Shown here: positions 1 to 64,000 of the stretch, in pieces
Layout of the letters: each line of letters begins with the position of its first letter
Position numbering within the stretch: position 1 is the first letter of the stretch
Assembly (NCBI RefSeq): GCF_012271785.1
Contig: NZ_JAAWVT010000001.1
Coordinates: forward strand, 992,001 to 1,056,000
Reading direction: 5' to 3'
DNA: 64,000 nucleotides
Source of the DNA: Paeniglutamicibacter terrestris
GTDB lineage: Bacteria; Actinomycetota; Actinomycetes; Actinomycetales; Micrococcaceae
The notes under the pieces: generated by a model
The model's database searches: none
Told to the model about the DNA's origin: nothing
Seen by the model: the letters and a program-made list of their open reading frames with translations, nothing else
Made by a program: the position numbers and the translations under genes

Positions 1-272
1 TACTGTTCCAGCGGCGGCCTGTCCAGGCCGTAGATGGCCGTGACCTCGGCGATGGCCTCGGGGTTGGGGCTTCGCCCGCGCAGCAGGAAGTTGATCGGGT
101 CCCCCGGCACCAGCCAGCGGGAGAAGAACACGATCACCGAGGAAACGAACACGGTGAAGAGGAAGGCGCCGATCTTGCCGGCCGCCAGTTTCAGTGCCGT
201 AGCCGCCTGCCGCGGGGCTTTGGCGGCCCCCGGTGCCGGCGGGGTTGCTGCGGCGAGGTTACTTTGCGCCAA
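1..272 (-). CDS. ABC transporter permease, DppB/OppB-type (5' part only)
   Basis: N-terminal 90 residues of an inner-membrane permease running off the left edge. After about 25 Ala/Pro-rich residues comes a hydrophobic segment (GAFLFTVFVSSVIVFF), then the family hallmark PGDPINFLLRGR and a Pro-Glu-Ala-Ile stretch, typical of the first permease of peptide/nickel (family 5) importers. I chose a TTG start at 272, which overlaps the end of the upstream binding-protein gene by 14 bases; no better ATG or GTG is visible, so the start is tentative. It is third in a minus-strand operon after an amidohydrolase and a family-5 binding protein, so it probably forms the channel for that binding protein. 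A second permease and the ATPases should lie beyond the edge. Confidence 0.8.
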   Translation of the reverse strand, partial: MAQSNLAAATPPAPGAAKAPRQAATALKLAAGKIGAFLFTVFVSSVIVFFSRWLVPGDPINFLLRGRSPNPEAIAEVTAIYGLDRPPLEQ

Positions 273-1890
273 TGTGGGCCGCCCAGGGGTAGTACAGGTA
301 GTTCACCGACGGTGAAGCACCCGTGATCTTGTTGTTCATCCACAGATTGGTCGGGCTCTCATAGAGCGGCAACCAGGGAAGTTCCTTGTTGAGGATTTTC
401 TGCGATTCCACGGCTAAGGAAAGGCTCTTGACGGAATCCTTTGTGTGCAAGCTGGCATTCGTTGCCTTGTCGAATTCCGTGTTGGACCAGCTGCCGTAGT
501 TGGAGAAGTCTCCCGTGCGAAGGATCGAGAACATCTCCAGCGGGTTGCCGGCGGACAGGTACCAGTTGGTGTAGAACAGGTCGGTCCCCTCCCGGGCCGC
601 CGGATCCGAGAAGAGCGCGGAGTACGCATTTGGGGTCACCGTGTTGATCTTGGCCTTCAGGCCGATCGATTCGGCTGCGGCGGCGGTGGCCTGGGCCGTC
701 ACCGCGAAGTTGTTGCCCATGGGTGCGGTGGTGATGGTGATCTCCGCACCGGCCACGCCCTGTTCCTCGATGATCTTGGCTGCGGCCTCGATATCGTACG
801 GGTAGTCGATGAGGTCCTTGAAGGCTGAAGCCTTGGTTGCGGCATCGGCCGATCCCCACACCGACTCGGTGGTCAGCGAGTTGGTCCGGGTGGCGAAACC
901 GGCCTCGGCGGCCTGCACCAGGCCGTTGCGGTCAATGGCCATCAACAACGCCTTGCGGACCTCGGCGTTTCCCAGCGGGCCCTCGGGGTTGGACACGACC
1001 AGGCTATTGACGGCCGAGTTCAGCCCGAAGAAGACATCGCCGGCGCCCGAGGCCTTCAATTCGCCGATGGCGTTGGAGGGAAGCATCCAGCCGCCGTCGA
1101 TCTCGCCGGACTTCAGGGCGTTCACCCGTGCCACGGGGTCGGACTGGATGACGAATTCAACTTCCTGGGCCTTGGCCAGAAGTTTCTTGTCCCAGTAGCC
1201 GTCGAAGCGGGTGAGGTTGATTTTCTCGCCGCTTTGCCAGCTCTTGAGTTCAAACGGCCCGGTGCAATTCACCCCGCCGGTGGAGTTTCCGTAGTCGCCG
1301 CCGGCAGCCTGCAGGGTTGCAGCCGATTCGATGACGCCCGGGGCACCCGAGAGCGACTCGTTGAACAGGGCGTCCGGGACCTTGGTGGTCACGGTGACCT
1401 CGTGGGTTCCTGTCTTCTTGATGTCATTAACATTGGCGTAGGCCGAGTACCAGAACGAGCCCACGGCCGGATCCAGGTGGCGGTTCATGGAGAACACCAC
1501 ATCGTCCGCGCTCAGCGTGCTTCCGTCGTGGAACGTGACGCCCTCGCGAATGGTGTAGACCCAGGTGGTCGGGTTCGGGTTCTCGAACTTGGAGGCCAGG
1601 CCGGGGCCAACGCTCATGTCCGCGTTCAGGCGCAGCAGCGACTCGCAGACGTTGGCTAGGACCTGGTTGTCGGAGAAGTCGAAGGCGTAGGCGTAGTCCA
1701 GCGAGCTCGGTTCGGCGTACAGCGACCAGCTCAGCTTGTCGAGTTCCCCCGACGGTGCCGCGGTGTTGACCGTGAGGTCGAAGCTGGGCTTCGCGGCGCT
1801 GGCGCTGTCCTCGCTCGGGGTCACCGCGCAGGAGGCAAGGGCCAGCACGGCTCCCGCGGCGAGCGCAAGTTTTAGGGGCTTATTCATCAT
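259..1890 (-). CDS. Family 5 extracellular solute-binding lipoprotein (copy 1)
   Basis: Peptide/oligosaccharide-type ABC binding protein (SBP_bac_5 fold), about 543 residues, the usual family length. The signal peptide ends in a lipobox (LALASC), so it should be lipid-anchored outside the membrane. Family-typical segments follow, such as TWVYTIREGVTFHDGS and GPFELKSWQSGEK. The start is one of two tandem ATGs (1890 or 1887) after a GGGAAG Shine-Dalgarno-like stretch; a longer reading would run into the amidohydrolase gene. It lies 11 bases after the amidohydrolase and overlaps the permease, so all three form one operon. A clear paralogue sits at 4586-6214 and matches over the whole length, with roughly three quarters identical residues by eye. 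The ligand is unknown; the neighbouring amidohydrolase suggests an amide- or N-acyl-type compound, which is inference. Confidence 0.92.
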   Translation of the reverse strand: MMNKPLKLALAAGAVLALASCAVTPSEDSASAAKPSFDLTVNTAAPSGELDKLSWSLYAEPSSLDYAYAFDFSDNQVLANVCESLLRLNADMSVGPGLASKFENPNPTTWVYTIREGVTFHDGSTLSADDVVFSMNRHLDPAVGSFWYSAYANVNDIKKTGTHEVTVTTKVPDALFNESLSGAPGVIESAATLQAAGGDYGNSTGGVNCTGPFELKSWQSGEKINLTRFDGYWDKKLLAKAQEVEFVIQSDPVARVNALKSGEIDGGWMLPSNAIGELKASGAGDVFFGLNSAVNSLVVSNPEGPLGNAEVRKALLMAIDRNGLVQAAEAGFATRTNSLTTESVWGSADAATKASAFKDLIDYPYDIEAAAKIIEEQGVAGAEITITTAPMGNNFAVTAQATAAAAESIGLKAKINTVTPNAYSALFSDPAAREGTDLFYTNWYLSAGNPLEMFSILRTGDFSNYGSWSNTEFDKATNASLHTKDSVKSLSLAVESQKILNKELPWLPLYESPTNLWMNNKITGASPSVNYLYYPWAAHIGAK

Positions 1891-1901
1891 CTTCCCGGGC
1901 C

Positions 1902-3581
1902 TTACTTGGATGCAACGGGAACGTCGGTGGCTGCGTAAACGCACTTTCCGTCGATCCAGGTGGAGATCACACGGCTGCGGAAGATGTCCCGGGCCGCAAC
2001 CTCAAACGGGTTCGGGGACACCACGGCGAAATCGGCGAAGTAGCCCGGGGCTATGCTGCCGGTGGCATCGTCGCGGTGGTTCACATAGGCGGTTCCGGAG
2101 GTGTAGGCGGCCAGGATCGTGGCCAGGTCCAGGCGCTGTTTGTCGCCGCCCAGCGGCACGTTCTCCGTTTCCGGGGAGATGCGGTTCACGGCGATGTGCG
2201 AGCCGGCGATGGGGTCCGCGCTGGAGACGGGCCAGTCGCTGCCTGCGGCCAGCCTGGCGCCGGAGTTGAACAGGTCTCCGAACGGGTATTGCCGGTCCTG
2301 GGCGGATTCGGGCATGAACGGCAGGGTGAGCGTATCAAGCTGCTCCTCGTGGCAGGCCCACAGCGGTTGCAGGTTGGCCACGGCGTTGAGTTCGGCAAAG
2401 CGCGCCGCGTCGCTCGCGGAGACGACCTGAAGGTGAGCCAGATGGTGGCGCAGCGTGCTGGGTCCATTCGCTGCGCGGGCCGCCTCGAGGGCGTCCAGCG
2501 CATCGCGTACCGCACGGTCACCCAGTGCGTGGAAGTGCACTTGGAATCCCGCTGCATCGAGGGCGGTCACGTAGGTGGCCAGATCCGCGGCGGAGATGAA
2601 GGACAGTCCGTTGTTGTGGGTATTGTGCCCGCACTTGTCACGGTAGGGCTCGATCATCGAAGCGGTGAAGTTCTCGGCGATGCCATCCACCATGATCTTC
2701 ACGGTGCCCAGGTTGAAGTGGTCGGGAAGTCCCAGCGCCTCGGCTTCGGCACGCGTGGCGATCATCGCATCGACCTGTTCCAGGCCCGCCTCACGCTTCC
2801 ACCACTGCGCCCCGCGGACGCGGACCTTCAACCGGCCCTCGGCAATCAAGCGGTAGTAGGCGTCCTTGGGATCGGGGATGGCGGAACCTGCTCCAACCAT
2901 GGCATCTTGCCAGCCGGTAATCCCCTGGGCGATCAGCTCGTCCTGGGCACGGGCAAGACCGGCCACCAGTAGCTCGACGGTCGCGGCCGGGGCATGGGCT
3001 TCGATCAGGCCCATGGCTCCCTCATGCAGGGTGCCCGCGGGCGATCCGTCGACCAGGCGCTCGATGCGCCCGTCGGCGGGGTCGGGGGTGTTGGCGTCAA
3101 CGTCTGCGGCGCGGAAGGCGGCACTGTTGGCCCACATGGAGTGGTGGTCGCGGCTGGCCAACGAGACGGGGCGGTCGGGAACCACGGCGTCAATCAACGA
3201 GGCCAGGGGCGCTCCACCCGCGTAGTGGTCCATGGACCAACCGCCACCTTGAATCCATGGGACCTCGGGGTTTGCCACGGCATAGGCAGCGATGAGAGCG
3301 ACAGCCTCCTCGGCATTGCCGGCTTCCGACAAATTGCACTGGAGCAATTCGGTCCCTCCACCGGTCGGGTGGATGTGCGAATCCTGGAATCCGGGAACCA
3401 GTAGTGCGCCGTCAAGCTCGACGATCTCGGCGTCGGAGCCCACGTGTGATTCGAGTTCCTCCTCGGGAACGATGGCCGCGATGCGGCCGTCGCGCACAAG
3501 CACGGCCTGCCCCGTAAGCGGTTCCCCGGAACCGGTAAAAACACTGCCCCCGCGGAATGCGATCTCCAAAATGTCCTGCAT
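1902..3581 (-). CDS. Amidohydrolase family 3 (YtcJ-like metal-dependent hydrolase)
   Basis: A cytoplasmic 559-residue member of the amidohydrolase superfamily, long YtcJ/N-substituted formamide deformylase-like group (Amidohydro_3). It shows the metal-site motif DSHIHPTGGG (residues about 65-75), an internal VHFHALGDRAVRDALDA segment with further ligand histidines, and AAGSDWPVSSADP with the conserved Asp near the C-terminus. The ATG at 3581 is preceded by GAGGG with suitable spacing. It is the first gene of the operon and is divergently transcribed from a TetR gene, with a strong promoter in the shared region. It probably hydrolyses an amide or ester bond in the compound imported by the downstream transporter. 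Substrate prediction within this family is unreliable. Confidence 0.9.
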   Translation of the reverse strand: MQDILEIAFRGGSVFTGSGEPLTGQAVLVRDGRIAAIVPEEELESHVGSDAEIVELDGALLVPGFQDSHIHPTGGGTELLQCNLSEAGNAEEAVALIAAYAVANPEVPWIQGGGWSMDHYAGGAPLASLIDAVVPDRPVSLASRDHHSMWANSAAFRAADVDANTPDPADGRIERLVDGSPAGTLHEGAMGLIEAHAPAATVELLVAGLARAQDELIAQGITGWQDAMVGAGSAIPDPKDAYYRLIAEGRLKVRVRGAQWWKREAGLEQVDAMIATRAEAEALGLPDHFNLGTVKIMVDGIAENFTASMIEPYRDKCGHNTHNNGLSFISAADLATYVTALDAAGFQVHFHALGDRAVRDALDALEAARAANGPSTLRHHLAHLQVVSASDAARFAELNAVANLQPLWACHEEQLDTLTLPFMPESAQDRQYPFGDLFNSGARLAAGSDWPVSSADPIAGSHIAVNRISPETENVPLGGDKQRLDLATILAAYTSGTAYVNHRDDATGSIAPGYFADFAVVSPNPFEVAARDIFRSRVISTWIDGKCVYAATDVPVASK

Positions 3582-3613
3582 GTGACCCTCGTCTCCATAG
3601 TCTGCCTGATAGA

Positions 3614-3676
3614 ACAGTAAGGGAGGTCAACGGGCCTGTCAATGCTGTTGACAGATATGTTGTCATCGAGAATTGT
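3614..3676. promoter_or_regulatory. Divergent promoter with triple half-site operator, module 1
   Basis: On the minus strand TTGACA (3642-3637), a 17-base spacer and TACTGT (3619-3614) form a near-consensus sigma-A-type promoter for the amidohydrolase operon. The -35 is one arm of the palindrome TGTCAA-N5-TTGACA (3637-3653). The other arm can serve as a plus-strand -35 for the TetR gene (17 bases to AATTGT, a weak -10). A third half-site, TTGTCA, lies at 3660-3665. The same three half-sites at identical spacing recur at 6497-6525, so this is probably the TetR operator. Confidence 0.75.
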
Positions 3677-3731
3677 AGGGTTGATGGACGCAGCACCAGC
3701 CCCCGCCCACCGCGGGAAGAATGGAGAACGG

Positions 3732-4442
3732 ATGGCAGCGGAAACCTCGAAGTCGAAGGGCCACAAGGCTCCCCTGGACCGGGATGCCTTTATTGCGGCA
3801 GGGCTGCGCATTTGTTCGCAAACACGCACCCTGTCATTGACCTACCGCGACCTCGGGCAGGAACTCGGCGTTGATCCCACGGCGATCTACCGACACTTCC
3901 ACGGCAAGGAAAGCTTCATGCGGGAGCTGCTGGACAGGGTCTTTCAGATGGCCCACACCAGGGCGGCACACCCCACGGCACCATGGGAAGACCGCCTGAT
4001 CGAGCTTGCGGCCTCGACCCTTGATACGTTCCTGGAGTACCCCGGCATCGCCGTGACGGCCACGTCCCTGACCACCGGCGGGCCGGGCGAACTGGCAAGC
4101 ATGGAACTGGCACTCGATTGTTTCTGGGAGGCCGGCCTGCACGGCAGAGACCTCGTCGAACAGTACGCGGTCTTCGCCTCCTACACTCTCGCCGGTGCCG
4201 CCGGGCTAGCCAGAGATCTGGCCGACCCGGCGGGCGACGGTTCCTACGCTTGGTTTGCCGGACCCATGCTGGCAGAGCCCACACGCCACCCGTTGGCAAC
4301 TTCGAGCCGCGACCACATCCTGGCCCTTGAACAAAGGAAAATCTTCCTCGCAGGCGTTGGGCAAATCGTTGCCGCAGCGAAAGAAAAGGCTCAACATTCC
4401 GGACCCTCTTCACCTCCAATGCCCAGGCAGCCCGCCGCATGA
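3732..4442 (+). CDS. TetR-family transcriptional regulator (module 1)
   Basis: A 236-residue one-component repressor. The N-terminal helix-turn-helix lies at about residues 35-65 (LTYRDLGQELGVDPTAIYRHF), and the all-helical C-terminal part should be the ligand and dimer domain. The ATG at 3732 was chosen over an in-frame ATG 90 bases upstream: it has GGAG five bases before it, it matches the paralogue's N-terminus (both reach KAPLDR soon after the start), and the upstream ATG lies inside the operator. It is divergent from the amidohydrolase/binding-protein operon and probably represses it and itself through the TGTCAA/TTGACA operator. The paralogue is at 6592-7260. Confidence 0.9.
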   Translation: MAAETSKSKGHKAPLDRDAFIAAGLRICSQTRTLSLTYRDLGQELGVDPTAIYRHFHGKESFMRELLDRVFQMAHTRAAHPTAPWEDRLIELAASTLDTFLEYPGIAVTATSLTTGGPGELASMELALDCFWEAGLHGRDLVEQYAVFASYTLAGAAGLARDLADPAGDGSYAWFAGPMLAEPTRHPLATSSRDHILALEQRKIFLAGVGQIVAAAKEKAQHSGPSSPPMPRQPAA

Positions 4443-4510
4443 CGCGCGGGGCCTCTGCGCCATACTCCCGCCCCGCGCGCAAAACACGACCCGTGACCCG
4501 CCGACAAGAA

Positions 4511-4545
4511 GGCCTGCTGCCCGAGAATCTCTCGAGCAGCAGGCC
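4511..4545. terminator. Bidirectional hairpin terminator
   Basis: A perfect 10-bp stem (GGCCTGCTGC at 4511-4520 with GCAGCAGGCC at 4536-4545), extended by an inner GAGA/TCTC pairing, lies between the convergent TetR gene (ends 4442) and binding-protein gene (ends 4586). There is no long T-run, as is common in high-GC actinobacteria. Confidence 0.7.
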
Positions 4546-4585
4546 GTCCTGCCGGGCCGCTACCTGGGCCCACTTTGACGTACTG

Positions 4586-6214
4586 TCACTTGGCTCCGAT
4601 TCTTGCCGCCCAGGGGTAGTACATGAAGTTGATCGACGGCGACGCTCCGGTGATCTTGTCGTTCATCCACAGCAGATTTGGGCTTTCATAGAGCGGTAGC
4701 CACGGGATCTCAGCATTGGCGATCTTCTGCGCCTCGAGGGACCTAGTGAAGCGTTCATCCTGGTCCATCGTTTGCACCGCTTCGTTGACGGACTTGTCGA
4801 ATGGCGGACTCGACCAGCTGCCATAGTTGGAGAAGTCCTCGGTGCGCAGGATGGAGAACATCTCCTGCGGGTCGGCCACGGAAAGATACCAGCTGGTGAA
4901 GTACAGATCGGTCCCCTTACGGGCTTCCGGATCCGAGAAGAGCGCCGTGTAGGCGCTGGGAGTTACGGTGTTGATCTTGGCCTTGAGGCCGATCGATTCG
5001 GCGGCCGCCGCCGTCGCTTGGGATATCACGGCGAAGTCATGGCTGATGGGCGCAGTGGTAATGGTGATTTCTTGGCCCTCGACACCCTGTTCCTTGATGA
5101 TCTCGGCCGCCGCCGCCACGTCATAGGGGTAGTCCGCAAGATCCTTGAAGGCGGCCTCCCGGGTAGCCGGATCGGCATGGCTCCACACCGACTCGGCGGT
5201 CAGCGAGTTGGTTCGCTTGCCGTACCCCGATGCCGCGGCCTGAACCAGTCCGTTGCGGTCGATGGCCATCAACAGTGCCTTGCGGACTTCCGGCTTGCCG
5301 AGCGGACCCTCGGGGTTTGAGACGACCAGCGACTGCACTGCGGTGTTCATGCCGAAGAATACTTGGCCTGCGCCCGAGGCCTTCAGTTCTCCCACGGCAT
5401 TGGTGGGAACTAACCAGCCACCGTCGACCTCGCCCGACTTCATCGCATTGACGCGGGCCACCGGATCGGTCATGATCACGAAGTCGAGTTCCTTGGCCTT
5501 GGCTCTCAGCCCCTCGTCCCAATAGTCCTCAAAGCGCGTCAGGGACAGCTTTTCGCCGCTCTGCCACTTCTTCAGCTCGAACGGACCGGTGCAGTTCACC
5601 CCGCCGGAGGAATTGCCGTATTCGGCACCGAGCTTCTTCATACTCGCGGCACTGGCGATGACGCCCGCGGCTCCGGACATTGACTCGTTGAAGAGCGCAT
5701 CTGGCGTCTTCGACGTCACGGTGACCTGGTTCGCTCCGGTCCTCTTGATGCTTTCAACGTTCTGGTACACCGAGTACCAGAACGATCCCACGGCCGGGTC
5801 AAGGTGCCGGTTGAGGGATGCCACCACATCGTCCGCGGTCAGCGTGGTGCCGTCGTGGAATTTTACTCCCTCGCGGATGGTGTAGACCCAGGTCTTGGGT
5901 GTCGGATTCTCGTATTTCGTGGCCAGGCCGGGGGAAATCGACATGTCATCCTCCAGGCGAACCAGGGATTCACACACGTTGGAAAGGATCTGGTTATCCG
6001 CGTAGTCGAAGGCGTAGACGTAGTCGAGTGAAAACGGCTCGGCGTAGGTGGACCACGTCAGCTTGTCCAGCTCGCCCGATGGCTCAGCAGTATTCGCCGT
6101 CACCTCATAGCTCGGCGTCGCGGCAGCCCCACCCTCATTCGGCGAGGCAGAGCAGGCGGCAAGCGCCAAAACGGCGCTTGCCGCCAGCGCAAGCCGTAGG
6201 GACTTGTTTCTCAT
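4586..6214 (-). CDS. Family 5 extracellular solute-binding lipoprotein (copy 2)
   Basis: A paralogue of the 259-1890 product: 542 residues, signal peptide with lipobox (LALAACS), and the same landmarks (TWVYTIREGVKFHDGT, GGVNCTGPFELKKWQSGEK and a near-identical C-terminus, YYPWAARIGAK). The ATG at 6214 has a good Shine-Dalgarno (AGGAG, eight bases upstream). Unlike copy 1 it has no permease or amidohydrolase gene beside it; it stands alone between a terminator and a long leader. It may therefore deliver a related ligand to the copy-1 permeases. It is divergent from the second TetR gene and shares its operator region. The many differences from copy 1 are mostly conservative, so it does not look decayed. 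Confidence 0.92.
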   Translation of the reverse strand: MRNKSLRLALAASAVLALAACSASPNEGGAAATPSYEVTANTAEPSGELDKLTWSTYAEPFSLDYVYAFDYADNQILSNVCESLVRLEDDMSISPGLATKYENPTPKTWVYTIREGVKFHDGTTLTADDVVASLNRHLDPAVGSFWYSVYQNVESIKRTGANQVTVTSKTPDALFNESMSGAAGVIASAASMKKLGAEYGNSSGGVNCTGPFELKKWQSGEKLSLTRFEDYWDEGLRAKAKELDFVIMTDPVARVNAMKSGEVDGGWLVPTNAVGELKASGAGQVFFGMNTAVQSLVVSNPEGPLGKPEVRKALLMAIDRNGLVQAAASGYGKRTNSLTAESVWSHADPATREAAFKDLADYPYDVAAAAEIIKEQGVEGQEITITTAPISHDFAVISQATAAAAESIGLKAKINTVTPSAYTALFSDPEARKGTDLYFTSWYLSVADPQEMFSILRTEDFSNYGSWSSPPFDKSVNEAVQTMDQDERFTRSLEAQKIANAEIPWLPLYESPNLLWMNDKITGASPSINFMYYPWAARIGAK

Positions 6215-6443
6215 TTTCAGGCTCCTAGTTCAGGTGGAAACAGCACGACGATCTACACGGCAATGAGTGGGCCACCCATCTCCTGCGGCGGGTTCCGCCC
6301 GAGGCCGGCAGCCGCAACGGACACCTTCCGGGAAGCGGGTCCAAAGACCACCCATGGCATCTGAATGACCCATCGTCGCGTTGCCGCGAATCGCCGGGGA
6401 TTTCCCCGTCCGAAGCGCCCCATCCCGGAATCGCCAACCTTGT
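6215..6443 (-). pseudogene. Leader/scar where a second amidohydrolase gene probably stood
   Basis: This gap of about 230 bases precedes binding-protein copy 2 and holds no credible ORF. On the minus strand its upstream edge (complement of 6441-6455, GTGACCCCCGTCTC) matches the translation start region of the module 1 amidohydrolase (complement of 3581-3595, GTGACCCTCGTCTC) at exactly the same distance (56 bases) from the operator. The start codon ATG is replaced by AAG (6441-6439). I infer that an amidohydrolase gene was lost and only its initiation region plus a scar remains as a long 5' leader. The interior shows no convincing amidohydrolase sequence. Confidence 0.5.
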
Positions 6444-6473
6444 GACCCCCGTCTCTTTTGAGGGCTAGCTATG

Positions 6474-6541
6474 ACACTAGGTCGAGTCAACCATGCTGTC
6501 AATGGTGTTGACATAGACGTTGTCACCATCGAATGTAGGAT
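6474..6541. promoter_or_regulatory. Divergent promoter with triple half-site operator, module 2
   Basis: Minus-strand TTGACA (6502-6497), 17-base spacer and TAGTGT (6479-6474) form a promoter for binding-protein copy 2. The -35 is an arm of TGTCAA-N5-TTGACA (6497-6513), with a third half-site TTGTCA at 6520-6525. Spacing between the half-sites, to the TetR start (67 bases) and to the old amidohydrolase start (56 bases) is the same as in module 1. On the plus strand TAGGAT (6536-6541) corresponds to TAGGGT (3676-3681) in module 1, but its -35 is unclear. Confidence 0.75.
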
Positions 6542-6591
6542 GAACGGAGAAACCAACAATTCCCGCCCCGGCGGGTAGAACGGAGGCCCGC

Positions 6592-7260
6592 GTGTCAGGC
6601 AAATCATCCACCGGCAAGCCCGCGAAGGCGCCGCTGGATCGTGAGGTCTTCGTCGAAGCGGCGTTTCGCTTGGCTTCACGCCCACATACGCTGACCCTGA
6701 CCTACCGCGATCTCGGCAAGGAAGTGGGGGTCGACCCGACGGCGATCTACCGGCATTTCCAAAGCAAGGAAAGCCTCATGGAAGAGCTGCTCGACCGGCT
6801 CTACAAGATGGCCCACGCCAGAATGACAACCCCCACCGCGCAATGGGAAGACTGCCTGACGGAGTTTGCCGGCGCAACACTCGACACCTTCCTTGAGTAC
6901 CCGGCCATCGCCGTGACGGCGACCTCGCTGACCACCAGGGGGCAAGGGGAACTCGACAGCATCGAACTCATGCTTGCCTGCTTCTCCGAAGCCGGACTGG
7001 AGGGACGCGCCCTGGCCGAGCAGTATGCGATCTTCGGCGCCTACGTACTGGCCAGTGCGGCCGGGTTGGCTAGGGACCATGCGGAATCGGCCGACTCCGA
7101 TTCCCACGAGTGGTTCACTGGACCGCTATTTGCCGACCCCTCGCGCCACCCGCTCGTTGCCTCGCTGCGCGAGGAGATCCTCGCCCTCGATCACCGGGAG
7201 ATCTTCTTGGCCGGCGTGCGGCAGATCATCGGGGCCGCCAAGGCCACATCGCCGGCCTGA
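6592..7260 (+). CDS. TetR-family transcriptional regulator (module 2)
   Basis: A 222-residue TetR protein, paralogue of the 3732-4442 product. The HTH region reads LTYRDLGKEVGVDPTAIYRHF (about residues 37-57), and the C-terminal domain has the same landmarks, such as FLEYPAIAVTATSLTTRGQGELDS. The start is GTG at 6592 with GGAGG five bases upstream. It is divergent from binding-protein copy 2. Because the two operators are so alike, the two regulators may cross-regulate both modules. About 20 bp after its stop the sequence becomes gene-poor up to the MFS relic. Confidence 0.9.
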   Translation: MSGKSSTGKPAKAPLDREVFVEAAFRLASRPHTLTLTYRDLGKEVGVDPTAIYRHFQSKESLMEELLDRLYKMAHARMTTPTAQWEDCLTEFAGATLDTFLEYPAIAVTATSLTTRGQGELDSIELMLACFSEAGLEGRALAEQYAIFGAYVLASAAGLARDHAESADSDSHEWFTGPLFADPSRHPLVASLREEILALDHREIFLAGVRQIIGAAKATSPA

Positions 7261-7365
7261 GGCCCCGCCCCGTCAATGGCACCAGGTCGGCCGGATCCGA
7301 TGATTCGACTGCCACCCTCCCGTCGAGCCCCACTCATGGGGATCCAGCTCGGCGGCATCCGCCGG

Positions 7366-7612
7366 CGCGCTTTCCGGCGCCGTGGCGCAGGCGGCCGAGA
7401 GTCGCCACTAGGAGCGGGTCATTAGCGCAAAGAGCCCTCGGAAGATCGAGGCGATGCCGGAGATACAGGAATAGAAGTGCACCCCCCGGCTTTTCCCTCC
7501 CCCAGAAACCAACCCCAACGTTGCTTCCCGGGTTGGAAGTTCATAGAGGCAGTGATCCAGCACGTGACCAGCGGCGCGATCACGAAGGCGGTGATCGGAG
7601 CTGCCGCGTCCT
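7366..7612 (-). pseudogene. Decayed 3' fragment of an MFS transporter gene
   Basis: On the minus strand this stretch aligns with the last about 85 codons of the intact MFS gene at 14299-15696. Residues readable across frames include AAPITAFVIAPL, MNFQPGKQRWGWFLGEGK and SGIASIFRGLFALMTRS, against AAPITAFMIAPL, MNSQPGQQSWGWLLGEGN and SGIASIILGLVALTTRS in the intact copy. At least one frameshift is needed, and the 5' nine-tenths is missing. The relic lies immediately upstream of the HEAT-glycosyltransferase gene. An apparent plus-strand coding extension here is only its shadow. Confidence 0.8.
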
Positions 7613-7737
7613 CGGCGTCCCGCGTGAAGGATGCCAAGGTCGCAACACAGATAGCTAGCTTGGTTAGGGATTGTGTAGGGTGGGAATCGCGGGTCACAAG
7701 CCGTGCCAAGTGGACCATTCCTGGACGAGGTGTATGC

Positions 7738-9948
7738 ATGCGGATCCAAAGTTGTCTTGATGCCATAAAGAAGGCCGACCGGTTGGTCGATGCGTTGCGG
7801 CTGGCCGACGAACTGGCCGTGGAAGCCGGCAGGGACGGCGGGGTGCGAAACCTGCGTCTGCTGCGCAGCACCATCTCCGGACCCGACCAAGTCACGGCGA
7901 TCGCCGCCATCCACGCCCTCGCCCAGGTCAGCGACGAGGAAGCCGACCAACACCTGGCCGAACTGCTCTCCAGCGACCAAGGGTTCATCCGCGAACATGC
8001 CGCCTGGGCCCACGATTCCCGGACCCCGCGTAGTAAATCCGTGGGCCGACTCATCGGCCTGGTGCACACCGGTGGGTTCGCCGGGATGCTCGCGCAGCGA
8101 ACCCTCGAAGACTGGGCGGCCACCGTGCCGGAAATGATCACCGTGGGGCTCGAGGGCGCCCTGCTGGGCGTCACTGACGAGGCGGGACGCTATCGGCTGG
8201 CCGAAACGCTGGGCTTGGTGGGGCACGAGACGGCCATCCTTCTGCTTGAACGCATCGCGCGGGACACCCACGAGGCTGAAACTATCCGGGTGGCTGCGGT
8301 CATTGCCCTGGGCCAGCACCCGTGCTCCGAGGACACCAAGACCTACCTTGAAGCGATCGCGGAGGAAAACGACCTACTGGGCCAGGCTGCCCGGCTCACC
8401 CTGGCGGACCTCGCCTCATCCCTCACCCCGCGGCCCGCGCCCGGGGCTCCCGGGCAGGGGCTCACGATCGCCCAGCTGTTCCTGCATGCGGACATTGACG
8501 CGGACCTGAGCCACGCCGGCAGCGGGGACACCGGCGGGATCGCCACCCTGCTGGTGCGCTTGGGCGATGCGCTGGTCCACGGCCACGGGGACAACCCGAC
8601 GGCCGGCACCGCGGGGCCCGAGGCGGACCGCAGTTCCACGGTCAGCCGCGTGGTAACGCTTTCCCGAGGGGGACTGGACGAAGCGGTGCGGAGCCTGGAC
8701 GCCCTTCGTCAGACCGCCACCGGCCACGTCTACGGCCGCGTTCCCCTGTTGCAGGGCCCCATGCCGTCCGCGACGGCATGGCCGTTGCGGGTGGCAGCAC
8801 GCCGCGGCATCCACCGCATCCTCTCGTCCATGGGACGGGTCGACGCACTGCACCTACGCATGGCCGACGTAGGAAGCCTGGCCGCGTTCGACGTCGCCCG
8901 CAACCTCGAAATCCCTGTCGTATTCACCGTGGCACCGGACCCGCACGCGGTGATCAACTCCATGGATCTTTCCGGACAATTGACGCGGGAGAACTTCGGG
9001 AACATCGACGAGGTCGAGCATTTCTGGTTCCGTGCGCGTCTGGTCCAGCGCATGGCAGCCACGGCAGCACACACCGTGTTCTTCCCGCGCCCGGAACTTG
9101 CCCAGGACATGAAGGAACTGGTGGGCCTGGACATGAGCCTGGAGCCCGAGCGTCACACCGTTATCCCCGAGGGCATCGATCTGCAGGTCGTCGACCGGGC
9201 CGTGAACGAAGCTCAAGAGCATGCCGCCGGGCACCCGGCCACTGAACCGCTGGTGCAGCTGCGCGAACTGTTGGCGCGGCTTCCCGCCGAACGCCGCGGG
9301 AAGCCGCTGCTCATCAGCGTGGGCCGGTTCCACCGCGTCAAGGGCATGGCCACCATCGTGGAGGCCTGGGCCGGTTCGGAGTTGCAGCAGCGGGCCAACC
9401 TGCTGCTGGTCGGCGGGAACCTGCGCCATCCCTCCCCCGACGAACTCGAACAGCTCGAGAGGATCAACGCGCTGATTGATCCCGGATCCCGGGAACCGAG
9501 CGGACTGATCCTGTCCGGGCACCAGCCCAACGACACTGTGGCCCGCTGGGTCGCCGCGGCACGCACCGGGGTTCCCGGCCTTGCCGCAGGTTCCGGGGTT
9601 TATGTCTGCGGCAGCCTCAAGGAAGAATTCGGGATAGCCCTGCTCGAGGCCATGGCCTCGGGCCTGCTGGTGGTGGCCCCGGATTCCGGAGGGCCGGCGA
9701 CCTACCTCGAGCATGGACACACCGGGTTCCTCACCGCCACCTGGGACACCGCTCGGCTGCGCGCCGCCATCCTCGAGGCGCTGGAGTCCGCAGCGGTCGA
9801 AATCAGCCAGGAGCGTGCCTTGTATTCGCGCTCCGTTGTTGAGGCCGATTACACGGTCCAAGCCATGGCTCGTGCCCTGGCCAAGGTATATTCCGATGTA
9901 CACCACGCAGACGTGGAACTTCAACGAGAGCTGGTTTCCGCCCCATGA
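7738..9948 (+). CDS. HEAT-like repeat / family 4 glycosyltransferase fusion
   Basis: 736 residues in two parts. Residues about 25-230 are alanine/leucine-rich helical pairs resembling HEAT repeats (for example QVTAIAAIHALAQVSDEEAD, ETIRVAAVIALGQHP). After a Gly/Pro-rich linker (about 235-320), residues about 340-736 form a GT-B, GT4-type transferase, similar in layout to sucrose-phosphate-synthase-like enzymes. It has the nucleotide-domain segment LISVGRFHRVKGM (about 525) and the EX7E motif EEFGIALLE (about 628). The ATG at 7738 was preferred over an in-frame GTG at 7477: it has GAGG seven bases upstream and the extra 87 residues fall in the MFS relic. The stop overlaps the next start by 4 bases (ATGA), implying translational coupling. 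Donor and acceptor are unknown; the HEAT part may bind a partner. Confidence 0.88.
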   Translation: MRIQSCLDAIKKADRLVDALRLADELAVEAGRDGGVRNLRLLRSTISGPDQVTAIAAIHALAQVSDEEADQHLAELLSSDQGFIREHAAWAHDSRTPRSKSVGRLIGLVHTGGFAGMLAQRTLEDWAATVPEMITVGLEGALLGVTDEAGRYRLAETLGLVGHETAILLLERIARDTHEAETIRVAAVIALGQHPCSEDTKTYLEAIAEENDLLGQAARLTLADLASSLTPRPAPGAPGQGLTIAQLFLHADIDADLSHAGSGDTGGIATLLVRLGDALVHGHGDNPTAGTAGPEADRSSTVSRVVTLSRGGLDEAVRSLDALRQTATGHVYGRVPLLQGPMPSATAWPLRVAARRGIHRILSSMGRVDALHLRMADVGSLAAFDVARNLEIPVVFTVAPDPHAVINSMDLSGQLTRENFGNIDEVEHFWFRARLVQRMAATAAHTVFFPRPELAQDMKELVGLDMSLEPERHTVIPEGIDLQVVDRAVNEAQEHAAGHPATEPLVQLRELLARLPAERRGKPLLISVGRFHRVKGMATIVEAWAGSELQQRANLLLVGGNLRHPSPDELEQLERINALIDPGSREPSGLILSGHQPNDTVARWVAAARTGVPGLAAGSGVYVCGSLKEEFGIALLEAMASGLLVVAPDSGGPATYLEHGHTGFLTATWDTARLRAAILEALESAAVEISQERALYSRSVVEADYTVQAMARALAKVYSDVHHADVELQRELVSAP

Positions 9949-11264
9949 CGTTGCTGATCATCAGTCCCGACTATGCCTCCCACCTTTATCCGTTGGCCGC
10001 GCTGGGCACCAACTGGCTTGAAGCGGGCGAAAGAGTGGTGGTTGCCACCGGCGAGACGACCGCGTCAATCGTGGATTCCTTTGGATTCGAACATGTCCAC
10101 CTGCAATTGAGCCGGGGGTCGAACCCGGGGGTGATCCGTGCAGAGGAACAGCCCGAGGGTGAGGACGACGCCTTGCGTGGATTCTTTGCCGCCACCCGCC
10201 TGGGCATGGTCCAGACGCTGGCTTTCCAGGCCGAGGAACGCATGAATGACCTCATGTGGGAACCGGTGAAGACCGCAAGGGCCGTGCAGCAAATCATCGA
10301 TGAGATCGCACCGGACACGATCATCGTGGACCACCTGGCCTTCAGCGCCCGCCTGGGCATGGTGGCCGCCGGGATCGAACACATCGACGTGGTGTTGGGC
10401 CACCCCACTGCCCTCCCACTTCCGGCAGCAGCCGAAGTGTACGGCCTTCCCCCGGCGTGGCCGGCGGCTTTCTCCCCGGAGGACCAGGAAATGGAGGAGC
10501 TGCGGAATCTGTGCACCAGGGTGTCCGAATCCTTTACCTCCGAGTGGAATTCGGTCCTGGCTCAGTTGGCACCCGAGCTTGAGCCCTCCCCCGATGCCTT
10601 TGCCGAACACGGGGACGTGCTGGTCTTCAACTACCCCGGTGAACTCATGAGCGAAGAACGTGCCGGGCATCTTCCCCCGCATGTCTTCATTGGGTCATCG
10701 GTTCGCGCCGAAGCGGCTGAGGACCACGTCCAAGCATGGATCTCCGAGAGCGACGAACCATTTGTCTATGTCAGCTTCGGCAGCTTCCTCTCGGTGCGCG
10801 GGGATGTGCTGAACAAAGTTGTCACGGCCTTGAAAGAATCAAATATTCGTGCCGCAGTGGCCTATGGCTCCGCTGGCGCCGAGTCCCTGGGCGAAGTCCC
10901 CGAAAACTGGCTCGTTGGCGAATTCCTGCCCCAGGTCACGCTATTGGGTTCCGCCGCGGCCGCGGTGACCCACGGAGGAAACAACTCGGTCACCGAATCC
11001 CTGACCTTCGGGGTTCCTACCGTCGTACTGCCGTTTTCCACGGACCAGTTCGCCGGCGCCGCTGCCCTGGAGAACATCGGCTTTGGTGCCGCACTGGCAC
11101 CCAACACCGCCACCGTCCAAGAGCTCCGGCATGCTCTGGGTGCCATGCTGTCGCTTCCGCAGGACACCCGCGACGAGCTGCATTCGCTGGGCCAATCCCT
11201 GCGGGAGGGTGCTGGGCGCAGTCAATTGCGGGCAGCCCTAGCCAAGGCAACCACCGGAAAATAA
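9945..11264 (+). CDS. UGT/MGT-type glycosyltransferase (GT1 family)
   Basis: A 439-residue GT-B fold enzyme like macrolide/UDP-glucuronosyl transferases. The N-terminal acceptor domain starts with SPDYASHLYPLAALG and carries a His close to the usual catalytic position. The C-terminal donor domain has VYVSFGSFLSV and the family signature VTHGGNNSVTESLTFGVP followed by PFSTDQFAGA (about residues 340-370), where the DQ pair binds the sugar in relatives. It is coupled to the HEAT-glycosyltransferase by an ATGA overlap, so the two probably act in sequence on one acceptor, perhaps a lipid or secondary metabolite. No terminator is obvious before the convergent efflux gene. Confidence 0.88.
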   Translation: MTLLIISPDYASHLYPLAALGTNWLEAGERVVVATGETTASIVDSFGFEHVHLQLSRGSNPGVIRAEEQPEGEDDALRGFFAATRLGMVQTLAFQAEERMNDLMWEPVKTARAVQQIIDEIAPDTIIVDHLAFSARLGMVAAGIEHIDVVLGHPTALPLPAAAEVYGLPPAWPAAFSPEDQEMEELRNLCTRVSESFTSEWNSVLAQLAPELEPSPDAFAEHGDVLVFNYPGELMSEERAGHLPPHVFIGSSVRAEAAEDHVQAWISESDEPFVYVSFGSFLSVRGDVLNKVVTALKESNIRAAVAYGSAGAESLGEVPENWLVGEFLPQVTLLGSAAAAVTHGGNNSVTESLTFGVPTVVLPFSTDQFAGAAALENIGFGAALAPNTATVQELRHALGAMLSLPQDTRDELHSLGQSLREGAGRSQLRAALAKATTGK

Positions 11265-11412
11265 ACGCTACTGTGCGCTCAATGGCTCAGCACCTGATGG
11301 GCGTTTGGTGGTGCCCGAGGTTCCCGTCTAAGGATCTGGGGTGTTTTAGTCCCTTGCCCGGTGCGACGGGCTGGGGGACACGATAGGCCGGGCGACCTTG
11401 GCGTACCGCGGC

Positions 11413-13059
11413 TTATTTTTTCTTGGCTTCCTCGGCAGTCGGCGGCTCTTCGTGGGGCGGCACCGCAGGCTTTAGCCTGAGGCTGGTCAGCAGACCGAGG
11501 GCCAAGGCGCCGGCCGCAATCCATGCGGCCACGGAGACACCCTGTGTTAATGCATTGCGTGCCGCGTCGGCGATGGCTGCGGTTTGCGGATTTTGGGACA
11601 AGGCTGAGATTGTGCCGCCCGAACTGTGGGTCACCGAATCCACGGCACCCTGGAGCTGCGGGAACTGGGCCACCAACCCCGAGACCTGGGACTCGGTGGA
11701 GTTCTTCAAGGTGGTGAACAGCGCGGTGCCCAGGATTGCGATTCCCAGGGCTGAACCGACTTGCCGCGCTGTTGACTGGGTGGAGGCCGCCTGTCCCGAT
11801 TGTTGCACCGGGACATCGGCCAGCACCACCTGGGTCAGTTGGGCGGTGGCGAACCCCACCCCGATTCCATAGACAAACAGGATGGCCGAGGTCATCCAGG
11901 TGGAGGAATCGGGGCGGATCAACAGGGCCAGGGTTGCCACCGAAACAATCTCCAGTCCAACACCCAGCTGCACCATGCGCACCGCGGGTAGCGACTTGGA
12001 CAGCGCGGATATCGACCCTGAGGCCACGAAGGATCCCGCTGCCAAGGGCACCAACGCCACCCCTGCTTGAAGCGCGCTGAGTCCCAAGACGTTTTGGAAC
12101 CACAACGGGAGGGAAAGGATCAAACCGAACTCGCCCAGGCTCACCGTCAAGGCGGTGACGTTTCCGCGCGAGAAGGATGAGATGTTGAACAGGGAAAGAT
12201 CGAGCAAGACACTGCGCTTGGCCTGCGACCGCGAACGCTCCAAGAGAATGAATCCGCCCAGCGCCAGGACCGACAGCGCAAAGGCCACCGGTGCCGGGGA
12301 AAACCCAAAGACGGAGAAGGGCGCATCGGTGGTGGCGCCCCACCACCCATAGTGGCGCCCTTCGATCAGGCCAAAGGCCAAGGATCCAAAGCCGACCACG
12401 GAAAGCAGGGCACCGAGGTAGTCATCGAGTTTCACGGTGTTGCTCTCCCTGGAGCCGGCCACGAAGTACAGGACACCTCCTGCCGCGATCAGCCCCAGCG
12501 GGATATTGATCAAGAACGCCCAGTTCCATGAGTAGGAGGAGGTCAGCCATCCGCCGACAATCGGTCCAACGGCGGCCATGCCACCGATGGTCGAGCCCCA
12601 CACGGCAAAAGCGATGGTACGTTCCTTGCCGCGGAAGGTCGCATTGAGCAACGAGAGGGTTGCAGGAAGAATCATCGAGCCACCGACCCCCTGCACCGCA
12701 CGTGCGGCGATCAGCCAGCCGCCCTCGGGGGCCAGTGCACACAGGGCAGAGCTGGCCAAGAAGATCAGCAATCCCAACACTAGGATCCGGCGCCGGCCAA
12801 CCCGGTCCGCCACCCTGCCCCAGACCAGCAGCAACGCGGCGAACACCAGGGTGTAGATCTCCTGGATCCATTGCACCTGGGTGGTGCTCAGAGCCAGGTC
12901 GTTGATGATCGCCGGGACCGCCACCGCAACGATGGTGCTGTCCATGATGATCAGTGCCACCGAGAGGCTGATGGCGCCCAGTCCAAACCAGCGCAGCCTG
13001 CGGTATCGCTCGTTGTTTGCTTCCACGTGTGCCACACTACTCTTATATAGTTCCACCAT
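11413..13059 (-). CDS. MFS drug:H+ antiporter, DHA2 (14-helix) family
   Basis: An inner-membrane efflux pump of about 548 residues. The first helix carries motif D1 (ALIIMDSTIVAVAVPAI) and the 2-3 loop motif A (WGRVADRVGRRRILVLG). Motif C-type glycines follow in ARAVQGVGGSMILPATLSLL, as in QacA/EmrB relatives. The C-terminus is Lys-rich and cytosolic. Start choice is uncertain: ATG at 13059 lacks a Shine-Dalgarno, while GTG at 13035 lies six bases after TATAAG and would be a leaderless start that keeps all helices. It is divergent from a membrane-anchored hydrolase. No regulator gene is adjacent. Confidence 0.9.
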   Translation of the reverse strand: MVELYKSSVAHVEANNERYRRLRWFGLGAISLSVALIIMDSTIVAVAVPAIINDLALSTTQVQWIQEIYTLVFAALLLVWGRVADRVGRRRILVLGLLIFLASSALCALAPEGGWLIAARAVQGVGGSMILPATLSLLNATFRGKERTIAFAVWGSTIGGMAAVGPIVGGWLTSSYSWNWAFLINIPLGLIAAGGVLYFVAGSRESNTVKLDDYLGALLSVVGFGSLAFGLIEGRHYGWWGATTDAPFSVFGFSPAPVAFALSVLALGGFILLERSRSQAKRSVLLDLSLFNISSFSRGNVTALTVSLGEFGLILSLPLWFQNVLGLSALQAGVALVPLAAGSFVASGSISALSKSLPAVRMVQLGVGLEIVSVATLALLIRPDSSTWMTSAILFVYGIGVGFATAQLTQVVLADVPVQQSGQAASTQSTARQVGSALGIAILGTALFTTLKNSTESQVSGLVAQFPQLQGAVDSVTHSSGGTISALSQNPQTAAIADAARNALTQGVSVAAWIAAGALALGLLTSLRLKPAVPPHEEPPTAEEAKKK

Positions 13060-13063
13060 GGAA
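13036..13063. promoter_or_regulatory. Promoter-like -10 and TTCCA palindrome upstream of the DHA2 gene
   Basis: The palindrome TTCCA-CCA-TGGAA (13051-13063) lies just upstream of a minus-strand TATAAG (about 13047-13042), six bases before a GTG (13035). This fits an operator over a leaderless promoter; no good -35 is visible. Confidence 0.4.
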
Positions 13064-13147
13064 GGATCTATGGAATGATTTTTGTGGCTCCGAGGAGCGC
13101 ACGCACGTACGAAAAAACCAGTATGGATCGCAAGTTCTGAACGAAAG

Positions 13148-14146
13148 ATGACCACCGTGGAACCGAACGCAGATAAAGAGCCTGCCGCGAGTCGCCGCCG
13201 GGCAACGAACCACACCGATGCGATTCTGTTCTGGGCAGTACGTCTGGTCTCGACCCTCGGTGTGGTTGCCGTAATCTGGGCGGCAATCGCCACAGGTGAC
13301 ATGCTCTTGCACGGGCACCCGGCGTACTCGGTCCTGCTCGGGCTGCTTTTCATCGTGTGCACGGTGGTCGCCATCCGTTCCTGGCGACGGCACACGCCCG
13401 GGCACCGAAGATTCAAGGTGCTGCGCGTCCTCGGCCTGCTGGTCTCCTGCGGGGTTCTTGCCCTGGCCGGCTGGCTCGTGCCGTACAGCGCGGAACCCGC
13501 GGCACGCTCGGCCATGGTCTCCGACGGCACGATCACCGTCACGGAGTCCCCAACGCAAATTCTGATGACACCTACCGGCACGCCCAGTGACGTCGGGGTG
13601 TTTTTTCAGCCCGGAGCCCTAGTTGACGCCCGGGCCTATGCCGCGGTCTTGCGGCCGCTGGCCGAGAGCGGCCACATCGTCGTCATCCCGAAACAGCCCC
13701 TTGGCATTGCCTTCCTGTCCACGAGGGCCTTCAACACCGCACGCACCGAGCATCGCCCGGTCGACCGGTGGGTGCTCGGTGGGCATTCACTCGGCGGGGT
13801 CGTGGCAGCGATCGACGCGCAGTCCGCCGCCAAGGACCCCGGCAAACCCGTGGCCGGGGTACTGTTCTTTGCCTCTTATCCAGCCTCGGACATCAGCTCC
13901 CTACAGGTGCCCATGCTTTCGATCTCAGCATCCAATGACGCCTTGACCACCCCGGAAAAAATCAAGGCCTCACGTGCCATGCTTCCGAAGGACACCACCT
14001 TCACGGAAATCGAAGGCGGTGTGCATGCAAACTTTGGTGACTACGGGACGCAATCCGGGGACGGCGAGCCAACGCTTTCCCGCGACGACGCTCGCACCGA
14101 AATTTCGGCTACGAGCCTCGCCTTTGTGCAATCGCTAAGCAGGTAG
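13148..14146 (+). CDS. Membrane-anchored alpha/beta hydrolase
   Basis: 332 residues from ATG 13148. The N-terminal third has three hydrophobic segments (around AILFWAVRLVSTLGVVAVIW, YSVLLGLLFIVCTVVAI and VLRVLGLLVSCGVLALAGWL). A soluble alpha/beta-hydrolase domain follows, with nucleophile elbow GHSLGGVVAAID (about residue 217), a downstream acid in SISASNDALT and the histidine in EGGVHANFGDYGTQSGDGE, a late block typical of the Abhydrolase_5 group. An in-frame GTG start 66 bases upstream is possible but runs into the divergent promoter. It is probably an extracytoplasmic esterase or lipase-like enzyme; the substrate is unknown. Confidence 0.85.
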   Translation: MTTVEPNADKEPAASRRRATNHTDAILFWAVRLVSTLGVVAVIWAAIATGDMLLHGHPAYSVLLGLLFIVCTVVAIRSWRRHTPGHRRFKVLRVLGLLVSCGVLALAGWLVPYSAEPAARSAMVSDGTITVTESPTQILMTPTGTPSDVGVFFQPGALVDARAYAAVLRPLAESGHIVVIPKQPLGIAFLSTRAFNTARTEHRPVDRWVLGGHSLGGVVAAIDAQSAAKDPGKPVAGVLFFASYPASDISSLQVPMLSISASNDALTTPEKIKASRAMLPKDTTFTEIEGGVHANFGDYGTQSGDGEPTLSRDDARTEISATSLAFVQSLSR

Positions 14147-14298
14147 CGCCCCGGCGGAGTCCCGTCTAGTTCTGGATGAACGGGTAAGTCGGTGGACTCG
14201 GCGGCCCCTCGGTCTCGAAGATGGAGGCGTCGGGTTCGTTAAGCGGCGGGTCTTCCTACCAGCGACGCACCGGATCCGGGTTGGCGATCGCTGCGCGG

Positions 14299-15696
14299 TC
14301 ATGGCTCCGGCGAGCTCTCCGGCGCCGTGGCATAGGCAACCGAGAGCCGCCGGTAGGAACGAGTAGTCAGCGCCACAAGACCCAAGATGATCGAGGCGAT
14401 TCCGGAAACCAGGAATACCAGTGCGATCCCGCGGGCGTTTCCTTCCCCCAGCAACCAGCCCCAACTTTGCTGCCCGGGTTGGGAGTTCATGTACGGGATG
14501 ATCCAGAACTCAGCCAGCGGCGCGATCATGAAAGCGGTGATCGGAGCCGCCGCCGCCTCGAAGGTCATGGCAAAGCCGAACACCCGCCCCTGCACCTTGT
14601 AGGGAACGACCTTCTGGATCACCGTCTGCTCCGCGGCCTCCACCGCGGGGATGAGCATCATGTAGATCCAGATGCCCACCGCGTAGAGCCACCACCACTC
14701 GCGGATCGTGAAGGATGCACCCAGCACCCCGGTGCAGGCAACCAGAATCAGCATGGTGCGAATCGGGTTCTTGCCCAGCCCGAACTTGGCCACCAATCCC
14801 CCACCGATCAGGAATCCGGTGGCCGTCACCCCGAGCACCACACCCCAGGCCTGAACCGGGAAAATCGTCAGACCGTAAGGATCCATCAGCGCCATGAAGA
14901 CCCCGCCGGTGAGGTTGTTAAACGTGGTGAACAGGATCAACGCAAATAACCCCTGCGTCGCACGAACCGCAGCGATGCCGGCACGGAGTTCGGCGAAATT
15001 CTCGCGTCCTTCCGCCCGGATGATCTTGGGCTCGGGGATGCGCAGGACTAATAGGTGCACCAACACCGCCACACAGGCCACCAGCGCAATGAGGAGCGTT
15101 CCACCCATGCCCAAAAACCCGATGGAAAGGCCACTGAAAACAGAGGTGATCATAAATGCGAGGCCCTGCACGGTGCCCACCAGTCCATTGGCGTTGACCC
15201 TGCGATCTGCTGGCACCAGCAGCGTGACGGTGGTGGACAAGGCAATGTTGCGCAGCTGCTCGATTACCGATCCGATGAGAATCACGAGGGCAAAAAGCCA
15301 GAACCATACTCCTTTCAGGCTCATCAATTCGGCCTCGGGAACCATCAAGAACATGGCCGCTGCCACCAAGAAGCAGGCCACGGTGAACAGCGTGGAACCC
15401 ACCATCACCGCGTGTTTGCGGTACCTGTCCACCAACACGCCGAAGAACAGCCCGAAGAAGGCGACCAGCAACATGTACGTTCCGCCAATGAGTCCGGTGG
15501 CGAGCACCGAACGGGTCTCCAGATACACCCAGAAGGTCAGGGCAAACCAGAGGAAACTGGTGGTGATATTGGCCAGGGCCGTATTAACCAGCACATGCAG
15601 AAACGTGCGATGCCCCGCGTTCGGTGGCGTCGTACGGGTGGCGGCCTGCCTGTCGGTCGTTTCGATGTCCGCGGAGGACGGGTCTTCCTGCGACAT
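14299..15696 (-). CDS. MFS transporter (12-helix, DHA3-like)
   Basis: A 465-residue membrane transporter. The N-terminus is hydrophilic (first about 30 residues). Hydrophobic helices follow, with a motif-A-like loop GVLVDRYRKHAVMVG between helices 2 and 3, a long central loop (EPKIIRAEGRENFAELRAG) and six more helices ending near ILGLVALTTRSYRRL. The layout resembles macrolide-type DHA3 exporters. The C-terminus matches the relic at 7366-7612, so a second copy once lay beside the glycosyltransferases. It is on the same strand as the FAD/Fe-S dehydrogenase but separated by 150 bases and a hairpin. The solute is unknown. Confidence 0.88.
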   Translation of the reverse strand: MSQEDPSSADIETTDRQAATRTTPPNAGHRTFLHVLVNTALANITTSFLWFALTFWVYLETRSVLATGLIGGTYMLLVAFFGLFFGVLVDRYRKHAVMVGSTLFTVACFLVAAAMFLMVPEAELMSLKGVWFWLFALVILIGSVIEQLRNIALSTTVTLLVPADRRVNANGLVGTVQGLAFMITSVFSGLSIGFLGMGGTLLIALVACVAVLVHLLVLRIPEPKIIRAEGRENFAELRAGIAAVRATQGLFALILFTTFNNLTGGVFMALMDPYGLTIFPVQAWGVVLGVTATGFLIGGGLVAKFGLGKNPIRTMLILVACTGVLGASFTIREWWWLYAVGIWIYMMLIPAVEAAEQTVIQKVVPYKVQGRVFGFAMTFEAAAAPITAFMIAPLAEFWIIPYMNSQPGQQSWGWLLGEGNARGIALVFLVSGIASIILGLVALTTRSYRRLSVAYATAPESSPEP

Positions 15697-15805
15697 GTAC
15701 CCAGCGTAGAACCCGGAGGAACTCGGCGAAAGACCAACGCGTCAATCCGATGATCTGCCACGGTTGGCGTGCCGCCCATGATCTGCCGATCGCGACGACA
15801 GTTAG

Positions 15806-15840
15806 TGCCGATGCCTGCAGCGTGAGCGCAAGCATCGGCA
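15806..15840 (-). terminator. Hairpin terminator after the FAD/Fe-S dehydrogenase gene
   Basis: A perfect 9-bp stem (TGCCGATGC at 15806-15814 with GCATCGGCA at 15832-15840) starts 6 bases past the stop of the minus-strand gene. There is no strong T-run. Confidence 0.6.
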
Positions 15841-15845
15841 TCGCA

Positions 15846-18728
15846 TCAGTCCCGGGTGGTGCGCTCCAGGAGTTCGAGCACATGCTCGTAGGGCTGCTCG
15901 GTCGCCCGGCTCATGCCCAGTTCGCACGTCCTATTGCATGAGGCATGAGTGCTCGCACCGAACTCGCGCACTTCGGCCGCCTGCGCCTCGGTAGCGGAGG
16001 CGGTGAGCTCGGGGTGCAGCATGCCGCGATCCCCGGCAAAGGCACAGCAGCCCCAGCTTTCAGGAACCTGCACCGTATCGGCAACTGCCTCGGCGACTGC
16101 CTGCAGCGCCGGGTTCATGCCCATCCGCGTGGAGGAACACGTGGGGTGCAGGGCCAGGCTGGCCACCTTATGCCCAGCGGGCAGCAACGGCAGGATGTGC
16201 TCGGCGGTGTATTGAACCACGTCGATGATCCGCAACGGTTTGGCTCCGGCGGGAACCACTTCGTTTTCAATGCTGTGGAGCAGCCCTTCGGTGCACGAGG
16301 AAGCGTCACAGAGAATCGGCAACTCGCCATTGTTGCTGGCGGCACGCAGGGCGGCGACGGTACGCTCCCCCATGGTCTCGCGACCCTTGGCCATGCCCTT
16401 GGAAGACCACGGGGTGCCACAGCACAGCGAATCGATGCCCTCTGGCACCAGCAGCTCCACACCCACGCGTTTGGCCAGGGCGCTAAAACTCTCCTGGATT
16501 CCCGCTTGGTGCGGGTCTGCCGGGCCGAACATGGTGTTCACGCAGGCGGGGAAATACACCGCGACTGGTGTTTTTGCCGGTGCAGGACGGGCACGCTTGC
16601 GCCCTCCGGCGGGCAATTCCGCCGAATAGAGCGGTAGCGTGTCCGCGCCCAAGACTGCGCGCCCAACCTTGTTGGCGCCGAGCACCAGGTGAAGCGGCAC
16701 CTTATCGGCCACACTCAGGAGCTTGCCCGCACCCTGGGTCACCGCCGACCAATGCTGTGCGGCGGCATCCCACACCACACCTTCAACCTTGTTCACGTTT
16801 TTGGCCCGCAGTTTTTTCACCAGGGTGCCTGTGTTGATATCCACCGGGCAAGCGGTCTGGCACATGCCGTCCACCGCGCAGGTATCCACCGATTCGTAGG
16901 AGTAGTCCTTTTCGAGTTCGGCCACCAGCTTGGTATCCCCGGCCAGCCGAGCCGTTTCGATGGCGCGCAGCGTGACGATGCGTTGACGCGGAGTCAGGGT
17001 CAGGTTCCGCGAGGGGCAGACTGGCTCGCAGTATCCGCAGGCCACACAACGGTCGACTTCCGGATCCACGGCCGGGGTGACCTTGATGTTGTTCAGGTGG
17101 GCCGTGGGGTCTTCATCCAGGATGACTCCGGGGTTCAGCAAGCCGGCCGGGTCCAACAACAACTTGAGTTCGCGCATCACGCCGTACAGCTCGTCACCAT
17201 ATTGGCGGCGCACGTATGGTGCCATAACTCGCCCCGTGCCATGCTCTGCCTTCAGTGATCCACCTTCACCGAGCACCAGATCCACCATGTCTTCGGTGAA
17301 GGCCGAGTAACGCTTCAGTTGGGCTTCAGTGTTAAAGCCGTCGGTGAGCATGAAATGGACGTTCCCGTCCTTGGCGTGCCCGAAGATCACGGAGTTCTCG
17401 TATTCGTACCTCTCAAAGAGCACCGACAGCTCGGCGCAGGTCCGAGCCAGGGCCGAAACCGGAACCACGATGTCTTCGAGCAACGCCGTGGTTCCCTGAG
17501 TTCGGGCACCGGCCACGGAGGCATAGAGGCCCTTGCGCAGTTTCCACAACTGGGCACGGACCTTTGCATCCGGGCTGAACTGCGCAGGGGCGCTGAGCTT
17601 CAGCGACTTGGTCAGCGCTAGTCCTTGTTCCTGACGATTCGCCAACTCTTCGGCGCTCGAGGCCGTGTATTCGACCAAGAATGCGGCATGTGATTGCACG
17701 TTGAGGTCGGTGATGAGCTGCGGAGTTCCCTGCAGGGTTTGGCCCACCTTCAACGAGAGTGAATCCATCAGTTCAACGGTTGCCGCCCCGGATCCCACCA
17801 ACGCCTCGAGCGACTCGTTGGCCGTGAACAGGTCATCAAAGACCAACAAGGATGTGGTGACATGCTTGTAGACCGGCACGGTTCTAAACGTTGCCTCGGC
17901 CACGAACCCGAGGGTGCCCTCGGAACCGATAATGAGGTGGGCCAGGACCTGCGCGGGATCTTCGTAGTCCACAAATGAGTTCAGTCCGTAGCCCATGGTG
18001 TTCTTCATGGAGAACTGGTGCTTGATTATCGCCACCGAGGCCGGGTTTGAACGCACCCGCTTGGTCAGGGCCTCGAGGCCGGCAAAGATGGCGGGTTCAA
18101 GGGTGCGAAGTTTTTCATTGGCGTCAGGGGTACCGGTGTCGATTACGGTGCCGCTGGTGAGCACGATGACTAGGGACTCCAAGGTCCGGTACACGTTGTC
18201 CACCGTGCCGCAATGCATGCCGGAGGAATTGTTGGCCACCACACCGCCAATGGTGCAGGCCGCCTCGGAGGCCGGGTCGGGCCCGAACTTGCGCCCGTAG
18301 AGTGCCAACCGTGCGTTCAGCGCTCGCACGGTGACACCGGGTTGAACCCGCACTCGTGCGCCGTTGTCCATGACCTCGATGTCTTTGAAGTTTTTTCGCA
18401 CGTCAACCAGCAACGAGTCGGTGACGCCCTGGCCCGAGAGCGAGGTTCCGCCCGAACGGAAGGTCAGCGGCATGTTGAGCTCGGCGCTGGCCTTGAGCAA
18501 GGCACCAACTTCTGCCGCGTTGTTGGGAATCGCCACGGCCTGCGGTGTCAGCAGAAAGTGGGACGCGTCGTTGGCATAAGCATGGAGGTCGATGGCACGA
18601 TCAGTGAGCTGGTCATCGGTGCTCATCGCGCCGCGTAGTGCGGAAATCAAGGTCATCTCATCCGTTTCATCAAGCATGAAGATGTCGGCAAGCTCTTTAA
18701 GGTCTTGAGACCCACAACATACCAACAC
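15846..18728 (-). CDS. Fused FAD-linked oxidase / Fe-S oxidoreductase (D-lactate or D-2-hydroxyacid dehydrogenase)
   Basis: A 960-residue single-chain flavo-iron-sulfur dehydrogenase. In order: PCMH-type FAD-binding domain (about 60-270; FRSGGTSLSGQGV), FAD-oxidase C-terminal domain (about 310-550; FGHAKDGNVHFML, KAEHGTGRV), two ferredoxin-like cluster motifs (CVACGYCEPVCP about 562, CAVDGMCQTACPVD about 616), and two Cys-rich CCG blocks (CCGTPWSSKGM about 770, GCCAFAGDRGM about 895). This architecture is typical of quinone-linked D-lactate dehydrogenases; D-2-hydroxyglutarate or glycolate is possible. The start is uncertain: GTG 18728 lies just after a -10-like GACAAT, and ATG 18677 is the main alternative. 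It is divergent from an FCD-type GntR regulator, the usual partner of lactate/glycolate genes. Confidence 0.9.
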   Translation of the reverse strand: MLVCCGSQDLKELADIFMLDETDEMTLISALRGAMSTDDQLTDRAIDLHAYANDASHFLLTPQAVAIPNNAAEVGALLKASAELNMPLTFRSGGTSLSGQGVTDSLLVDVRKNFKDIEVMDNGARVRVQPGVTVRALNARLALYGRKFGPDPASEAACTIGGVVANNSSGMHCGTVDNVYRTLESLVIVLTSGTVIDTGTPDANEKLRTLEPAIFAGLEALTKRVRSNPASVAIIKHQFSMKNTMGYGLNSFVDYEDPAQVLAHLIIGSEGTLGFVAEATFRTVPVYKHVTTSLLVFDDLFTANESLEALVGSGAATVELMDSLSLKVGQTLQGTPQLITDLNVQSHAAFLVEYTASSAEELANRQEQGLALTKSLKLSAPAQFSPDAKVRAQLWKLRKGLYASVAGARTQGTTALLEDIVVPVSALARTCAELSVLFERYEYENSVIFGHAKDGNVHFMLTDGFNTEAQLKRYSAFTEDMVDLVLGEGGSLKAEHGTGRVMAPYVRRQYGDELYGVMRELKLLLDPAGLLNPGVILDEDPTAHLNNIKVTPAVDPEVDRCVACGYCEPVCPSRNLTLTPRQRIVTLRAIETARLAGDTKLVAELEKDYSYESVDTCAVDGMCQTACPVDINTGTLVKKLRAKNVNKVEGVVWDAAAQHWSAVTQGAGKLLSVADKVPLHLVLGANKVGRAVLGADTLPLYSAELPAGGRKRARPAPAKTPVAVYFPACVNTMFGPADPHQAGIQESFSALAKRVGVELLVPEGIDSLCCGTPWSSKGMAKGRETMGERTVAALRAASNNGELPILCDASSCTEGLLHSIENEVVPAGAKPLRIIDVVQYTAEHILPLLPAGHKVASLALHPTCSSTRMGMNPALQAVAEAVADTVQVPESWGCCAFAGDRGMLHPELTASATEAQAAEVREFGASTHASCNRTCELGMSRATEQPYEHVLELLERTTRD

Positions 18729-18732
18729 TATG

Positions 18733-18772
18733 ATTGTCTAGCAAGTACACATGTCTTTCAAGATAGCTTGAA
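18733..18772. promoter_or_regulatory. Promoter and palindromic operator between dehydrogenase and GntR genes
   Basis: On the minus strand TTGAAA, 17 bases, then GACAAT (18738-18733) form a promoter for the dehydrogenase gene. Its -35 lies in the inverted repeat TTCAAG-ATAG-CTTGAA (18757-18772), a candidate binding site for the divergent GntR-family regulator. Confidence 0.6.
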
Positions 18773-18827
18773 GAAAATCTGTCAAGATTGATTTCCGTCT
18801 GCCCGCCAGCCAAAGGACCCCGTCGCC

Positions 18828-19493
18828 ATGAGCCATCGCGTTACAGCGCTTTCCATCATTGACGCAATCGTCCAGGATTTGCGCCGGCGCATTTACGAGG
18901 GCGACATTGCACAGGGAACAGCACTAACCGAAGCCGAAGTCGCCAGCACCTATGAGGTTGCCCGCCCGACGGCCAAGGCAGCCATCGAACGACTGGTTGC
19001 GGATTCACTTCTCGAGCGCGGTGCTCACAAAACGGCGCGCGTGAAGACCTTGGGCGCCGATTCGGTCAGGGACATTTATTTTGCCCGGGCCTACCTCGAA
19101 TCAGAGGTGGTGCGTCGATTGGCAACCACCAAGTCAGTCCCGGCGGCGGCAGTGCACGCGAATGCCGAAATTAGCGCCCGCATTTCGCTGCCGGCTACGA
19201 CAATTATCGGCCCCGACATGGATTTTCACACGGCCCTTGTTGATGCCATGGACAATACGCGGACCAGCGCCATGTACAGGTCCCTGCTCGGGGAGGTCCG
19301 CCTTTGCATGACGCGGGTACAGTCTCTAGAGCTGCTCGATTCCGCAAAAATCGCTAGCGAACACGCCACGATTCTGGAACGGATCGCGGCCGGAGATCCA
19401 GAAGGTGCAGCCATCGCCCTCGATGAGCACCTGGCTCAGGCGCGGGAACTGCTGGCGGCTGAGATTGAACAAGCCTCGGACCTCAATAGCTGA
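18828..19493 (+). CDS. GntR-family regulator, FCD (FadR-like) subgroup
   Basis: A 221-residue repressor. The N-terminal winged HTH has the GntR hallmark DLRRRIYEGDIAQGTALTEA, then VASTYEVARPTAKAAIERL (about residues 15-60). The C-terminal helical FCD domain (about 85-215) includes DMDFHTALVDAMDN and SEHATILERIAAGDPEGA, which carry the Asp/His metal-ligand positions. The ATG at 18828 follows a 99-base intergenic region. Its divergent partner is the FAD/Fe-S dehydrogenase, so the likely effector is that enzyme's 2-hydroxyacid substrate, as in LldR/GlcC-type systems. Confidence 0.88.
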   Translation: MSHRVTALSIIDAIVQDLRRRIYEGDIAQGTALTEAEVASTYEVARPTAKAAIERLVADSLLERGAHKTARVKTLGADSVRDIYFARAYLESEVVRRLATTKSVPAAAVHANAEISARISLPATTIIGPDMDFHTALVDAMDNTRTSAMYRSLLGEVRLCMTRVQSLELLDSAKIASEHATILERIAAGDPEGAAIALDEHLAQARELLAAEIEQASDLNS

Positions 19494-19911
19494 GCCCCCC
19501 CCGTCTGGGCCACACCGAGGTGCAGACCAAATAGATCCTTCCCTCGCCCACAGGCGAAGCTCCGGTCGAGGTGAGGCAGCGGAAGGTCAAGTGAATCACC
19601 ATCACCCGAGGATCATTTCAGCGATCAGCGCCGAACTCCGTTGCGCCAAAAACTAAGAGCGAAACCAAAAATGGCCCTTTCGCGCCCGGATAGAGTTTGA
19701 CGCTTTGACCATTCAGCACTGAGCGCTATAGGCCAGCAGCTTGAGCGCGGTCAACCCCGTCCGCCACTGAGCACGACCAGTCACCAACGGAAGTGTTCAC
19801 TGGCGATGAGCGGGCGCACTTAACGTTGCTTAACACCCTAGCGTGGACTGTAATGGTGATCACACGCCAACGATCTGCCAGTCATGGACCAACACCGCGA
19901 AGGAGGCAAAG
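19494..19911 (+). promoter_or_regulatory. 418-base intergenic region with LacI-operon promoter and operator
   Basis: No credible gene here. Near its right end TTGCTT (19826-19831), a 17-base spacer and TGTAAT (19849-19854) make a promoter for the LacI-led operon. The -35 lies in the imperfect palindrome TTAACGTTGCTTAA (19820-19833), a plausible LacI-family operator. A weaker candidate promoter is TTGACC (19705-19710) with TATAGG (19727-19732). Nothing else was recognised in the first 200 bases. Confidence 0.55.
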
Positions 19912-20967
19912 ATGCCGAGCACCCTGAACACCCCGACGGATCGACCCACCCGGGTTTCCGCCGCGGCGGTCGCGCGAGCATCGGGTGTCTCCGCAGCAAC
20001 GGTCAGCTACATCATGAATGGTCGACCCGGGGCGTCCACCGAAACTCGTCGGCACGTCGTGAAGATCGCCAACGAAATGGGCTTCCGTCCCTCGGGGAAC
20101 TCGGCGGGCCGCGACCCGCTACTGACCCGCGTGGTGGGCCTCATCCTTCCGAACATCGTTAATCAGATGTACACCGGTTGGGCGCAACACATTATTAACG
20201 CGACTGCGGCGGAGGGCTTCGAAGTCTTCGTCGCAACAACCCAAGACGACCCGGAATCTCTAGCCCAGGTCGCCAGCACACTGGCTGCTCGCAATGTCGA
20301 CGGCGTCATCATTGCCGCCGCACTGCGCGAAGATTCGCGGGCACTACGGACCCTGCGCCAAAAGCGCATCCCGTATGTCTACCTTTCGAGGCGCTCGGAC
20401 CACTTGCCCGGGGACTTTGTGGGAATCGATGACGATGCAGCGGCGGCCGAACTCATGGGCCACATCCTTGAACACGGCTACCGGGAAATCGCCACGGTCA
20501 TTGGGCCACGCTTCTCCACCGCTTCGATGGCACGCGAGCAGGCATTTGTCCGCACCGCAAGCGCCGCGGGAGTGGTGATCACCGGGGAGCGAAAAATCAG
20601 CACTCGGCTGAACTCCGATGGCGGACGGGTGGCCGCGGAAAAACTCCTCGGTTCCGCCCATCCCCCGCGGGCCATCGTCTGCGGATCCGATGAGATAGCC
20701 ATCGGCGTCGTGGAACACGCCCTGTCCCTGGGACTACGAATTCCCGAGGATGTGGCTGTCGTCGGCAGCGACGGTCTACCGCGAAGCCGTTCACTACTGA
20801 TCGGTTTGACCACGATCGTCCAGCCGGTCAAGGAGATGGCCGAGCGCTCCTTCGAACTTCTCTTGGACCAAATCACCCACCCACGAACTACCTACGCGCA
20901 TTCGGTGTGTACGCATCGGATCCACATTGGACGGACCTGCGGGTGCGTTCCGGGCTCCGCCCACTAA
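19912..20967 (+). CDS. LacI-family transcriptional regulator
   Basis: 351 residues. The N-terminal LacI HTH reads VSAAAVARASGVSAATVSYIMNGRP (about residues 14-38) with the hinge helix soon after. A periplasmic-binding-protein-like effector domain follows (VVGLILPNIVNQMYTGWA, VDGVIIAAALRED, IVCGSDEIAIGVVEHA, VGSDGLPRSR). ATG 19912 is preceded by AAGGAGG at ideal spacing; an in-frame GTG at 19843 would overlap the promoter -10. It heads an operon with MFS, SDR, cleavage enzyme and glycerate kinase, all co-directional with short gaps, and probably represses it until a sugar-acid-like inducer appears. Inference from context: 2-deoxyribonate or a derivative. Confidence 0.92.
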   Translation: MPSTLNTPTDRPTRVSAAAVARASGVSAATVSYIMNGRPGASTETRRHVVKIANEMGFRPSGNSAGRDPLLTRVVGLILPNIVNQMYTGWAQHIINATAAEGFEVFVATTQDDPESLAQVASTLAARNVDGVIIAAALREDSRALRTLRQKRIPYVYLSRRSDHLPGDFVGIDDDAAAAELMGHILEHGYREIATVIGPRFSTASMAREQAFVRTASAAGVVITGERKISTRLNSDGGRVAAEKLLGSAHPPRAIVCGSDEIAIGVVEHALSLGLRIPEDVAVVGSDGLPRSRSLLIGLTTIVQPVKEMAERSFELLLDQITHPRTTYAHSVCTHRIHIGRTCGCVPGSAH

Positions 20968-21043
20968 GCACTACCTCCATCATTTCAGCAGCCAGGGGCC
21001 GACGCGCCTTCCCGTTGCTACGCCCCCAAATAAAGGCAAAGAC

Positions 21044-22366
21044 ATGTCAGCCACTTCGCACCAAACGACGATGAGGTCACCCGAAGTCGTCAACAAGCTC
21101 ATCTTCCGCCGCGTCATGCCGCTGCTGATTGCCGCATACGTCATGGCCTTCATCGATCGCACCAATATCGGCATGGCCAAGGACAGGATGGAGATTGATC
21201 TGGGGATCTCCGCCACCGCCTACGGCATCGGCGCCGGGCTATTCTTCCTCACCTATGCCTTCTCCGAGATTCCTTCGAACCTGATCATGCACAAGGTCGG
21301 TGCCCGCTTCTGGATCATGAGGATCATGATCACCTGGGGCATCCTCTCCGCGTGTATGGCTCTGGTGCAGGGCGAATGGTCCTTCTATATCTTGCGGATG
21401 TTGCTCGGCATCGCCGAGGCCGGACTGTTCCCCGGAGTCATCTACTTCATCACCCAGTGGTTTGTTATTAAGCATCGGGCCAAGGCCAACGGCATGTTCC
21501 TGCTCGGAGTCTCCATCGCCAACATCGTCGGAGCTCCGCTCGGTGGCGTGCTGCTGACCCTCGATGGTCTCGGCGGCCTGCACGGCTGGCAGTGGATGTT
21601 CATCATCGAAGGCATCCCCGCGTGCTTCCTGGCCTTCTTCATCTGGAAGTACCTGCCCAACAAGCCCACCGATTCCACGTTCCTCACTAAAGCGGAAGCC
21701 GAAGATCTCGAGGCCCGCATCCTCGCCGAGGAGACCGCCGGGGCAAAAGCTTCGGGCAACTCGAAACTGCGCCATGTACTGAAGGACAAGCAGATCCTGC
21801 TGGTGGTGGCCATCTACTTCACCCACCAAATCGCCGTCTACGCGCTGAGCTTCTTCCTTCCCTCGATCATCGGCAGCTATGGAACCCTGAACACCATCCA
21901 GATCGGTCTACTAACCTCCATCCCGTGGATCTTCTCTGCGGCAGGTGCCCTACTGCTGCCGCGCCTGGCCACCAACGCATCGCGCTCCCGCCTGATCGCC
22001 ACCTCGACGATGGTCGGCATTGTCGCCGGCTTCACGCTCGGGGCCGTGGGCGGACCGATCCTAGGCATGATCGGGTTCTGCTTGGCGGCATTCAACTTCT
22101 TTGCGCTGCAGCCGATCCTCTTCACCTACCCGGCCACCCGACTCTCCGGTGCTGCGCTGGCCGGCGGCATCGCCTTCGTGAACACCGTGGGCCTCTTCGG
22201 AGGATTCCTCGGCCCGTACGTCATGGGATTCATGGAGGAAACCACCGGCAGCAAGCTCTCGGGCCTCTGGTTCATCGTTGCGATGTGCGCCATCGGCGCA
22301 CTGCTGACTCGAAAGCTCAAGCGCGGCACCGAGGACCCCTCTAAGTCCTCCGTCGCCGCCCACTAA
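21044..22366 (+). CDS. MFS transporter, anion:cation symporter (ACS) family; candidate 2-deoxyribonate permease
   Basis: 440 residues, 12 predicted helices. It shows the ACS-family layout: RRVMPLLIAAYVMAFIDRTNIGMAKDRM in helix 1 and loop, the conserved EIPSNLIMHKVGARFW block, and GIAEAGLFPGVIYFITQWF in helix 4-5. Relatives import organic and sugar acids (tartrate, glucarate, phthalate). The ATG at 21044 (AAAGG upstream) is preferred to an earlier in-frame ATG inside the lacI gene. Second gene of the operon. In the known oxidative deoxyribonate pathway an MFS permease of this type is encoded with the catabolic genes, which supports but does not prove that substrate. Confidence 0.88.
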   Translation: MSATSHQTTMRSPEVVNKLIFRRVMPLLIAAYVMAFIDRTNIGMAKDRMEIDLGISATAYGIGAGLFFLTYAFSEIPSNLIMHKVGARFWIMRIMITWGILSACMALVQGEWSFYILRMLLGIAEAGLFPGVIYFITQWFVIKHRAKANGMFLLGVSIANIVGAPLGGVLLTLDGLGGLHGWQWMFIIEGIPACFLAFFIWKYLPNKPTDSTFLTKAEAEDLEARILAEETAGAKASGNSKLRHVLKDKQILLVVAIYFTHQIAVYALSFFLPSIIGSYGTLNTIQIGLLTSIPWIFSAAGALLLPRLATNASRSRLIATSTMVGIVAGFTLGAVGGPILGMIGFCLAAFNFFALQPILFTYPATRLSGAALAGGIAFVNTVGLFGGFLGPYVMGFMEETTGSKLSGLWFIVAMCAIGALLTRKLKRGTEDPSKSSVAAH

Positions 22367-22395
22367 ACCCGCCTACGATCGGAAAGATTCTCACA

Positions 22396-23175
22396 ATGGG
22401 AACCCCAAAACTCGACTTCACTAACCGCTCCGTTTTGGTCACCGCAGGAGCAGCCGGCATCGGCCTGGCCATCGCCACGGCCTTCAAAGATCTCGGGGCC
22501 AAGGTTTTTGTCACCGACATCAACCCCGACGCCGTTGCTGCAGCTAGCGAAGCCGGTTTCACCGCGCTGGTGAATGACGTATCGGATGAAGCTCAGGTCA
22601 TCGAACTTGCCGCAGCCATCCGTCGCGAATTTGGCGGGCTGGATGTCTTGGTCAACAACGCAGGGATCGCGGGCCCCACCGGGCCCATCGACACCCTGGA
22701 CACCGTGGCGTGGCGCACCACCTTCGATGTGAACGTCCACGGTCAGTTCCACTGCATCAAACATCTGTTGCCGCTGCTGCGCGAGGCCAGTGACGCCTCG
22801 ATCATCAATCTGTCCTCGGCCGCGGGGCGACTGGGTATGGCTGGCCGTAGCGCCTACTCGGCGTCCAAGTGGGCAGTGATCGGACTGACCAAGACCCTGG
22901 CCATCGAGCTGGGTGACGAGCGCATCCGCGTTAATGCCATCTGCCCAGGAGCGGTAAATGGTCCTCGCATCGAGGCAGTCATCGAAGCCAAGGCCGAGAT
23001 GCTCGGCCGCCCGCTGGCGGAGGTCTCGGATCTCTACCACCGACAGTCGTCGCTGAATCGGCTCGTCGAGGCCGGGGACATTGCCGACATGGCCATCTTC
23101 CTGGCCAGCTCCATGGCACGCAGCATCAACGGCCAAGCAATGGCCGTCGACGGCAATACCGAAAAGCTCTACTAA
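22396..23175 (+). CDS. Short-chain dehydrogenase; candidate 2-deoxy-D-ribonate 3-dehydrogenase
   Basis: 259-residue classical SDR. Cofactor motif TAGAAGIG (about residues 16-23), an Asp after beta-2 (FVTDINPD) favouring NAD, NNAGIAGP (about 91), catalytic Ser in INLSSAAGRLG, and YSASK with the catalytic Tyr and Lys (about 155-159). The C-terminal PGAVNGPRI and AVDGN segments are also typical. It lies 29 bases after the MFS gene and directly before the beta-keto acid cleavage enzyme. In the pathway described for Pseudomonas and Burkholderia an SDR makes the 3-keto acid that such a cleavage enzyme requires. The operon makes that role likely; sequence alone does not fix the substrate. Confidence 0.88.
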   Translation: MGTPKLDFTNRSVLVTAGAAGIGLAIATAFKDLGAKVFVTDINPDAVAAASEAGFTALVNDVSDEAQVIELAAAIRREFGGLDVLVNNAGIAGPTGPIDTLDTVAWRTTFDVNVHGQFHCIKHLLPLLREASDASIINLSSAAGRLGMAGRSAYSASKWAVIGLTKTLAIELGDERIRVNAICPGAVNGPRIEAVIEAKAEMLGRPLAEVSDLYHRQSSLNRLVEAGDIADMAIFLASSMARSINGQAMAVDGNTEKLY

Positions 23176-23191
23176 GGAATTCGACACCATC

Positions 23192-24124
23192 ATGGCAAAT
23201 ACACGCAAGGTCATCATCACCTCCGCCGTCACCGGCGCGATCCACACCCCAACCATGTCTCCGCATCTTCCGGTCACCGCCGACGAGATCGCCGAGGCAG
23301 CCATTGGCGCGGCCGAAGCCGGTGCCTCGATCGTTCACATGCACGCCCGGGATCCCGAGGACGGGCGCCCTTCACAGGACCCCGCCCACTTCGAGCCCAT
23401 CCTGCAAAAGCTCAAGGCCAACACCGACGCGATCATCAATATCACCACCGGCGGTTCACCGCATATGAGTGTGGAAGAACGCATGCGTCCAGTGATCGAA
23501 TTCGCCCCCGAGCTCGCCTCACTGAATATGGGCTCCATGAACTTCGGCCTTTACCCCATGCTGGATCGCTTTAAGGATTTCGAGCACGAATGGGAGCGTG
23601 AGGGACTGGAAAACTCACGCGATTTGGTCTTTAAGAACACCTTCGCCGACATCCAGAAGATCTTGGAAATTGGCAACAAGAACGATACCCGCTTCGAGTT
23701 CGAGTGCTACGACATCTCTCATTTGAACAACCTGGCACATTTCCAGGCACGTGGGCTGGCCCGCGGCCCGCTCTTTGTCCAGTCCGTCTTCGGCCTGCTC
23801 GGCGGAATCGGCGCGCACCCCGAGGACTTGATGCACATGCGTCGCACCGCTGACCGACTCTTCGGTGAGAGCTACGAATGGTCGATCCTGGGTGCCGGTA
23901 AGAATCAGATGCCGCTGGCCACCATCGGTGCGGCCATGGGTTCGCACGTTCGGGTCGGGCTCGAAGACTCGCTGTGGATTGGTCCCGGCCAGCTGGCGGT
24001 GTCTAACGCCGAGCAGGTCACCCGAGCTCGCACCATTCTCGAGGCCCTGAACTTCGAGGTCGCCACCCCCGATGAGGCCCGCGAAATGCTGGCGCTCAAG
24101 GGCCGCGCAAACGTCAATTTCTAG
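23192..24124 (+). CDS. Beta-keto acid cleavage enzyme (BKACE, DUF849); candidate 2-deoxy-3-ketoribonate cleavage enzyme
   Basis: 310-residue TIM-barrel zinc enzyme of the 3-keto-5-aminohexanoate cleavage (Kce) family. It has the N-terminal TSAVTGAIHTPTMSPHLPVT, the metal-binding VHMHARDPEDG with its His-x-His pair (about residue 48), INITTGGSPHMS and SLNMGSMNFG. The family exchanges the acetyl unit of acetyl-CoA for the acyl part of a beta-keto acid, giving acetoacetate plus a new acyl-CoA. With an SDR before it and glycerate kinase after it, the best-fitting reaction is 2-deoxy-3-ketoribonate + acetyl-CoA to glyceryl-CoA + acetoacetate. ATG 23192 is used; the earlier in-frame ATG lies inside the SDR gene. 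Other beta-keto acids, such as dehydrocarnitine, remain possible. Confidence 0.9.
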   Translation: MANTRKVIITSAVTGAIHTPTMSPHLPVTADEIAEAAIGAAEAGASIVHMHARDPEDGRPSQDPAHFEPILQKLKANTDAIINITTGGSPHMSVEERMRPVIEFAPELASLNMGSMNFGLYPMLDRFKDFEHEWEREGLENSRDLVFKNTFADIQKILEIGNKNDTRFEFECYDISHLNNLAHFQARGLARGPLFVQSVFGLLGGIGAHPEDLMHMRRTADRLFGESYEWSILGAGKNQMPLATIGAAMGSHVRVGLEDSLWIGPGQLAVSNAEQVTRARTILEALNFEVATPDEAREMLALKGRANVNF

Positions 24125-24133
24125 AAAGGCACC

Positions 24134-25135
24134 ATGAAGATCCTGGTAGTTCCCGACAGCTTCAAGGGCACCTTTACTGCAGCCGAAGTTGCTGCCGCCA
24201 TCGCCGGCGGCATCCGCTCCACCGGTGCGAGCGCAGAGGAAATGCCGGTAGCCGATGGGGGCGAAGGCACCGAGGAAATCCTCGGCGCCGCGTTGGGTGC
24301 CGCCAGGATCTTTGTACCTACGGTTGGCCCATGGCGAGATCCAGTCTCCGCCTCTTATTCGTTGACGAGTGACGGTACCGCCTACATCAACCTTGCCGCA
24401 GCTAGCGGCATCACGCTGCCCGCTCCGGGTGGACGCAATCCCCTCACCGCCGACACCTATGGCACCGGGCTGATCATGGTTGACGCAATCTCCCGCGGCG
24501 CCAAGCAAGTGGTGGTTGCGGCGGGCGGATCGGCGACCACGGATGGCGGGGCGGGCGCCATCATGGCCATCACCGACAATGGGGGACTTCGTGGAGCTAT
24601 GATCACGATTCTCAGCGACGTCACCACCCCCTTCGAGGATGCTGCAGTCGTCTTCGGCCCCCAAAAGGGTGCCCGTCCAGATGAGGTCACGCTACTGACC
24701 GAACGTCTGCATAAGATCGCTGCCACCCTGCCGAAGGACCCTCGCGGCGTTCCCGCCACGGGTGCGGCCGGCGGTTTCAGCGGCGGACTCTGGGCGCAAT
24801 TCGATGCGCACCTGTCCTCCGGCGCGGACTACGTACTTGATGCCATGGACTTCGAGGCTGCCGTTTCGGATGCGGATGCGGTGGTAGTCGGCGAGGGTCG
24901 CTTAGATTCCCAAACCCTGCAGGGCAAGATCATCTCGGTGATCATGGCCCGCAGCGGATCCGTACCTATCTATGCGGTGGTCGGATCGCTCACCGAGGAT
25001 GCACCGCAAGATGCCTTCGCTCAGGTTCTTATCGCCACGGATGAAACTCGAATGCGCGCTGCCGGTGCGCAGATAGCCAGGGTGCATGCCCAAGCGGCGG
25101 CACTTCGAAGCGACGGGACGCCTTCAAGCCGCTAG
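24134..25135 (+). CDS. Glycerate kinase (GlxK/GarK family)
   Basis: 333 residues with family blocks: N-terminal VVPDSFKGTFTAAEVAAAI, MPVADGGEGTEEIL, TYGTGLIMVDAISRGAKQVVVAAGGSATTDGGAG, and late AVVVGEGRLDSQTLQGK. This family phosphorylates D-glycerate, usually at O-2, feeding lower glycolysis. The protein is somewhat shorter than the usual about 375 residues, mainly at the C-terminus, but keeps all recognisable motifs. A Shine-Dalgarno (GAAAGG) lies 10 bases after the previous stop. Last gene of the LacI-led operon; it would recover the three-carbon product of glyceryl-CoA. No glyceryl-CoA hydrolase is encoded here, so that step must come from elsewhere or from a CoA transferase. Confidence 0.92.
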   Translation: MKILVVPDSFKGTFTAAEVAAAIAGGIRSTGASAEEMPVADGGEGTEEILGAALGAARIFVPTVGPWRDPVSASYSLTSDGTAYINLAAASGITLPAPGGRNPLTADTYGTGLIMVDAISRGAKQVVVAAGGSATTDGGAGAIMAITDNGGLRGAMITILSDVTTPFEDAAVVFGPQKGARPDEVTLLTERLHKIAATLPKDPRGVPATGAAGGFSGGLWAQFDAHLSSGADYVLDAMDFEAAVSDADAVVVGEGRLDSQTLQGKIISVIMARSGSVPIYAVVGSLTEDAPQDAFAQVLIATDETRMRAAGAQIARVHAQAAALRSDGTPSSR

Positions 25136-25146
25136 CAGCGAACGGC

Positions 25147-25377
25147 TCAGCTGCATCGTTTCTGCTCGGAGGCGCCAACATAAACAACGTTGTCCCGGTC
25201 GATTCCGGAGCCACCCGTGACCCGCAGATCTTTTTCATGCGCGATGTCACGAACACCAGCAGTGGGCGTCTCATACTTTTCGCGTAGCTGAACAGTTCGT
25301 CCGAGCGCAAAGGCCAAGATGGCGCCCACCAGGAGCCATCCCACGATGACGATGGCAACAACTGCAACGACGCTCAA
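25147..25377 (-). CDS. Small single-pass membrane protein
   Basis: 76 residues starting with TTG at 25377, preceded by a strong Shine-Dalgarno (GGGGAG, five bases upstream), which makes it credible despite its size. It begins with one transmembrane helix (VVAVVAIVIVGWLLVGAILAFALG) followed by a charged soluble tail (RTVQLREKYETP). The family is not recognised. It converges on the glycerate kinase gene, with only 11 bases between. Confidence 0.65.
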   Translation of the reverse strand: MSVVAVVAIVIVGWLLVGAILAFALGRTVQLREKYETPTAGVRDIAHEKDLRVTGGSGIDRDNVVYVGASEQKRCS

Positions 25378-25380
25378 AGT

Positions 25381-26029
25381 AACTCCCCAGCAGTGCTGCT
25401 TGTATTAGTTAGTTTCAGCGAATCGGAGGAAACCTTCTGGATGTCCCTTACAGACAGCGTCGCTGAGGCACATGGGAAAATTCCCTGTTCTGTGAAATTC
25501 ACGCTTGTCCTCTCGTCGTTGCTTGCTATCGTCGATTGGCGTTTAACACCACGTCGCTTGAGCAGTCTCCGCATGGAAACTGAGTGTTTCATGAACAAAA
25601 CCCTTGAGTTTCCGCTTTCGCGGCATACGAAGAGACTCCCGAAGTTGTGGTTCATGACGCAGAAAACCGGGAAATTCCATTTTCGGTATGAACACCCGTG
25701 ACGCATCTTCGAGACGATCGCTACCGGGCCACCATACTGAAAAGACTGCGGCGTGAAACATCCCTCCGCAGCCGGAACGCGCCTTATGGAACGCCATATC
25801 CGGTCATCCTGGCCAGAGTTCTCCATCCACTGGAAGGTTCGTACACAGCAGTTGAGCTCCAGCGCCTCGCAAGCTGCGGCCAAGCCTCTAGCAGAGGCTT
25901 TGCGCCCAACGTGATTCCTGCTGCGCACCTTTCTTCCATCTCTTTTGAGCGCCTCAGTGATTCTTTTCATGGTGGCCGTGTCGGGCCGGACGGCCCTCTC
26001 AATCTGCCGCAGCATGCAGCAACCCGGAA
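25381..26029. other. 650-base gene-poor, lower-GC interval
   Basis: Base composition falls close to 50% G+C in 25400-25720, well below the flanks. Open frames exist on both strands (the longest, minus strand, over 200 codons), but none shows a family motif, natural-looking residue composition or a convincing Shine-Dalgarno. GGGAAAATTCCC (about 25475) is a short palindrome. It may be the remains of a foreign or dead gene; no terminal inverted repeats or target duplication are evident. Confidence 0.5.
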
Positions 26030-26818
26030 TTAGCGAAGTGGCAATGCCGTCTCGCCGCGCAACTTCTTAGACAGCTCATGGGCATGATGCAACAACAAAT
26101 CGCCCATTTCCTTATGCCGCTCAGGAGCGAATCTGGATTCGATTCCAGTCAGGCTCAGGGCCCAGGCTGGTTGCCCCGCTTTATCGAACACCGCCGAACC
26201 CATCCCCCAACTTCCTTGGACGATCAGCCCCGGATTGATTGCCCAGCCACGTTCGCGTGTCTGAGCAATACGTTCGCGCAGGGCCTCGACGCTGTGTTCG
26301 CTTCCATGCTCGGGCACCAAGTCGTTCTCAGCTAGATACCTGTCGACGGCAGTCTCGGGTAGGAATGCGAGCATAACAAGGCCCGCCGATGCCACTCCGA
26401 GTGGGAATCTTTTGCCTTCGTAAAGCACAAAGGAACGGATGGGGAAGGCACCGTCCGCGCGCAGCAGACATACACTCTCGTCTCCTCGTCGTACCGAGAG
26501 GAAGGCGCTTTCGCCGGTGGCCTCGGCCAAAGCGGCAACATGGTCACGCGCAATCTCGGTGATGTCGTATCGTTCCGCCGCCACCGTACCCAGCAGATAC
26601 ATTTCCGGACCCAACAGCCACAGTCCCTCACTATTGTCGTGGTCACAAAAGCCCTCGGCCGTCAGTGCCGCGAGCAGACGGTGCACGGTGGGCCGGGCCA
26701 GCGTGGTGGCGCGGGCGATGTCGGCGGTCGACGCGCCTCTGGGCATCGCGGTGCTCACAGCGCGCAACACGGCTGCCATACGGCCCACGACCTGGGCTCC
26801 GGGAAACGAAGAAGTCAT
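26030..26818 (-). CDS. IclR-family regulator of the acetoacetate (sco) operon
   Basis: 262 residues from ATG 26818. N-terminal winged HTH (about 10-65): VVGRMAAVLRAVST, GASTADIARATTLARPTVHRLLAALTAEGF. The C-terminal IclR effector domain follows: LLGTVAAERYDITEIARDHVAALAEATGESAFLSV, with the late RERGWAINPGL and a conserved glycine-rich block. This start sits exactly six bases after a minus-strand -10-like CATAAT (26830-26825), suggesting a leaderless mRNA; longer readings would cross that promoter. It is divergent from scoA-scoB-thiolase and is probably their regulator, with the effector related to beta-keto acids or their precursors (inference). Confidence 0.88.
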   Translation of the reverse strand: MTSSFPGAQVVGRMAAVLRAVSTAMPRGASTADIARATTLARPTVHRLLAALTAEGFCDHDNSEGLWLLGPEMYLLGTVAAERYDITEIARDHVAALAEATGESAFLSVRRGDESVCLLRADGAFPIRSFVLYEGKRFPLGVASAGLVMLAFLPETAVDRYLAENDLVPEHGSEHSVEALRERIAQTRERGWAINPGLIVQGSWGMGSAVFDKAGQPAWALSLTGIESRFAPERHKEMGDLLLHHAHELSKKLRGETALPLR

Positions 26819-26969
26819 GACCACATTATGGACTATTGATCGCCATTCGGTCATCTCTCGGTCAGTATTGGGAAAGTTTTCTGTATTCATTGACCGTGAA
26901 TACGCCAATTAGCTACCGTCAAGGGAGAACAAAGACGTTATCCACATCGTGGACGCACAAAGGAGCATC
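26819..26969. promoter_or_regulatory. Divergent IclR / sco operon control region
   Basis: Minus-strand CATAAT (26830-26825), with ATGACC 18 bases upstream, drives the IclR gene. Just before scoA the palindrome TCCAC-ATC-GTGGA (26941-26953) is a candidate IclR binding site, placed where it would block transcription or elongation. AAGGAG of the scoA Shine-Dalgarno follows. No clear plus-strand -10/-35 pair was found. Confidence 0.45.
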
Positions 26970-27674
26970 ATGGCAACGAAAGTCATAGCCGACGCCGCCG
27001 AGGCGTTGGCCGAAAGCGTACGCGATGGGATGATCATCGCGGTGGGCGGCTTCGGCCTCAGCGGCATTCCCAATCGCCTGATCACCGCTTTGCGCGATTC
27101 CGGCGCCACCGGCTTAACCATCGTTTCCAACAATATGGGCGTCGACGGCAAGGGTCTGGGGGTCCTGCTGGAAAACAAGCAGGTGGCCAAGGTCTTGGCA
27201 TCCTATGTGGGTGAGAACAAGCTGTTCGCCCAGCAGTTCCTCAACAAGGAGCTCGAGGTGGAGTTCGTCCCGCAGGGCACGTTGGCCGAACGGCTGCGAG
27301 CAGGAGGCGCGGGCATTCCCGCATTCTTCACCCCCACCGGTGTGGGAACTCCCGTCGCCGAGGGGAAGGAAGTCATGGAGTTCAACGGACGCCCCGCCAT
27401 CTTAGAACGCGGCATCGTCGCCGACATATCCTTGGTCCGAGCCTTTGAAGCCGACCCGGAGGGAAACCTGCGCTACCGAATGACAGCGCGGAACTTCAAC
27501 CCGCTGGTCGCCACCGCGGGCCGCCTCACCTTCGCCGAGGCCGAGGTGATCCACGCTGGTTACCTAGATCCATCACTTGTCGACACACCGGGCATTTTTG
27601 TACACCACGTTGTAGCAACGGATGGCGTCAAAGACATCGAACAGCGGACCGTACGCGTCCGAACGGAGGCATAA
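26970..27674 (+). CDS. scoA: Succinyl-CoA:3-ketoacid (acetoacetate) CoA-transferase subunit A
   Basis: 234 residues of the family I CoA-transferase alpha subunit. It has the oxyanion/CoA segment AVGGFGLSGIPNRLI, then ASYVGENKLFAQQFL, and the long block ELEVEFVPQGTLAERLRAGGAGIP, followed by GVGTPVAEGKE. These details match ScoA/SCOT rather than PcaI; the pcaI copy at 43953-44624 has the SFPRQSD variant instead. ATG 26970 has AAGGAG at correct spacing. It pairs with scoB (next gene, 3 bases later) to move CoA from succinyl-CoA to acetoacetate. Confidence 0.92.
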   Translation: MATKVIADAAEALAESVRDGMIIAVGGFGLSGIPNRLITALRDSGATGLTIVSNNMGVDGKGLGVLLENKQVAKVLASYVGENKLFAQQFLNKELEVEFVPQGTLAERLRAGGAGIPAFFTPTGVGTPVAEGKEVMEFNGRPAILERGIVADISLVRAFEADPEGNLRYRMTARNFNPLVATAGRLTFAEAEVIHAGYLDPSLVDTPGIFVHHVVATDGVKDIEQRTVRVRTEA

Positions 27675-27677
27675 ATC

Positions 27678-28328
27678 ATGTGGACACGCGATGAAATGGC
27701 AGCCATTGCCGCTTCCGAACTCACCGACGGCCAATACGTGAACCTCGGCATTGGTATCCCCACGCTGGTGGCCAACAACCTACCCGAGGGCGTCAACGTC
27801 ACCCTTCAGAGCGAAAACGGTCTGCTGGGCATGGGTCCCTTCCCCTTTGAAGGGGAAGAGGACGCCGATTTGATCAATGCCGGCAAACAAACGGTGACGT
27901 TGCTGCCCGGCGGAAGCTACTTCGACTCGGCCACCTCCTTCGGCATGATCCGCGGCGGACACGTGGCCACCGCGATTCTCGGCGCCTTGCAGGTGGCGGC
28001 CAATGGCGACCTTGCCAACTGGACCATCCCCGGCAAGTTAGTTAAGGGCATGGGTGGAGCCATGGACCTGGTTGCCGGAACGCCGCGCGTCATTGTCATC
28101 ACCGACCACGTGGCCAAGGACGGCACACCCAAGATTGTTGAGACCTGCGACCTGCCACTGACCGGAGTCGGCGTGGTGGATAGGATCATCACCGACCGCG
28201 CGGTATTTGACGTCATCAACAAGGCTTTGGTGCTGCGCTCCGTGGCACCTGGTGTCACCATGGAAGATCTGCGCGAGGCAACTGGCGCGCCATTCACGAT
28301 TGAGATTGAGGAAGTAAACGCAGCATGA
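27678..28328 (+). CDS. scoB: Succinyl-CoA:3-ketoacid CoA-transferase subunit B
   Basis: 216 residues, beta subunit. It carries the catalytic glutamate motif [11 protein letters not shown] (Glu about residue 46), whose side chain forms the enzyme-CoA thioester, and the typical [29 protein letters not shown] and [21 protein letters not shown] blocks. It starts at ATG 27678 and overlaps the thiolase start by 4 bases (ATGA), so synthesis is probably coupled. Functions with ScoA. Confidence 0.93.
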
Positions 28329-29494
28329 GCGCATTAATCGTCGGGTACGCCCGCACTCCCTTCGCCCGCTTCAACGGCGCCTTCGCCACGGTTCCGGGCA
28401 CTGCCCTTGGTGCTCACGCGGCAGCGGCAGCCATGGAACGCGCCGGCCTCGATCCGGCAGAGGTCCAGCGCGTCTTCGCCGGACAAGTTTTGCAAGGTGG
28501 TGCCGGCCAGAACCCCGCACGCCAGTCGGCGATCGGCGCCGGAATCGGCTATGGCGTCCCGGCCATGACGCTGAACGCCGTCTGCCTCTCGGGCACCGAG
28601 GCAGTGGTCGCTGGCGAACGAATGATTTCCGCCGGTGAGGTTGACGTGGTGGTGGCCATCGGCCAGGAATCCATGTCACTGGCACCCCATGTGCAGCGAG
28701 CCCGGGCCGGCACCAAGTACGGTGCCATTGAGTTGATTGACACCTTGGAATACGACGGCCTGACCGACGCCTTTGAAAAGCGCTCGATGGGTTCCTCCAC
28801 CGAGGATGGCAACACCACCCACGGCATCACCCGTGTGGCACAGGATGAATTCTCCGCCCGTTCGCATCGATTGGCAGCTGCCGCGGCAGACTTCCACGCC
28901 GCTGAGATCGCGCCGTTCACCATTTCTTCGCGACGCGGGGATGTTGTCGTGTCGAGCGATGACGGCATCCGTGCCGACACCACGGCCGAGTCGCTGTCCA
29001 AGCTGCGTCCTTCCTTTAGCAAAGAAGGCACCATCACCGCGGGCAATGCCTCACAGATCACCGATGGTGCGGCCGCGCTTGTCTTGGTCAGCAAGGCTGC
29101 CGCCGATCGCCTGGGCTTGACCCCGATCGCGGAAATCGTTTCCCACGCGCTGGTTGCCGGCCCGGATGTCTCGCTGCATGAGCAGCCCGCCAACGCCATC
29201 CTTGCCGCATTGGAAGGCACCGGAATCTCCGCAGCCGACCTGAAGGCCGTGGAAATCAACGAGGCGTTTGCCGCAGTTGGCGTGCAGTCGGTGGCCAAGC
29301 TGGGCATCGATGCGGAGATCGTGAATACCAAGGGCGGTGCCATTGCGCTGGGCCACCCCATCGGTGCCTCGGGTGCCCGCATCATTGGTACTCTCGCCCG
29401 CCAGCTAGCAGAACTGGGGTCCGGCTCCGTTGGCGCCACGGGCATCTGCGGCGGCGGCGGCCAGGGTAGTGCCGTGGTGCTGCGCGCCGTCTAA
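28325..29494 (+). CDS. Acetyl-CoA acetyltransferase (thiolase)
   Basis: 389-residue thiolase with all three active-site signatures: nucleophilic Cys in [15 protein letters not shown] (about residue 88), [10 protein letters not shown] with the His near 345, and the C-terminal [14 protein letters not shown] Cys. Length and motifs fit a degradative acetoacetyl-CoA thiolase, splitting acetoacetyl-CoA into two acetyl-CoA. Together with ScoAB it forms a complete acetoacetate-to-acetyl-CoA unit. A second, distinct thiolase (pcaF) lies at 44687-45895. Confidence 0.93.
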
Positions 29495-29528
29495 CTCCAG
29501 ATAGGCGGCACAGCCGCCGGTTCTCTCC

Positions 29529-29576
29529 CGCGAGGGCGTGTCGTCGATGTCTTGAACATGGCGATGCGCCCTCGCG
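29529..29576. terminator. Hairpin between thiolase and MarR genes
   Basis: A perfect 10-bp stem (CGCGAGGGCG at 29529-29538 with CGCCCTCGCG at 29567-29576) with a 28-base loop, in the gap between convergent genes. It can serve both strands; there is no T-run. Confidence 0.6.
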
Positions 29577-29627
29577 TCGTAAATGCCTCTTGGAAAAGGT
29601 CAGCTCGCCCGACCGGGGCCAAACGAC

Positions 29628-30059
29628 CTATTTTGAGTCGGCGTCGTTGTAGCGAATTAAGGCTGCGGCAAATGAGGCGATCTCCGCATTACTCCAGCCG
29701 GTTAGTCGGTCGGTGACAACCTCGCGGTGCACCTGCGCCGACGTCGCCAGCTGCTGATGTCCGTGGTCGGTCAGGACCAAGACGCGACCGCGTCCAGCAT
29801 CGGTCTCGTCGTAGTTGGCTAACCCCAGTTCGATCAGCGTAGCCACCTGCCGCGACACCGTTGATCGGTTCAGCGAGAACGCTTCGGCGATGTCGATGGC
29901 GCGTACCCCCGGGGTATCTGCGATGAAACGCAGCAACGAATGCTCCACGAAGGTCAGCGGCTCGGCGAGGTGACGCGATCGCGCATTCGCACGGCGCGTG
30001 ATCACCTGCATGTGGTTGTAGACCGCTTGAATGTCCGCGTCACGTTGGTCTGTTCCCAT
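29628..30059 (-). CDS. MarR-family transcriptional regulator
   Basis: 143 residues from ATG 30059. The winged HTH (about residues 45-100) reads VRAIDIAEAFSLNRSTVSRQVATLIELGL, followed by the wing YDETDAGRGRVLVLTDHG. The start lies seven bases after minus-strand TACAAT (30072-30067), so a leaderless transcript is likely; a TTG start 33 bases upstream would sit within an operator. It is divergent from a membrane protein gene, with two GTTGCAT palindromes between, so it probably represses itself and that gene. Confidence 0.88.
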   Translation of the reverse strand: MGTDQRDADIQAVYNHMQVITRRANARSRHLAEPLTFVEHSLLRFIADTPGVRAIDIAEAFSLNRSTVSRQVATLIELGLANYDETDAGRGRVLVLTDHGHQQLATSAQVHREVVTDRLTGWSNAEIASFAAALIRYNDADSK

Positions 30060-30066
30060 GGCGTCG

Positions 30067-30115
30067 ATTGTAGTCCGTGTTGCATCAAACAACTTTCAAT
30101 GTTGCATAATGCAAC
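30067..30115. promoter_or_regulatory. MarR operators and divergent promoters
   Basis: A perfect palindrome GTTGCAT-A-ATGCAAC (30101-30115) contains a plus-strand -10-like CATAAT (30105-30110). A second, imperfect copy GTTGCATCAAACAAC lies at 30079-30093, next to the MarR -10 TACAAT (minus strand, 30072-30067). The placement fits repression in both directions. Confidence 0.75.
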
Positions 30116-30137
30116 ACTGAGCGTACGATGGAAGTTG

Positions 30138-31238
30138 ATGACTTCCACCAACACCAAACCCAGTATCGCCCCACCAACTTCGGGCCCCTCCAAATCCGCG
30201 CACAAGAAATCCTCGCCCCAACAGAAGCCACGCCTCGGCTGGGGCAAGCTGTGCCTCACCATGCTGATTCCGTTTTTTCTGGTGACGGTCATGGGTCTGG
30301 CCTACTTGGGCGCCTTCCATCAGCCGGCACCGCACAACCTGCAGGTCGCCATCGTTGGAGATACGGCCGCGACCAAGGTGTTCGCTCAATCCCTCAAGGA
30401 TGAGGCCGGCGACTCCCTGTCCGTGCGCACGATTGCCACGCCGGACGCCGCCCGCGCATTGGTAGCCGACCGTGAGGTGGCCGCCGCCTTCAGCATGGAG
30501 AAATCCTCGGCAACACTATTTATCTCAAGTGCCGCGTCGGAGACAAACGCCGGCATCACGCAAAAAATCTTCATGCCCATCGCCTACGCCCAACATTTGC
30601 CCTTCCAGGTCGAAGACGTTGTTCCCACCGGTGAACACGACAGCACCGGGCAGGGCATTTTCTTCCTTCTGGTGGCCTTGAGCATTGGCGGCTACGCGGG
30701 ATCCGTTCCGCTTTCCGGATTCATGGGAAAGGTCAAACTGCCCACGCGCTTTGTCATGGCTGCCGCATCCGGCGCGGTGGTTTCAACGATCGCCCTGGCG
30801 ATCAGCGGCCCCATCTACGGGGTCCTCACCCACAACCTTGCTGCCATCTGGCTCATCTCCTGGCTATACGCCACCGCCATCACAACGATCGGCATGGGAT
30901 TGCACCCCATCTTGCGCCATTGGACAACGGCCACCTTGACGCTCTGCTTTGTTGCACTGAACTTCACCAGCTCGGGAGGCATCTTCATGCCAGAAGTGCA
31001 GCCAGGCCTGTTCGCTGCACTCAACGCCTTCTGGAACGGCGCAGCGTGGCTTCACGCAGTCCAAACGCTGACCTACTTCCCGAGTCAGGGAATCGGTCTC
31101 GACATCCTAAAATTGGGACTATGGCTCATCGCCGGTGTCGCACTGATGATCCTCACCCACACGTGGAGTGATCGCAAGACCCTCCTGGCCGACGAGGATG
31201 CCAAGATTTCCGAGGTAGAGCAGACCGTCGCCGCCTAA
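30138..31238 (+). CDS. ABC-2/YhgE-like multispanning membrane protein
   Basis: 366 residues. A cytosolic Ser/Lys/Pro-rich start leads to TM1 (LTMLIPFFLVTVMGLAYLGAF). An extracytoplasmic domain follows (about 65-165; LQVAIVGDTAATKVFAQSL, then VREVAAAFSMEK-type sequence). Five or so hydrophobic segments occupy the C-terminal half (FFLLVALSIGGYAGSV onward), ending in an acidic tail. This layout, one helix, large exported loop, then a helix bundle, is that of ABC-2/YhgE-Pip-type proteins. No ATPase gene is adjacent. GGAAG lies four bases before ATG 30138. Control by the divergent MarR suggests an export or stress-defence role, which is inference. Confidence 0.75.
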   Translation: MTSTNTKPSIAPPTSGPSKSAHKKSSPQQKPRLGWGKLCLTMLIPFFLVTVMGLAYLGAFHQPAPHNLQVAIVGDTAATKVFAQSLKDEAGDSLSVRTIATPDAARALVADREVAAAFSMEKSSATLFISSAASETNAGITQKIFMPIAYAQHLPFQVEDVVPTGEHDSTGQGIFFLLVALSIGGYAGSVPLSGFMGKVKLPTRFVMAAASGAVVSTIALAISGPIYGVLTHNLAAIWLISWLYATAITTIGMGLHPILRHWTTATLTLCFVALNFTSSGGIFMPEVQPGLFAALNAFWNGAAWLHAVQTLTYFPSQGIGLDILKLGLWLIAGVALMILTHTWSDRKTLLADEDAKISEVEQTVAA

Positions 31239-31258
31239 TCGCGATGGCCGCATCATTT

Positions 31259-31338
31259 CCAATCAAACGATTGACAGTGACCGGCGTCACGGTGTTTGCT
31301 GGAGTATCCGAACCAATCGATTGATTGGCTCGGATACT
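31259..31338 (+). promoter_or_regulatory. Two-copy palindromic operator upstream of the mcc operon TetR gene
   Basis: CCAATC-N4-GATTGA (31259-31274) and CCAATC-N4-GATTGG (31313-31328) are two copies of one palindrome, 54 bases apart. The first overlaps a -35-like TTGACA (31271-31276; the -10 is weak). The second is the core of a 36-base inverted repeat (31303-31338) in which 15 of 16 arm positions pair; it could also act as a terminator hairpin for the upstream gene. GTGAC-CGGC-GTCAC (31277-31290) is a further short palindrome between them. Confidence 0.65.
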
Positions 31339-31361
31339 TTCAGTAGACATTGGAGTCCCGG

Positions 31362-32000
31362 GTGAACATCGTCAAAGTCCAGCAGGCTGCTGTTCTGCTC
31401 TTTGCCCGCCAGGGGTTTGCCGCAACCGGCATCCGAGAGCTGGGGGCGGCGGTCGGCATCAACTCCGCCACGATCTATCACTACACCGGCAGCAAGGAAC
31501 AGCTGTTGGTGGCGATCATGCGCGGTTGCCTAGAATCCATGATCACTTCGGGCTCGGCCGCGCTTCGCAACAGCTCCGAACCGACCATCCAATTGGCGGC
31601 GTTGGTTTCATCCCATGTTGGCTTTACTGCCTCCAACCCGCTGACCGCCCGCGTTGCCGAATACGAAATGCGCGCACTGGCACCCGAAAATCGATCGGCG
31701 ATGCAACAGCTCCGCGATGACTACGAAGCCCTCTTCGCCCAGGTTGTTGAACGCGGAATCCGCGTCGGCGATTTTTCCACCATTGACTCCACCATGGCCC
31801 GTCTTGCGCTGATGGAAATGGGGACGGGCGTTGCCCATTGGTATAGACCCGATGGCCGACTTACGCTCTCCGAGGTCCAGCACAACTTTGTGGACATGGC
31901 CTGCAAGATCCTCTCCGCCGATCCCTCCACTCTGATGGGAGTGGACTTCATTGATCCGCCCGTGCTGCTGGGCAGCGAGCCGCCGGGAGTTAACACCTAA
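31362..32000 (+). CDS. TetR-family regulator of the methylcrotonyl-CoA carboxylase operon
   Basis: 212 residues from GTG 31362 (GGAG six bases upstream; an in-frame TTG at 31350 is weaker). The HTH region is [36 protein letters not shown] (about residues 14-50); the helical C-terminal domain includes [23 protein letters not shown]. It lies 53 bases before mccB on the same strand and is probably an autoregulated first gene of the operon. The ligand is likely an acyl-CoA of branched-chain degradation, by analogy with TetR regulators of acyl-CoA pathways. Confidence 0.88.
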
Positions 32001-32053
32001 TCCACCGATTGACAGGACATTCCCTCCCCCGTTTTTGCTTCGAAAGAGGATCC

Positions 32054-33664
32054 ATGGAAGCGCTAGACAGCACACTCGACATCACCAGCCCCGGTTACTT
32101 GAAAAATGCAGCCGAGCAAAACCTGCTGGTCAACGAGCTCAAGAACCGTCTGGCCACCGCAGCCCGCGGCGGATCGGAGAAAACCCGACAACGGCACGTG
32201 GATCGAGGAAAGCTTCTGCCGCGTGATCGCGTCGAAGCACTCCTGGACGAGGGTTCACCGTTTCTAGAAATCGCGCCACTGGCCGCGGAAGATATGTATG
32301 ACGGACAGTGCCCGGGCGCCGGGCTGATCACCGGTATCGGTCTGGTCCACGATCGTTTTGTGATGGTCGTCTGCAATGATCCAACGGTCAAGGGCGGGAC
32401 GTACTTCCCGATGACCGTAAAAAAGCACCTGAGGGCCCAGGAAATTGCGCTCGAGAACGGCCTGCCCTGCGTATACCTCGTTGATTCGGGCGGCGCCTTT
32501 TTGCCCATGCAGGACGAGGTTTTCCCGGACCGCGATCACTTCGGGAGGATCTTCTACAACCAGGCCAACCTGTCTGCCGCCAAGATTCCGCAGCTTGCCG
32601 CGGTTCTGGGCTCCTGCACCGCAGGAGGTGCCTACGTTCCGGCGATGAGCGACGAGACGGTGATCGTCCGCAACCAGGGCACGATCTTTTTGGGCGGACC
32701 CCCACTGGTGAAGGCGGCCATTGGCGAAATTGTCAGCGCCGAGGAACTCGGCGGCGGGGATCTGCATGCCAAGACCTCCGGGGTGGTTGATCACCTGGCC
32801 GAAAACGATGCCCACGCCATCTCGATTCTCCGCGACATCATCGATACCCTGCCCTCCACCCCGCAACCGGTGTGGGACGTCCTGACCGATAATCCGTCGC
32901 CACTTCAGGAACCCAGCGAACTGTACGGTGCTGTTCCCACCGATGTGAACGCCTACTACGACGTGCGCGAGGTCATCGCGCGGATCGTTGACGGCAGCGA
33001 GTTCCACGAGTTTAAGGCCAACTACGGCACCACGCTCGTCACGGGTTTCGCCCGCATCCACGGTCACAAGGTCGGCATCGTGGCGAATAACGGGGTGCTC
33101 TTCTCCGAATCCGCACTCAAGGGAGCCCACTTCATTGAGCTCTGCGATCAACGCGGCGTACCGCTGATCTTCCTGCAGAACCTCGCCGGTTTTATGGTCG
33201 GTCGGGACTACGAGGCCGGCGGCATCGCCAAACATGGCGCCAAGATGGTCACCGCCGTTGCCACGGCACGGGTCCCCAAGCTCACCGTGATCATCGGCGG
33301 ATCCTTCGGCGCGGGCAACTATTCCATGTGTGGGCGGGCCTACTCGCCGCGTTTCCTATGGATGTGGCCGGCCGCCCGAATCTCGGTCATGGGCGGGGCC
33401 CAGGCTTCCTCCGTCCTGGCTACCGTCAAGCGCGATGCCCTCGAAGCCGCGGGTTCCACGTGGAGCACCGAAGAGGAAGCCGCCTTCAAGGAACCACTCA
33501 AGGCCCAATATGAGCACCAGGGCAATCCGTATTACTCCACGGCCCGACTCTGGGACGACGGTGTCATCGATCCCCTCGACACACGCAGGGTCCTTGGTCT
33601 GGCCCTGGATGTCTGTGCCACCCAACCACTCCCGGAGACTTCCTTCGGACTCTTCAGGATGTGA
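32054..33664 (+). CDS. mccB: Methylcrotonyl-CoA carboxylase, carboxyltransferase (beta) subunit
   Basis: 536 residues with two crotonase-like carboxyltransferase halves. Markers of the MCC/geranyl branch, rather than propionyl-CoA carboxylase, are [30 protein letters not shown] (its central part [16 protein letters not shown] is distinctive) and the C-terminal [16 protein letters not shown] with [19 protein letters not shown] precedes ATG 32054. It pairs with the biotin-carrying MccA encoded 6 bases downstream; the complex carboxylates 3-methylcrotonyl-CoA in leucine breakdown. Confidence 0.92.
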
Positions 33665-33670
33665 TGCACC

Positions 33671-35707
33671 ATGAAAAACACACTCTTTACCACCGTGCTG
33701 GTGGCCAACCGCGGGGAAATCGCGGTGCGAATCATCCGTACGCTGCGCGCCATGGGCATCAAATCCGTGGCCGTGTACTCCGATGCTGATGCGGGGGCCA
33801 GGCACGTGCGCGAGGCCGATCAGGCGATCAGGATCGGCTCGGCGGCAGCCCCCGATAGCTATCTGAACATCACCAACGTGCTCGAGGCGTGCCGACAATC
33901 CGGCGCCCGGGCGGTGCATCCGGGGTACGGGTTCCTCTCCGAAAACATCGCCTTTGCCCGAGCGCTTAAGGACGCGGGAATCACCTTCATCGGACCGAAT
34001 ATTGATGCCCTGCTGCTGATGGGTGACAAGATTCGCTCCAAGAACCACGTGGCCGCCCACGATGTCCCGGTGACACCCGGCATCGCCGAGCCCGAGCTCA
34101 GCGACGAGGAACTCATCGACGCGGCCGAGTCGATCGGGTTCCCGGTGCTGATCAAGCCATCGGCCGGTGGCGGCGGCAAGGGCATGGTGGCCGTTGATTC
34201 GCCCGAGAAACTCCCAGCTGCCCTACTCAGCGCCAGGCGTACCGCGTTGAGTTCCTTTGGTGATGACACGCTGTTCCTCGAGCGTCTGGTGCGGAGCCCG
34301 CGGCACATCGAGGTGCAGATCTTGGCCGACACCCACGGCAATACCGTACATCTGGGTGAACGTGAATGTTCGCTGCAACGCAGGCATCAAAAGGTCATCG
34401 AGGAGGCACCGGCTCCCCTGCTGGAAAACCTCAAGGACGGTTCTTCCATCCGTGCCCAGCTGGGCGCCGCTGCGGTGGCCGCAGCGGAGTCGGTGAACTA
34501 TGTGGGAGCCGGGACCGTGGAATTCTTGGTTTCCGACGAGGCCCCGGGCGAATTCTTCTTCATGGAAATGAACACTCGCCTGCAGGTGGAGCATCCGGTC
34601 ACCGAGGAAGTGGTGCGGGTTGCCGGCGAGCGCCTGGACCTGGTGGCGGCGCAGGTGCGCATTGCCGCCGGCGAACCCCTGGGTTTCACCCAGGACCAGG
34701 TCTCCTTACACGGTCACGCCATCGAGGCCCGTGTGTACGCCGAGGACCCGGCCCACGACTTCATGCCCTCCACCGGGCGACTGCTGCGCGTTCTTGAACC
34801 CGGCGGTGAACACGTGCGTGTGGACTCATCGCTGGTCGAAGGCTTGGAAATCTCCCCCCACTACGACCCGATGTTGGCGAAGCTCATCGCCTGGGGCGAT
34901 GACCGGGACAGTGCCTTGGCGCGTCTTGATCGGGCGCTGGCCAGCACCGAAATCCTGGGAGTGCTGAGCAACATCGAATACCTGCGGCTGTTACTCATTG
35001 ATCCGGAGGTGCGGGCCGGAAATTTGGATACCACCCTGATCGAACGCAAGATGCCGGACATGATCTTTAGGAGCATTACCCATACCGAACTGGTGCTGGC
35101 GGCAGCCATGTTTATCGCTCGGTCTCCCGGGAGTGGCGGAACCTGGCGGAGCCGTGACTCCTGGCGGCTGGGAGCACGCACCGCCATGACCACCACCCTC
35201 GAAGTTGAGGGCAGGCTTTGGACCCTGACCTCGGTGCCTACCGCCGGCGGACGACGCTTCACGCTGGAAGGGCAGGACTTCGAGGTGACCCAGCTACCCG
35301 GGGGCAACTTCGCAATTAATGGAGTGCAGGAGCAGCAGATCACGGCATTTGGTGATGATTCAACCCTCTGGATCGGCCGCGACGGCTGGGCCGGAGCAGT
35401 GCGCAGCCTGGATCAGCGGGAACTGTTGCACCGGGAACTGGCTAACCGCACACTGATTCCCGGAGAAGCGCCCCCGGAGGTCCGCTCTCCGATGCCCGGC
35501 ACGGTGATCGCGGTGGGCGTCAGCGATGGGCAGTTGGTCCGGGCCGGAGAAATCTTGGTGACGATCGAGGCCATGAAGATGGAGCACCCCATGTTCTCCC
35601 CCGGCGCGGGTACCGTGAGCATCGGGCGATTGCGCGTGGGTGACTTGGTGAAGGCCAATCAGGTCGTCGCCACCCTCGACTACACCGCGGAAGCAGAGGC
35701 ATCATGA
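33671..35707 (+). CDS. mccA: Methylcrotonyl-CoA carboxylase, biotin-containing (alpha) subunit
   Basis: 678 residues. Biotin carboxylase with N-terminal LVANRGEIAVRIIRTLRAMGI, ATP-grasp loop KPSAGGGGKGMV (about residue 160) and EMNTRLQVEHPVTE (about 298) spans residues 5-450. A less conserved middle region (about 460-600) follows. The C-terminal biotinyl domain carries EAMKMEHPM with the target lysine near 635. The stop codon overlaps the next gene's ATG. With MccB it performs ATP- and biotin-dependent carboxylation; an accessory birA is not in the window. Confidence 0.93.
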   Translation: MKNTLFTTVLVANRGEIAVRIIRTLRAMGIKSVAVYSDADAGARHVREADQAIRIGSAAAPDSYLNITNVLEACRQSGARAVHPGYGFLSENIAFARALKDAGITFIGPNIDALLLMGDKIRSKNHVAAHDVPVTPGIAEPELSDEELIDAAESIGFPVLIKPSAGGGGKGMVAVDSPEKLPAALLSARRTALSSFGDDTLFLERLVRSPRHIEVQILADTHGNTVHLGERECSLQRRHQKVIEEAPAPLLENLKDGSSIRAQLGAAAVAAAESVNYVGAGTVEFLVSDEAPGEFFFMEMNTRLQVEHPVTEEVVRVAGERLDLVAAQVRIAAGEPLGFTQDQVSLHGHAIEARVYAEDPAHDFMPSTGRLLRVLEPGGEHVRVDSSLVEGLEISPHYDPMLAKLIAWGDDRDSALARLDRALASTEILGVLSNIEYLRLLLIDPEVRAGNLDTTLIERKMPDMIFRSITHTELVLAAAMFIARSPGSGGTWRSRDSWRLGARTAMTTTLEVEGRLWTLTSVPTAGGRRFTLEGQDFEVTQLPGGNFAINGVQEQQITAFGDDSTLWIGRDGWAGAVRSLDQRELLHRELANRTLIPGEAPPEVRSPMPGTVIAVGVSDGQLVRAGEILVTIEAMKMEHPMFSPGAGTVSIGRLRVGDLVKANQVVATLDYTAEAEAS

Positions 35708-36525
35708 TGAGCTTTAGCATGGGACCCGCCATCCTCTTTTGCCCCGCCGACCGGCCCGACCGCTACGCCAAGGCGCTTCAACGCGCCGACGCCGTGATCA
35801 TCGATCTCGAAGATGCTGTGGCCGCGGGCGACAAGGAAACAGCGCGGCAGGCACTACTGGCGAACCCACTGGATCCACAACGCACCATCGTGCGGGTCAA
35901 TCCGGCGGGCACCGAAGATTTCGCCGCGGATCTGACAGCGGTCCGGCAGACCGCGTACCGCACCATCATGCTGGCCAAGACCGAGACCCTTGACGACTTG
36001 GCCGCGGTCAGCGATTTCAACGTCGTGGCGTTGTGCGAGACGGCGCTGGGTGTCATTAATGCCCCGCAGCTTGCCGCAGCACCCAACGTTGTGGCCCTGA
36101 TGTGGGGTGCAGAGGACCTGGTCGCTTCTTTAGGCGGTTCCTCCTCGCGCCACGATTCCGGCGACTACCGCGATGTAGCGCTGCACGCCCGCTCCCAGGT
36201 ACTGCTGGCCGCCGGTGCCTTCGGGAAGCTCGCCATTGATTCGGTGTACATCAACATTCCCGACCACGAAGGGCTGCTGGCCGAATCCATCGACGCCCAG
36301 GCCTCCGGGTTCGGGGCCAAAGCGTCAATCCACCCGGGCCAGATGCCCGTGATCCGCCAGGCGTTCTTGCCCTCGGCCGAGCAGGTCGAGCGCGCCACAC
36401 GTATTCTTGCCGCGGCGAAGGATGCAGCCGGAGTGTTCACGTTTGAGGGGCAGATGGTGGATGAGCCGCTGTTGCGCCATGCCCGGGCCACGTTGGCGCG
36501 GCATGCATCAACGACGACCCCATGA
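35704..36525 (+). CDS. CitE-like / HpcH-family CoA-ester lyase
   Basis: 273-residue TIM-barrel enzyme of the citrate-lyase-beta/malyl-CoA lyase family: LFCPADRPDRYAKAL, metal and substrate loop DAVIIDLEDAV (about residues 30-40), Arg in TIVRVNPAG, ALCETALGVINAP and LMWGAEDLVASLGG with acidic metal ligands. It starts at ATG 35704, overlapping the mccA stop. It occurs with mccBA in actinobacterial leucine-type operons, where it may act on an HMG-CoA- or malyl-CoA-like ester; a dedicated HMG-CoA lyase (HMGL-like) is absent here. Exact reaction uncertain. Confidence 0.88.
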   Translation: MMSFSMGPAILFCPADRPDRYAKALQRADAVIIDLEDAVAAGDKETARQALLANPLDPQRTIVRVNPAGTEDFAADLTAVRQTAYRTIMLAKTETLDDLAAVSDFNVVALCETALGVINAPQLAAAPNVVALMWGAEDLVASLGGSSSRHDSGDYRDVALHARSQVLLAAGAFGKLAIDSVYINIPDHEGLLAESIDAQASGFGAKASIHPGQMPVIRQAFLPSAEQVERATRILAAAKDAAGVFTFEGQMVDEPLLRHARATLARHASTTTP

Positions 36526-36527
36526 CG

Positions 36528-36567
36528 GATGCCCCGTCGCAGCTTCCGCAGTCAGCGACGGGGCATC
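36528..36567. terminator. Strong bidirectional terminator
   Basis: A perfect 13-bp stem (GATGCCCCGTCGC at 36528-36540 with GCGACGGGGCATC at 36555-36567) and 14-base loop, between the stops of the CitE-like gene (plus) and the alcohol dehydrogenase gene (minus). Confidence 0.85.
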
Positions 36568-36573
36568 GATTCG

Positions 36574-37620
36574 TTAATTCTGGTGCGGAACGATGACCGC
36601 CCGGGCATTCAGCTTGCCAGCCACCATTTTCCTGTAGGCCTCCAGCCCGTCCTCCAACGAGTAGGTCTCGATTTCCGGAGTGATCTGCCCCGCCCGATAC
36701 ATATCGACAACCTCGTGGAGCTCCTCAATGGTTCCCCAGTAGGTGTTGGTAATGACCGACTCATACGGAGTGGTGAAAAAACTCCACTCATGCACGCCAC
36801 CGGCGATCCCGACAACAACGAGCTTGCCACCTTGCGCCATTGAAGCCGTGGCGGTCGCCAAGGTGGGCGTGACACCCACGAAATCGAACGCCGCGTCAAC
36901 CCCTCGACCGCCGGTGATCTCTCGGATCTTCTGGACTTGTTCGGGTCCGGAAGGAACGGTGATTGCTCCGGCCTCCTCGGCCTTGGCCATGGCCTCGGGC
37001 TTCGTGTCCGTGGCGATGATGGTGGCGCCGGTGAGCGCTTTGAGTATCTGCACGGCGATCTGGCCCAGTCCTCCCAGACCCACGACCAACGCAAATCTTC
37101 CGCCCGCGTTCAGGTGCGGCAGTGCCCCCTTGATCGCGTGGTAGGGGGTCAGAGCCGCGTCCGCGAGCGGTGCGGCGGCAACCGGATCGGCATCGCCCAG
37201 CGGGATCAGGTTGCGAGCAGGCACGGTGACATACTCGGCCATACCGCCATCACGTCCCAGCCCGATCCCGGCATATGGATTGGTCGCGGCGTTTTCGCAG
37301 TACGTGTCTTGGCCGCGCGAACATGCCTTGCACCTGCCACAGCCCACGGGTCCATAAACCAAATAGGCGTCGCCAATGTTGATACCGCTGACACCCTCGC
37401 CGACTGACTCCACCCACCCGGAGTTTTCATGCCCGAGCGTGAATCCCGCTTTCATGTTGCCCGGAATCTCTGCCGTGAAATCCTGGAAAATGCTCACGTC
37501 CGAATGGCATGCCCCGGCACCTGCGACCTTGAGCAGGACTTCTCCGGGACCTGGCTCGGGCTTTTGGACTTCCTTGAGAGCCGGAAACTGCTTCCATTCC
37601 TCGAAAACTATCGCGCGCAT
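36574..37620 (-). CDS. Zinc-dependent NAD(P) alcohol dehydrogenase (MDR superfamily)
   Basis: 348 residues. Catalytic zinc site: GACHSD (Cys about 38) and GHENSGWVESVGEGV (His about 62). Structural zinc loop: CGRCKACSRGQDTYC (about 94-108). Rossmann glycines in VVGLGGLGQIAVQIL (about 180). It resembles the Rhodococcus secondary-alcohol dehydrogenase group (YGPVGCGRCKAC; DAALTPYHAI). Oxidises or reduces medium-size alcohols and carbonyls; true substrate unknown. It stands alone, with a terminator after it and the D-serine dehydratase gene divergent 220 bases away. Confidence 0.9.
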   Translation of the reverse strand: MRAIVFEEWKQFPALKEVQKPEPGPGEVLLKVAGAGACHSDVSIFQDFTAEIPGNMKAGFTLGHENSGWVESVGEGVSGINIGDAYLVYGPVGCGRCKACSRGQDTYCENAATNPYAGIGLGRDGGMAEYVTVPARNLIPLGDADPVAAAPLADAALTPYHAIKGALPHLNAGGRFALVVGLGGLGQIAVQILKALTGATIIATDTKPEAMAKAEEAGAITVPSGPEQVQKIREITGGRGVDAAFDFVGVTPTLATATASMAQGGKLVVVGIAGGVHEWSFFTTPYESVITNTYWGTIEELHEVVDMYRAGQITPEIETYSLEDGLEAYRKMVAGKLNARAVIVPHQN

Positions 37621-37843
37621 GTTGTGCCTTCTTCCTGCTGGATGGGCAAACTCTTCACGGGACTCAGGCTATCGGCTGTCACTTAAGAATTCCACGGTCG
37701 TTCCCACCGGTTCGTCCGCCCGTCACTCAGGGACCTTACGAACATCCTTCCGGCCGGGTCCGAGAAGCGCCGATTCGCCGCCGACAATCCGGTGCCCTAC
37801 ATTGGGGAGCAGACCGCCCGCAATCATGGAGAATCCAGCGACT

Positions 37844-39199
37844 ATGAACCAAGCCTTCGACCTAAAGCAACTCCTCACCGACCCCATCGTCGCGGCACTG
37901 GCCCGGGCCGAGGAAACCGCGTGGTTCGCCGCCAAGCCGACCGACACCGCGGCGGGCCTCGACGCTTCGGGCATCGACCCAGCGATCATCGAGGACGCCC
38001 GGGCACGCTTTGGCCGTTTCGCCCTCTGGTTCGCGCAGCATTTTGCCGACACCCTGGCCACCGACGGCATCCTTGAATCCCCGCTGGTCAACATCCCCGC
38101 GATGCAGGCGGAACTGGGACGTCGATTTGGTGCCGTCTTGCCCGGCAAGCTGTGGCTCAAGCGCGACGACTCTCTGCCGGTCAGTGGTTCCATCAAGGCG
38201 CGCGGGGGCATCCACGAGGTGCTCGAGGTCGCCGAACGACTTGCCATCGCAGCCGGCCTGATGGCTCCTGGTGATGATGCCCGGGTACTGGATGCCCCCG
38301 AGGTGCGCCAGCTGCTATCGGCCCACGGCATCGCCGTCGGCTCCACCGGGAATCTGGGCCTGTCCATCGGAATCGTCGCTTCCGAGCTCGGCTTTAACAC
38401 CACCGTGCACATGTCCCTCGATGCCCGTACTTGGAAGAAGGAGCTGTTGCGCGCCCGTGGAGTTAACGTCGTGGAGCATGAGGGGAACTTCTCCGATGCC
38501 GTGGCCGCCGGGCGCCGCACCGCCGAGGCCGACCCGAGCGTTTGGTTTGTTGACGACGAGGCCTCACTGAGTTTGTTTGCCGGTTATTCGGTCGCCGGAT
38601 CCCGATTGGCCGACCAGCTGACCGCGTTGGACATCACCGTTGATGCGCACCACCCGCTGATCGTGCACCTACCCTGCGGTGTGGGTGGCGGACCTGGCGG
38701 CGTGACGTTCGGGCTCAAGGCTGCCTTCGGAGACGCCGTGCACTGTGTCTTTGCCGAACCGGTTAATTCACCCTGCATGTCGCTCGGCGTGCGCACCGGG
38801 TTGCACGATGGAATCTCCGTGGCAGACATTGGGCTGAGCGGGCTCACCGCCGCCGATGGTCTGGCGGTGGGTAGGCCCTCCCGGCTGGTCGGCGAGCACC
38901 TGCAGCAGCTGATCGACGGATATGTAACTATCACCGATGAACGGATGAAGGCGTTTGTTGGCTTGCTGCACGATACCGAAAACATCGATGTGGAGCCCTC
39001 CGCCGCGGCAGGGTTCGCCGGACCGTGGCGCATTCTCAAGGATGAGAGCTACCGCGCGGCGTTTGGACTCGATGAAGCAGCCCTGGCCAACGCCACGCAC
39101 ATCATCTGGTCAACGGGTGGTTCCATGGTGCCGGCCGCCGAGATGGCTGACTATGTGGCCGAGGGCCAGACCATGGCCAGCGAGATTACCTGGCGCTAG
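37844..39199 (+). CDS. dsdA: D-serine ammonia-lyase (D-serine dehydratase)
   Basis: 451 residues, close to the about 440 of DsdA. PLP lysine in LPVSGSIKARGGIHEVLE (about residue 115), phosphate-binding glycine loop GSTGNLGLSIG (about 167), and the DsdA-type central block PCGVGGGPGGVTFGLK with EPVNSPCMSLGV. It converts D-serine to pyruvate and ammonia in the cytoplasm. I used ATG 37844; an ATG six codons earlier is an alternative. The 220 bases before it, shared with the divergent dehydrogenase gene, contain no regulator gene and no clear promoter. Confidence 0.93.
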   Translation: MNQAFDLKQLLTDPIVAALARAEETAWFAAKPTDTAAGLDASGIDPAIIEDARARFGRFALWFAQHFADTLATDGILESPLVNIPAMQAELGRRFGAVLPGKLWLKRDDSLPVSGSIKARGGIHEVLEVAERLAIAAGLMAPGDDARVLDAPEVRQLLSAHGIAVGSTGNLGLSIGIVASELGFNTTVHMSLDARTWKKELLRARGVNVVEHEGNFSDAVAAGRRTAEADPSVWFVDDEASLSLFAGYSVAGSRLADQLTALDITVDAHHPLIVHLPCGVGGGPGGVTFGLKAAFGDAVHCVFAEPVNSPCMSLGVRTGLHDGISVADIGLSGLTAADGLAVGRPSRLVGEHLQQLIDGYVTITDERMKAFVGLLHDTENIDVEPSAAAGFAGPWRILKDESYRAAFGLDEAALANATHIIWSTGGSMVPAAEMADYVAEGQTMASEITWR

Positions 39200-39228
39200 G
39201 TACCGCGCCAACGGGTAGATTGGGCGGC

Positions 39229-39621
39229 ATGGAGGTTCTCTCAAGCAGGGTGTTGTTGCGGCCCGTGAAACTGGCCGCAACCCAAACGTTTTACCGAGAC
39301 GTGCTGGGCCTAGCCGTCTCACGCGAGTTCGGTTCCGGGGAGCACCGTGGTGTGGTGTTCTTCCTGGGCAACGGAATGCTTGAGGTTTCCGGTACCCGGG
39401 AACCGGATACCGCCTCGACGCTGGTGCTGTGGATACAGGTCCGCGACGTGCACGCTGAGCTAAGACGTCTGGCCGATCTCGGCGTCGACGTCGTTCGCGA
39501 GGCTCGCACCGAGCCTTGGGGCCTGATCGAAGGGTGGATCCACGATCCAGACGGGACGCGGATCGTTGTTGTCCAGGTTCCCGAGAACCACCCGATCCGG
39601 CGCGATGTTCGGGAGCTGTAA
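39229..39621 (+). CDS. VOC-family (glyoxalase/bleomycin-resistance-like) protein
   Basis: 130 residues, a single vicinal-oxygen-chelate domain: RPVKLAATQTFYRDVLGLAVSREFG, GVVFFLGNGMLEVSG and the C-terminal GWIHDPDGTRIVVVQVP. ATG 39229 lies seven bases after TAGATT (39216-39221), so it is probably leaderless; an in-frame TTG nine bases earlier is less likely. It follows dsdA by 29 bases and may be partly co-transcribed. The metal-binding His/Glu pattern is incomplete by eye, so an enzymatic role is not assured. Confidence 0.82.
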   Translation: MEVLSSRVLLRPVKLAATQTFYRDVLGLAVSREFGSGEHRGVVFFLGNGMLEVSGTREPDTASTLVLWIQVRDVHAELRRLADLGVDVVREARTEPWGLIEGWIHDPDGTRIVVVQVPENHPIRRDVREL

Positions 39622-39634
39622 ACAGCACAAAAGA

Positions 39635-39671
39635 CCGTGCCCACCCGTAGAGCGAATAGGGGTGGGCACGG
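39635..39671. terminator. Terminator between VOC and glycerophosphodiesterase genes
   Basis: A 12-bp stem (CCGTGCCCACCC at 39635-39646 with GGGTGGGCACGG at 39660-39671). On the minus strand it is followed by TCTTTTGT, a fair T-run, so it should end the glycerophosphodiesterase transcript; it can also serve the plus strand. Confidence 0.85.
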
Positions 39672-39703
39672 CCGTCGTGGGCCGGCGGGAAATGCTGCCG
39701 GAA

Positions 39704-40912
39704 TCAGTTGGCGAAGGTGTCGCTCAACTTGCCCTCGGCGTTCCAGAGGGCCAATGAATCGCCGCCGTTGTTCAGCACTGCCACCGAACCACCCAGGTAG
39801 AACGCCTCGGCGCTTTCGGTTCCTGCACCGGAGTAGACCCGAAGTTCGGCACCGGGTGTCAGCTTAAAGCCATCACCAATGTGCATGACGTTGTTCGCTG
39901 CATCGCGCAAGACATAGCCGCTGACGTCGATGACGCGGTTACCGGTGTTTTTCAGGATGACGTGCTCACCGGTTTCCGGCTGAAGGTCGTTGCCCGGTAC
40001 GTCATTCACGGCGTTGGAGATGATCACACCATTGTTCGACGGGAACACCTTTTGTCCTTTCAAATGACGGTTGATCTGCTGCGGGAAGTCCCCGGTGAGA
40101 CGTTCTGCACCCAGCTCTAGCGATACGTCGACGGCTTCGGTGGAGTTCACGGTGTAGACGCCCAGGCCCAGACCCGCGGCCTTGACCCGTTCGGCACCCT
40201 CTTCGGTCAGCGTCCGGTAGCTAGTACCAAAGGAATCTGCGTAGCTGGCGTAGTCGGTGAGGACCTCGGCGCTGGGTACTGAACCGGTCAGCTGCTGCAA
40301 CGGAACCTCCGGGGCGAGCGCGGCGAATCGCTTATTGGAGTTCGCATCAAAGCCGAGGACTTCAATCTTGCCGCCGCGCAACAGCGCGTTCCATTCCGCG
40401 TCTTGGACCAGTGCGTCGGCAACAACCTTTTCGACACCCGGGGACTTAGCCGGGGACTTGATTTCGATGAAAACACCGGTATTTCCGGTCAAGGAATCGG
40501 CAACCGCGTCAAAGTGCGGGATCCGTTGTCCGGTGAAAGCCTCGGAGAAGTACGAACCGGCATCCAGCTGCTGCAGTTCCTCCCAGCTGAACGAGGTAAT
40601 GGGGTCATTCGCTCGTTCGGGAAAAATATCTTCGACGTTGGTGGTGCGGGCCGGCGTATCGTCGTGGAAAATAAACGGCACCCCATCGCGGCTCAGCTGC
40701 ACGTCAATCTCGACAAAGTCTGCGCCTGACTGGCTGCCTGCCATGACCGCGGACAAGGTGTTCTCCGGGGCAACACCGGCGGCACCGCGGTGCCCGATCA
40801 AGATCGCTGTATCGTCCTGATTAACGGCAACCGGCGCTGCCACGGCCGGCGCGGAGAGGCTGGCAAGCATGCACAAGCTCAAGGTTCCAAGCGTGATGGT
40901 TCGAAACTTCAT
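39704..40912 (-). CDS. Secreted glycerophosphodiester phosphodiesterase with C-terminal lamin-tail domain
   Basis: 402 residues. A Sec signal peptide (about 1-26, ending APAVAAP) precedes a GDPD barrel: IGHRGAAGVAPENTLSAV (metal/His site), VEIDVQLSRDGVPFIFHDD, FIEIKSP. From about residue 290 an Ig-like lamin-tail domain follows (GEHVILKNTGNRVIDVSGYVL, LNNGGDSLALWN), often found on secreted bacterial enzymes as an adhesion or substrate-binding module. It should release glycerol-3-phosphate from external phospholipid head groups or teichoic acids. ATG 40912 has GAGGGA six bases upstream. A terminator follows. Confidence 0.9.
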   Translation of the reverse strand: MKFRTITLGTLSLCMLASLSAPAVAAPVAVNQDDTAILIGHRGAAGVAPENTLSAVMAGSQSGADFVEIDVQLSRDGVPFIFHDDTPARTTNVEDIFPERANDPITSFSWEELQQLDAGSYFSEAFTGQRIPHFDAVADSLTGNTGVFIEIKSPAKSPGVEKVVADALVQDAEWNALLRGGKIEVLGFDANSNKRFAALAPEVPLQQLTGSVPSAEVLTDYASYADSFGTSYRTLTEEGAERVKAAGLGLGVYTVNSTEAVDVSLELGAERLTGDFPQQINRHLKGQKVFPSNNGVIISNAVNDVPGNDLQPETGEHVILKNTGNRVIDVSGYVLRDAANNVMHIGDGFKLTPGAELRVYSGAGTESAEAFYLGGSVAVLNNGGDSLALWNAEGKLSDTFAN

Positions 40913-41193
40913 GGGGGATCCCTCGCTGTGGTGGTCGGTACCCCTCCACGTTCCCTTCCGAGAGCAACCAGCCGACCACCCCGAGATGAACCGCAAGTTA
41001 AGCTCTGGATTTCAACAGAGTCTCGCGCATGGTCAGAGCCCCGATTGCTGGAATGCTTCTGCGCATCACGCCGCTATTTAGACTCAAAAATTGCCCCCGC
41101 ACAGCACCAACGTTTCGTGAAGTAACAGATGACCACGGTGTTTAGAGCCGACGGGCCTAAAATCGGAATAGGTCGTCGGGAAGGACACGGAAC

Positions 41194-42375
41194 ATGGTTG
41201 AACGGTTGGACACGGTAGTTATTGGAGGCGGAGCCATGGGCTCGGCCACCGCGTGGGAGCTGGCACAACGCGGCCGTGAGGTGACTCTCCTGGAGCAGTT
41301 TGCGCCCGGCCACACCCAGGGCGCATCGCATGGAACCACGCGAAATCTTAATCTGGGTTACCTGGACCCAACCTACATCCGGATGCTTTCCGAATCCCTC
41401 ACGTTATGGGACAAGCTCAGCGCCCAAAGCGGTACAGAACAGATCGCCCGCACCGGCACCGTTAATCACGGCGATCCGAAAACCCAGGCCTTGACCCTAC
41501 AAGCGTTGAAGGGCGCTGGAATTCGAGCCGAAGAAGTTTCTGCCAATGAAGCCGCCGAGCGCTGGAGCGGGCTGCGTTTTAACGGTCCTGCGTTACATCT
41601 ACCCGATGGCGGGCAGCTGAACCCGGATCTTGCCCTGCCCAGCTTTCAGAAGGTGGCAGCGGCACATGGTGCCCAGATTCGTCACGGCGTGACGGTTCGC
41701 GAACTTACGGTCCTCGATGAAAACACAGTGCGTCTGGTCCTTGAATCGGCATCCGGTGAAGAAATAGTTGAGGCTCGCCGCGTGGTGATCACCGCCGGCG
41801 CGTGGACCGAGCACCTGCTCGGTTCCTCGGTGGAACTTCCCACGCTAACCGTGACGCAGGAGCAGCCCCTGCACTTTGCCCAGCGTGATGCCTCGGCGAT
41901 CTGGCCAGGATTTAACCACACGTTGGTGCCCGGCTCCCCGGGTTTCGAAAACGCCTACTCCCCCGTCTACGGCATGCTCACCCCCGGTGAGGGTATCAAG
42001 GCCGGCTGGCACGGAACAGGGGTAGTGACGCATCCGGATCACCGGACCTTTGCCGCCGAGCAACGGCAGGTTCAGGCGCTGCAGGACTACGCCCGCATCT
42101 GGCTCCCCGGTGTTGATGCCGATTCGTTCACGGCCGTCAGCTGCACCTATACCAACACCGAGGATGAGGACTTCATCCTCGATCGGATCGGCCCACTGGT
42201 GATCGGTGCCGGGTTCTCCGGCCACGGATTTAAGTTCACTCCAGTCATCGGCCGCATCTTGGCCGATCTCGCCGACGGAAGTGGCAAGGCACCTGCCAAA
42301 TTCTCCGCACGCCGCAAGATCGCAAGCTCAACCTTTAGCCAACGGCGCCAGGTGGTAGAAAAGCTGACGTCTTAG
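41194..42375 (+). CDS. Sarcosine oxidase / N-methyltryptophan oxidase-like flavoprotein
   Basis: 393 residues of the monomeric sarcosine oxidase group (DAO fold). FAD-binding N-terminus VVIGGGAMGSATAWELAQRG, then GASHGTTRNLNLGY typical of MSOX/SolA. Cys317 in SCTYTNTEDED matches the position of the covalent-flavin cysteine of MSOX, and GAGFSGHGFKFTPVIG closes the FAD site. It probably oxidises an N-methyl or secondary amino acid, yielding formaldehyde or an aldehyde plus H2O2. A -10-like TAAAAT (41158-41163) lies upstream. Its stop overlaps the stop of the convergent regulator gene by three bases. Confidence 0.9.
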   Translation: MVERLDTVVIGGGAMGSATAWELAQRGREVTLLEQFAPGHTQGASHGTTRNLNLGYLDPTYIRMLSESLTLWDKLSAQSGTEQIARTGTVNHGDPKTQALTLQALKGAGIRAEEVSANEAAERWSGLRFNGPALHLPDGGQLNPDLALPSFQKVAAAHGAQIRHGVTVRELTVLDENTVRLVLESASGEEIVEARRVVITAGAWTEHLLGSSVELPTLTVTQEQPLHFAQRDASAIWPGFNHTLVPGSPGFENAYSPVYGMLTPGEGIKAGWHGTGVVTHPDHRTFAAEQRQVQALQDYARIWLPGVDADSFTAVSCTYTNTEDEDFILDRIGPLVIGAGFSGHGFKFTPVIGRILADLADGSGKAPAKFSARRKIASSTFSQRRQVVEKLTS

Positions 42376-43169
42376 CGGCTCGCGGCCAACGCGTCCTGCA
42401 CCTGCGCGGCGGCCTTTTGCAGTGCTGGCAAGATATCGCGCGCCGCATCCTGAGCGCTCAGCGGTGACGCTGGCCCCACACTCATGGACACGTTCATGGC
42501 GGCGACCACCGAACCGTCGGAGGCGAACACCGGAACGGCGACCGAGCGCAGCCCGATCTCGAGTTCCTGGTCAACAATCGCGTAGCCCTGGGCACGTACG
42601 CGCTCCAATTCCGCGCGCAATTCTTCAACGGTGCCGATCCCATGGCCGGTCGGGGCGCTGATGCCCGCGGCCAGCAACTGCTCCAGAACACCGGGTGCCT
42701 GATAGGCCAACAGCACCCGACCCATCGAGGTGTTGGCCGCCGGGAAACGTGTGCCCACCGAAATGCCGACGCGCATGATCGAACGGGTGTGTACCCGGGC
42801 GATGTAGAGAATCTCGCTGCCCTCGAGCACCGAGGCGGAGGCCGATTCGTGCACCTGTGAGGACAGCTCCTCCAGAACCGGTTCCATGAGTTGGGGCAGG
42901 GTAGCGCTGGAGAGATAGGAGTACCCCAGCTGCAGGACCTTGGAGGTGAGTTCGAAGAATTTCCCGTCCCCGCGGACGTAGCCCAGCTCCTGCAGGGTCA
43001 GCAGGAAGCGCCGCGCGGTGGCGCGGGACAGATCGGTGCGCTTGGCCACCTCGCTGAGCGTCATCGAGGGGTGCTCGGCGTCAAAGGCGCAGATGACGTC
43101 CAGTCCGCGGGCCAGTGACTGGACCGAGGTGGATCCACCCGCCGCCGGGGTTCTGGTTTCCTGAATCAT
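42372..43169 (-). CDS. pcaR: IclR-family regulator of the beta-ketoadipate genes (PcaR/PobR subgroup)
   Basis: 265 residues. HTH (about 18-75): SVQSLARGLDVICAFDAEHPSM, LSEVAKRTDLSRATARRFLLTLQELGY. Effector domain: SSQVHESASASVLEGSEILYIARVHT, MRVGISVGTRFPAANTSMGRVLLAY, as in PcaR/PcaU/CatR. It lies downstream of pcaFIJ on the same strand after a terminator, with AGGAG before its ATG and so probably its own promoter. It likely binds the two GTTC-type palindromes before pcaF. Symbol by family and context. Confidence 0.88.
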   Translation of the reverse strand: MIQETRTPAAGGSTSVQSLARGLDVICAFDAEHPSMTLSEVAKRTDLSRATARRFLLTLQELGYVRGDGKFFELTSKVLQLGYSYLSSATLPQLMEPVLEELSSQVHESASASVLEGSEILYIARVHTRSIMRVGISVGTRFPAANTSMGRVLLAYQAPGVLEQLLAAGISAPTGHGIGTVEELRAELERVRAQGYAIVDQELEIGLRSVAVPVFASDGSVVAAMNVSMSVGPASPLSAQDAARDILPALQKAAAQVQDALAASR

Positions 43170-43192
43170 CGTGCCCGACTCCTACCGAGATT

Positions 43193-43238
43193 TATTGACA
43201 AAAATGAAATGGCCCGCGCCGTTGTGTGTGCGCGAGCC
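43193..43238 (-). terminator. Rho-independent terminator of pcaFIJ
   Basis: On the minus strand GGCTCGCGC (43238-43230) pairs with GCGCGGGCC (43219-43211), with one G-U pair, and is followed by ATTTCATTTTTGTC, a clear T-rich tail. A second hairpin closer to pcaJ (GGGGTGCG 43241-43248 with CGCACCCC 43273-43280) may assist. Confidence 0.8.
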
Positions 43239-43293
43239 ACGGGGTGCGATCCAGGGTTCAAAACCCGCGGACCGCACCCCACCAATCTACTGC

Positions 43294-43953
43294 CTAGGCG
43301 GCCTTGGCCAGGTCAATCGGCAGGCGCTGCGCCAACTCCTCGAAGCTGATGCCGTGAGTCGAGCGCACGGTGACGGTGCCGCCGGACAGATCGAAGATCG
43401 CCGATTCGGTGTAGATCCGCGATACGCAGCCCAGCCCGGTGACCGGGTAGGACAGTGCCTCGACCAGCTTCGACTCACCGGTCTTGGTGAACAAGCCCAT
43501 CATGACCCAGGTGGCCTTGGCGCCGATGGCCAGGTCCATGGCTCCACCCACGGCCGGGATGGCTCCCGGAGCGCCGGTGTGCCAGTTGGCCAGATCCCCG
43601 GCTTCGGAGACTTGGAAGGCTCCGAGTACACAGACATCCAGGTGCCCACCGCGCATCATCGCGAACGAGTCGGCGTGGTGGAAGTAGCTGGCTCCGGGGA
43701 GCTCGGTGACCGGGATCTTGCCGGCGTTGATGAGGTCCTCATCAATATCATCCCCGGTGGCGACCGGGCCCATGCCCAGCATGCCGTTTTCGGTGTGCAA
43801 GGTGACCCCCTGCTGGGCGGTGAGGAAGTTGGACACGTTGGTCGGCTGTCCGATGCCCAGGTTGACGAAGGCGCCGGCCGGAATGTCGGCGGCGACGATC
43901 TTGGCCATTTCGTCGCGGTTCAATGCCGCTTCGGTGGTGGTGAAGGTGCTCAT
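43294..43953 (-). CDS. pcaJ: 3-oxoadipate CoA-transferase subunit B
   Basis: 219-residue beta subunit with the catalytic Glu motif HTENGMLGMGP (Glu about residue 55) and SYFHHADSFAMMRGGHLDVCVLGAFQV, NWHTGAPGAIPAVGGAMDLA. The tail VRSTHGISFEELA differs from ScoB, supporting the PcaJ assignment. GGAGG precedes an ATG that shares one base with the pcaI stop. With PcaI it activates beta-ketoadipate using succinyl-CoA. Confidence 0.92.
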   Translation of the reverse strand: MSTFTTTEAALNRDEMAKIVAADIPAGAFVNLGIGQPTNVSNFLTAQQGVTLHTENGMLGMGPVATGDDIDEDLINAGKIPVTELPGASYFHHADSFAMMRGGHLDVCVLGAFQVSEAGDLANWHTGAPGAIPAVGGAMDLAIGAKATWVMMGLFTKTGESKLVEALSYPVTGLGCVSRIYTESAIFDLSGGTVTVRSTHGISFEELAQRLPIDLAKAA

Positions 43954-44624
43954 TAGTTTTTTCCTCCGAGTGCCACAAGGGTGTCGACGTAGATTCCGGG
44001 GGTCACGACGACCTCCGGATCAAGCTGTCCGGTTTGAACAATGTCATCTACCTGCACGATGGCCGACTTGGCCGCGGCAGCCATGATCGGACCGAAGTTC
44101 CGGGCGGTCTTGCGGTAGATCAGGTTGCCGTGCGTATCCGCGCGCAGCGCCTTGACCAAGGCGAAGTCGGCGCTGATCGGGCTTTCGAGCACATAGCCCT
44201 TGCCATCGATGACGCGAGTTTCCTTGCCCTCGGCCAGCAGCGTGCCGTAGCCGGTGGGCGTGAAGAAGCCACCGATGCCGGCGCCCGCGGCGCGAATGCG
44301 CTCGGCCAGGTTGCCCTGTGGGACAAGCTCCAGCTCGATTTCTCCGGCGCGGTAGGCCTCATCAAAGTGCCAGGAGTCGGACTGGCGCGGGAAGGAACAG
44401 ATGATCTTCTTGACTCGACGTTCCTTGATCAACAGGGCCAGTCCGGCATCTGCCTGACCAGCATTGTTGTTGATGACCGTGAGGTCCTTGGCGCCGCAGT
44501 CCATGAGCGCGTCAATGAGCTCCATGGGCTGGCCGGCGTTGCCGAAGCCGCCAATCAGGATGGTGGCTGAATCGTGGATGTTGGCCACTGCCTCTGCGGC
44601 CGTGGTGGCGATGCGTGGTGCCAT
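43953..44624 (-). CDS. pcaI: 3-oxoadipate CoA-transferase subunit A
   Basis: 223-residue alpha subunit: ILIGGFGNAGQPMELIDALMD, LTVINNNAGQADAGLA, CSFPRQSDSWHFDEAY and ELVPQGNLAERIRAAGAGIGG. The SFPRQSD and NNNAG features are PcaI-like and separate it from the ScoA copy. AGGAG precedes ATG 44624. Gene order is pcaF-pcaI-pcaJ; a small hairpin (TAGGGG 44661-44666 with CCCCTA 44674-44679) lies in the 62-base pcaF-pcaI gap. Confidence 0.92.
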   Translation of the reverse strand: MAPRIATTAAEAVANIHDSATILIGGFGNAGQPMELIDALMDCGAKDLTVINNNAGQADAGLALLIKERRVKKIICSFPRQSDSWHFDEAYRAGEIELELVPQGNLAERIRAAGAGIGGFFTPTGYGTLLAEGKETRVIDGKGYVLESPISADFALVKALRADTHGNLIYRKTARNFGPIMAAAAKSAIVQVDDIVQTGQLDPEVVVTPGIYVDTLVALGGKN

Positions 44625-44686
44625 CGGTGGTTCTCTCCTAAATCTAAGGGGTCAGGGCGATAGGGGTTCACATCCCCTAGCGGGCA

Positions 44687-45895
44687 TTAGGCTGCGTTGG
44701 GGTTTTCCAGCACGACGGCCAGACCCTGTCCGACACCAATGCAGATCGCGGCAACGCCCCAGCGCTGGTTTGATTCTTGCAGGCGGCGAGCCAGGGTGCC
44801 TAGGATGCGCAGGCCGGAGGCGCCCAGCGGGTGACCGATGGACAGTGCACCACCCCAGGCGTTAACGATTGCTTCGTCGATGTCCCAGGCGCGCACGCAG
44901 GCCAGCGACTGTGCGGCGAAGGCCTCGTTGAGTTCTACCGCTGCGACATCCGACCAGGAAATCCCGGCCTTGGCCAGAGCCTTGTTGGCCGCTTCCACCG
45001 GGGCGAAGCCGAAGAACTGCGGGTCAAGAGCGGAGGACGCACGTCCTGCGATGCGGGCCAGGGGCGCCGCTCCCAGCAGCTCGCCGCCGCGCTCGGAGCC
45101 AATGAAGGCGGCAGAGGCGCCGTCGGACATCGGCGACGCGTTACCTGCGGTGACGGTTCCGGTGGCTGCATCGCGGAAGACGGTGCGCAGTGCGCCCAGA
45201 GTTTCTGCAGTGGAGTCGGCACGGACAGTTTCGTCCATGGTGACCTCGGTGCCGCGCTTGTTCGCCGGCGGAACGGAGACGACCAAGTTTGCGTACTTGC
45301 CGGCGGCCCAGGCGGCTGCGGCCTGCTGGTGTGAGCGTGCTGCGAATTCATCCTGGTCTTCGCGGGTAACCTCGTACTTTTCGCGCAGCTGCTCGGTGGC
45401 TTCACCGAGGGACACGGTCCATTCCTTGTTCATGGCCGGGTTCACCAGGCGCCAGCCCAGGGTGGTGTTGGCCAGTTCGAGGTTGGCCATCGGGAAGGGA
45501 CGCTCGGTCTTGGGCAGGACCCACGGGGCACGGCTCATGGATTCGACGCCGCCAACGAGGACCAGATCTGCATCATCGGTGTTGATCTGACGTGAAGCAG
45601 CGATCGCAGCATCCAGCGAGGAGCCGCAGAGACGGTTCATGGTGGTGCCGGGCAGTGAGGTGGGCAGGCCTGCCAGCAGGGTGGCCATGCGGGCGACGTT
45701 GCGGTTCTCTTCGCCGGCGCCGTTGGCGTTGCCGAAGATCGATTCGTCGATGGTACTCACATCGAGCTGCGGGGCGCGGGCCACCAATTCGCGGACCACA
45801 TGGGCCGCCAAATCATCGGGGCGGTGGGAGGAAAGGGACCCTCCGATTTTGCCGAAGGGAGTACGGATCGCGTCGTAGAGATACGCCTGCTTCAT
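44687..45895 (-). CDS. pcaF: Beta-ketoadipyl-CoA thiolase
   Basis: 402-residue thiolase. Nucleophile in TTMNRLCGSSLDAAIAA (Cys about 92), GHPLGASGLRI (His about 355) and CIGVGQGLAVVLEN (second Cys about 388). Start-region YDAIRTPFGKIGG and GGVESMSRAPWVLPK are typical of PcaF. It splits beta-ketoadipyl-CoA to succinyl-CoA and acetyl-CoA, the last step of the pathway. ATG 45895 is used, with no strong Shine-Dalgarno; an in-frame TTG at 45922 is the alternative but lies at the edge of the operator. First gene of the operon. Confidence 0.93.
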   Translation of the reverse strand: MKQAYLYDAIRTPFGKIGGSLSSHRPDDLAAHVVRELVARAPQLDVSTIDESIFGNANGAGEENRNVARMATLLAGLPTSLPGTTMNRLCGSSLDAAIAASRQINTDDADLVLVGGVESMSRAPWVLPKTERPFPMANLELANTTLGWRLVNPAMNKEWTVSLGEATEQLREKYEVTREDQDEFAARSHQQAAAAWAAGKYANLVVSVPPANKRGTEVTMDETVRADSTAETLGALRTVFRDAATGTVTAGNASPMSDGASAAFIGSERGGELLGAAPLARIAGRASSALDPQFFGFAPVEAANKALAKAGISWSDVAAVELNEAFAAQSLACVRAWDIDEAIVNAWGGALSIGHPLGASGLRILGTLARRLQESNQRWGVAAICIGVGQGLAVVLENPNAA

Positions 45896-45925
45896 GATGG
45901 GTGGCCCTGACTTTCTGTTCAATAT

Positions 45926-45986
45926 GTTCGCATCGCGAACGCTTGTTCACTAAATGAACTTTATCATCAAGGTCACCACCCATCAA
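45926..45986 (-). promoter_or_regulatory. pca promoter with two IclR-type palindromic operators
   Basis: Minus-strand TTGATG (45986-45981), 17 bases, then TAAAGT (45963-45958). Just downstream lie two 15-base palindromes, GTTCA-CTAAA-TGAAC (45945-45959) and GTTCGC-ATC-GCGAAC (45926-45940), with centres 19 bases apart. GTTCG-N5-CGAAC is the known type of site for PcaU/PcaR/CatR regulators; placement over and after the start point suggests repression. Confidence 0.8.
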
Positions 45987-46038
45987 GAGAGATAACGGAG
46001 TATTTATTGTGCCCATTTGGGGGCCGCAGCAATGATGC

Positions 46039-46248
46039 TCAACCGCCCACCACCTTGCTCACCGCACTGGGTGGAGTCTCAATCAGCCCCTGGCGGTCAA
46101 TCCGGCGAGCCCCGCAGCCCGCACCACAGCGCACATAAAGCACCATGCCATCAGAGGTATTGTGGGCCGACTCGAGCATCCATGCATGCTCGTGAGTAAG
46201 CGTCTGCTGCGGGTGAGAAAAGGTTTGTGTGGTGTCTGTGTGCATCAT
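46039..46248 (-). CDS. Small conserved-looking Cys/His protein
   Basis: 69 residues. The central part (HAWMLESAHNTSDGMVLYVRCGAGCGARRID) has a CxxxC pair and aromatic pattern that look like a real small domain; similar short proteins occur in Arthrobacter-type genomes as far as I recall, without known function. Start ATG 46248 (or 46245) follows CATAGT by seven bases and lacks a Shine-Dalgarno, so it may be leaderless. It is divergent from the CGNR gene, with only 26 bases between start codons. Confidence 0.7.
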   Translation of the reverse strand: MMHTDTTQTFSHPQQTLTHEHAWMLESAHNTSDGMVLYVRCGAGCGARRIDRQGLIETPPSAVSKVVGG

Positions 46249-46274
46249 GGAAACTACTATGCTGTAATGGCCTT

Positions 46275-46823
46275 ATGCACCTCAACCCTTACGGAGAATA
46301 TGCGGTCCTACTGGCCGCCTCGCTGGCCAATGATCCGCCCACCGACCGGGACGACATCATCGCCAGAACCCGCGAATTCGGTATGACCATGGAATTCACC
46401 CAAGCCCCGAACGACCACCGGCTGACCCTTGAGGTAGTTCAGGACTGGTTGCGCGTGGTGGACGCGGCAGATCCCCAAGAACGGGCCAATCTGCTTAATG
46501 AGCAGATGGCTGCCGCAGCCGCCTACCCGCGGCTGGTTGACCACAACAATGAGGGCTGGCATCTGCATTACCGCGATGCCAACCAAATCCTGCCCTATGT
46601 TTTGCGCGCGATTTTCGGCGTCGGAACGGCCTTGCACCTCTCCACCCGCGGCATGCACCGCATGGGGCGCTGCGCCGCGGGCCAGGCACCGGGCGACCCC
46701 TGCACCAAGGTGGTCATCGATGTCACCCGCAACGGCCGCCAACAATATTGCTCGGTGCGCTGCGCGAACCGGGCAGCGGTGCGTAGGCACCGCGCCCGCA
46801 CCGGATCAACCCCGCGCAGCTGA
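46275..46823 (+). CDS. CGNR zinc-finger (ABATE-type) putative regulator
   Basis: 182 residues. The N-terminal ABATE-like domain (PYGEYAVLLAASLAN onward) precedes a C-terminal zinc finger, with a Cys in GRCAAGQAPGDPCTKVVID and the terminal CSVRCANRAAVRRHRAR motif that gives CGNR proteins their name (here CANR). ATG 46275 lies six bases after TGTAAT (46263-46268), so the mRNA is probably leaderless. Members are thought to be DNA-binding stress regulators. Its neighbours (pca and betT) do not define a target. Confidence 0.85.
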   Translation: MHLNPYGEYAVLLAASLANDPPTDRDDIIARTREFGMTMEFTQAPNDHRLTLEVVQDWLRVVDAADPQERANLLNEQMAAAAAYPRLVDHNNEGWHLHYRDANQILPYVLRAIFGVGTALHLSTRGMHRMGRCAAGQAPGDPCTKVVIDVTRNGRQQYCSVRCANRAAVRRHRARTGSTPRS

Positions 46824-46843
46824 GCCCACAGGGGAAACCGGTG

Positions 46844-49099
46844 CTAGATCGTGCCCTTAGAATCCTGGGCATCGGAATTCTCGGGTACCAGTGGGAGCGT
46901 GCCGGTGGCCGGTGCTGGCGGAGTGATCGTGGAGGCCAAGTCGTGCTCGGATGAGTACTGCAGGAACGACAGATGCGCCTCAAAGCGATCCAGAACGTCG
47001 TTGATGACCTGCTGCTGGCTCAGCCCCATGAGGTCATAACCCTCCGTGCCGGTGAGGGTAAACACCTCGAGCCGGAAGTACACGTCGATTTCTCGTGACA
47101 TGCTGCGGGCACCGAACATCGGCACCGGAGCTTCGACCGCGGCCACCTGGTAGTGGAAATTGCGTTGGCCTTCCATGGTGACCACCAGGGTGTGCTCATC
47201 AATTCCGGTCTCGGCATTGGGTGCGCTGGTGAGCATCGAGTCATAACCGAGCGTGGTGAATTCCTGCGTCACCTCAGCGAGGGCCGGGTGCACGACCTTG
47301 TCCACAAATTGGGCCACCGATTTGTTCGACGGGTAGGCCCGCAGGTGTGCCAACCGCTGGCGCCAGGTCTTCTCCGGAGCGGATCCGCCGTGCGCGGCCA
47401 CCGACCTGCGGCGCAGCACCTGGCCCTCGCGTTCGGCCCGCTCCATCCGCAGCACCTTCGCGAAGGAGGCCATGACCAGGTAGGCGATCACCGTGACCGG
47501 CAGGGCGAAGATCAGCGTTGCGTACTCCATTGTTGTCACGCCTCCGGCCACCAGCATGGCCACCGTGACCACGGCGGTAACCAGCGCCCAGAAGATGCGC
47601 AGCCACTTGGCGCCGTCCACCGACGGATCCGGGATTGAGGAGGAGAAGTTGGACATCACCATCGCACCGGAGTTGGCACTGGTCAGGTAGAACAGCAGGC
47701 CGGACAGGGTGGCCAGGCCGATCAGGAACGGTGCGCCGGGGAACATCTCCAGTAGCGCATACCAGCCGTGTTCGGGAGAATCGATGGCCTGTTGGGCAAA
47801 GCCCGAGTTGCCATCCAGCACCTCGCGCATGGCACTGTTGCCAAAGATCGAGACGATGAAGAAGTCGCAGAGCACCGGTGCGGTGATGGCCGCGATAACA
47901 AATTCGCGCAGCGTCCGCCCACGTGAGATTCGCGCCAAGAAGAGCCCAACAAAGGGGCCCCAGGCCATCCAGAAGGCCCAGAAGAAGAGGGTCCAACTGC
48001 CCATCCACGCGGCACCGTCGGCCTCATAGGCGAAGGTCGCCAACGTGCGCTCGGGCAGCGTGAAGATGAAACGGCCGATATTTTCGATCATCGCGTTAAG
48101 CAGGAACGCGGTATCGCCGGCGAAGAGGATGTAGACCATCATGGCTCCGGCGCACCACAAGTTGAGCTCGGAAATCAGCCTGATGCCCTTATCGATTCCC
48201 GAGACGCAGGCGGCAACGGTCATGATCACAGCCACCAGCACCAGCGCGATTTGCAGCGCTAGGCCTTCTTCGAAGCCGAAGAGCCAGGCGAAACCGACGT
48301 TGAGCAGCACCACGCCGATACCCATCGAGGTTGCCACCCCGAAGACGGTTCCCACGAGGGCAAAGATGTCAATGACATCTCCCGTCGCCCCACGCACCCG
48401 CTTGCCCAACAAGGGATAGAGGACGGCTCGGATCGACAATGGCATGCCCCAGCGGTAGGCGAAGTAGCCCATCGCCATGCCCAGCAGCGCGTAGAGGGAC
48501 CAGCCAGCAATACCGTAATGGAACATCGTCCAGACCACTGCGTCTTGGGCGGCCGCGGCAGATTCGGGCGTTGCCGACGGCGGGGTGATGTATTGGGTGA
48601 TCGGTCCGGTCACCGAGTAGAAGAGCATATCGATGCCCACACCCGCGGCAAAAAGCATCGCGACCCAGGTGAAGAGGTTGTACTGCGGGCGGGAATGATC
48701 CGGCCCCAGTCGTACTCCGCCCTCCTTAGAGAAGGCCACCCAGAGGACAAAGAGGATCACGACGGTGATAGTCAGGACGTAGTACCAGCCGAGGTTGATC
48801 GCGATCCAGGTGACCACCGAGTGCATGGTGTTTTCTGCCTGCGTCGGCGCGAGCATGGCCCAGATGGAGAAGGCCAACACGATGGCCGCGGAAATAATGA
48901 AGACGCGCCACCTGACCCGGGGGCCACTGTCCTCGGCCAGTTCGGCAGGAGCCTTGCTCAGCTCGCTGCTGGAGATCGGAGCCCGGTTCTCCTCGGAGCT
49001 CTTGGGCTTGGGAGGTTCGATCGCCCCGCTGCGCCCGCGTTTCACCATCGCCAAAAGGTCTTCGTGTTTCGCTTTTTGTGCGTCGTCACCGTCGGTCAC
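46844..49099 (-). CDS. betT: BCCT-family choline transporter, BetT-like with long C-terminal domain
   Basis: 751 residues. A hydrophilic N-terminus (about 60 residues) precedes twelve helices (about 65-590) with BCCT hallmarks GIAGWSLYALLGMAMGYFAYR and the substrate-helix region WTLFFWAFWMAWGPFVGLFLARISRGR. A cytosolic C-terminal domain of about 150 residues (FVDKVVHPALAEVTQEF, FHYQVAAVEAPVP) is as in BetT, where the tail senses osmotic state. Imports choline or a related betaine with Na+ or H+. GTG 49099 has GGAG six bases upstream; the longer frame adds only 10 residues. It is divergent from an IclR gene. Confidence 0.9.
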   Translation of the reverse strand: MTDGDDAQKAKHEDLLAMVKRGRSGAIEPPKPKSSEENRAPISSSELSKAPAELAEDSGPRVRWRVFIISAAIVLAFSIWAMLAPTQAENTMHSVVTWIAINLGWYYVLTITVVILFVLWVAFSKEGGVRLGPDHSRPQYNLFTWVAMLFAAGVGIDMLFYSVTGPITQYITPPSATPESAAAAQDAVVWTMFHYGIAGWSLYALLGMAMGYFAYRWGMPLSIRAVLYPLLGKRVRGATGDVIDIFALVGTVFGVATSMGIGVVLLNVGFAWLFGFEEGLALQIALVLVAVIMTVAACVSGIDKGIRLISELNLWCAGAMMVYILFAGDTAFLLNAMIENIGRFIFTLPERTLATFAYEADGAAWMGSWTLFFWAFWMAWGPFVGLFLARISRGRTLREFVIAAITAPVLCDFFIVSIFGNSAMREVLDGNSGFAQQAIDSPEHGWYALLEMFPGAPFLIGLATLSGLLFYLTSANSGAMVMSNFSSSIPDPSVDGAKWLRIFWALVTAVVTVAMLVAGGVTTMEYATLIFALPVTVIAYLVMASFAKVLRMERAEREGQVLRRRSVAAHGGSAPEKTWRQRLAHLRAYPSNKSVAQFVDKVVHPALAEVTQEFTTLGYDSMLTSAPNAETGIDEHTLVVTMEGQRNFHYQVAAVEAPVPMFGARSMSREIDVYFRLEVFTLTGTEGYDLMGLSQQQVINDVLDRFEAHLSFLQYSSEHDLASTITPPAPATGTLPLVPENSDAQDSKGTI

Positions 49100-49337
49100 A
49101 TCATTCTCCTTCGCTCGACACCTACACATCGCGGCCGCCCTCGTCGGAGACCGCTAGCGCCCCGGTTAGCCCGCACATCGAGGTTCGCATGTCGGGTACA
49201 CCTGTTGCGTTTGCCTCCTCATCGTAGGCCCGTAGCCACGAAATCCGACAACTTTTGTGGCGACTGGGCCCGCACCCGGTGCCCGCGCGGCAGCGGCGGA
49301 ACTCCGGCAACCAGTCGACTCAACTAAGATGAATTTC

Positions 49338-50087
49338 ATGGCAAATTCTCCGAGCGGGGACTCGATGCTCGACCGCCTGGTGCGGATCTTAGACGCCTTT
49401 GACGCGCAGAATCCCACGCTGACGGTCAATGCCTTGGCCCGCCGAGCCGATGTTCCGCGCGCGACCACGTACCGACTGCTGGAGAATCTGGTGTCCCACG
49501 GACTGCTGGCGCGCGATGCCGACGGGCAGGTGCGCCTCGGCTTGCGGTTGTGGGAATTGGCCAACCGCAGCGCCTCCACCCTCAACCTGCGACAGGCAGC
49601 ACTTCCTTTCATGGAAGACATCAACCAGCTGGTGGGGCAAAACACCCAGCTGGCGGTGCTGCACGAGGATGATGTGCTGGTCATCGAGCGTCTCTCCCGC
49701 CCCGGCTCCGTCATCAATCAGGCCAATGTTGCCGGGCGTATGCCGGTGCACCTGACCTCCATGGGCATGGCGCTGCTGGCCTACTCCCCCACCAACGTGT
49801 TGGAGGGATATCTAGAACGCCACGGGGAGACCATGCTGACTCAGCATCCGAAGCTGCGCCATGAACTGGCCCAGATTCGCCGCAACGGATACGCAACCTT
49901 CGACGGCTTCATCGACACCAGCACCACCGGAGCCGCTGTTCCGATCCTCGATGACCGGGGCTACGCTTCGGCTGTTCTGTCCGTGGTGGTCCCCCTCGGA
50001 TCCGACCTTTTGCCGGCGGCCGTCATGGCGTTGCGGACCGCGGCGCGTGGCATCGCTCGGGCGTTGGGCCCGGCCGCGGAAAACTGA
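49338..50087 (+). CDS. IclR-family regulator beside betT
   Basis: 249 residues from ATG 49338. HTH: LDRLVRILDAFDAQNPTLTVNALARRADVPRATTYRLLENLVSHGLL (about residues 10-55). Effector domain: FMEDINQLVGQNTQLAVLHEDDVLVIERLSRP, then RRNGYATFDGFIDTSTTGAAVPILDDRG. TAAGAT (49325-49330) lies seven bases before this ATG, so it is probably leaderless; the ATG at 49329 would fall inside the -10. Divergent from betT and a likely regulator of it; a role for the convergent van genes is less likely because they have their own PadR regulator. Confidence 0.87.
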   Translation: MANSPSGDSMLDRLVRILDAFDAQNPTLTVNALARRADVPRATTYRLLENLVSHGLLARDADGQVRLGLRLWELANRSASTLNLRQAALPFMEDINQLVGQNTQLAVLHEDDVLVIERLSRPGSVINQANVAGRMPVHLTSMGMALLAYSPTNVLEGYLERHGETMLTQHPKLRHELAQIRRNGYATFDGFIDTSTTGAAVPILDDRGYASAVLSVVVPLGSDLLPAAVMALRTAARGIARALGPAAEN

Positions 50088-50101
50088 CCCTTGGGCCAAT
50101 T

Positions 50102-50123
50102 CCCGTCGCCGAAGCGACGCGGG
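50102..50123. terminator. Weak hairpin between IclR and vanK genes
   Basis: CCCGTCGC (50102-50109) and GCGAC with a bulge before GGG (to 50123) form an imperfect stem between convergent genes. No T-run. Confidence 0.4.
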
Positions 50124-50175
50124 ATCCTGACATATTCGACCAGCTCCTATTGTCCATGTGTCTCGGATATGCCTC

Positions 50176-51546
50176 CTACTGACCGTGACTGCCGGTGGTT
50201 TCATGTGCGTGCATATCGGCTGAAACACCCGGAATGATGCCCTTTGGTGAGCGCATGAATCCGACGGCGATGGCCGCCACCAGCACCACAACACCCACGC
50301 CGAGATACAACTGGCCGGGCGTCCACGAGGCATCCAACAGGGAGCCGGCCGCCAGCGGGGCGAGGATCGCACCGAAGCGTCCGATGCCGATCGCCCAACC
50401 GACTCCGGTGCCGCGGGTTTGCGGAGCATAAGAAGCCGGTGCCAACGTGTACAGGCCGGCGATGCAACCGTTGATGAGCATGCCCACCACAATGCCCATG
50501 GCAAACGCGAGCGCCAGGATGCCAACGGCCGAAATGAACACCACCATGGTGATCGAGGAGAGCACAGTGAAGACGAGCAGCACCTTGCGCGCCTGCCACT
50601 TGGTGGTCAGCACCCCAAAGAGCAAGGATCCGAAGGTGCCGCCCAGGGTGAGCATGAGCCCTCCGATCACACCCTGGCTTTCGCTCATGCCCGCGGTGAC
50701 CAAAAGCTTCGGAGTCCAGCTGTTGACGAAGTAGAAGCCGAACATCGTGGCGAAAAATGCCACCCAAATCAGCGTGGTGGCGCGGCGATTGGACGGGGCG
50801 AACAGGGCAGTGAGCTGTTGTCCCTTGACGCCGCGCACCGGGGTACGACCATCCACCTCGGGCAGTAGAACCGTGTCAGCACCCAGACGAAGCTTGAGCA
50901 CTAGGGCAGCAAGTCGCTTCTCGGCACGCGGGGGCCGCTTGGTCACCAGGAAGTCAACGGATTCGGGCACCACCGCCAGCAACAGCAGGAAGGCGACGGT
51001 GGTGGTGATGCCGCCAAAGACGAAGACTGCACGCCAGCCATAGCTGGCCTGCAGCGAGACCGCTGCCATGCCTCCCAACGTGGCGCCGACGCCATAACCG
51101 GCGGTGTAGATGCTCACGGCCATACCGCGCCAGCGTTTGTTGGAGTATTCGCTGGTGATCACGTTGGTGCAGGCCAGGATGCCGCCCACGCCCAGTCCGG
51201 TGACCACTCGCCACAACCCCAGCTCGGTCACCGAGTGCGCGGTGGAGGACAGGAACATGCCCGCCGCGGCCAGCCCGGTGGTGAACAGCAGCATCGGGCG
51301 GCGCCCGAAGACATCGGCGAAGGGGGCTAGGAACAGGGATCCGGCGGCCATGCCGAGCAGTCCGGCACTGAGCAGAACACCGAGCTGGGAGCCGCTGAGC
51401 CCAAATTCGGTGGAAACCCGGTTGGCGGTGAAGGCCATGGCCAGCACGTCGAACCCGTCCAGCGCGTTGAGGAAGGTGCAGACGCCAACGACCACCCATT
51501 GGAAGGGTGACATGGGCGAGGCGTCGATGCGGTCTCTGATGTTCAT
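50176..51546 (-). CDS. vanK: Aromatic acid:H+ symporter (AAHS family MFS), vanillate/protocatechuate-type
   Basis: 456 residues, 12 helices. AAHS markers are the first helix FQWVVVGVCTFLNALDGFDVLAMAFTA with the DGFD motif and LFLAPFADVFGRRPMLL (motif A). A long charged loop follows helix 6, then RGTGVGWAIGIGRFGAILAPLAAG in the second half. Relatives (PcaK, BenK, VanK) import hydroxylated benzoates. Third gene of vanA-vanB-vanK, the order seen in Corynebacterium glutamicum. Symbol by context; GGAAG precedes ATG 51546. Confidence 0.88.
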   Translation of the reverse strand: MNIRDRIDASPMSPFQWVVVGVCTFLNALDGFDVLAMAFTANRVSTEFGLSGSQLGVLLSAGLLGMAAGSLFLAPFADVFGRRPMLLFTTGLAAAGMFLSSTAHSVTELGLWRVVTGLGVGGILACTNVITSEYSNKRWRGMAVSIYTAGYGVGATLGGMAAVSLQASYGWRAVFVFGGITTTVAFLLLLAVVPESVDFLVTKRPPRAEKRLAALVLKLRLGADTVLLPEVDGRTPVRGVKGQQLTALFAPSNRRATTLIWVAFFATMFGFYFVNSWTPKLLVTAGMSESQGVIGGLMLTLGGTFGSLLFGVLTTKWQARKVLLVFTVLSSITMVVFISAVGILALAFAMGIVVGMLINGCIAGLYTLAPASYAPQTRGTGVGWAIGIGRFGAILAPLAAGSLLDASWTPGQLYLGVGVVVLVAAIAVGFMRSPKGIIPGVSADMHAHETTGSHGQ

Positions 51547-51640
51547 GGTGTTTTTCTTCCGTTTTTTGGGCTCGACAAATCACCCTTCGAGGCCTCGGCG
51601 TGAAGCTCGCGGGGGTGAGTTGTCGCTCGGTCGATGGAGC

Positions 51641-52651
51641 CTAGTTTGGTTCGATGGTGATGATCGCGGGCCCCGTGTGCGCAGCATCGGCCTTGGCACC
51701 GGTGGCGGAGGTGACCGCGCGCGAGACGCAGCAGTTCATCTTGGTCGAGAGGCGCTGCTGGCGTTCGGAATAGAACACGTCGCGGTGGTCAATGGTTCCG
51801 GCCAGTTCAATGACCCGTACCTCGCAGAGTCCGCATTCACCCTTGCGGCAGTGGAACATCATTTCTGCCCCGGCGTCTTCGAGGGCCTCAAGCATGGAGC
51901 GGCCCTGCGGAACGGTGACCTCCAAGTTCAGCTTTGGGACGCGCACGATGAATTCTTCGGGGTCATACCAGCCGCTGTTGCCGAAGGTTTCGTAGCGCAG
52001 GTTCGGCAGATCCAGCTCGCGCTCAACCCAGCCGCGGCGCACCGCGTCCATCAGCCGGATAGGGCCACACATGTACAGCTCGGTGCCGGTATCCGCGCGG
52101 CCCACCAGCTCGGGGACCTTCAGGGAGGATCCCTCGTTATCGATGTGAACCTCAAGCCGGTCCCCGTGTAGTTTTTCCAGCTCGCCCAGATAGGCCATGG
52201 CCTCGCGGCTGCGCCCCACATAGACCAGCGTGTAGTCGGCCTTCAGTCGCTTGAGTACGACTGCCATGTTCGCGATGGCGGTAATGCCGATGCCGCCGGC
52301 CAGCAGGATGTAGCGCTGAGCACCGACGCGCAGCGGAAAGTTCTGCAGCGGCTGGGTGATTTCCAGTCGTGTTCCGGGGACGAGAGAGTGCATGAAGATC
52401 GAGCCGCCGCGCGAGAGCGGCGCCTTCATCACGCTGATCACCAGCCGAGTTCCGTCAGCAGCGGCCTCAACCACCGAGTACGAGCGCTTGACCGATTCCC
52501 CGTTAATCTGGACCATCAGGTCAATGTGGGAACCCGGTTCCGCCTTGATCGGCAGGGAAGGCTCCAGGACGATGCGGGCGATGGCCTCGGCCACCGGAAT
52601 AACCTCGATGACGGTGGCCGACTGCCAGGTTTCAATATTTGTTGCTGCCAT
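51641..52651 (-). CDS. vanB: Vanillate O-demethylase reductase component
   Basis: 336-residue class IA (phthalate dioxygenase reductase-like) protein. FMN/flavin domain with KRSYSVVEAAADGTRL, NAD domain with LLAGGIGITAIANMAVVL and LYMCGPIRLMDAV. The C-terminal plant-type [2Fe-2S] domain has CRKGECGLC and a distal Cys (MNCCVSR). It passes electrons from NADH to the Rieske oxygenase VanA encoded 46 bases upstream. Confidence 0.92.
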   Translation of the reverse strand: MAATNIETWQSATVIEVIPVAEAIARIVLEPSLPIKAEPGSHIDLMVQINGESVKRSYSVVEAAADGTRLVISVMKAPLSRGGSIFMHSLVPGTRLEITQPLQNFPLRVGAQRYILLAGGIGITAIANMAVVLKRLKADYTLVYVGRSREAMAYLGELEKLHGDRLEVHIDNEGSSLKVPELVGRADTGTELYMCGPIRLMDAVRRGWVERELDLPNLRYETFGNSGWYDPEEFIVRVPKLNLEVTVPQGRSMLEALEDAGAEMMFHCRKGECGLCEVRVIELAGTIDHRDVFYSERQQRLSTKMNCCVSRAVTSATGAKADAAHTGPAIITIEPN

Positions 52652-52697
52652 GGGGATTCTGTCCGTTTTCCTTGATTGTCCGGGGCACTAACCGCGC

Positions 52698-53792
52698 TTA
52701 GGCGGAAGGAGTCAGACGGCCCTCGGCCGCCAGCATGGATTCGAGGATGCGGCGTACCCACAGGCCTCCGGCGTCGATGTTCAGGTTGTAGAACTCGTAG
52801 TCGGGGTTGGCGTCGATGGCTGCCTGCTGGGCCATGAGCATTTCCTCGTCTTCACCGAAGACGCCGTGCACCCCGTCGCGCAGCTGGGTGGTGATCAGCT
52901 GGCTGTCCAGGGCGTAGTTACGCATGAAGGCCCAGAAGTAATGGGAGGAGCGATCGGTTTCCGGGGTGATGGTGTTCATGACGAAGCCGTTAACTCCCTG
53001 GCTGCGGTCACCCTCCGGCGCACCGGTTCCCGCCTTGGCCACGCCCACATCGATGTTGATGGTGGAGGGGGCCTCGAAGTTGATGATCTGCCAGCGGTCG
53101 ACCTTGCCCTCGAAGCCTGGGAATTTGTCCCGCATGTTCTTGAGCCAGAACGGTGGGGCGTCGATGTTGTGCATCCAGCGGGTGACCGTCACTTTGTTGC
53201 CCTCTCGGACGGTGACGAAGTCGGACTCGCTGAGCTCTTCCTGGCCGATGGTGGAGGAATGGACAAATTCCTCGTGGGTCAGGTCCATGAGGTTATCCAG
53301 CACCAGCTGGAAATTGCAGGCGGCGTGAATGGTCAACCCATCTCCTGCCCATTCATCGCTGGACATCTGGCTCATGTCCGGGATCAGGTCCGGGTCCGCC
53401 AGCGTCGGGTCACCCATCCAGATCCACACGTAGCGGTAGCGCTCCACGATGGGGAACGAAGGAACCGTGGCGGACGGATTGATGGTTTCCTGGGCAGGCA
53501 TGGAGACGCAGCGGCCTGCCGAGTTGTAGATGATGCCGTGGTAAGGGCACTGGATGGTGTCCTTCTCCAAGGTCTTTCCCATCGACAGCGGGGCCAAGCG
53601 GTGCCAACAAGCATCGGCCAGCGCCACGGCATTTCCGTCTTCGGTGCGGTAAAGAGCCACCGGGCGGTTGGCAATGCGGCGAGACATCGGTTTGCGCGTC
53701 ACCTCATGGTCCCAAGCAGCAACGTACCAAGCGTTCAGCGGGTGGGGCAGGACCTTGTTGGTGGTGGAGCTGGTCGCAGAGACGACTGTCAT
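52698..53792 (-). CDS. vanA: Vanillate O-demethylase oxygenase component (Rieske)
   Basis: 364 residues. Rieske centre: Cys62-x-His64 (ACWHRLAPLS) and Cys82-x2-His85 (QCPYHG). Mononuclear iron site in NLMDLTHEEFVHSSTIGQEE (two His). The INPSATVPSFP and CWHRLAPLS details are VanA-like. It demethylates vanillate to protocatechuate and formaldehyde, feeding the pca pathway. AAAGGA precedes ATG 53792. First gene of vanABK, divergent from the PadR regulator. Related methoxybenzoate demethylases cannot be excluded. Confidence 0.92.
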   Translation of the reverse strand: MTVVSATSSTTNKVLPHPLNAWYVAAWDHEVTRKPMSRRIANRPVALYRTEDGNAVALADACWHRLAPLSMGKTLEKDTIQCPYHGIIYNSAGRCVSMPAQETINPSATVPSFPIVERYRYVWIWMGDPTLADPDLIPDMSQMSSDEWAGDGLTIHAACNFQLVLDNLMDLTHEEFVHSSTIGQEELSESDFVTVREGNKVTVTRWMHNIDAPPFWLKNMRDKFPGFEGKVDRWQIINFEAPSTINIDVGVAKAGTGAPEGDRSQGVNGFVMNTITPETDRSSHYFWAFMRNYALDSQLITTQLRDGVHGVFGEDEEMLMAQQAAIDANPDYEFYNLNIDAGGLWVRRILESMLAAEGRLTPSA

Positions 53793-53816
53793 GGGACTTT
53801 CCTTTCGATGCGGTAG

Positions 53817-53875
53817 CTAACTACCTATCGACATAGTTAGTTGCGTTCGTTACAGACTAACTACCGATATAGTGA
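53817..53875. promoter_or_regulatory. VanR-type operators and divergent van promoters
   Basis: Inverted repeat CTAACTA (53817-53823) with TAGTTAG (53834-53840), and a second, imperfect one CTAACTA (53857-53863) with TAGTGAT. The second covers a plus-strand -10 TATAGT (53868-53873; -35 about GTTCGT at 53845-53850) for the padR gene. AACTAACTA resembles the half-site reported for the Corynebacterium VanR operator, from memory. Confidence 0.75.
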
Positions 53876-53905
53876 TTTGCAACACCTAAGTATCGGAAAG
53901 TTGCC

Positions 53906-54487
53906 ATGAGTCTTCCCAACGCATTACTGGCCCTGCTCGTTGTCGAGCCCATGACCGGATACGACCTGCACAAGAAATTCGAGTCCTCAGTTGGGCATGT
54001 CTGGCATGCCCCCGATTCGCAGATCTATCCGGCTCTCAAGCGCATGGAGGCCAACGGGTTACTTGAGGGCGAAGACATCCCCTGGGGACCGCGCGGCACC
54101 AAGCGCCAATATCACGTCACTGCTGCCGGCCGGGAGGCGTTCACGTCTTGGATGAACACCCCACTGGAATATGCACGCACCCGCGACCCCGCCCACCTCA
54201 AGGCGGCCTACCTAGAATGGGCTGAACCCGAAGCCGCCCGCGAACAGCTACGGGCACACATCGACCACCACGCAGGACTGCTCGAACAATGGCGGGAGAC
54301 AGTGAAAGAAATCGAGGACGGCACCAGCACCATGCTCAATCGCCGGCTGGCCCACACTTCGGCAGCGGACCAAGAAAAAACCCGCGCGTACAAGCTCTTC
54401 ACCTATGAGGGCCTTATGTCCCAGGCCGAAGCCGAAATCGCTTGGGCCAAGCGCGGACTCACCCTGATTGACCGACTCAACGACTGA
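53906..54487 (+). CDS. vanR: PadR-family regulator (VanR-like) of vanABK
   Basis: 193 residues. The PadR winged HTH (about 1-80) reads NALLALLVVEPMTGYDLHKKFESSVGHVWHAPDSQIYPALKRMEANGLLEGE and KRQYHVTAAGREAF. The C-terminal helical dimer domain (PAHLKAAYLEWAEPEAAREQLRAHI) is of the Vir/PadR_C2 type. Divergent from vanA with shared palindromes, as VanR is in C. glutamicum, where the ligand is vanillate. A good terminator follows. Confidence 0.88.
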   Translation: MSLPNALLALLVVEPMTGYDLHKKFESSVGHVWHAPDSQIYPALKRMEANGLLEGEDIPWGPRGTKRQYHVTAAGREAFTSWMNTPLEYARTRDPAHLKAAYLEWAEPEAAREQLRAHIDHHAGLLEQWRETVKEIEDGTSTMLNRRLAHTSAADQEKTRAYKLFTYEGLMSQAEAEIAWAKRGLTLIDRLND

Positions 54488-54535
54488 AACCAGGCAGGAG
54501 CCGCGCTCCTCGCATTAAGCGCCAAAGACGCTGCC

Positions 54536-54570
54536 TGCCCGACATGCCCGGGTGAACGGGATGTCGGGCA
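54536..54570. terminator. Bidirectional terminator between vanR and ABC ATPase genes
   Basis: A perfect 10-bp stem, TGCCCGACAT (54536-54545) with ATGTCGGGCA (54561-54570), plus an inner CCCG/CGGG pairing in the loop, between convergent genes. Confidence 0.8.
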
Positions 54571-54601
54571 AACAGCGCCCCACCGGGAATTGCGTTTCTT
54601 G

Positions 54602-55465
54602 CTATTTGGCGACCATGGTGATGGCTTCTTCGGGGCGGTGCCCCTGCTTCGCCTTCTGAATCTCCGCATACACATGGTGCCGCAACTCGGTGAAGCGCGG
54701 CAACGACCGAGTCTCCAACTGATCACGCTCGGCCGGCAGATCAATCAAGATGTCCTCCTGCACAATCGTCGGCGAGGAAGACAGAATGATCACCCGCTCC
54801 CCCAAATAAATCGACTCGTCGATGTCGTGGGTGACAAACAGGACCGTCACGCCCAGCTTCTTCCACACGCTGCGGATCAAGTCCTCGAGGTCCGCACGAG
54901 TCTGCGCATCAACCGCGGCGAAGGGCTCATCCATCAGCAACACCTCTGGCTGGTACGCCACCGCCCGAGCAATCGCCACACGCTGCTGCATACCACCGGA
55001 AAGCTGCCACGGATAAGACTTGGGCACGTGCGCCAAGCCCACGGCCTCGAGCGCCTCCTGCACTAAACGCTTGCGTTCCTCCTTGGGAACCCCCGCATTC
55101 TTCAACGGCAACTCCACATTCTCCGCCACCCGCAACCACGGGAAGAGCGAGCGCCCATATTCCTGGAACACCACCGCCATCTTCTTCGGAGGACCAGTGA
55201 TGACCTGCCCGTCAAGGCGCACCTCTCCGGAGGTGGAATTCAGCAGCCCGGCAATGCACTTGAGCAGCGTCGTCTTGCCCGAACCGGAGGGCCCGACCAA
55301 ACACACCAACTCGCCACGACCCAAATCGAAGGTCAGGTTACGCACCGCCTCAATGTCACCGGCATCCGTGTGATAAACCTTCTTCAAGTTCCGCACCGAA
55401 AGCAAGGCCTCACCCTCGGGCAAGGTACGCCCACCAGCATGGGACGTGGGGTTGTTAGACAGCAT
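54602..55465 (-). CDS. ABC importer ATPase (SsuB/TauB/NrtD type)
   Basis: 287 residues. Walker A GPSGSGKTTLLKCI (about residue 50), Q-loop FQEYGRSLFPWL, signature LSGGMQQRVAIARA (about 145), Walker B VLLMDEPFAAVD and switch His in LFVTHDIDESIYLGERV. GAGG six bases before ATG 55465 decides that start over a TTG six bases earlier. It overlaps the upstream permease gene and is last of the minus-strand cluster. Energises the NMT1-type importer. Confidence 0.92.
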   Translation of the reverse strand: MLSNNPTSHAGGRTLPEGEALLSVRNLKKVYHTDAGDIEAVRNLTFDLGRGELVCLVGPSGSGKTTLLKCIAGLLNSTSGEVRLDGQVITGPPKKMAVVFQEYGRSLFPWLRVAENVELPLKNAGVPKEERKRLVQEALEAVGLAHVPKSYPWQLSGGMQQRVAIARAVAYQPEVLLMDEPFAAVDAQTRADLEDLIRSVWKKLGVTVLFVTHDIDESIYLGERVIILSSSPTIVQEDILIDLPAERDQLETRSLPRFTELRHHVYAEIQKAKQGHRPEEAITMVAK

Positions 55466-56228
55466 TTTCAACCTCTTTCAGGCCGTGGTACCAACGCAAC
55501 ACGCGCCGCTCAACCGCTTGGAAAATAAAGGACAAGGCCACACCGATCAAACCGAGGACCACGATGCCGGACCACATTTCGGGGACCGCGAAGGACCGCT
55601 GGAACTGCACAATCGTGAAGCCCAGCCCGGAGGACGAGGCAAACATCTCGGAGATGACCATCAGGATCAACCCAATCGACAACGCCTGGCGCACACCGGC
55701 CATGATCGTCGGGGTCGCCGAGGGCAGGATCTGATAACGGATCCGAGCAAACCCAGAGATCCCATAAGAACGAGAGGTCTCATTCTGCACCGGGTCAATG
55801 GAACGCACACCCTCGATGGTGTTCAACAGCACCGGCCAGATGCAGCCGGAAATAATCACGGCGATCTTCATCCCGTCGTTGATGCCCACCAAAAGCATCA
55901 ACACCGGAACCAACACCGGAGGCGGCAACGCCCGGAAGAACTCGAACACCGGCTCAGTCACCGCACGCATGGTGCGGTTCAAACCCACCGCCAACCCTAA
56001 GACAATGCCCAGTACAATCGCGGCGAGCACACCAACAACCAACCGCATGATGCTGGGCAACACATCGGTGATCAGTCGTTCACCGATCCACGTCTCCACA
56101 AACGTCGTCAACAGCTTGGCCGGCGTAGGAACAAAGAAGTTCGGGGCACCGGAGGTGGCCAGCCACCACCAGAGCAACAAAATAATCGGCAAGCCCAGAA
56201 GGAAACCAACAGATTTCAGGGTTTTCAT
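55455..56228 (-). CDS. ABC importer permease 2 (SsuC/TauC type)
   Basis: 257 residues, about six helices, with the BPD_transp_1 EAA-type loop in RSYGISGFARIRYQILPSATPTIMAGVRQALS (about 150-180). It starts MKTLKSVGFLLGLPIILLLWW and overlaps permease 1 by 4 bases (ATGA). Forms a heteromeric channel with permease 1, a little unusual because SsuC/TauC systems commonly use one permease gene. Confidence 0.9.
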   Translation of the reverse strand: MKTLKSVGFLLGLPIILLLWWWLATSGAPNFFVPTPAKLLTTFVETWIGERLITDVLPSIMRLVVGVLAAIVLGIVLGLAVGLNRTMRAVTEPVFEFFRALPPPVLVPVLMLLVGINDGMKIAVIISGCIWPVLLNTIEGVRSIDPVQNETSRSYGISGFARIRYQILPSATPTIMAGVRQALSIGLILMVISEMFASSSGLGFTIVQFQRSFAVPEMWSGIVVLGLIGVALSFIFQAVERRVLRWYHGLKEVENAV

Positions 56229-57067
56229 ACCGTCGCCTCCCCGCGAACCGACGGATGCCAGGACAGCACCCGCTTCTCAACAATGCGCGTCACGGCATTG
56301 ATACCAACACCCAAGAATCCGGTCGCCAAGATCAACGCATACATCCCGGAAATCGCGCCACCGGACTGCGCCAAAGCGATCTCCTTACCTAATCCCGGAG
56401 AACCAATCAGCAGTTCCGCGGTGATCGCCAAGATCAACGCCACCGAGGCGGCCAGTCGGATACCGGTCATCAAATACGGCAGCATCGTGGGGAACACGAC
56501 ATCGCGCACCCGCTGCACATAGGAGAACCCGTAGGAGCGGGCCGTCTGCATCGCCACGTTATCCACGTCCGCCACCCCGTAGAGCACCTGGATCAACACC
56601 TGCCAGAAGCAGGCATACACGATCAGCAGCAGCGAAGACTCGAGCTTGATGCCAAAGAGCAGCACCGCCAGCGGGATCAACGCGACCGAGGGAATCGGAC
56701 GCAAGAACTCGATGCTCGAGTTCGTCAAATGGCGCAAGAAGGGCGACATCCCAATGACCAGACCCAGCACCAACGCAGCAACCACGGCAATGACCAAACC
56801 AATGAGCCACGCCAGCATGGTGTCCCAGACCGCGACCCAAAACGCGGTGAGGCCCAAGTCGAGAATCAACGCTGCGATGACTTCGGAGGCCGGTGGCAGG
56901 TACTTCGCCTGCACCAGACCAACGACCGGCATGAGCTCCCACAGTCCCAGGAACACCACGATGCCAATCAAACCCAACACCCACTTCGGCCATCCCTTGG
57001 ACGCCGGCCGGCTCGCCTTGGCCTTCACCGAGGCGCGCGTGACTCCTCCAGTAGCTTGAGTGGTCAT
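56225..57067 (-). CDS. ABC importer permease 1 (SsuC/TauC type)
   Basis: 280 residues with a basic N-terminus (ASVKAKASRPASKGWPKW) and six helices. EAA-type loop: TARSYGFSYVQRVRDVVFPTMLPYLMTGIRLAAS. Overlaps the binding-protein stop by 4 bases. Together with permease 2 it makes the channel of the importer in the phenylpropanoid-type cluster. Confidence 0.9.
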   Translation of the reverse strand: MTTQATGGVTRASVKAKASRPASKGWPKWVLGLIGIVVFLGLWELMPVVGLVQAKYLPPASEVIAALILDLGLTAFWVAVWDTMLAWLIGLVIAVVAALVLGLVIGMSPFLRHLTNSSIEFLRPIPSVALIPLAVLLFGIKLESSLLLIVYACFWQVLIQVLYGVADVDNVAMQTARSYGFSYVQRVRDVVFPTMLPYLMTGIRLAASVALILAITAELLIGSPGLGKEIALAQSGGAISGMYALILATGFLGVGINAVTRIVEKRVLSWHPSVRGEATV

Positions 57068-58044
57068 GGCAGCAGAGCTTCGAGGTCAACGGGTTTGGTG
57101 ATCGCACCGAACTCCTGGGCTGCGTCACCGAGCTTCTGAGCGGCTTCGGTGTTGATGTCCACGCGGTAGCGCGGCAGCACGATCTTGGCCCGGGTATCCG
57201 CTTCGATCTTCGTATAGGTGCCCACGATGTCGCGAACTTCCTGCGGGTTCTCGTTAGCGTATTCCAGCGACTTGTTCATGGCACGCTGGAACTTGGCTGT
57301 CAGCTCGGGCTCGGCGGCGACCTTTGCCGAAGTGGTGAAGTAGCCGGCGATATCGAGCTCCGGATCAAAATCGGAGAAGTTGTTGCTGACGACGCGGGCA
57401 CCGTCGCCCTTCGCCTGAACCAAGAAGGGGTCAAGGATCCAGGCAGCATCAACGATTCCCTTTTCCAGGGCCGCAGGTGCCTCCGGGAATGGCACCTCAA
57501 CAAAGTTGACGGTGCTCGCATCCCCGCCATCGTCCTTGACGACCTGAGAAACGGTAATGTCACCGATGTTGGAGAGGTTATTGACCGAGACCTTCTTACC
57601 GGCCAGGTCCTTCGGAGACTTGATCGGTGAGTCCTTGGAGACGACCACGGCTCCGAAGTCCCCGTCTTTGTTCCCCGAGGTGGTGACGCCGTTGGCGACA
57701 ACCTTCATGCTCAGGCCCTTATCGTTGGCGACCATGAGTGAGACGTAGTTGGAGAAGGCGAAATCGTAGCTGCCGGATTGAATTCCCGGGACGATGGCCG
57801 AGCCGCCGGTGGCGGTCTGAATGTCTAGGTCCAGCCCCTCGTCCTTGAAGAAGCCCTTGGAGTCACCCAGGAAGATCGGCGCGGTATCCACGATCGGGAT
57901 GACGCCCACCGTGATCTTTTCTAGGCCCGCGGCACCTGATGCCCCTGCGGAATCAGCGGCCCCACCGCTGGGCGAGCCCGAGCCGCAGGCGCTCAACGCG
58001 AAAATTCCCAATGCTGCCACTGCGAGTGTGAGTTTATTCTTCAT
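57064..58044 (-). CDS. NMT1/SsuA-type substrate-binding lipoprotein A
   Basis: 326 residues. Signal peptide with lipobox LSAC (about Cys20), then a Ser/Gly-rich linker. The mature domain has KITVGVIPIVDTAPIFLGDSKGFF, the usual start of NMT1/SsuA binding proteins, and SPKDLAGKKVSVNNLSNIGDITV. It is coupled to permease 1. The ligand is unknown; by context an aromatic or related carboxylic acid. A second, divergent protein of the same family (59668-60666) is in the cluster. Confidence 0.9.
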   Translation of the reverse strand: MKNKLTLAVAALGIFALSACGSGSPSGGAADSAGASGAAGLEKITVGVIPIVDTAPIFLGDSKGFFKDEGLDLDIQTATGGSAIVPGIQSGSYDFAFSNYVSLMVANDKGLSMKVVANGVTTSGNKDGDFGAVVVSKDSPIKSPKDLAGKKVSVNNLSNIGDITVSQVVKDDGGDASTVNFVEVPFPEAPAALEKGIVDAAWILDPFLVQAKGDGARVVSNNFSDFDPELDIAGYFTTSAKVAAEPELTAKFQRAMNKSLEYANENPQEVRDIVGTYTKIEADTRAKIVLPRYRVDINTEAAQKLGDAAQEFGAITKPVDLEALLP

Positions 58045-58059
58045 GAGGTTTCGGTGTCC

Positions 58060-59604
58060 TTAAGGGATATGTGCCGACGGTGTGGATCCGCCGAAGGTCT
58101 TGCGCAGATCGGTCTTACGGATCTTGCCGCTAGCGGTGCGTGGGAAGTCGTCGGTGAGCACCACCGTGCGGGGAATCTTGTATCTAGCCAGGCGTCCGTC
58201 CAGATGTTCCTGGATTTCCTTTTCGGTGATGTCCTTACCTTCCATTGGGACCACAATGGCCCGCGGTACCTCACCCCATTTCTCGTCCGGGACACCGATA
58301 ACTGCCACCGATGCCACCCCGTCGAGCTCCATGATGGCCTGCTCCACCTCGGCCGGATAGATGTTTTCCCCGCCCGAAATGATCATGTCCTTGAGCCTGT
58401 CGGAAATGAAGAGGAAGCCTTCGGCATCAAGGTGCCCCATGTCCCCGGAGCGGAACCAGTGTCCGTCGATGAAGGCCGCCTCGCTGGCCTCCGGAAGTTT
58501 CCAATATTCCTTGATGACGTTGGGGCCCGAGATCAGGATCTCGCCGGTTTCGCCGACCGGCTGTTCGGCCCCCGAGGGATCAACGATCATCACGTCGGTA
58601 AAGAAGTGCGCGAGTCCGGCCGAACCTGCCTTGGATCGGGAACGTTCGGCCTGCAGCGAGGTGGCACCAGGGGCGGTTTCGGTCAGTCCGTAGCCGCCCG
58701 AGAACCCCAGTCCGCGCTGCTCGTACGCCTCGAGCACGCGCAGCGGGACAGCGGACCCGCCACAGGTCAGCATACGCAGCGAGGAAATGTCAGTAGTGGC
58801 CCAAGCCGGGTGTTCGGCCAGCATCTGGTAGGTGGTGGGAACCCCGGAGAGCGAGGTGATCGAATGGCGTTCGATCGCCCCGAGCACCGCGGAGGGCTCG
58901 AACCTGTCCTGAAGCACCAGGGTCCCGCCCTTGAGCAAGGTCGGGAGCGCGCCCATGCCTAGCGAGGCGACATGGAACATCGGCGCGATCAGCAGGGCCT
59001 TCGCATCGCTGGTCACGTCGTAGTCGACCAGCACATTGAGCGAATTCCAGGTCATGTTCCCGTGCGTCAGCACCGCACCCTTAGGCCTGCCGGTGGTTCC
59101 AGAGGTGTACAGGATGATGGCGGGGTCTTCGTGGTCGACCGAAACGTCCAGATATTCGGCATCCGCTCCCGTCAGGGCGCGTTCATAAGCCGAGTCGACA
59201 CCCGGTGTGTCGTCGAGCACCAGATGGTGCTCGACGGAGCTTTCACCCTTGGCGGCCTGGGCCACGTCATCAAGTGAGACCGGGTTAATCAGCACGGTAC
59301 TACCGGAGTCAACCAGAGCATAGTTCAGTTCCCGCGGTGTCAGCCGGGTGTTCAGCGGAACGAAGATGGCACCAATGCCTCCACAGGCAAAGAGCGTTTC
59401 GAGGAAGGCGGAGTGGTTGTTGCCCAGGTAGGCCACACGGCTTCCCTTTTGCACATTCAATGCGCGCAGTGCGTTGGCCAACTTGTTGATGCGGGTCGCC
59501 AACTGCGCATAGCTGAGGGATAACTCGCCCTCAATGATGGCCGCGCGGTCCTGCGACTTGATGCGTCGCTTGTGGATCCAACCACCGAGCCCTTGGTTAT
59601 GCAT
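58060..59604 (-). CDS. AMP-forming acyl-CoA ligase; candidate phenylpropanoid-CoA ligase
   Basis: 514 residues of the ANL superfamily. P-loop YTSGTTGRPKGAVLTHGN (about residue 166), GYGLTETAPG (about 308), hinge SDRLKDMIISGGENIYPAEVE, C-terminal lysine in RTASGKIRKTD (about 500). ATG 59604 has GGAAAGG five bases upstream. It activates a carboxylic acid to its CoA thioester. In phd/cou clusters a ligase of this kind starts hydroxycinnamate side-chain degradation. Here it lies between two binding-protein genes on the same strand. Substrate by context only. Confidence 0.88.
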   Translation of the reverse strand: MHNQGLGGWIHKRRIKSQDRAAIIEGELSLSYAQLATRINKLANALRALNVQKGSRVAYLGNNHSAFLETLFACGGIGAIFVPLNTRLTPRELNYALVDSGSTVLINPVSLDDVAQAAKGESSVEHHLVLDDTPGVDSAYERALTGADAEYLDVSVDHEDPAIILYTSGTTGRPKGAVLTHGNMTWNSLNVLVDYDVTSDAKALLIAPMFHVASLGMGALPTLLKGGTLVLQDRFEPSAVLGAIERHSITSLSGVPTTYQMLAEHPAWATTDISSLRMLTCGGSAVPLRVLEAYEQRGLGFSGGYGLTETAPGATSLQAERSRSKAGSAGLAHFFTDVMIVDPSGAEQPVGETGEILISGPNVIKEYWKLPEASEAAFIDGHWFRSGDMGHLDAEGFLFISDRLKDMIISGGENIYPAEVEQAIMELDGVASVAVIGVPDEKWGEVPRAIVVPMEGKDITEKEIQEHLDGRLARYKIPRTVVLTDDFPRTASGKIRKTDLRKTFGGSTPSAHIP

Positions 59605-59667
59605 GGGTACCTTTCCCGTGTGCCGGCCGGGCGGCCGGCACACCTGCTTCGTACATTGTTCTAGGGA

Positions 59668-60666
59668 CTACTTGACGGTCAGGGCAGCGATGTCCGGAGC
59701 TTTTGAGAGGAACGTGTGCTTGGCCGCGAGTTCCGATAGCTTGGTCAGCTGTTCGGCCGGTACCGCGCCGTCCCAGGTCTCCATCTTCAGATTCTCCGCA
59801 ACCTTGGCGTCCATCTTCATGAATGTCGGCAACAGCGCCTTCGCTCCGGCCTGGTCGCCTTCGGCAGCGGCAAGGGTTTCTGTCATTGCTGCCTTGAAAT
59901 CTGCGACGACCTCAGGCTTTTCCTCGGCGAATTTGCCGCTGGTGAAACTGACCATGGTCGGTAGGCCGGGGATGGCTTTCTGGTTCGGGTAACCGATCAG
60001 TTTGTTCTCGGGGTTGGCCAAAGCCTTGGAGAGGAACGGTTCGGGCAACCAGATAGCGTCCATGTTTTTGCGTTCCAGCTGGGCTTCCATATCGGGGAAG
60101 GGCATCTCGGAGAATTTGAGGGCACTCGGGTCTCCGCCGTCAATGGCTGCGGATTCCATGATGGTCAAATCACCCTGGGTCTTGAGCGCGTTGACCGAGG
60201 TGGTCTTGCCTGCCAGTTCGGCAAAGTTCTTGATGCCCGAATCGGCGCGCACGACAACACCATTGATGTCATCACCCGTGGCTTTGGAGTTCGAGTAGCC
60301 CGATACGATCTTCATCTGCAGGCCCTTGTCCACCGCGGTCAGTACCGAGAGCGGGTTTCCAACGGCGAAGTTCAGGTCGCCGGTGGAAACAGCCGGCAGC
60401 ATCGCAGCTCCGGCGGAGCTGGTGGTCAGCTCAACGTCAAGGCCGTGCTTTTCAAAGATGCCCTTGTCGATTCCGTATTGCATGGCGACCGACGGAGCGA
60501 TCGGCAGGACCCCGACGACAACCTTGGTCAGTCCGCCGGATTCGGACCCACCGGCAGCGGACGAGTCTGTGGAGGCGGAACCGGAGGGTGAGCCCTGGCC
60601 GCAGCCGGTCAGCGCGAGTGCCGCGATTGATGCCCCAGCGAGAATGGTGGACAGACGCTTCTTCAT
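59668..60666 (-). CDS. NMT1/SsuA-type substrate-binding lipoprotein B
   Basis: 332 residues. Lipobox LTGC (Cys about 22) and a long Ser/Gly linker. The mature domain starts KVVVGVLPIAPSVAMQYGIDKGIFEKHGLDVEL, then NFAELAGKTTSVNALKTQGD. Same family as protein A but clearly diverged. AAGGAG precedes ATG 60666. It has its own promoter (60744-60772) and so probably begins the transcript that continues through the ligase and importer genes. Confidence 0.9.
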   Translation of the reverse strand: MKKRLSTILAGASIAALALTGCGQGSPSGSASTDSSAAGGSESGGLTKVVVGVLPIAPSVAMQYGIDKGIFEKHGLDVELTTSSAGAAMLPAVSTGDLNFAVGNPLSVLTAVDKGLQMKIVSGYSNSKATGDDINGVVVRADSGIKNFAELAGKTTSVNALKTQGDLTIMESAAIDGGDPSALKFSEMPFPDMEAQLERKNMDAIWLPEPFLSKALANPENKLIGYPNQKAIPGLPTMVSFTSGKFAEEKPEVVADFKAAMTETLAAAEGDQAGAKALLPTFMKMDAKVAENLKMETWDGAVPAEQLTKLSELAAKHTFLSKAPDIAALTVK

Positions 60667-60743
60667 GAGTGCTCCTTGGTGAAAATGATGGCCTAGGCGC
60701 CTACGCCCCAACCGCGAGTAATGTGACCCCTGCCACATAAGAT

Positions 60744-60772
60744 AATCTAAACTCAATCGTTGAAAAAATCAA
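60744..60772 (-). promoter_or_regulatory. Promoter with palindrome in the spacer, binding-protein B gene
   Basis: Minus-strand TTGATT (60772-60767), 17 bases, TAGATT (60749-60744). The palindrome TCAA-TCG-TTGA (60753-60763) lies in the spacer and could be an operator. No regulator gene is nearby inside the window. Confidence 0.7.
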
Positions 60773-60889
60773 TAGTTGTCATTCTTTGTTCATGACTTCT
60801 TGGATATGGCGTCATATTCGCCAGGGCCTAGTACAGGATGCGACCAGAACCGGGAGCTCCCCAGTGGAACCCGGACGTTGGGATAGCTT

Positions 60890-61345
60890 CTACGCGTAGA
60901 AGCGGTAAATCCCACGGGAAACGACGGCTGGCTTTGTGGCGCCCTCGACCTCGACGACCTGGTCAACGGCGATCTGGTAGCCGCCCTTGACCTCTTCGAC
61001 CTCGGCGATCTGCGCCTTCATGCGTATCTGCGCACCCACGGGGACCGGCGAGGGGAAGCGGACCTTGTCTAGTCCATAGTTGACGCGCGTGCCAACGCCT
61101 GTGACATCAAAGAGCTCGGACCAGAAGGCGATCTGCAGGCTCAGTGAGAGGTAGCCGTGGGCGATCGGCCCGCCGAACGGGCCATCCTTGGCCTTTTCCG
61201 GGTCGGTGTGGATCCACTGATGATCATCCGTCGCGTCCGCAAACGTATTGACCTGCTCCTGGGTGACGGTGCGGAATTCGCTGTACCCGAGGTCGGTGCC
61301 GGCGGCGGTTGCGAGCTGCTCGTAAGAAAGAACTGTCTGGCCCAT
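60890..61345 (-). CDS. MaoC-family (hot-dog) acyl-CoA hydratase
   Basis: 151 residues, single hot-dog domain. Hydratase-2 motif ATDDHQWIHTDPEKAKDGPFGGPIAHGYLSLSL gives the catalytic Asp/His pair (about residues 38-43). Third enzyme gene after the SDR-amidohydrolase-acyl-CoA dehydrogenase set, 71 bases downstream. Expected role: hydrate the enoyl (cinnamoyl-type) CoA to the 3-hydroxyacyl-CoA. Same position as the MaoC-like gene of the phenylpropanoid cluster of C. glutamicum, as I recall it. Confidence 0.9.
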   Translation of the reverse strand: MGQTVLSYEQLATAAGTDLGYSEFRTVTQEQVNTFADATDDHQWIHTDPEKAKDGPFGGPIAHGYLSLSLQIAFWSELFDVTGVGTRVNYGLDKVRFPSPVPVGAQIRMKAQIAEVEEVKGGYQIAVDQVVEVEGATKPAVVSRGIYRFYA

Positions 61346-61416
61346 GATGGGTACTCCTTTTAGAGGTGGTTGGTTTTGAGATGTTTGAAAACTGACAGGT
61401 GGTGCCGCGGGAGCTT

Positions 61417-62604
61417 CTAGCGGAAGGCCCCGATGCCGGTGATGGCCCGGCCGAGGATCAACGCATTGATCTCGTCAGTGCCCTCATAGGAATAAATGGC
61501 TTCGGCGTCGGCGTGGAAGCGGGCGACGTCGTAATCAAGCACGATGCCGTTGCCCCCGCAGACCTCCCGCGCTAACGCTGCGGTTTCACGAAGCATCCGC
61601 GCGGTGAACATCTTGGCCATGGCCGAGTTCTCATCCTTGTAGATGCCCTCGTCCTGGGCCTGGGTCAGGCTGACCACCATGGCCAGCGAAGCTGTCACGT
61701 TGGTGAGCATCGTGGCGAGCTTTTCCTGGATCAGCTGGAACGACGCCAGCGGCTTGCCGAACTGGTGGCGCTCGGACACGTACTTCAGTGCCGCCTCGTA
61801 GGCGCCAGCCGAAGCACCGGCGGCGATCCAGGCGACGTCCGAGCGCATATTACGCAGGCAGGCGGCGACGTCAGCGAAAGAGTTGATGTTCGCCAGCCGC
61901 GCCGAGGCGGGGACCAGGACGTCAACCAAGTCGATGTCGGCGTTCTGCATGATCCGTAGACTGGTCTTGCGTTCGATCTTGCTTAGCTTCACGCCCGGTG
62001 CGTCGGTGGGCACTAGGAAGCACTTGACCTTTCCGTCGGCCGTGTCACGGGCGAAGACCGCCAGGACGTCCGCTTGGGCCGCTCCGCCGATCCAACGTTT
62101 GGCTCCGTTGATGACCCAGTGACCGCCGCTCTCGTCCTCCTCGAACCGCGCCTCGGTTTCCAGTCCCCCGGCGATGTCCGAGCCATGCTCCGGCTCGGTG
62201 AGGGCAAAGACGCCCTTGTACTCGTAGGAGGCGATCTTCGGATCCAGTTCGGCGACCTGGGCGGCGCTGCCGCCAAGGTTCACCGTGGTGCGAAACAGCC
62301 CGGACTGGGCGTTGTAGAAGGTGACGACCGAGGCGTCCACTCTGGCCAGCTCGAAGTTCCTGAAGCCCCCGAAGAGGCCGCGGACCAACTCACCATTGGC
62401 CAAAACCTCGGCCGGACGCATCATGTCCAGCTGAACCAACGGTTCGATGATCGCCTCGGGAAATTCCCCGCGCTCCCAGTGGTCGTTGAGCACTGGGCGC
62501 ACATGCTCATCGAGCACGCCGCGCAGGCGCAACAGTGCCGCGCGCTCCGCAGCGGAAAGCAACCGGGCGAAGCCGTATTGGTCGCTCGGGTAGAAATCGG
62601 TCAT
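61417..62604 (-). CDS. Acyl-CoA dehydrogenase (GcdH-like)
   Basis: 395 residues. FAD/substrate motifs: FALTEPEHGSDIAGGLET, WVINGAKRWIGGAAQADV, RHQFGKPLASFQLIQEKLATM and the catalytic Glu in YSYEGTDEINALILGRAITG (about residue 373), in the position used by short-chain and glutaryl-CoA dehydrogenases. ATG 62604 overlaps the amidohydrolase stop (ATGA). It would introduce the double bond into saturated phenylpropionyl-CoA compounds (for example dihydroferulate); cinnamates would bypass it. Confidence 0.9.
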   Translation of the reverse strand: MTDFYPSDQYGFARLLSAAERAALLRLRGVLDEHVRPVLNDHWERGEFPEAIIEPLVQLDMMRPAEVLANGELVRGLFGGFRNFELARVDASVVTFYNAQSGLFRTTVNLGGSAAQVAELDPKIASYEYKGVFALTEPEHGSDIAGGLETEARFEEDESGGHWVINGAKRWIGGAAQADVLAVFARDTADGKVKCFLVPTDAPGVKLSKIERKTSLRIMQNADIDLVDVLVPASARLANINSFADVAACLRNMRSDVAWIAAGASAGAYEAALKYVSERHQFGKPLASFQLIQEKLATMLTNVTASLAMVVSLTQAQDEGIYKDENSAMAKMFTARMLRETAALAREVCGGNGIVLDYDVARFHADAEAIYSYEGTDEINALILGRAITGIGAFR

Positions 62605-63494
62605 TTCCTGTCCAGCCCCAGCACCCGCGCCGCGTTGTCCTTGAGGATCATTGGGCGCACCTCGTCCTTGAGCGGTAACTCCGCGAAGGCGCCGAGCCAT
62701 TTCTCAGGGGTGATCAGCGGGTAGTCGGTCCCGAAAAGTACCTTGCGGGATAGCACGTTGTTGCTCATCTTCACCAGGGAGGCAGGGAAGTACTTCGGGC
62801 TCCAGCCAGAGAGGTCGATGAACACATTCGCCTTGTGCGTGGCGATCGAGTTGGCCTCGTCCTGCCACGGGACCGAGGGGTGGGCCATGATGATGGTGAG
62901 CCCCGGGAAGTCCGCCGCAACATCGTCGAGCAGCAGCGGGTTGGAGTAGCGCAGCTTGATACCGCGCCCGCCCGGAAGCCCCGCGCCCATACCGTTCTGT
63001 CCGGTGTGGAAGATGCACGGAAGCCCGAGTTCCTCCAATGCCGACCAGAGCGGGTAGAACTCTTCGGAAGAGGGGTCAAAGCCCTGCACCGAGGGATGGA
63101 ATTTGAAACCACGCACGCCCAGCTCGTGTGCTTGGCGGCGCGCCTCGATGATCGCGGCCGGGCCGGTGCGCGGATCGACCGAGCCGAACGGGATCAGCAC
63201 GTCGCTGTTGCGTGCCGCCCCTGCCACCAGGTCATCAATCGAGTTCGGTTCGTGACCCAACGCGGTGCGGGCATCGACGGTGAACAACACGGCTGCCATC
63301 TTCGCCTCGCGGTAGACCTCGGCGATGCGGTCCACCGAAGGGGTTCGCTCCTCGGACTTGAAGTATGCGGCCGAGGCCTCGAAGAGATCATCGGGCATGG
63401 CCTTGTGCCCGCACTCGTCGACCTCGAGGTGCACGTGCATGTCGATTGCGGTGATCGCGTCAAGATCGATGTTGGATTCGTAACGGATGCTCAT
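62601..63494 (-). CDS. TIM-barrel amidohydrolase; candidate aryl-3-ketopropionyl-CoA cleaving hydrolase (CouO/Phd-type)
   Basis: 297-residue amidohydrolase 2 family member. N-terminal His-x-His in AIDMHVHLEVDECGHKAMP (about residues 17-22), RGFKFHPSVQGFDP, PCIFHTGQNG, MAHPSVPWQDEA and the metal Asp in FGTDYPLITPEKWLGAF. That Asp is residue 257, the same number as the metal-ligand Asp257 reported for CouO of Rhodococcus jostii (recalled). CouO replaces thiolase and thioesterase in p-hydroxycinnamate deacetylation. Gene order with SDR, acyl-CoA dehydrogenase and MaoC supports this. A simple decarboxylase (ACMSD-like) is the alternative. Confidence 0.87.
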   Translation of the reverse strand: MSIRYESNIDLDAITAIDMHVHLEVDECGHKAMPDDLFEASAAYFKSEERTPSVDRIAEVYREAKMAAVLFTVDARTALGHEPNSIDDLVAGAARNSDVLIPFGSVDPRTGPAAIIEARRQAHELGVRGFKFHPSVQGFDPSSEEFYPLWSALEELGLPCIFHTGQNGMGAGLPGGRGIKLRYSNPLLLDDVAADFPGLTIIMAHPSVPWQDEANSIATHKANVFIDLSGWSPKYFPASLVKMSNNVLSRKVLFGTDYPLITPEKWLGAFAELPLKDEVRPMILKDNAARVLGLDRK

Positions 63495-63513
63495 TGCCGG
63501 CGGGGTCCCTTTG

Positions 63514-64000
63514 CTACTTGGCTGCCGGTTCGGGCTGCAGCTCGGCGGGAAGCTCTGGGAACTTCTCGCCGACAGACTGCTGCATGTCGGCAAACGGGAA
63601 GCGTTCCTGCAAGGTCTCGAAGTCCCACCCGCCGTCGTTGAATGCCGACTCGATGGCTTCGGGGTGGCTCCACAGCTGGAGGCGGTCCCCGCCGGCGCCG
63701 ATGGCCTGACCGGTGATGTTGCCGGCTTCCTCGGTGGCGAGGAAGGCGATGAGTCCGGCGACGTCGTCGGCGGTGCCGAAGCCCAGTTCCTTGCGGAAGA
63801 AGTCCGGCATGGCCTCCCCGCGCTCGTCTGCCTCGACAGCCTTGGCGAAGAAGGGAACGGTTTTGGTCATGGCGGTGGCCGCAACCGGGATCACGGCGTT
63901 GACGGTGACGCCGGCTCGCTTCATTTCCATGGCCCAGGTGCGCACCATGCCCACGATGCCGGCCTTGGCGGCGGCGTAATTGGTCTGGCCGAAGTTGCCG
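63514..64000 (-). CDS. Short-chain dehydrogenase, 3' part (3-hydroxyacyl-CoA dehydrogenase candidate)
   Basis: C-terminal about 161 residues; the 5' end is beyond the right edge. Readable features are the catalytic Tyr/Lys block GQTNYAAAKAGIVGM at the edge, AMEMKRAGVTVNAVIPVA, and GTADDVAGLIAFLATEEAGNITGQ with the usual SDR ending. After this comes an extra tail of about 40 residues (GGWDFETLQERFPFADMQQS) not present in most FabG-like enzymes. First visible gene of the phenylpropanoid-type set, 19 bases before the amidohydrolase start. Expected to oxidise the 3-hydroxyacyl-CoA. Confidence 0.88.
   Translation of the reverse strand, partial: GNFGQTNYAAAKAGIVGMVRTWAMEMKRAGVTVNAVIPVAATAMTKTVPFFAKAVEADERGEAMPDFFRKELGFGTADDVAGLIAFLATEEAGNITGQAIGAGGDRLQLWSHPEAIESAFNDGGWDFETLQERFPFADMQQSVGEKFPELPAELQPEPAAK

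Follow-up and report, generated by a model that had tools for sequence, protein, structure and literature searches.

A probable CouR-linked NMT1-type importer of hydroxycinnamates in the phd/cou-like gene cluster of Paeniglutamicibacter terrestris

Introduction

The phd cluster of Corynebacterium glutamicum contains, in order, phdT, phdA, phdR and phdB-E, and its PhdT is an MFS protein. Importers of the NMT1 type are tied mainly to sulfur compounds or sulfonates, nitrate and thiamine (vitamin) precursors, and to our knowledge little has been described of how actinobacteria take up lignin monomers. In the parts of the published sources on which we draw, PhdA is given as the ligase and PhdT as the phenylpropanoid permease (PMC10576375), and the cou regulon of Rhodococcus jostii RHA1 is described with CouO as a member of the amidohydrolase superfamily, a CouR box of the form cATTGA-N5-TCAATg, hydroxycinnamoyl-CoA as the CouR effector, and boxes preceding couN/couR, couT and couH (PMC4737184). 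Binding-protein-dependent uptake of coumarate or ferulate encoded with catabolic genes is described for CouPSTU and TarPQM of Rhodopseudomonas palustris, where CouPSTU is reported to be under a CouR, CouP is a LivK-family protein and TarP a DctP-family protein (PMC3610893). The PatDABC system of R. jostii RHA1 imports phthalates (PMC10973024), and in Sinorhizobium meliloti a PcaQ-regulated ABC cluster is linked to protocatechuate (PMC13406360). In the open-licence literature that we searched, no NMT1-family importer of hydroxycinnamates was found.

Here we describe a locus at the end of a 64,000-nucleotide stretch of the genome of the soil actinobacterium P. terrestris (the window), in which a cluster of this kind, for ferulate, coumarate and other plant acids that derive from lignin, is joined to an NMT1-type importer.

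Results

The first-pass annotation of the window had placed an SDR, an amidohydrolase, an acyl-CoA dehydrogenase, a MaoC protein, a CoA ligase and the importer genes on one strand, and each gene is confirmed by its open reading frame and by Pfam, all on the minus strand; the Pfam and NCBIfam scans covered ten window proteins. The SDR gene is indeed present, but only in part, since its remainder lies in the adjoining stretch (L006), which holds the whole SDR gene and a divergent MarR gene past the window end. The features in window coordinates are as follows.

63514-64000 (-), SDR oxidoreductase (PhdB-like), running on to the equivalent of 64440; L006:11515-12441, with copies in named phd loci
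62601-63494 (-), amidohydrolase-superfamily enzyme (PhdC/CouO-like); Amidohydro_2 PF04909, E 1.1e-54
61417-62604 (-), acyl-CoA dehydrogenase (ACAD, PhdD-like); PF00441/PF02770
60890-61345 (-), MaoC hydratase (PhdE-like); PF01575, E 8.5e-28
60760-60772 (no strand), CouR-box-like inverted repeat TTGA-N5-TCAA, its far end 106 bp before the SBP2 start
59668-60666 (-), SBP2, NMT1-family lipoprotein, predicted to bind hydroxycinnamates; PF09084, E 3.1e-20 (scanned with a longer start)
58060-59604 (-), predicted hydroxycinnamate-CoA ligase (PhdA/CouL-like); AMP-binding PF00501, E 1.2e-92, recurring beside phd genes
57064-58044 (-), SBP1, NMT1-family lipoprotein, predicted to bind an aromatic acid for the same importer; PF09084, E 2.5e-41
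56225-57067 (-), importer permease 1; BPD_transp_1 PF00528
55455-56228 (-), importer permease 2; BPD_transp_1 PF00528
54602-55471 (-), importer ATPase, start codon uncertain (TTG); ABC_tran PF00005, E 1.3e-35
53906-54487 (+), PadR-family regulator; PF03551
52698-53792 (-), vanA-like gene, assigned by synteny
51641-52651 (-), vanB-like gene, assigned by synteny
50176-51546, MFS gene beside vanB

The ligase, ACAD, MaoC, SDR and amidohydrolase genes thus stand together in one cluster, and in the open reading frame list the intergenic distances run from -17 to +71 bp, the sole exception being a 223-bp gap between MaoC and SBP2. A generic promoter scan gave no hit, and shuffled sequence had at least as many terminator-like sites. 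The amidohydrolase is 92-93% identical to two Paeniglutamicibacter records. On one side the cluster is flanked by the vanAB-like genes, which we take to be vanA and vanB from synteny, no family model having given these names and the vanA-like protein having only a distant match in NCBIfam; copies at 58-93% lie beside phd loci L106, L121, L150, L154 and L178, and those five loci also have the PadR gene next to their vanAB-like and phd genes. Beyond the other side lie pobA and pcaH. The MFS protein encoded at 50176-51546 could likewise import hydroxycinnamates.

The two binding proteins that had been noted on either side of the ligase gene are borne out as diverged lipoproteins, 35% identical, with the lipobox cysteines LSAC and LTGC read directly from the sequence. 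Together with the two BPD_transp_1 permeases and the ATPase, these PF09084 lipoproteins make up an importer of the NMT1/SsuA type, and both Pfam and fold place them there and not in the LivK family of CouP. The models (pLDDT 86.6 for SBP2 and 88.0 for SBP1) have as their nearest Foldseek neighbours proteins that bind thiamin or its precursors, sulfonates, taurine or PQQ, among them FAMP-binding 3ix1, thiamin-binding 4nmy, SsuA and TauA, and the SsuA family is the best NCBIfam match of both. These matches raise the reading that the importer carries a sulfonate, taurine or a thiamine precursor and stands here by chance, which we consider very improbable. The SsuA/TauA family cut-offs are not reached (TIGR01728, 106.9 and 89.0 bits against 163.5; TIGR01729, 46.7 and 39.9 against 304.25), and the best NCBIfam matches of the ATPase, SaoA and the taurine ATPase, are below cut-off as well. 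An Rfam search of the 19 kb of L006 at the gathering score gave no match, so no TPP riboswitch was found there. The PQQ-binding member and a probably phthalate-binding one show that the class is wider than these substrates, and linkage of the importer to phd genes recurs in many genera, which further argues against a chance neighbour.

The probable phthalate importer adjoins phthalate-type genes on pRHL1 of RHA1 and consists of a binding protein of the NMT1 family, a pair of permeases and an ATPase; judging by gene content, since the record carries no annotation, the binding protein is most likely PatD. Its architecture is like that of the P. terrestris importer, and its ATPase is 43% identical to the one here, whereas its binding protein is only 24% identical to SBP1 and its substrates would be phthalates.

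Relatives with named phd loci allowed the position of the importer to be compared. After four of 80 fetched loci (L157, L167, L177 and L182) had been dropped because they lacked the enzyme core, 76 remained, of which 71 show the order MarR (divergent)-SDR-amidohydrolase-ACAD, with MaoC present. Uptake by MFS proteins, which the first-pass annotation gave for the known phd/cou systems, is consistent with these loci: an MFS gene is found in 40, importer components in 18, neither in 18 and both in none, 8 of the 18 without a transporter being shortened by contig ends. The slot between MaoC and ligase is filled by an MFS gene in 34 loci, the other 6 MFS loci having the gene outside the slot or no ligase in view, and in 14 loci MaoC is followed, among the mapped genes, directly by SBP2. 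A relatedness-aware pair test of the exclusion between MFS gene and importer was not significant (median p 0.5), and we therefore use the exclusion as description and not as independent evidence. Within a whole genome the two can occur together: in G390 the cluster (L152) contains the MFS gene, and a second contig (L084) bears an importer preceded by a box. The C. glutamicum cluster, compared here through Corynebacterium uropygiale only (L129, with ligase and MFS genes beyond MarR), shares the enzyme set with the ligase and divergent MarR gene, but has the permease PhdT where P. terrestris has an ABC importer with two binding proteins.

The divergent MarR protein (P0002) has RHA1 CouR, 5CYV and 3FM5, as its best PDB matches (E 2.3e-25), as expected of a CouR/PhdR-like regulator of phd/cou clusters, with the CouR pocket and DNA residues kept only in part. 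The core of the published box, TTGA-N5-TCAA, occurs both in the SDR/MarR intergenic region (equivalent of 64520-64532, outside the window), where the sequence match marks a CouR-type operator at the enzyme promoter, and before SBP2. Among the fetched loci, counted without L063 and L068, which are copies of L110 and L152, and with the near-identical L151 and L175 and other overlaps between genome sets kept, the 400 bp upstream contain a core for SDR in 79/89, SBP2 in 9/26, the CoA ligase in 9/79, SBP1 in 2/28, permease 1 in 1/34, amidohydrolase in 1/99, ACAD in 0/86 and MaoC in 0/90. SBP2 is without a box of its own in 17 of the 26, and in 8 loci it belongs to a run that begins with SDR or MaoC. 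Importer- or ligase-headed runs carry the core in 11 of 28 cases in phd loci, against 0 of 29 outside them. The 25 inverted-repeat pairs listed, of 61, do not include the operator.

The box upstream of SBP2 could also be a coincidence, with the importer under separate regulation. The bare core has 142 sites in the 4.34-Mb genome, against 30 for a reversed-pattern control, which makes a single site weak evidence; boxes are also rare before units headed by SBP1 or a permease. Searching the genome with the short pattern TTGAYTTTTTCAA gave two exact matches, both at this locus, and four with one mismatch, but the pattern had been derived from those two exact matches, and the fair background figure is the 142 core sites. 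For the 223-bp gap that figure gives an expectation of about 0.007 core sites. Two observations speak against coincidence: six loci (L006, L103, L104, L106, L108 and L150) share a box whose far end is 102-108 bp upstream of SBP2, and in L081 and L084 a box precedes an importer that is not joined to the enzyme genes. We judge a chance match improbable.

The distributions of the two binding proteins differ. In a set of 396 genomes not selected for phd genes, SBP2 occurs at at least 50% identity in 7, all with phd genes, a CouR box or a LigM-type vanillate demethylase nearby, and its tree clade is tied to phd or CouR-box loci. SBP1 is often encoded elsewhere in the genome, away from phd enzymes. 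The genes next to its relatives include pobA/pcaH (L086) and others of the ring dioxygenase, gentisate and mhp types; of five plasmid relatives inspected, one is without clear aromatic context, and a partial scan of the neighbours of standalone SBP1 importers L085, L087 and L089 found no aromatic gene. In L088, L109 and L140 a binding protein, SBP2 in the last two, is present without a permease in the fetched stretch. Rare co-occurrence of importer and enzyme genes in relatives, set out beforehand as grounds for rejecting the link, is not seen for SBP2 and is seen in part for SBP1.

This context suggests that the importer might carry another aromatic acid (vanillate, 4-hydroxybenzoate, benzoylformate or dihydroferulate) in a lignin-monomer supercluster, with hydroxycinnamates entering through the vanB-adjacent MFS protein or by diffusion. 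Both binding-protein types occur beside a LigM-type vanillate demethylase in L083, the SBP1 importer of L086 also has a benzoylformate-decarboxylase-like gene among its neighbours, SBP1 relatives adjoin dioxygenase operons, and vanAB-like and MFS genes adjoin the cluster itself. SBP2, however, has a CouR-type operator, the CouR effector being a hydroxycinnamoyl-CoA in the published part of the RHA1 work that we draw on, and occupies the position of the MFS gene in the hydroxycinnamate operon of relatives, so that we regard this alternative for the importer as rather unlikely.

Discussion

A link of the importer to phenylpropanoid catabolism is supported, because a CouR-type operator precedes both units, the linkage recurs and relatives have an MFS gene at the corresponding position. 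From the gene content and order, the operator-like sites and their conservation we think it likely that P. terrestris has a CouR-controlled NMT1-type importer of hydroxycinnamates, served by SBP2 as part of the phd/cou pathway, with SBP1 probably devoted to other aromatic acids. SBP2 would capture hydroxycinnamates outside the membrane and deliver them to the importer formed by the permease pair and the ATPase, and the ligase would convert ferulate or p-coumarate to the CoA thioester. The side chain would then be shortened in a beta-oxidative manner by ACAD, MaoC, SDR and amidohydrolase, the last predicted to complete its removal, to give vanillate or 4-hydroxybenzoate, which the VanAB-like pair, PobA and protocatechuate dioxygenase may carry to ring cleavage. 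The CoA thioester is proposed to free both operators, at SDR/MarR and before SBP2, of the CouR-like MarR repressor, so that uptake and breakdown would be induced together. SBP1 would be a second binding protein for the same importer, probably taking up another aromatic acid.

In the RHA1 cou regulon, as far as the source describes it, a CouR-like repressor, a box with a 5-bp spacer and an amidohydrolase step are shared with P. terrestris, whereas the second boxed promoter here heads an NMT1-type importer and a ligase (PMC4737184). R. palustris resembles P. terrestris in the mode of uptake and differs in the families of its described binding proteins (PMC3610893), those here being NMT1/SsuA-family. 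The suggestion that a hydroxycinnamate importer of this class would be new has to be trimmed, because aromatic-acid import by the class has a likely precedent in RHA1 and some SBP1 relatives stand beside other aromatic operons; in the literature searched, hydroxycinnamates did not come up as a substrate of the class.

A tentative extension, which we put forward as possible, is that one NMT1 permease/ATPase core serves several lipoproteins from separate catabolic operons, so that a substrate is added by adding a binding protein. SBP2 is encoded in hydroxycinnamate operons, and others are found beside vanillate, benzoylformate or dioxygenase genes. Were such interchange to occur, these proteins would join CouP and TarP as a third class of proteins that bind hydroxycinnamates. 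The CouR-box rule offers a means of proposing ligands for unassigned NMT1 proteins and, if the hydroxycinnamate assignment is right, automatic annotations that name such proteins sulfonate or nitrate binders would be corrected, strains that convert lignin hydrolysates would gain a tool, and the substrate range of the NMT1 class would be widened to ATP-driven import of hydroxycinnamates.

Gene content and membership in the phd/cou kind

On the minus strand of the window (G000:C1:992001-1056000 of a 4.34-Mb genome, here G000), genes for an SDR, an amidohydrolase, an acyl-CoA dehydrogenase (ACAD) and MaoC are followed, after a 223-bp gap, by those for the binding lipoprotein SBP2, a CoA ligase, the second binding lipoprotein SBP1, two permeases and an ATPase. 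The window end cuts the SDR gene, beyond which lie a divergent MarR gene (product P0002) and then genes for 4-hydroxybenzoate 3-monooxygenase and the protocatechuate 3,4-dioxygenase beta-subunit. Downstream of the run are a PadR gene, genes that we take, in part from synteny, to be vanA- and vanB-like, and a presumed MFS-like gene. Since side-chain, van-like and 4-hydroxybenzoate/protocatechuate genes are all present, the region seems to encode a complete pathway by which hydroxycinnamates reach ring cleavage. Outside the window, in the interval from MarR to pobA, there is also a binding protein, permease and ATPase set (L006:13512-16332), which we take to resemble a molybdate importer, with an ATPase match at the corresponding place in loci L103 and L104. 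The same genome has a second NMT1-type importer (L183:3789-7362; G000:C1, about 688.8-692.4 kb; binding protein 32% identical to SBP2, ATPase 48%), adjoining genes that by eye resemble alcohol and aldehyde dehydrogenases.

The named loci compared were the 80 best of 573 confirmed amidohydrolase candidates, each taken with as much as 10 kb of flanking sequence; among these the closest amidohydrolases were from two Paeniglutamicibacter species, P. gangotriensis at 93% and P. psychrophenolicus at 92%. In 76 of the 80, three or more of the four genes SDR, amidohydrolase, ACAD and MaoC were found at ≥45% identity, and in these core-bearing loci the divergent MarR gene adjoined SDR in 75 and the full gene order was kept in 71; in Corynebacterium uropygiale (L129) the ligase and MFS genes are placed beyond MarR. 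A cluster 77-95% identical to the window's phd, importer and van genes occurs on a contig labelled as an Acidobacteria MAG (L106, JABBNV010000016.1), most likely a misbinned Micrococcaceae contig. Amidohydrolase relatives in four genomes of one genus (G042, G230, G311 and G373) have one in-frame TGA in the matched stretch, reflecting either alignment overhang or a real interruption.

The best solved-structure matches of P0002 (E 2.3e-25) are 5CYV and 3FM5, named as CouR entries in the part of the Rhodococcus jostii RHA1 CouR paper available to us (PMC4737184). Against the ligand and DNA contact residues taken from that text, our reading of the alignment has Asp10, Phe13, Asn27, Val37, Arg38, Tyr40 and Ser41 conserved in P0002, Arg36 replaced by Lys, Gly12, Ser16, Val22, Leu23, Val26 and Val113 not conserved, and His117 opposite a Glu at the alignment edge.

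The transporter slot

Many Arthrobacter and Paenarthrobacter loci have an MFS protein between MaoC and the ligase, the position of SBP2 in the window; the 441-aa copy of L064 was tested and is PF07690. Among the 76 core-bearing loci, MFS occurs in 40 (34 in this slot) and an importer component in 18, of which 14 have SBP2 as the first gene mapped beyond MaoC; neither is present in 18, eight of these being shortened loci, and none has both. On the amidohydrolase tree (77 rows, window included) at least five changes are needed for MFS and importer, and a relatedness-aware pair test of their exclusion was not significant.

A candidate CouR-type operator

According to PMC4737184, the promoters of couN/couR, couT and couH in RHA1 have CouR boxes (cATTGA-N5-TCAATg) that overlap the -35 element. 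The window region has candidate boxes between SDR and MarR (GTTGA-CTTTT-TCAAG) and upstream of SBP2 (ATTGA-TTTTT-TCAAC, far end 106 bp before the gene). The genome has 142 sites with the core TTGA-N5-TCAA, against 30 for the reversed control, and the core so weighs less as a match than by its conservation. That conservation was scored within 400 bp upstream of each gene in the fetched loci, two duplicates omitted. The core preceded SDR in 79/89 and MarR in 77/86, SBP2 in 9/26, CoA ligase in 9/79 and SBP1 in 2/28; MaoC gave 0/90, ACAD 0/86 and amidohydrolase 1/99. Counts were 1/34 and 0/33 for permeases 1 and 2, 0/39 for the ATPase, 2/50 for MFS, 0/7 each for vanA and vanB, 0/9 each for PadR, pobA and pcaH, 0/5 for MFSvan and 0/10 for IclR, and 544/23,800 in random 400-bp windows. 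Internal genes are a soft control in this comparison because the windows ahead of them are mostly coding. Ahead of importer- or ligase-headed runs the core stood in 11/28 cases in phd loci vs 0/29 elsewhere, a count that includes both of the near-identical L151 and L175 and excludes the boxed L084, which fell outside the distance filter. L006, L103, L104, L106, L108 and L150 all keep a box whose far end stands 102-108 bp upstream of SBP2, and the importers of L081 and L084 are separate from the enzymes yet boxed.

Distribution of SBP2 and SBP1

In a tree of 59 binding proteins, SBP2 falls in a clade of 22 rows (100% SH-aLRT), 21 of them labelled phd locus or boxed, a tally not free of bias because many rows were drawn from phd-selected loci; the exception, L083, lies beside LigM. 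The SBP1 grouping is of mixed context. SBP2 occurs with no permease in the fetched stretch in L088, L109 and L140.

An unselected sample of 396 genomes of the order contained the amidohydrolase (E 1e-40) in 55, and SBP1 and SBP2 relatives (E 1e-15) in 65 and 47. SBP2 at ≥50% identity was present in seven: in five the fetched stretch contains phd genes (the window genome, G099, G281, G069 and G283), G390 has a boxed SBP2 on a different contig from its phd cluster, and in G319 SBP2 adjoins a LigM-type vanillate/3-O-methylgallate demethylase (NF047885, E 2e-270) about 22 kb from the amidohydrolase. In this G319 stretch (L083:8091-13609) the demethylase has as neighbours a PadR regulator, 65% identical to that of the window, and a pair of NMT1 lipoproteins, with no permease in the stretch, which suggests binding proteins for methoxylated benzoates. 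SBP1 at ≥58% was likewise found in seven genomes, in looser context than SBP2. Context covers the six other than G281: phd genes in G000 and G319, a boxed SBP2 ahead in G390, a gene of benzoylformate-decarboxylase type together with pobA and pcaH in G368, and no recognised aromatic gene in the fetched stretches of G183 and G099.

Five plasmid regions with SBP1 relatives were opened, from the first eight of 609 records with a match. On pTC1 and pLDW-10 the relative (54%) has genes for a ring-hydroxylating dioxygenase, a PdxA-like protein and a reductase as neighbours; both plasmids are typed as conjugative, and the two regions (L186 and L185) also have an amidase gene and an ATPase 82% identical to the window importer's. 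In R. antarcticus (35%) the neighbours are cupin, fumarylacetoacetate-hydrolase and maleylpyruvate-isomerase genes, which look like a gentisate route, and in V. paradoxus (32%) a 3-hydroxyphenylpropionate/3-hydroxycinnamate hydroxylase; the A. sulfonylureivorans region gave no clear aromatic context. On pRHL1 of RHA1, whose record is unannotated, ring-hydroxylase and class II aldolase genes are accompanied by an importer made up of an NMT1 protein (E 6.8e-23), a pair of permeases and an ATPase that shares 43% identity with that of the window, and we infer that this importer is patDABC, described in the portions of PMC10973024 and PMC3983516 available to us.

Discussion

AlphaFold models of SBP2 and SBP1 (pLDDT 86.6 and 88.0) have the NMT1/SsuA fold, and the ligands of their fold neighbours include pyrimidines, thiamin, sulfonates, taurine and PQQ; the modeled folds do not discriminate between ligands. 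Hydroxycinnamate binding proteins in print include CouP and TarP, which bind with nanomolar affinities and belong, according to the accessible part of PMC3610893, to the LivK and DctP families, in contrast to SBP1 and SBP2. The open-licence literature searched turned up no NMT1-family hydroxycinnamate importer. The first-pass annotation had proposed such an importer here, and we consider it probable that the window importer serves aromatic acids of the hydroxycinnamate pathway; of a division of roles between SBP1 and SBP2 we are less sure. What we describe is a phd/cou cluster with an NMT1-type importer where relatives carry MFS, importer and enzymes apparently being under a common repressor.
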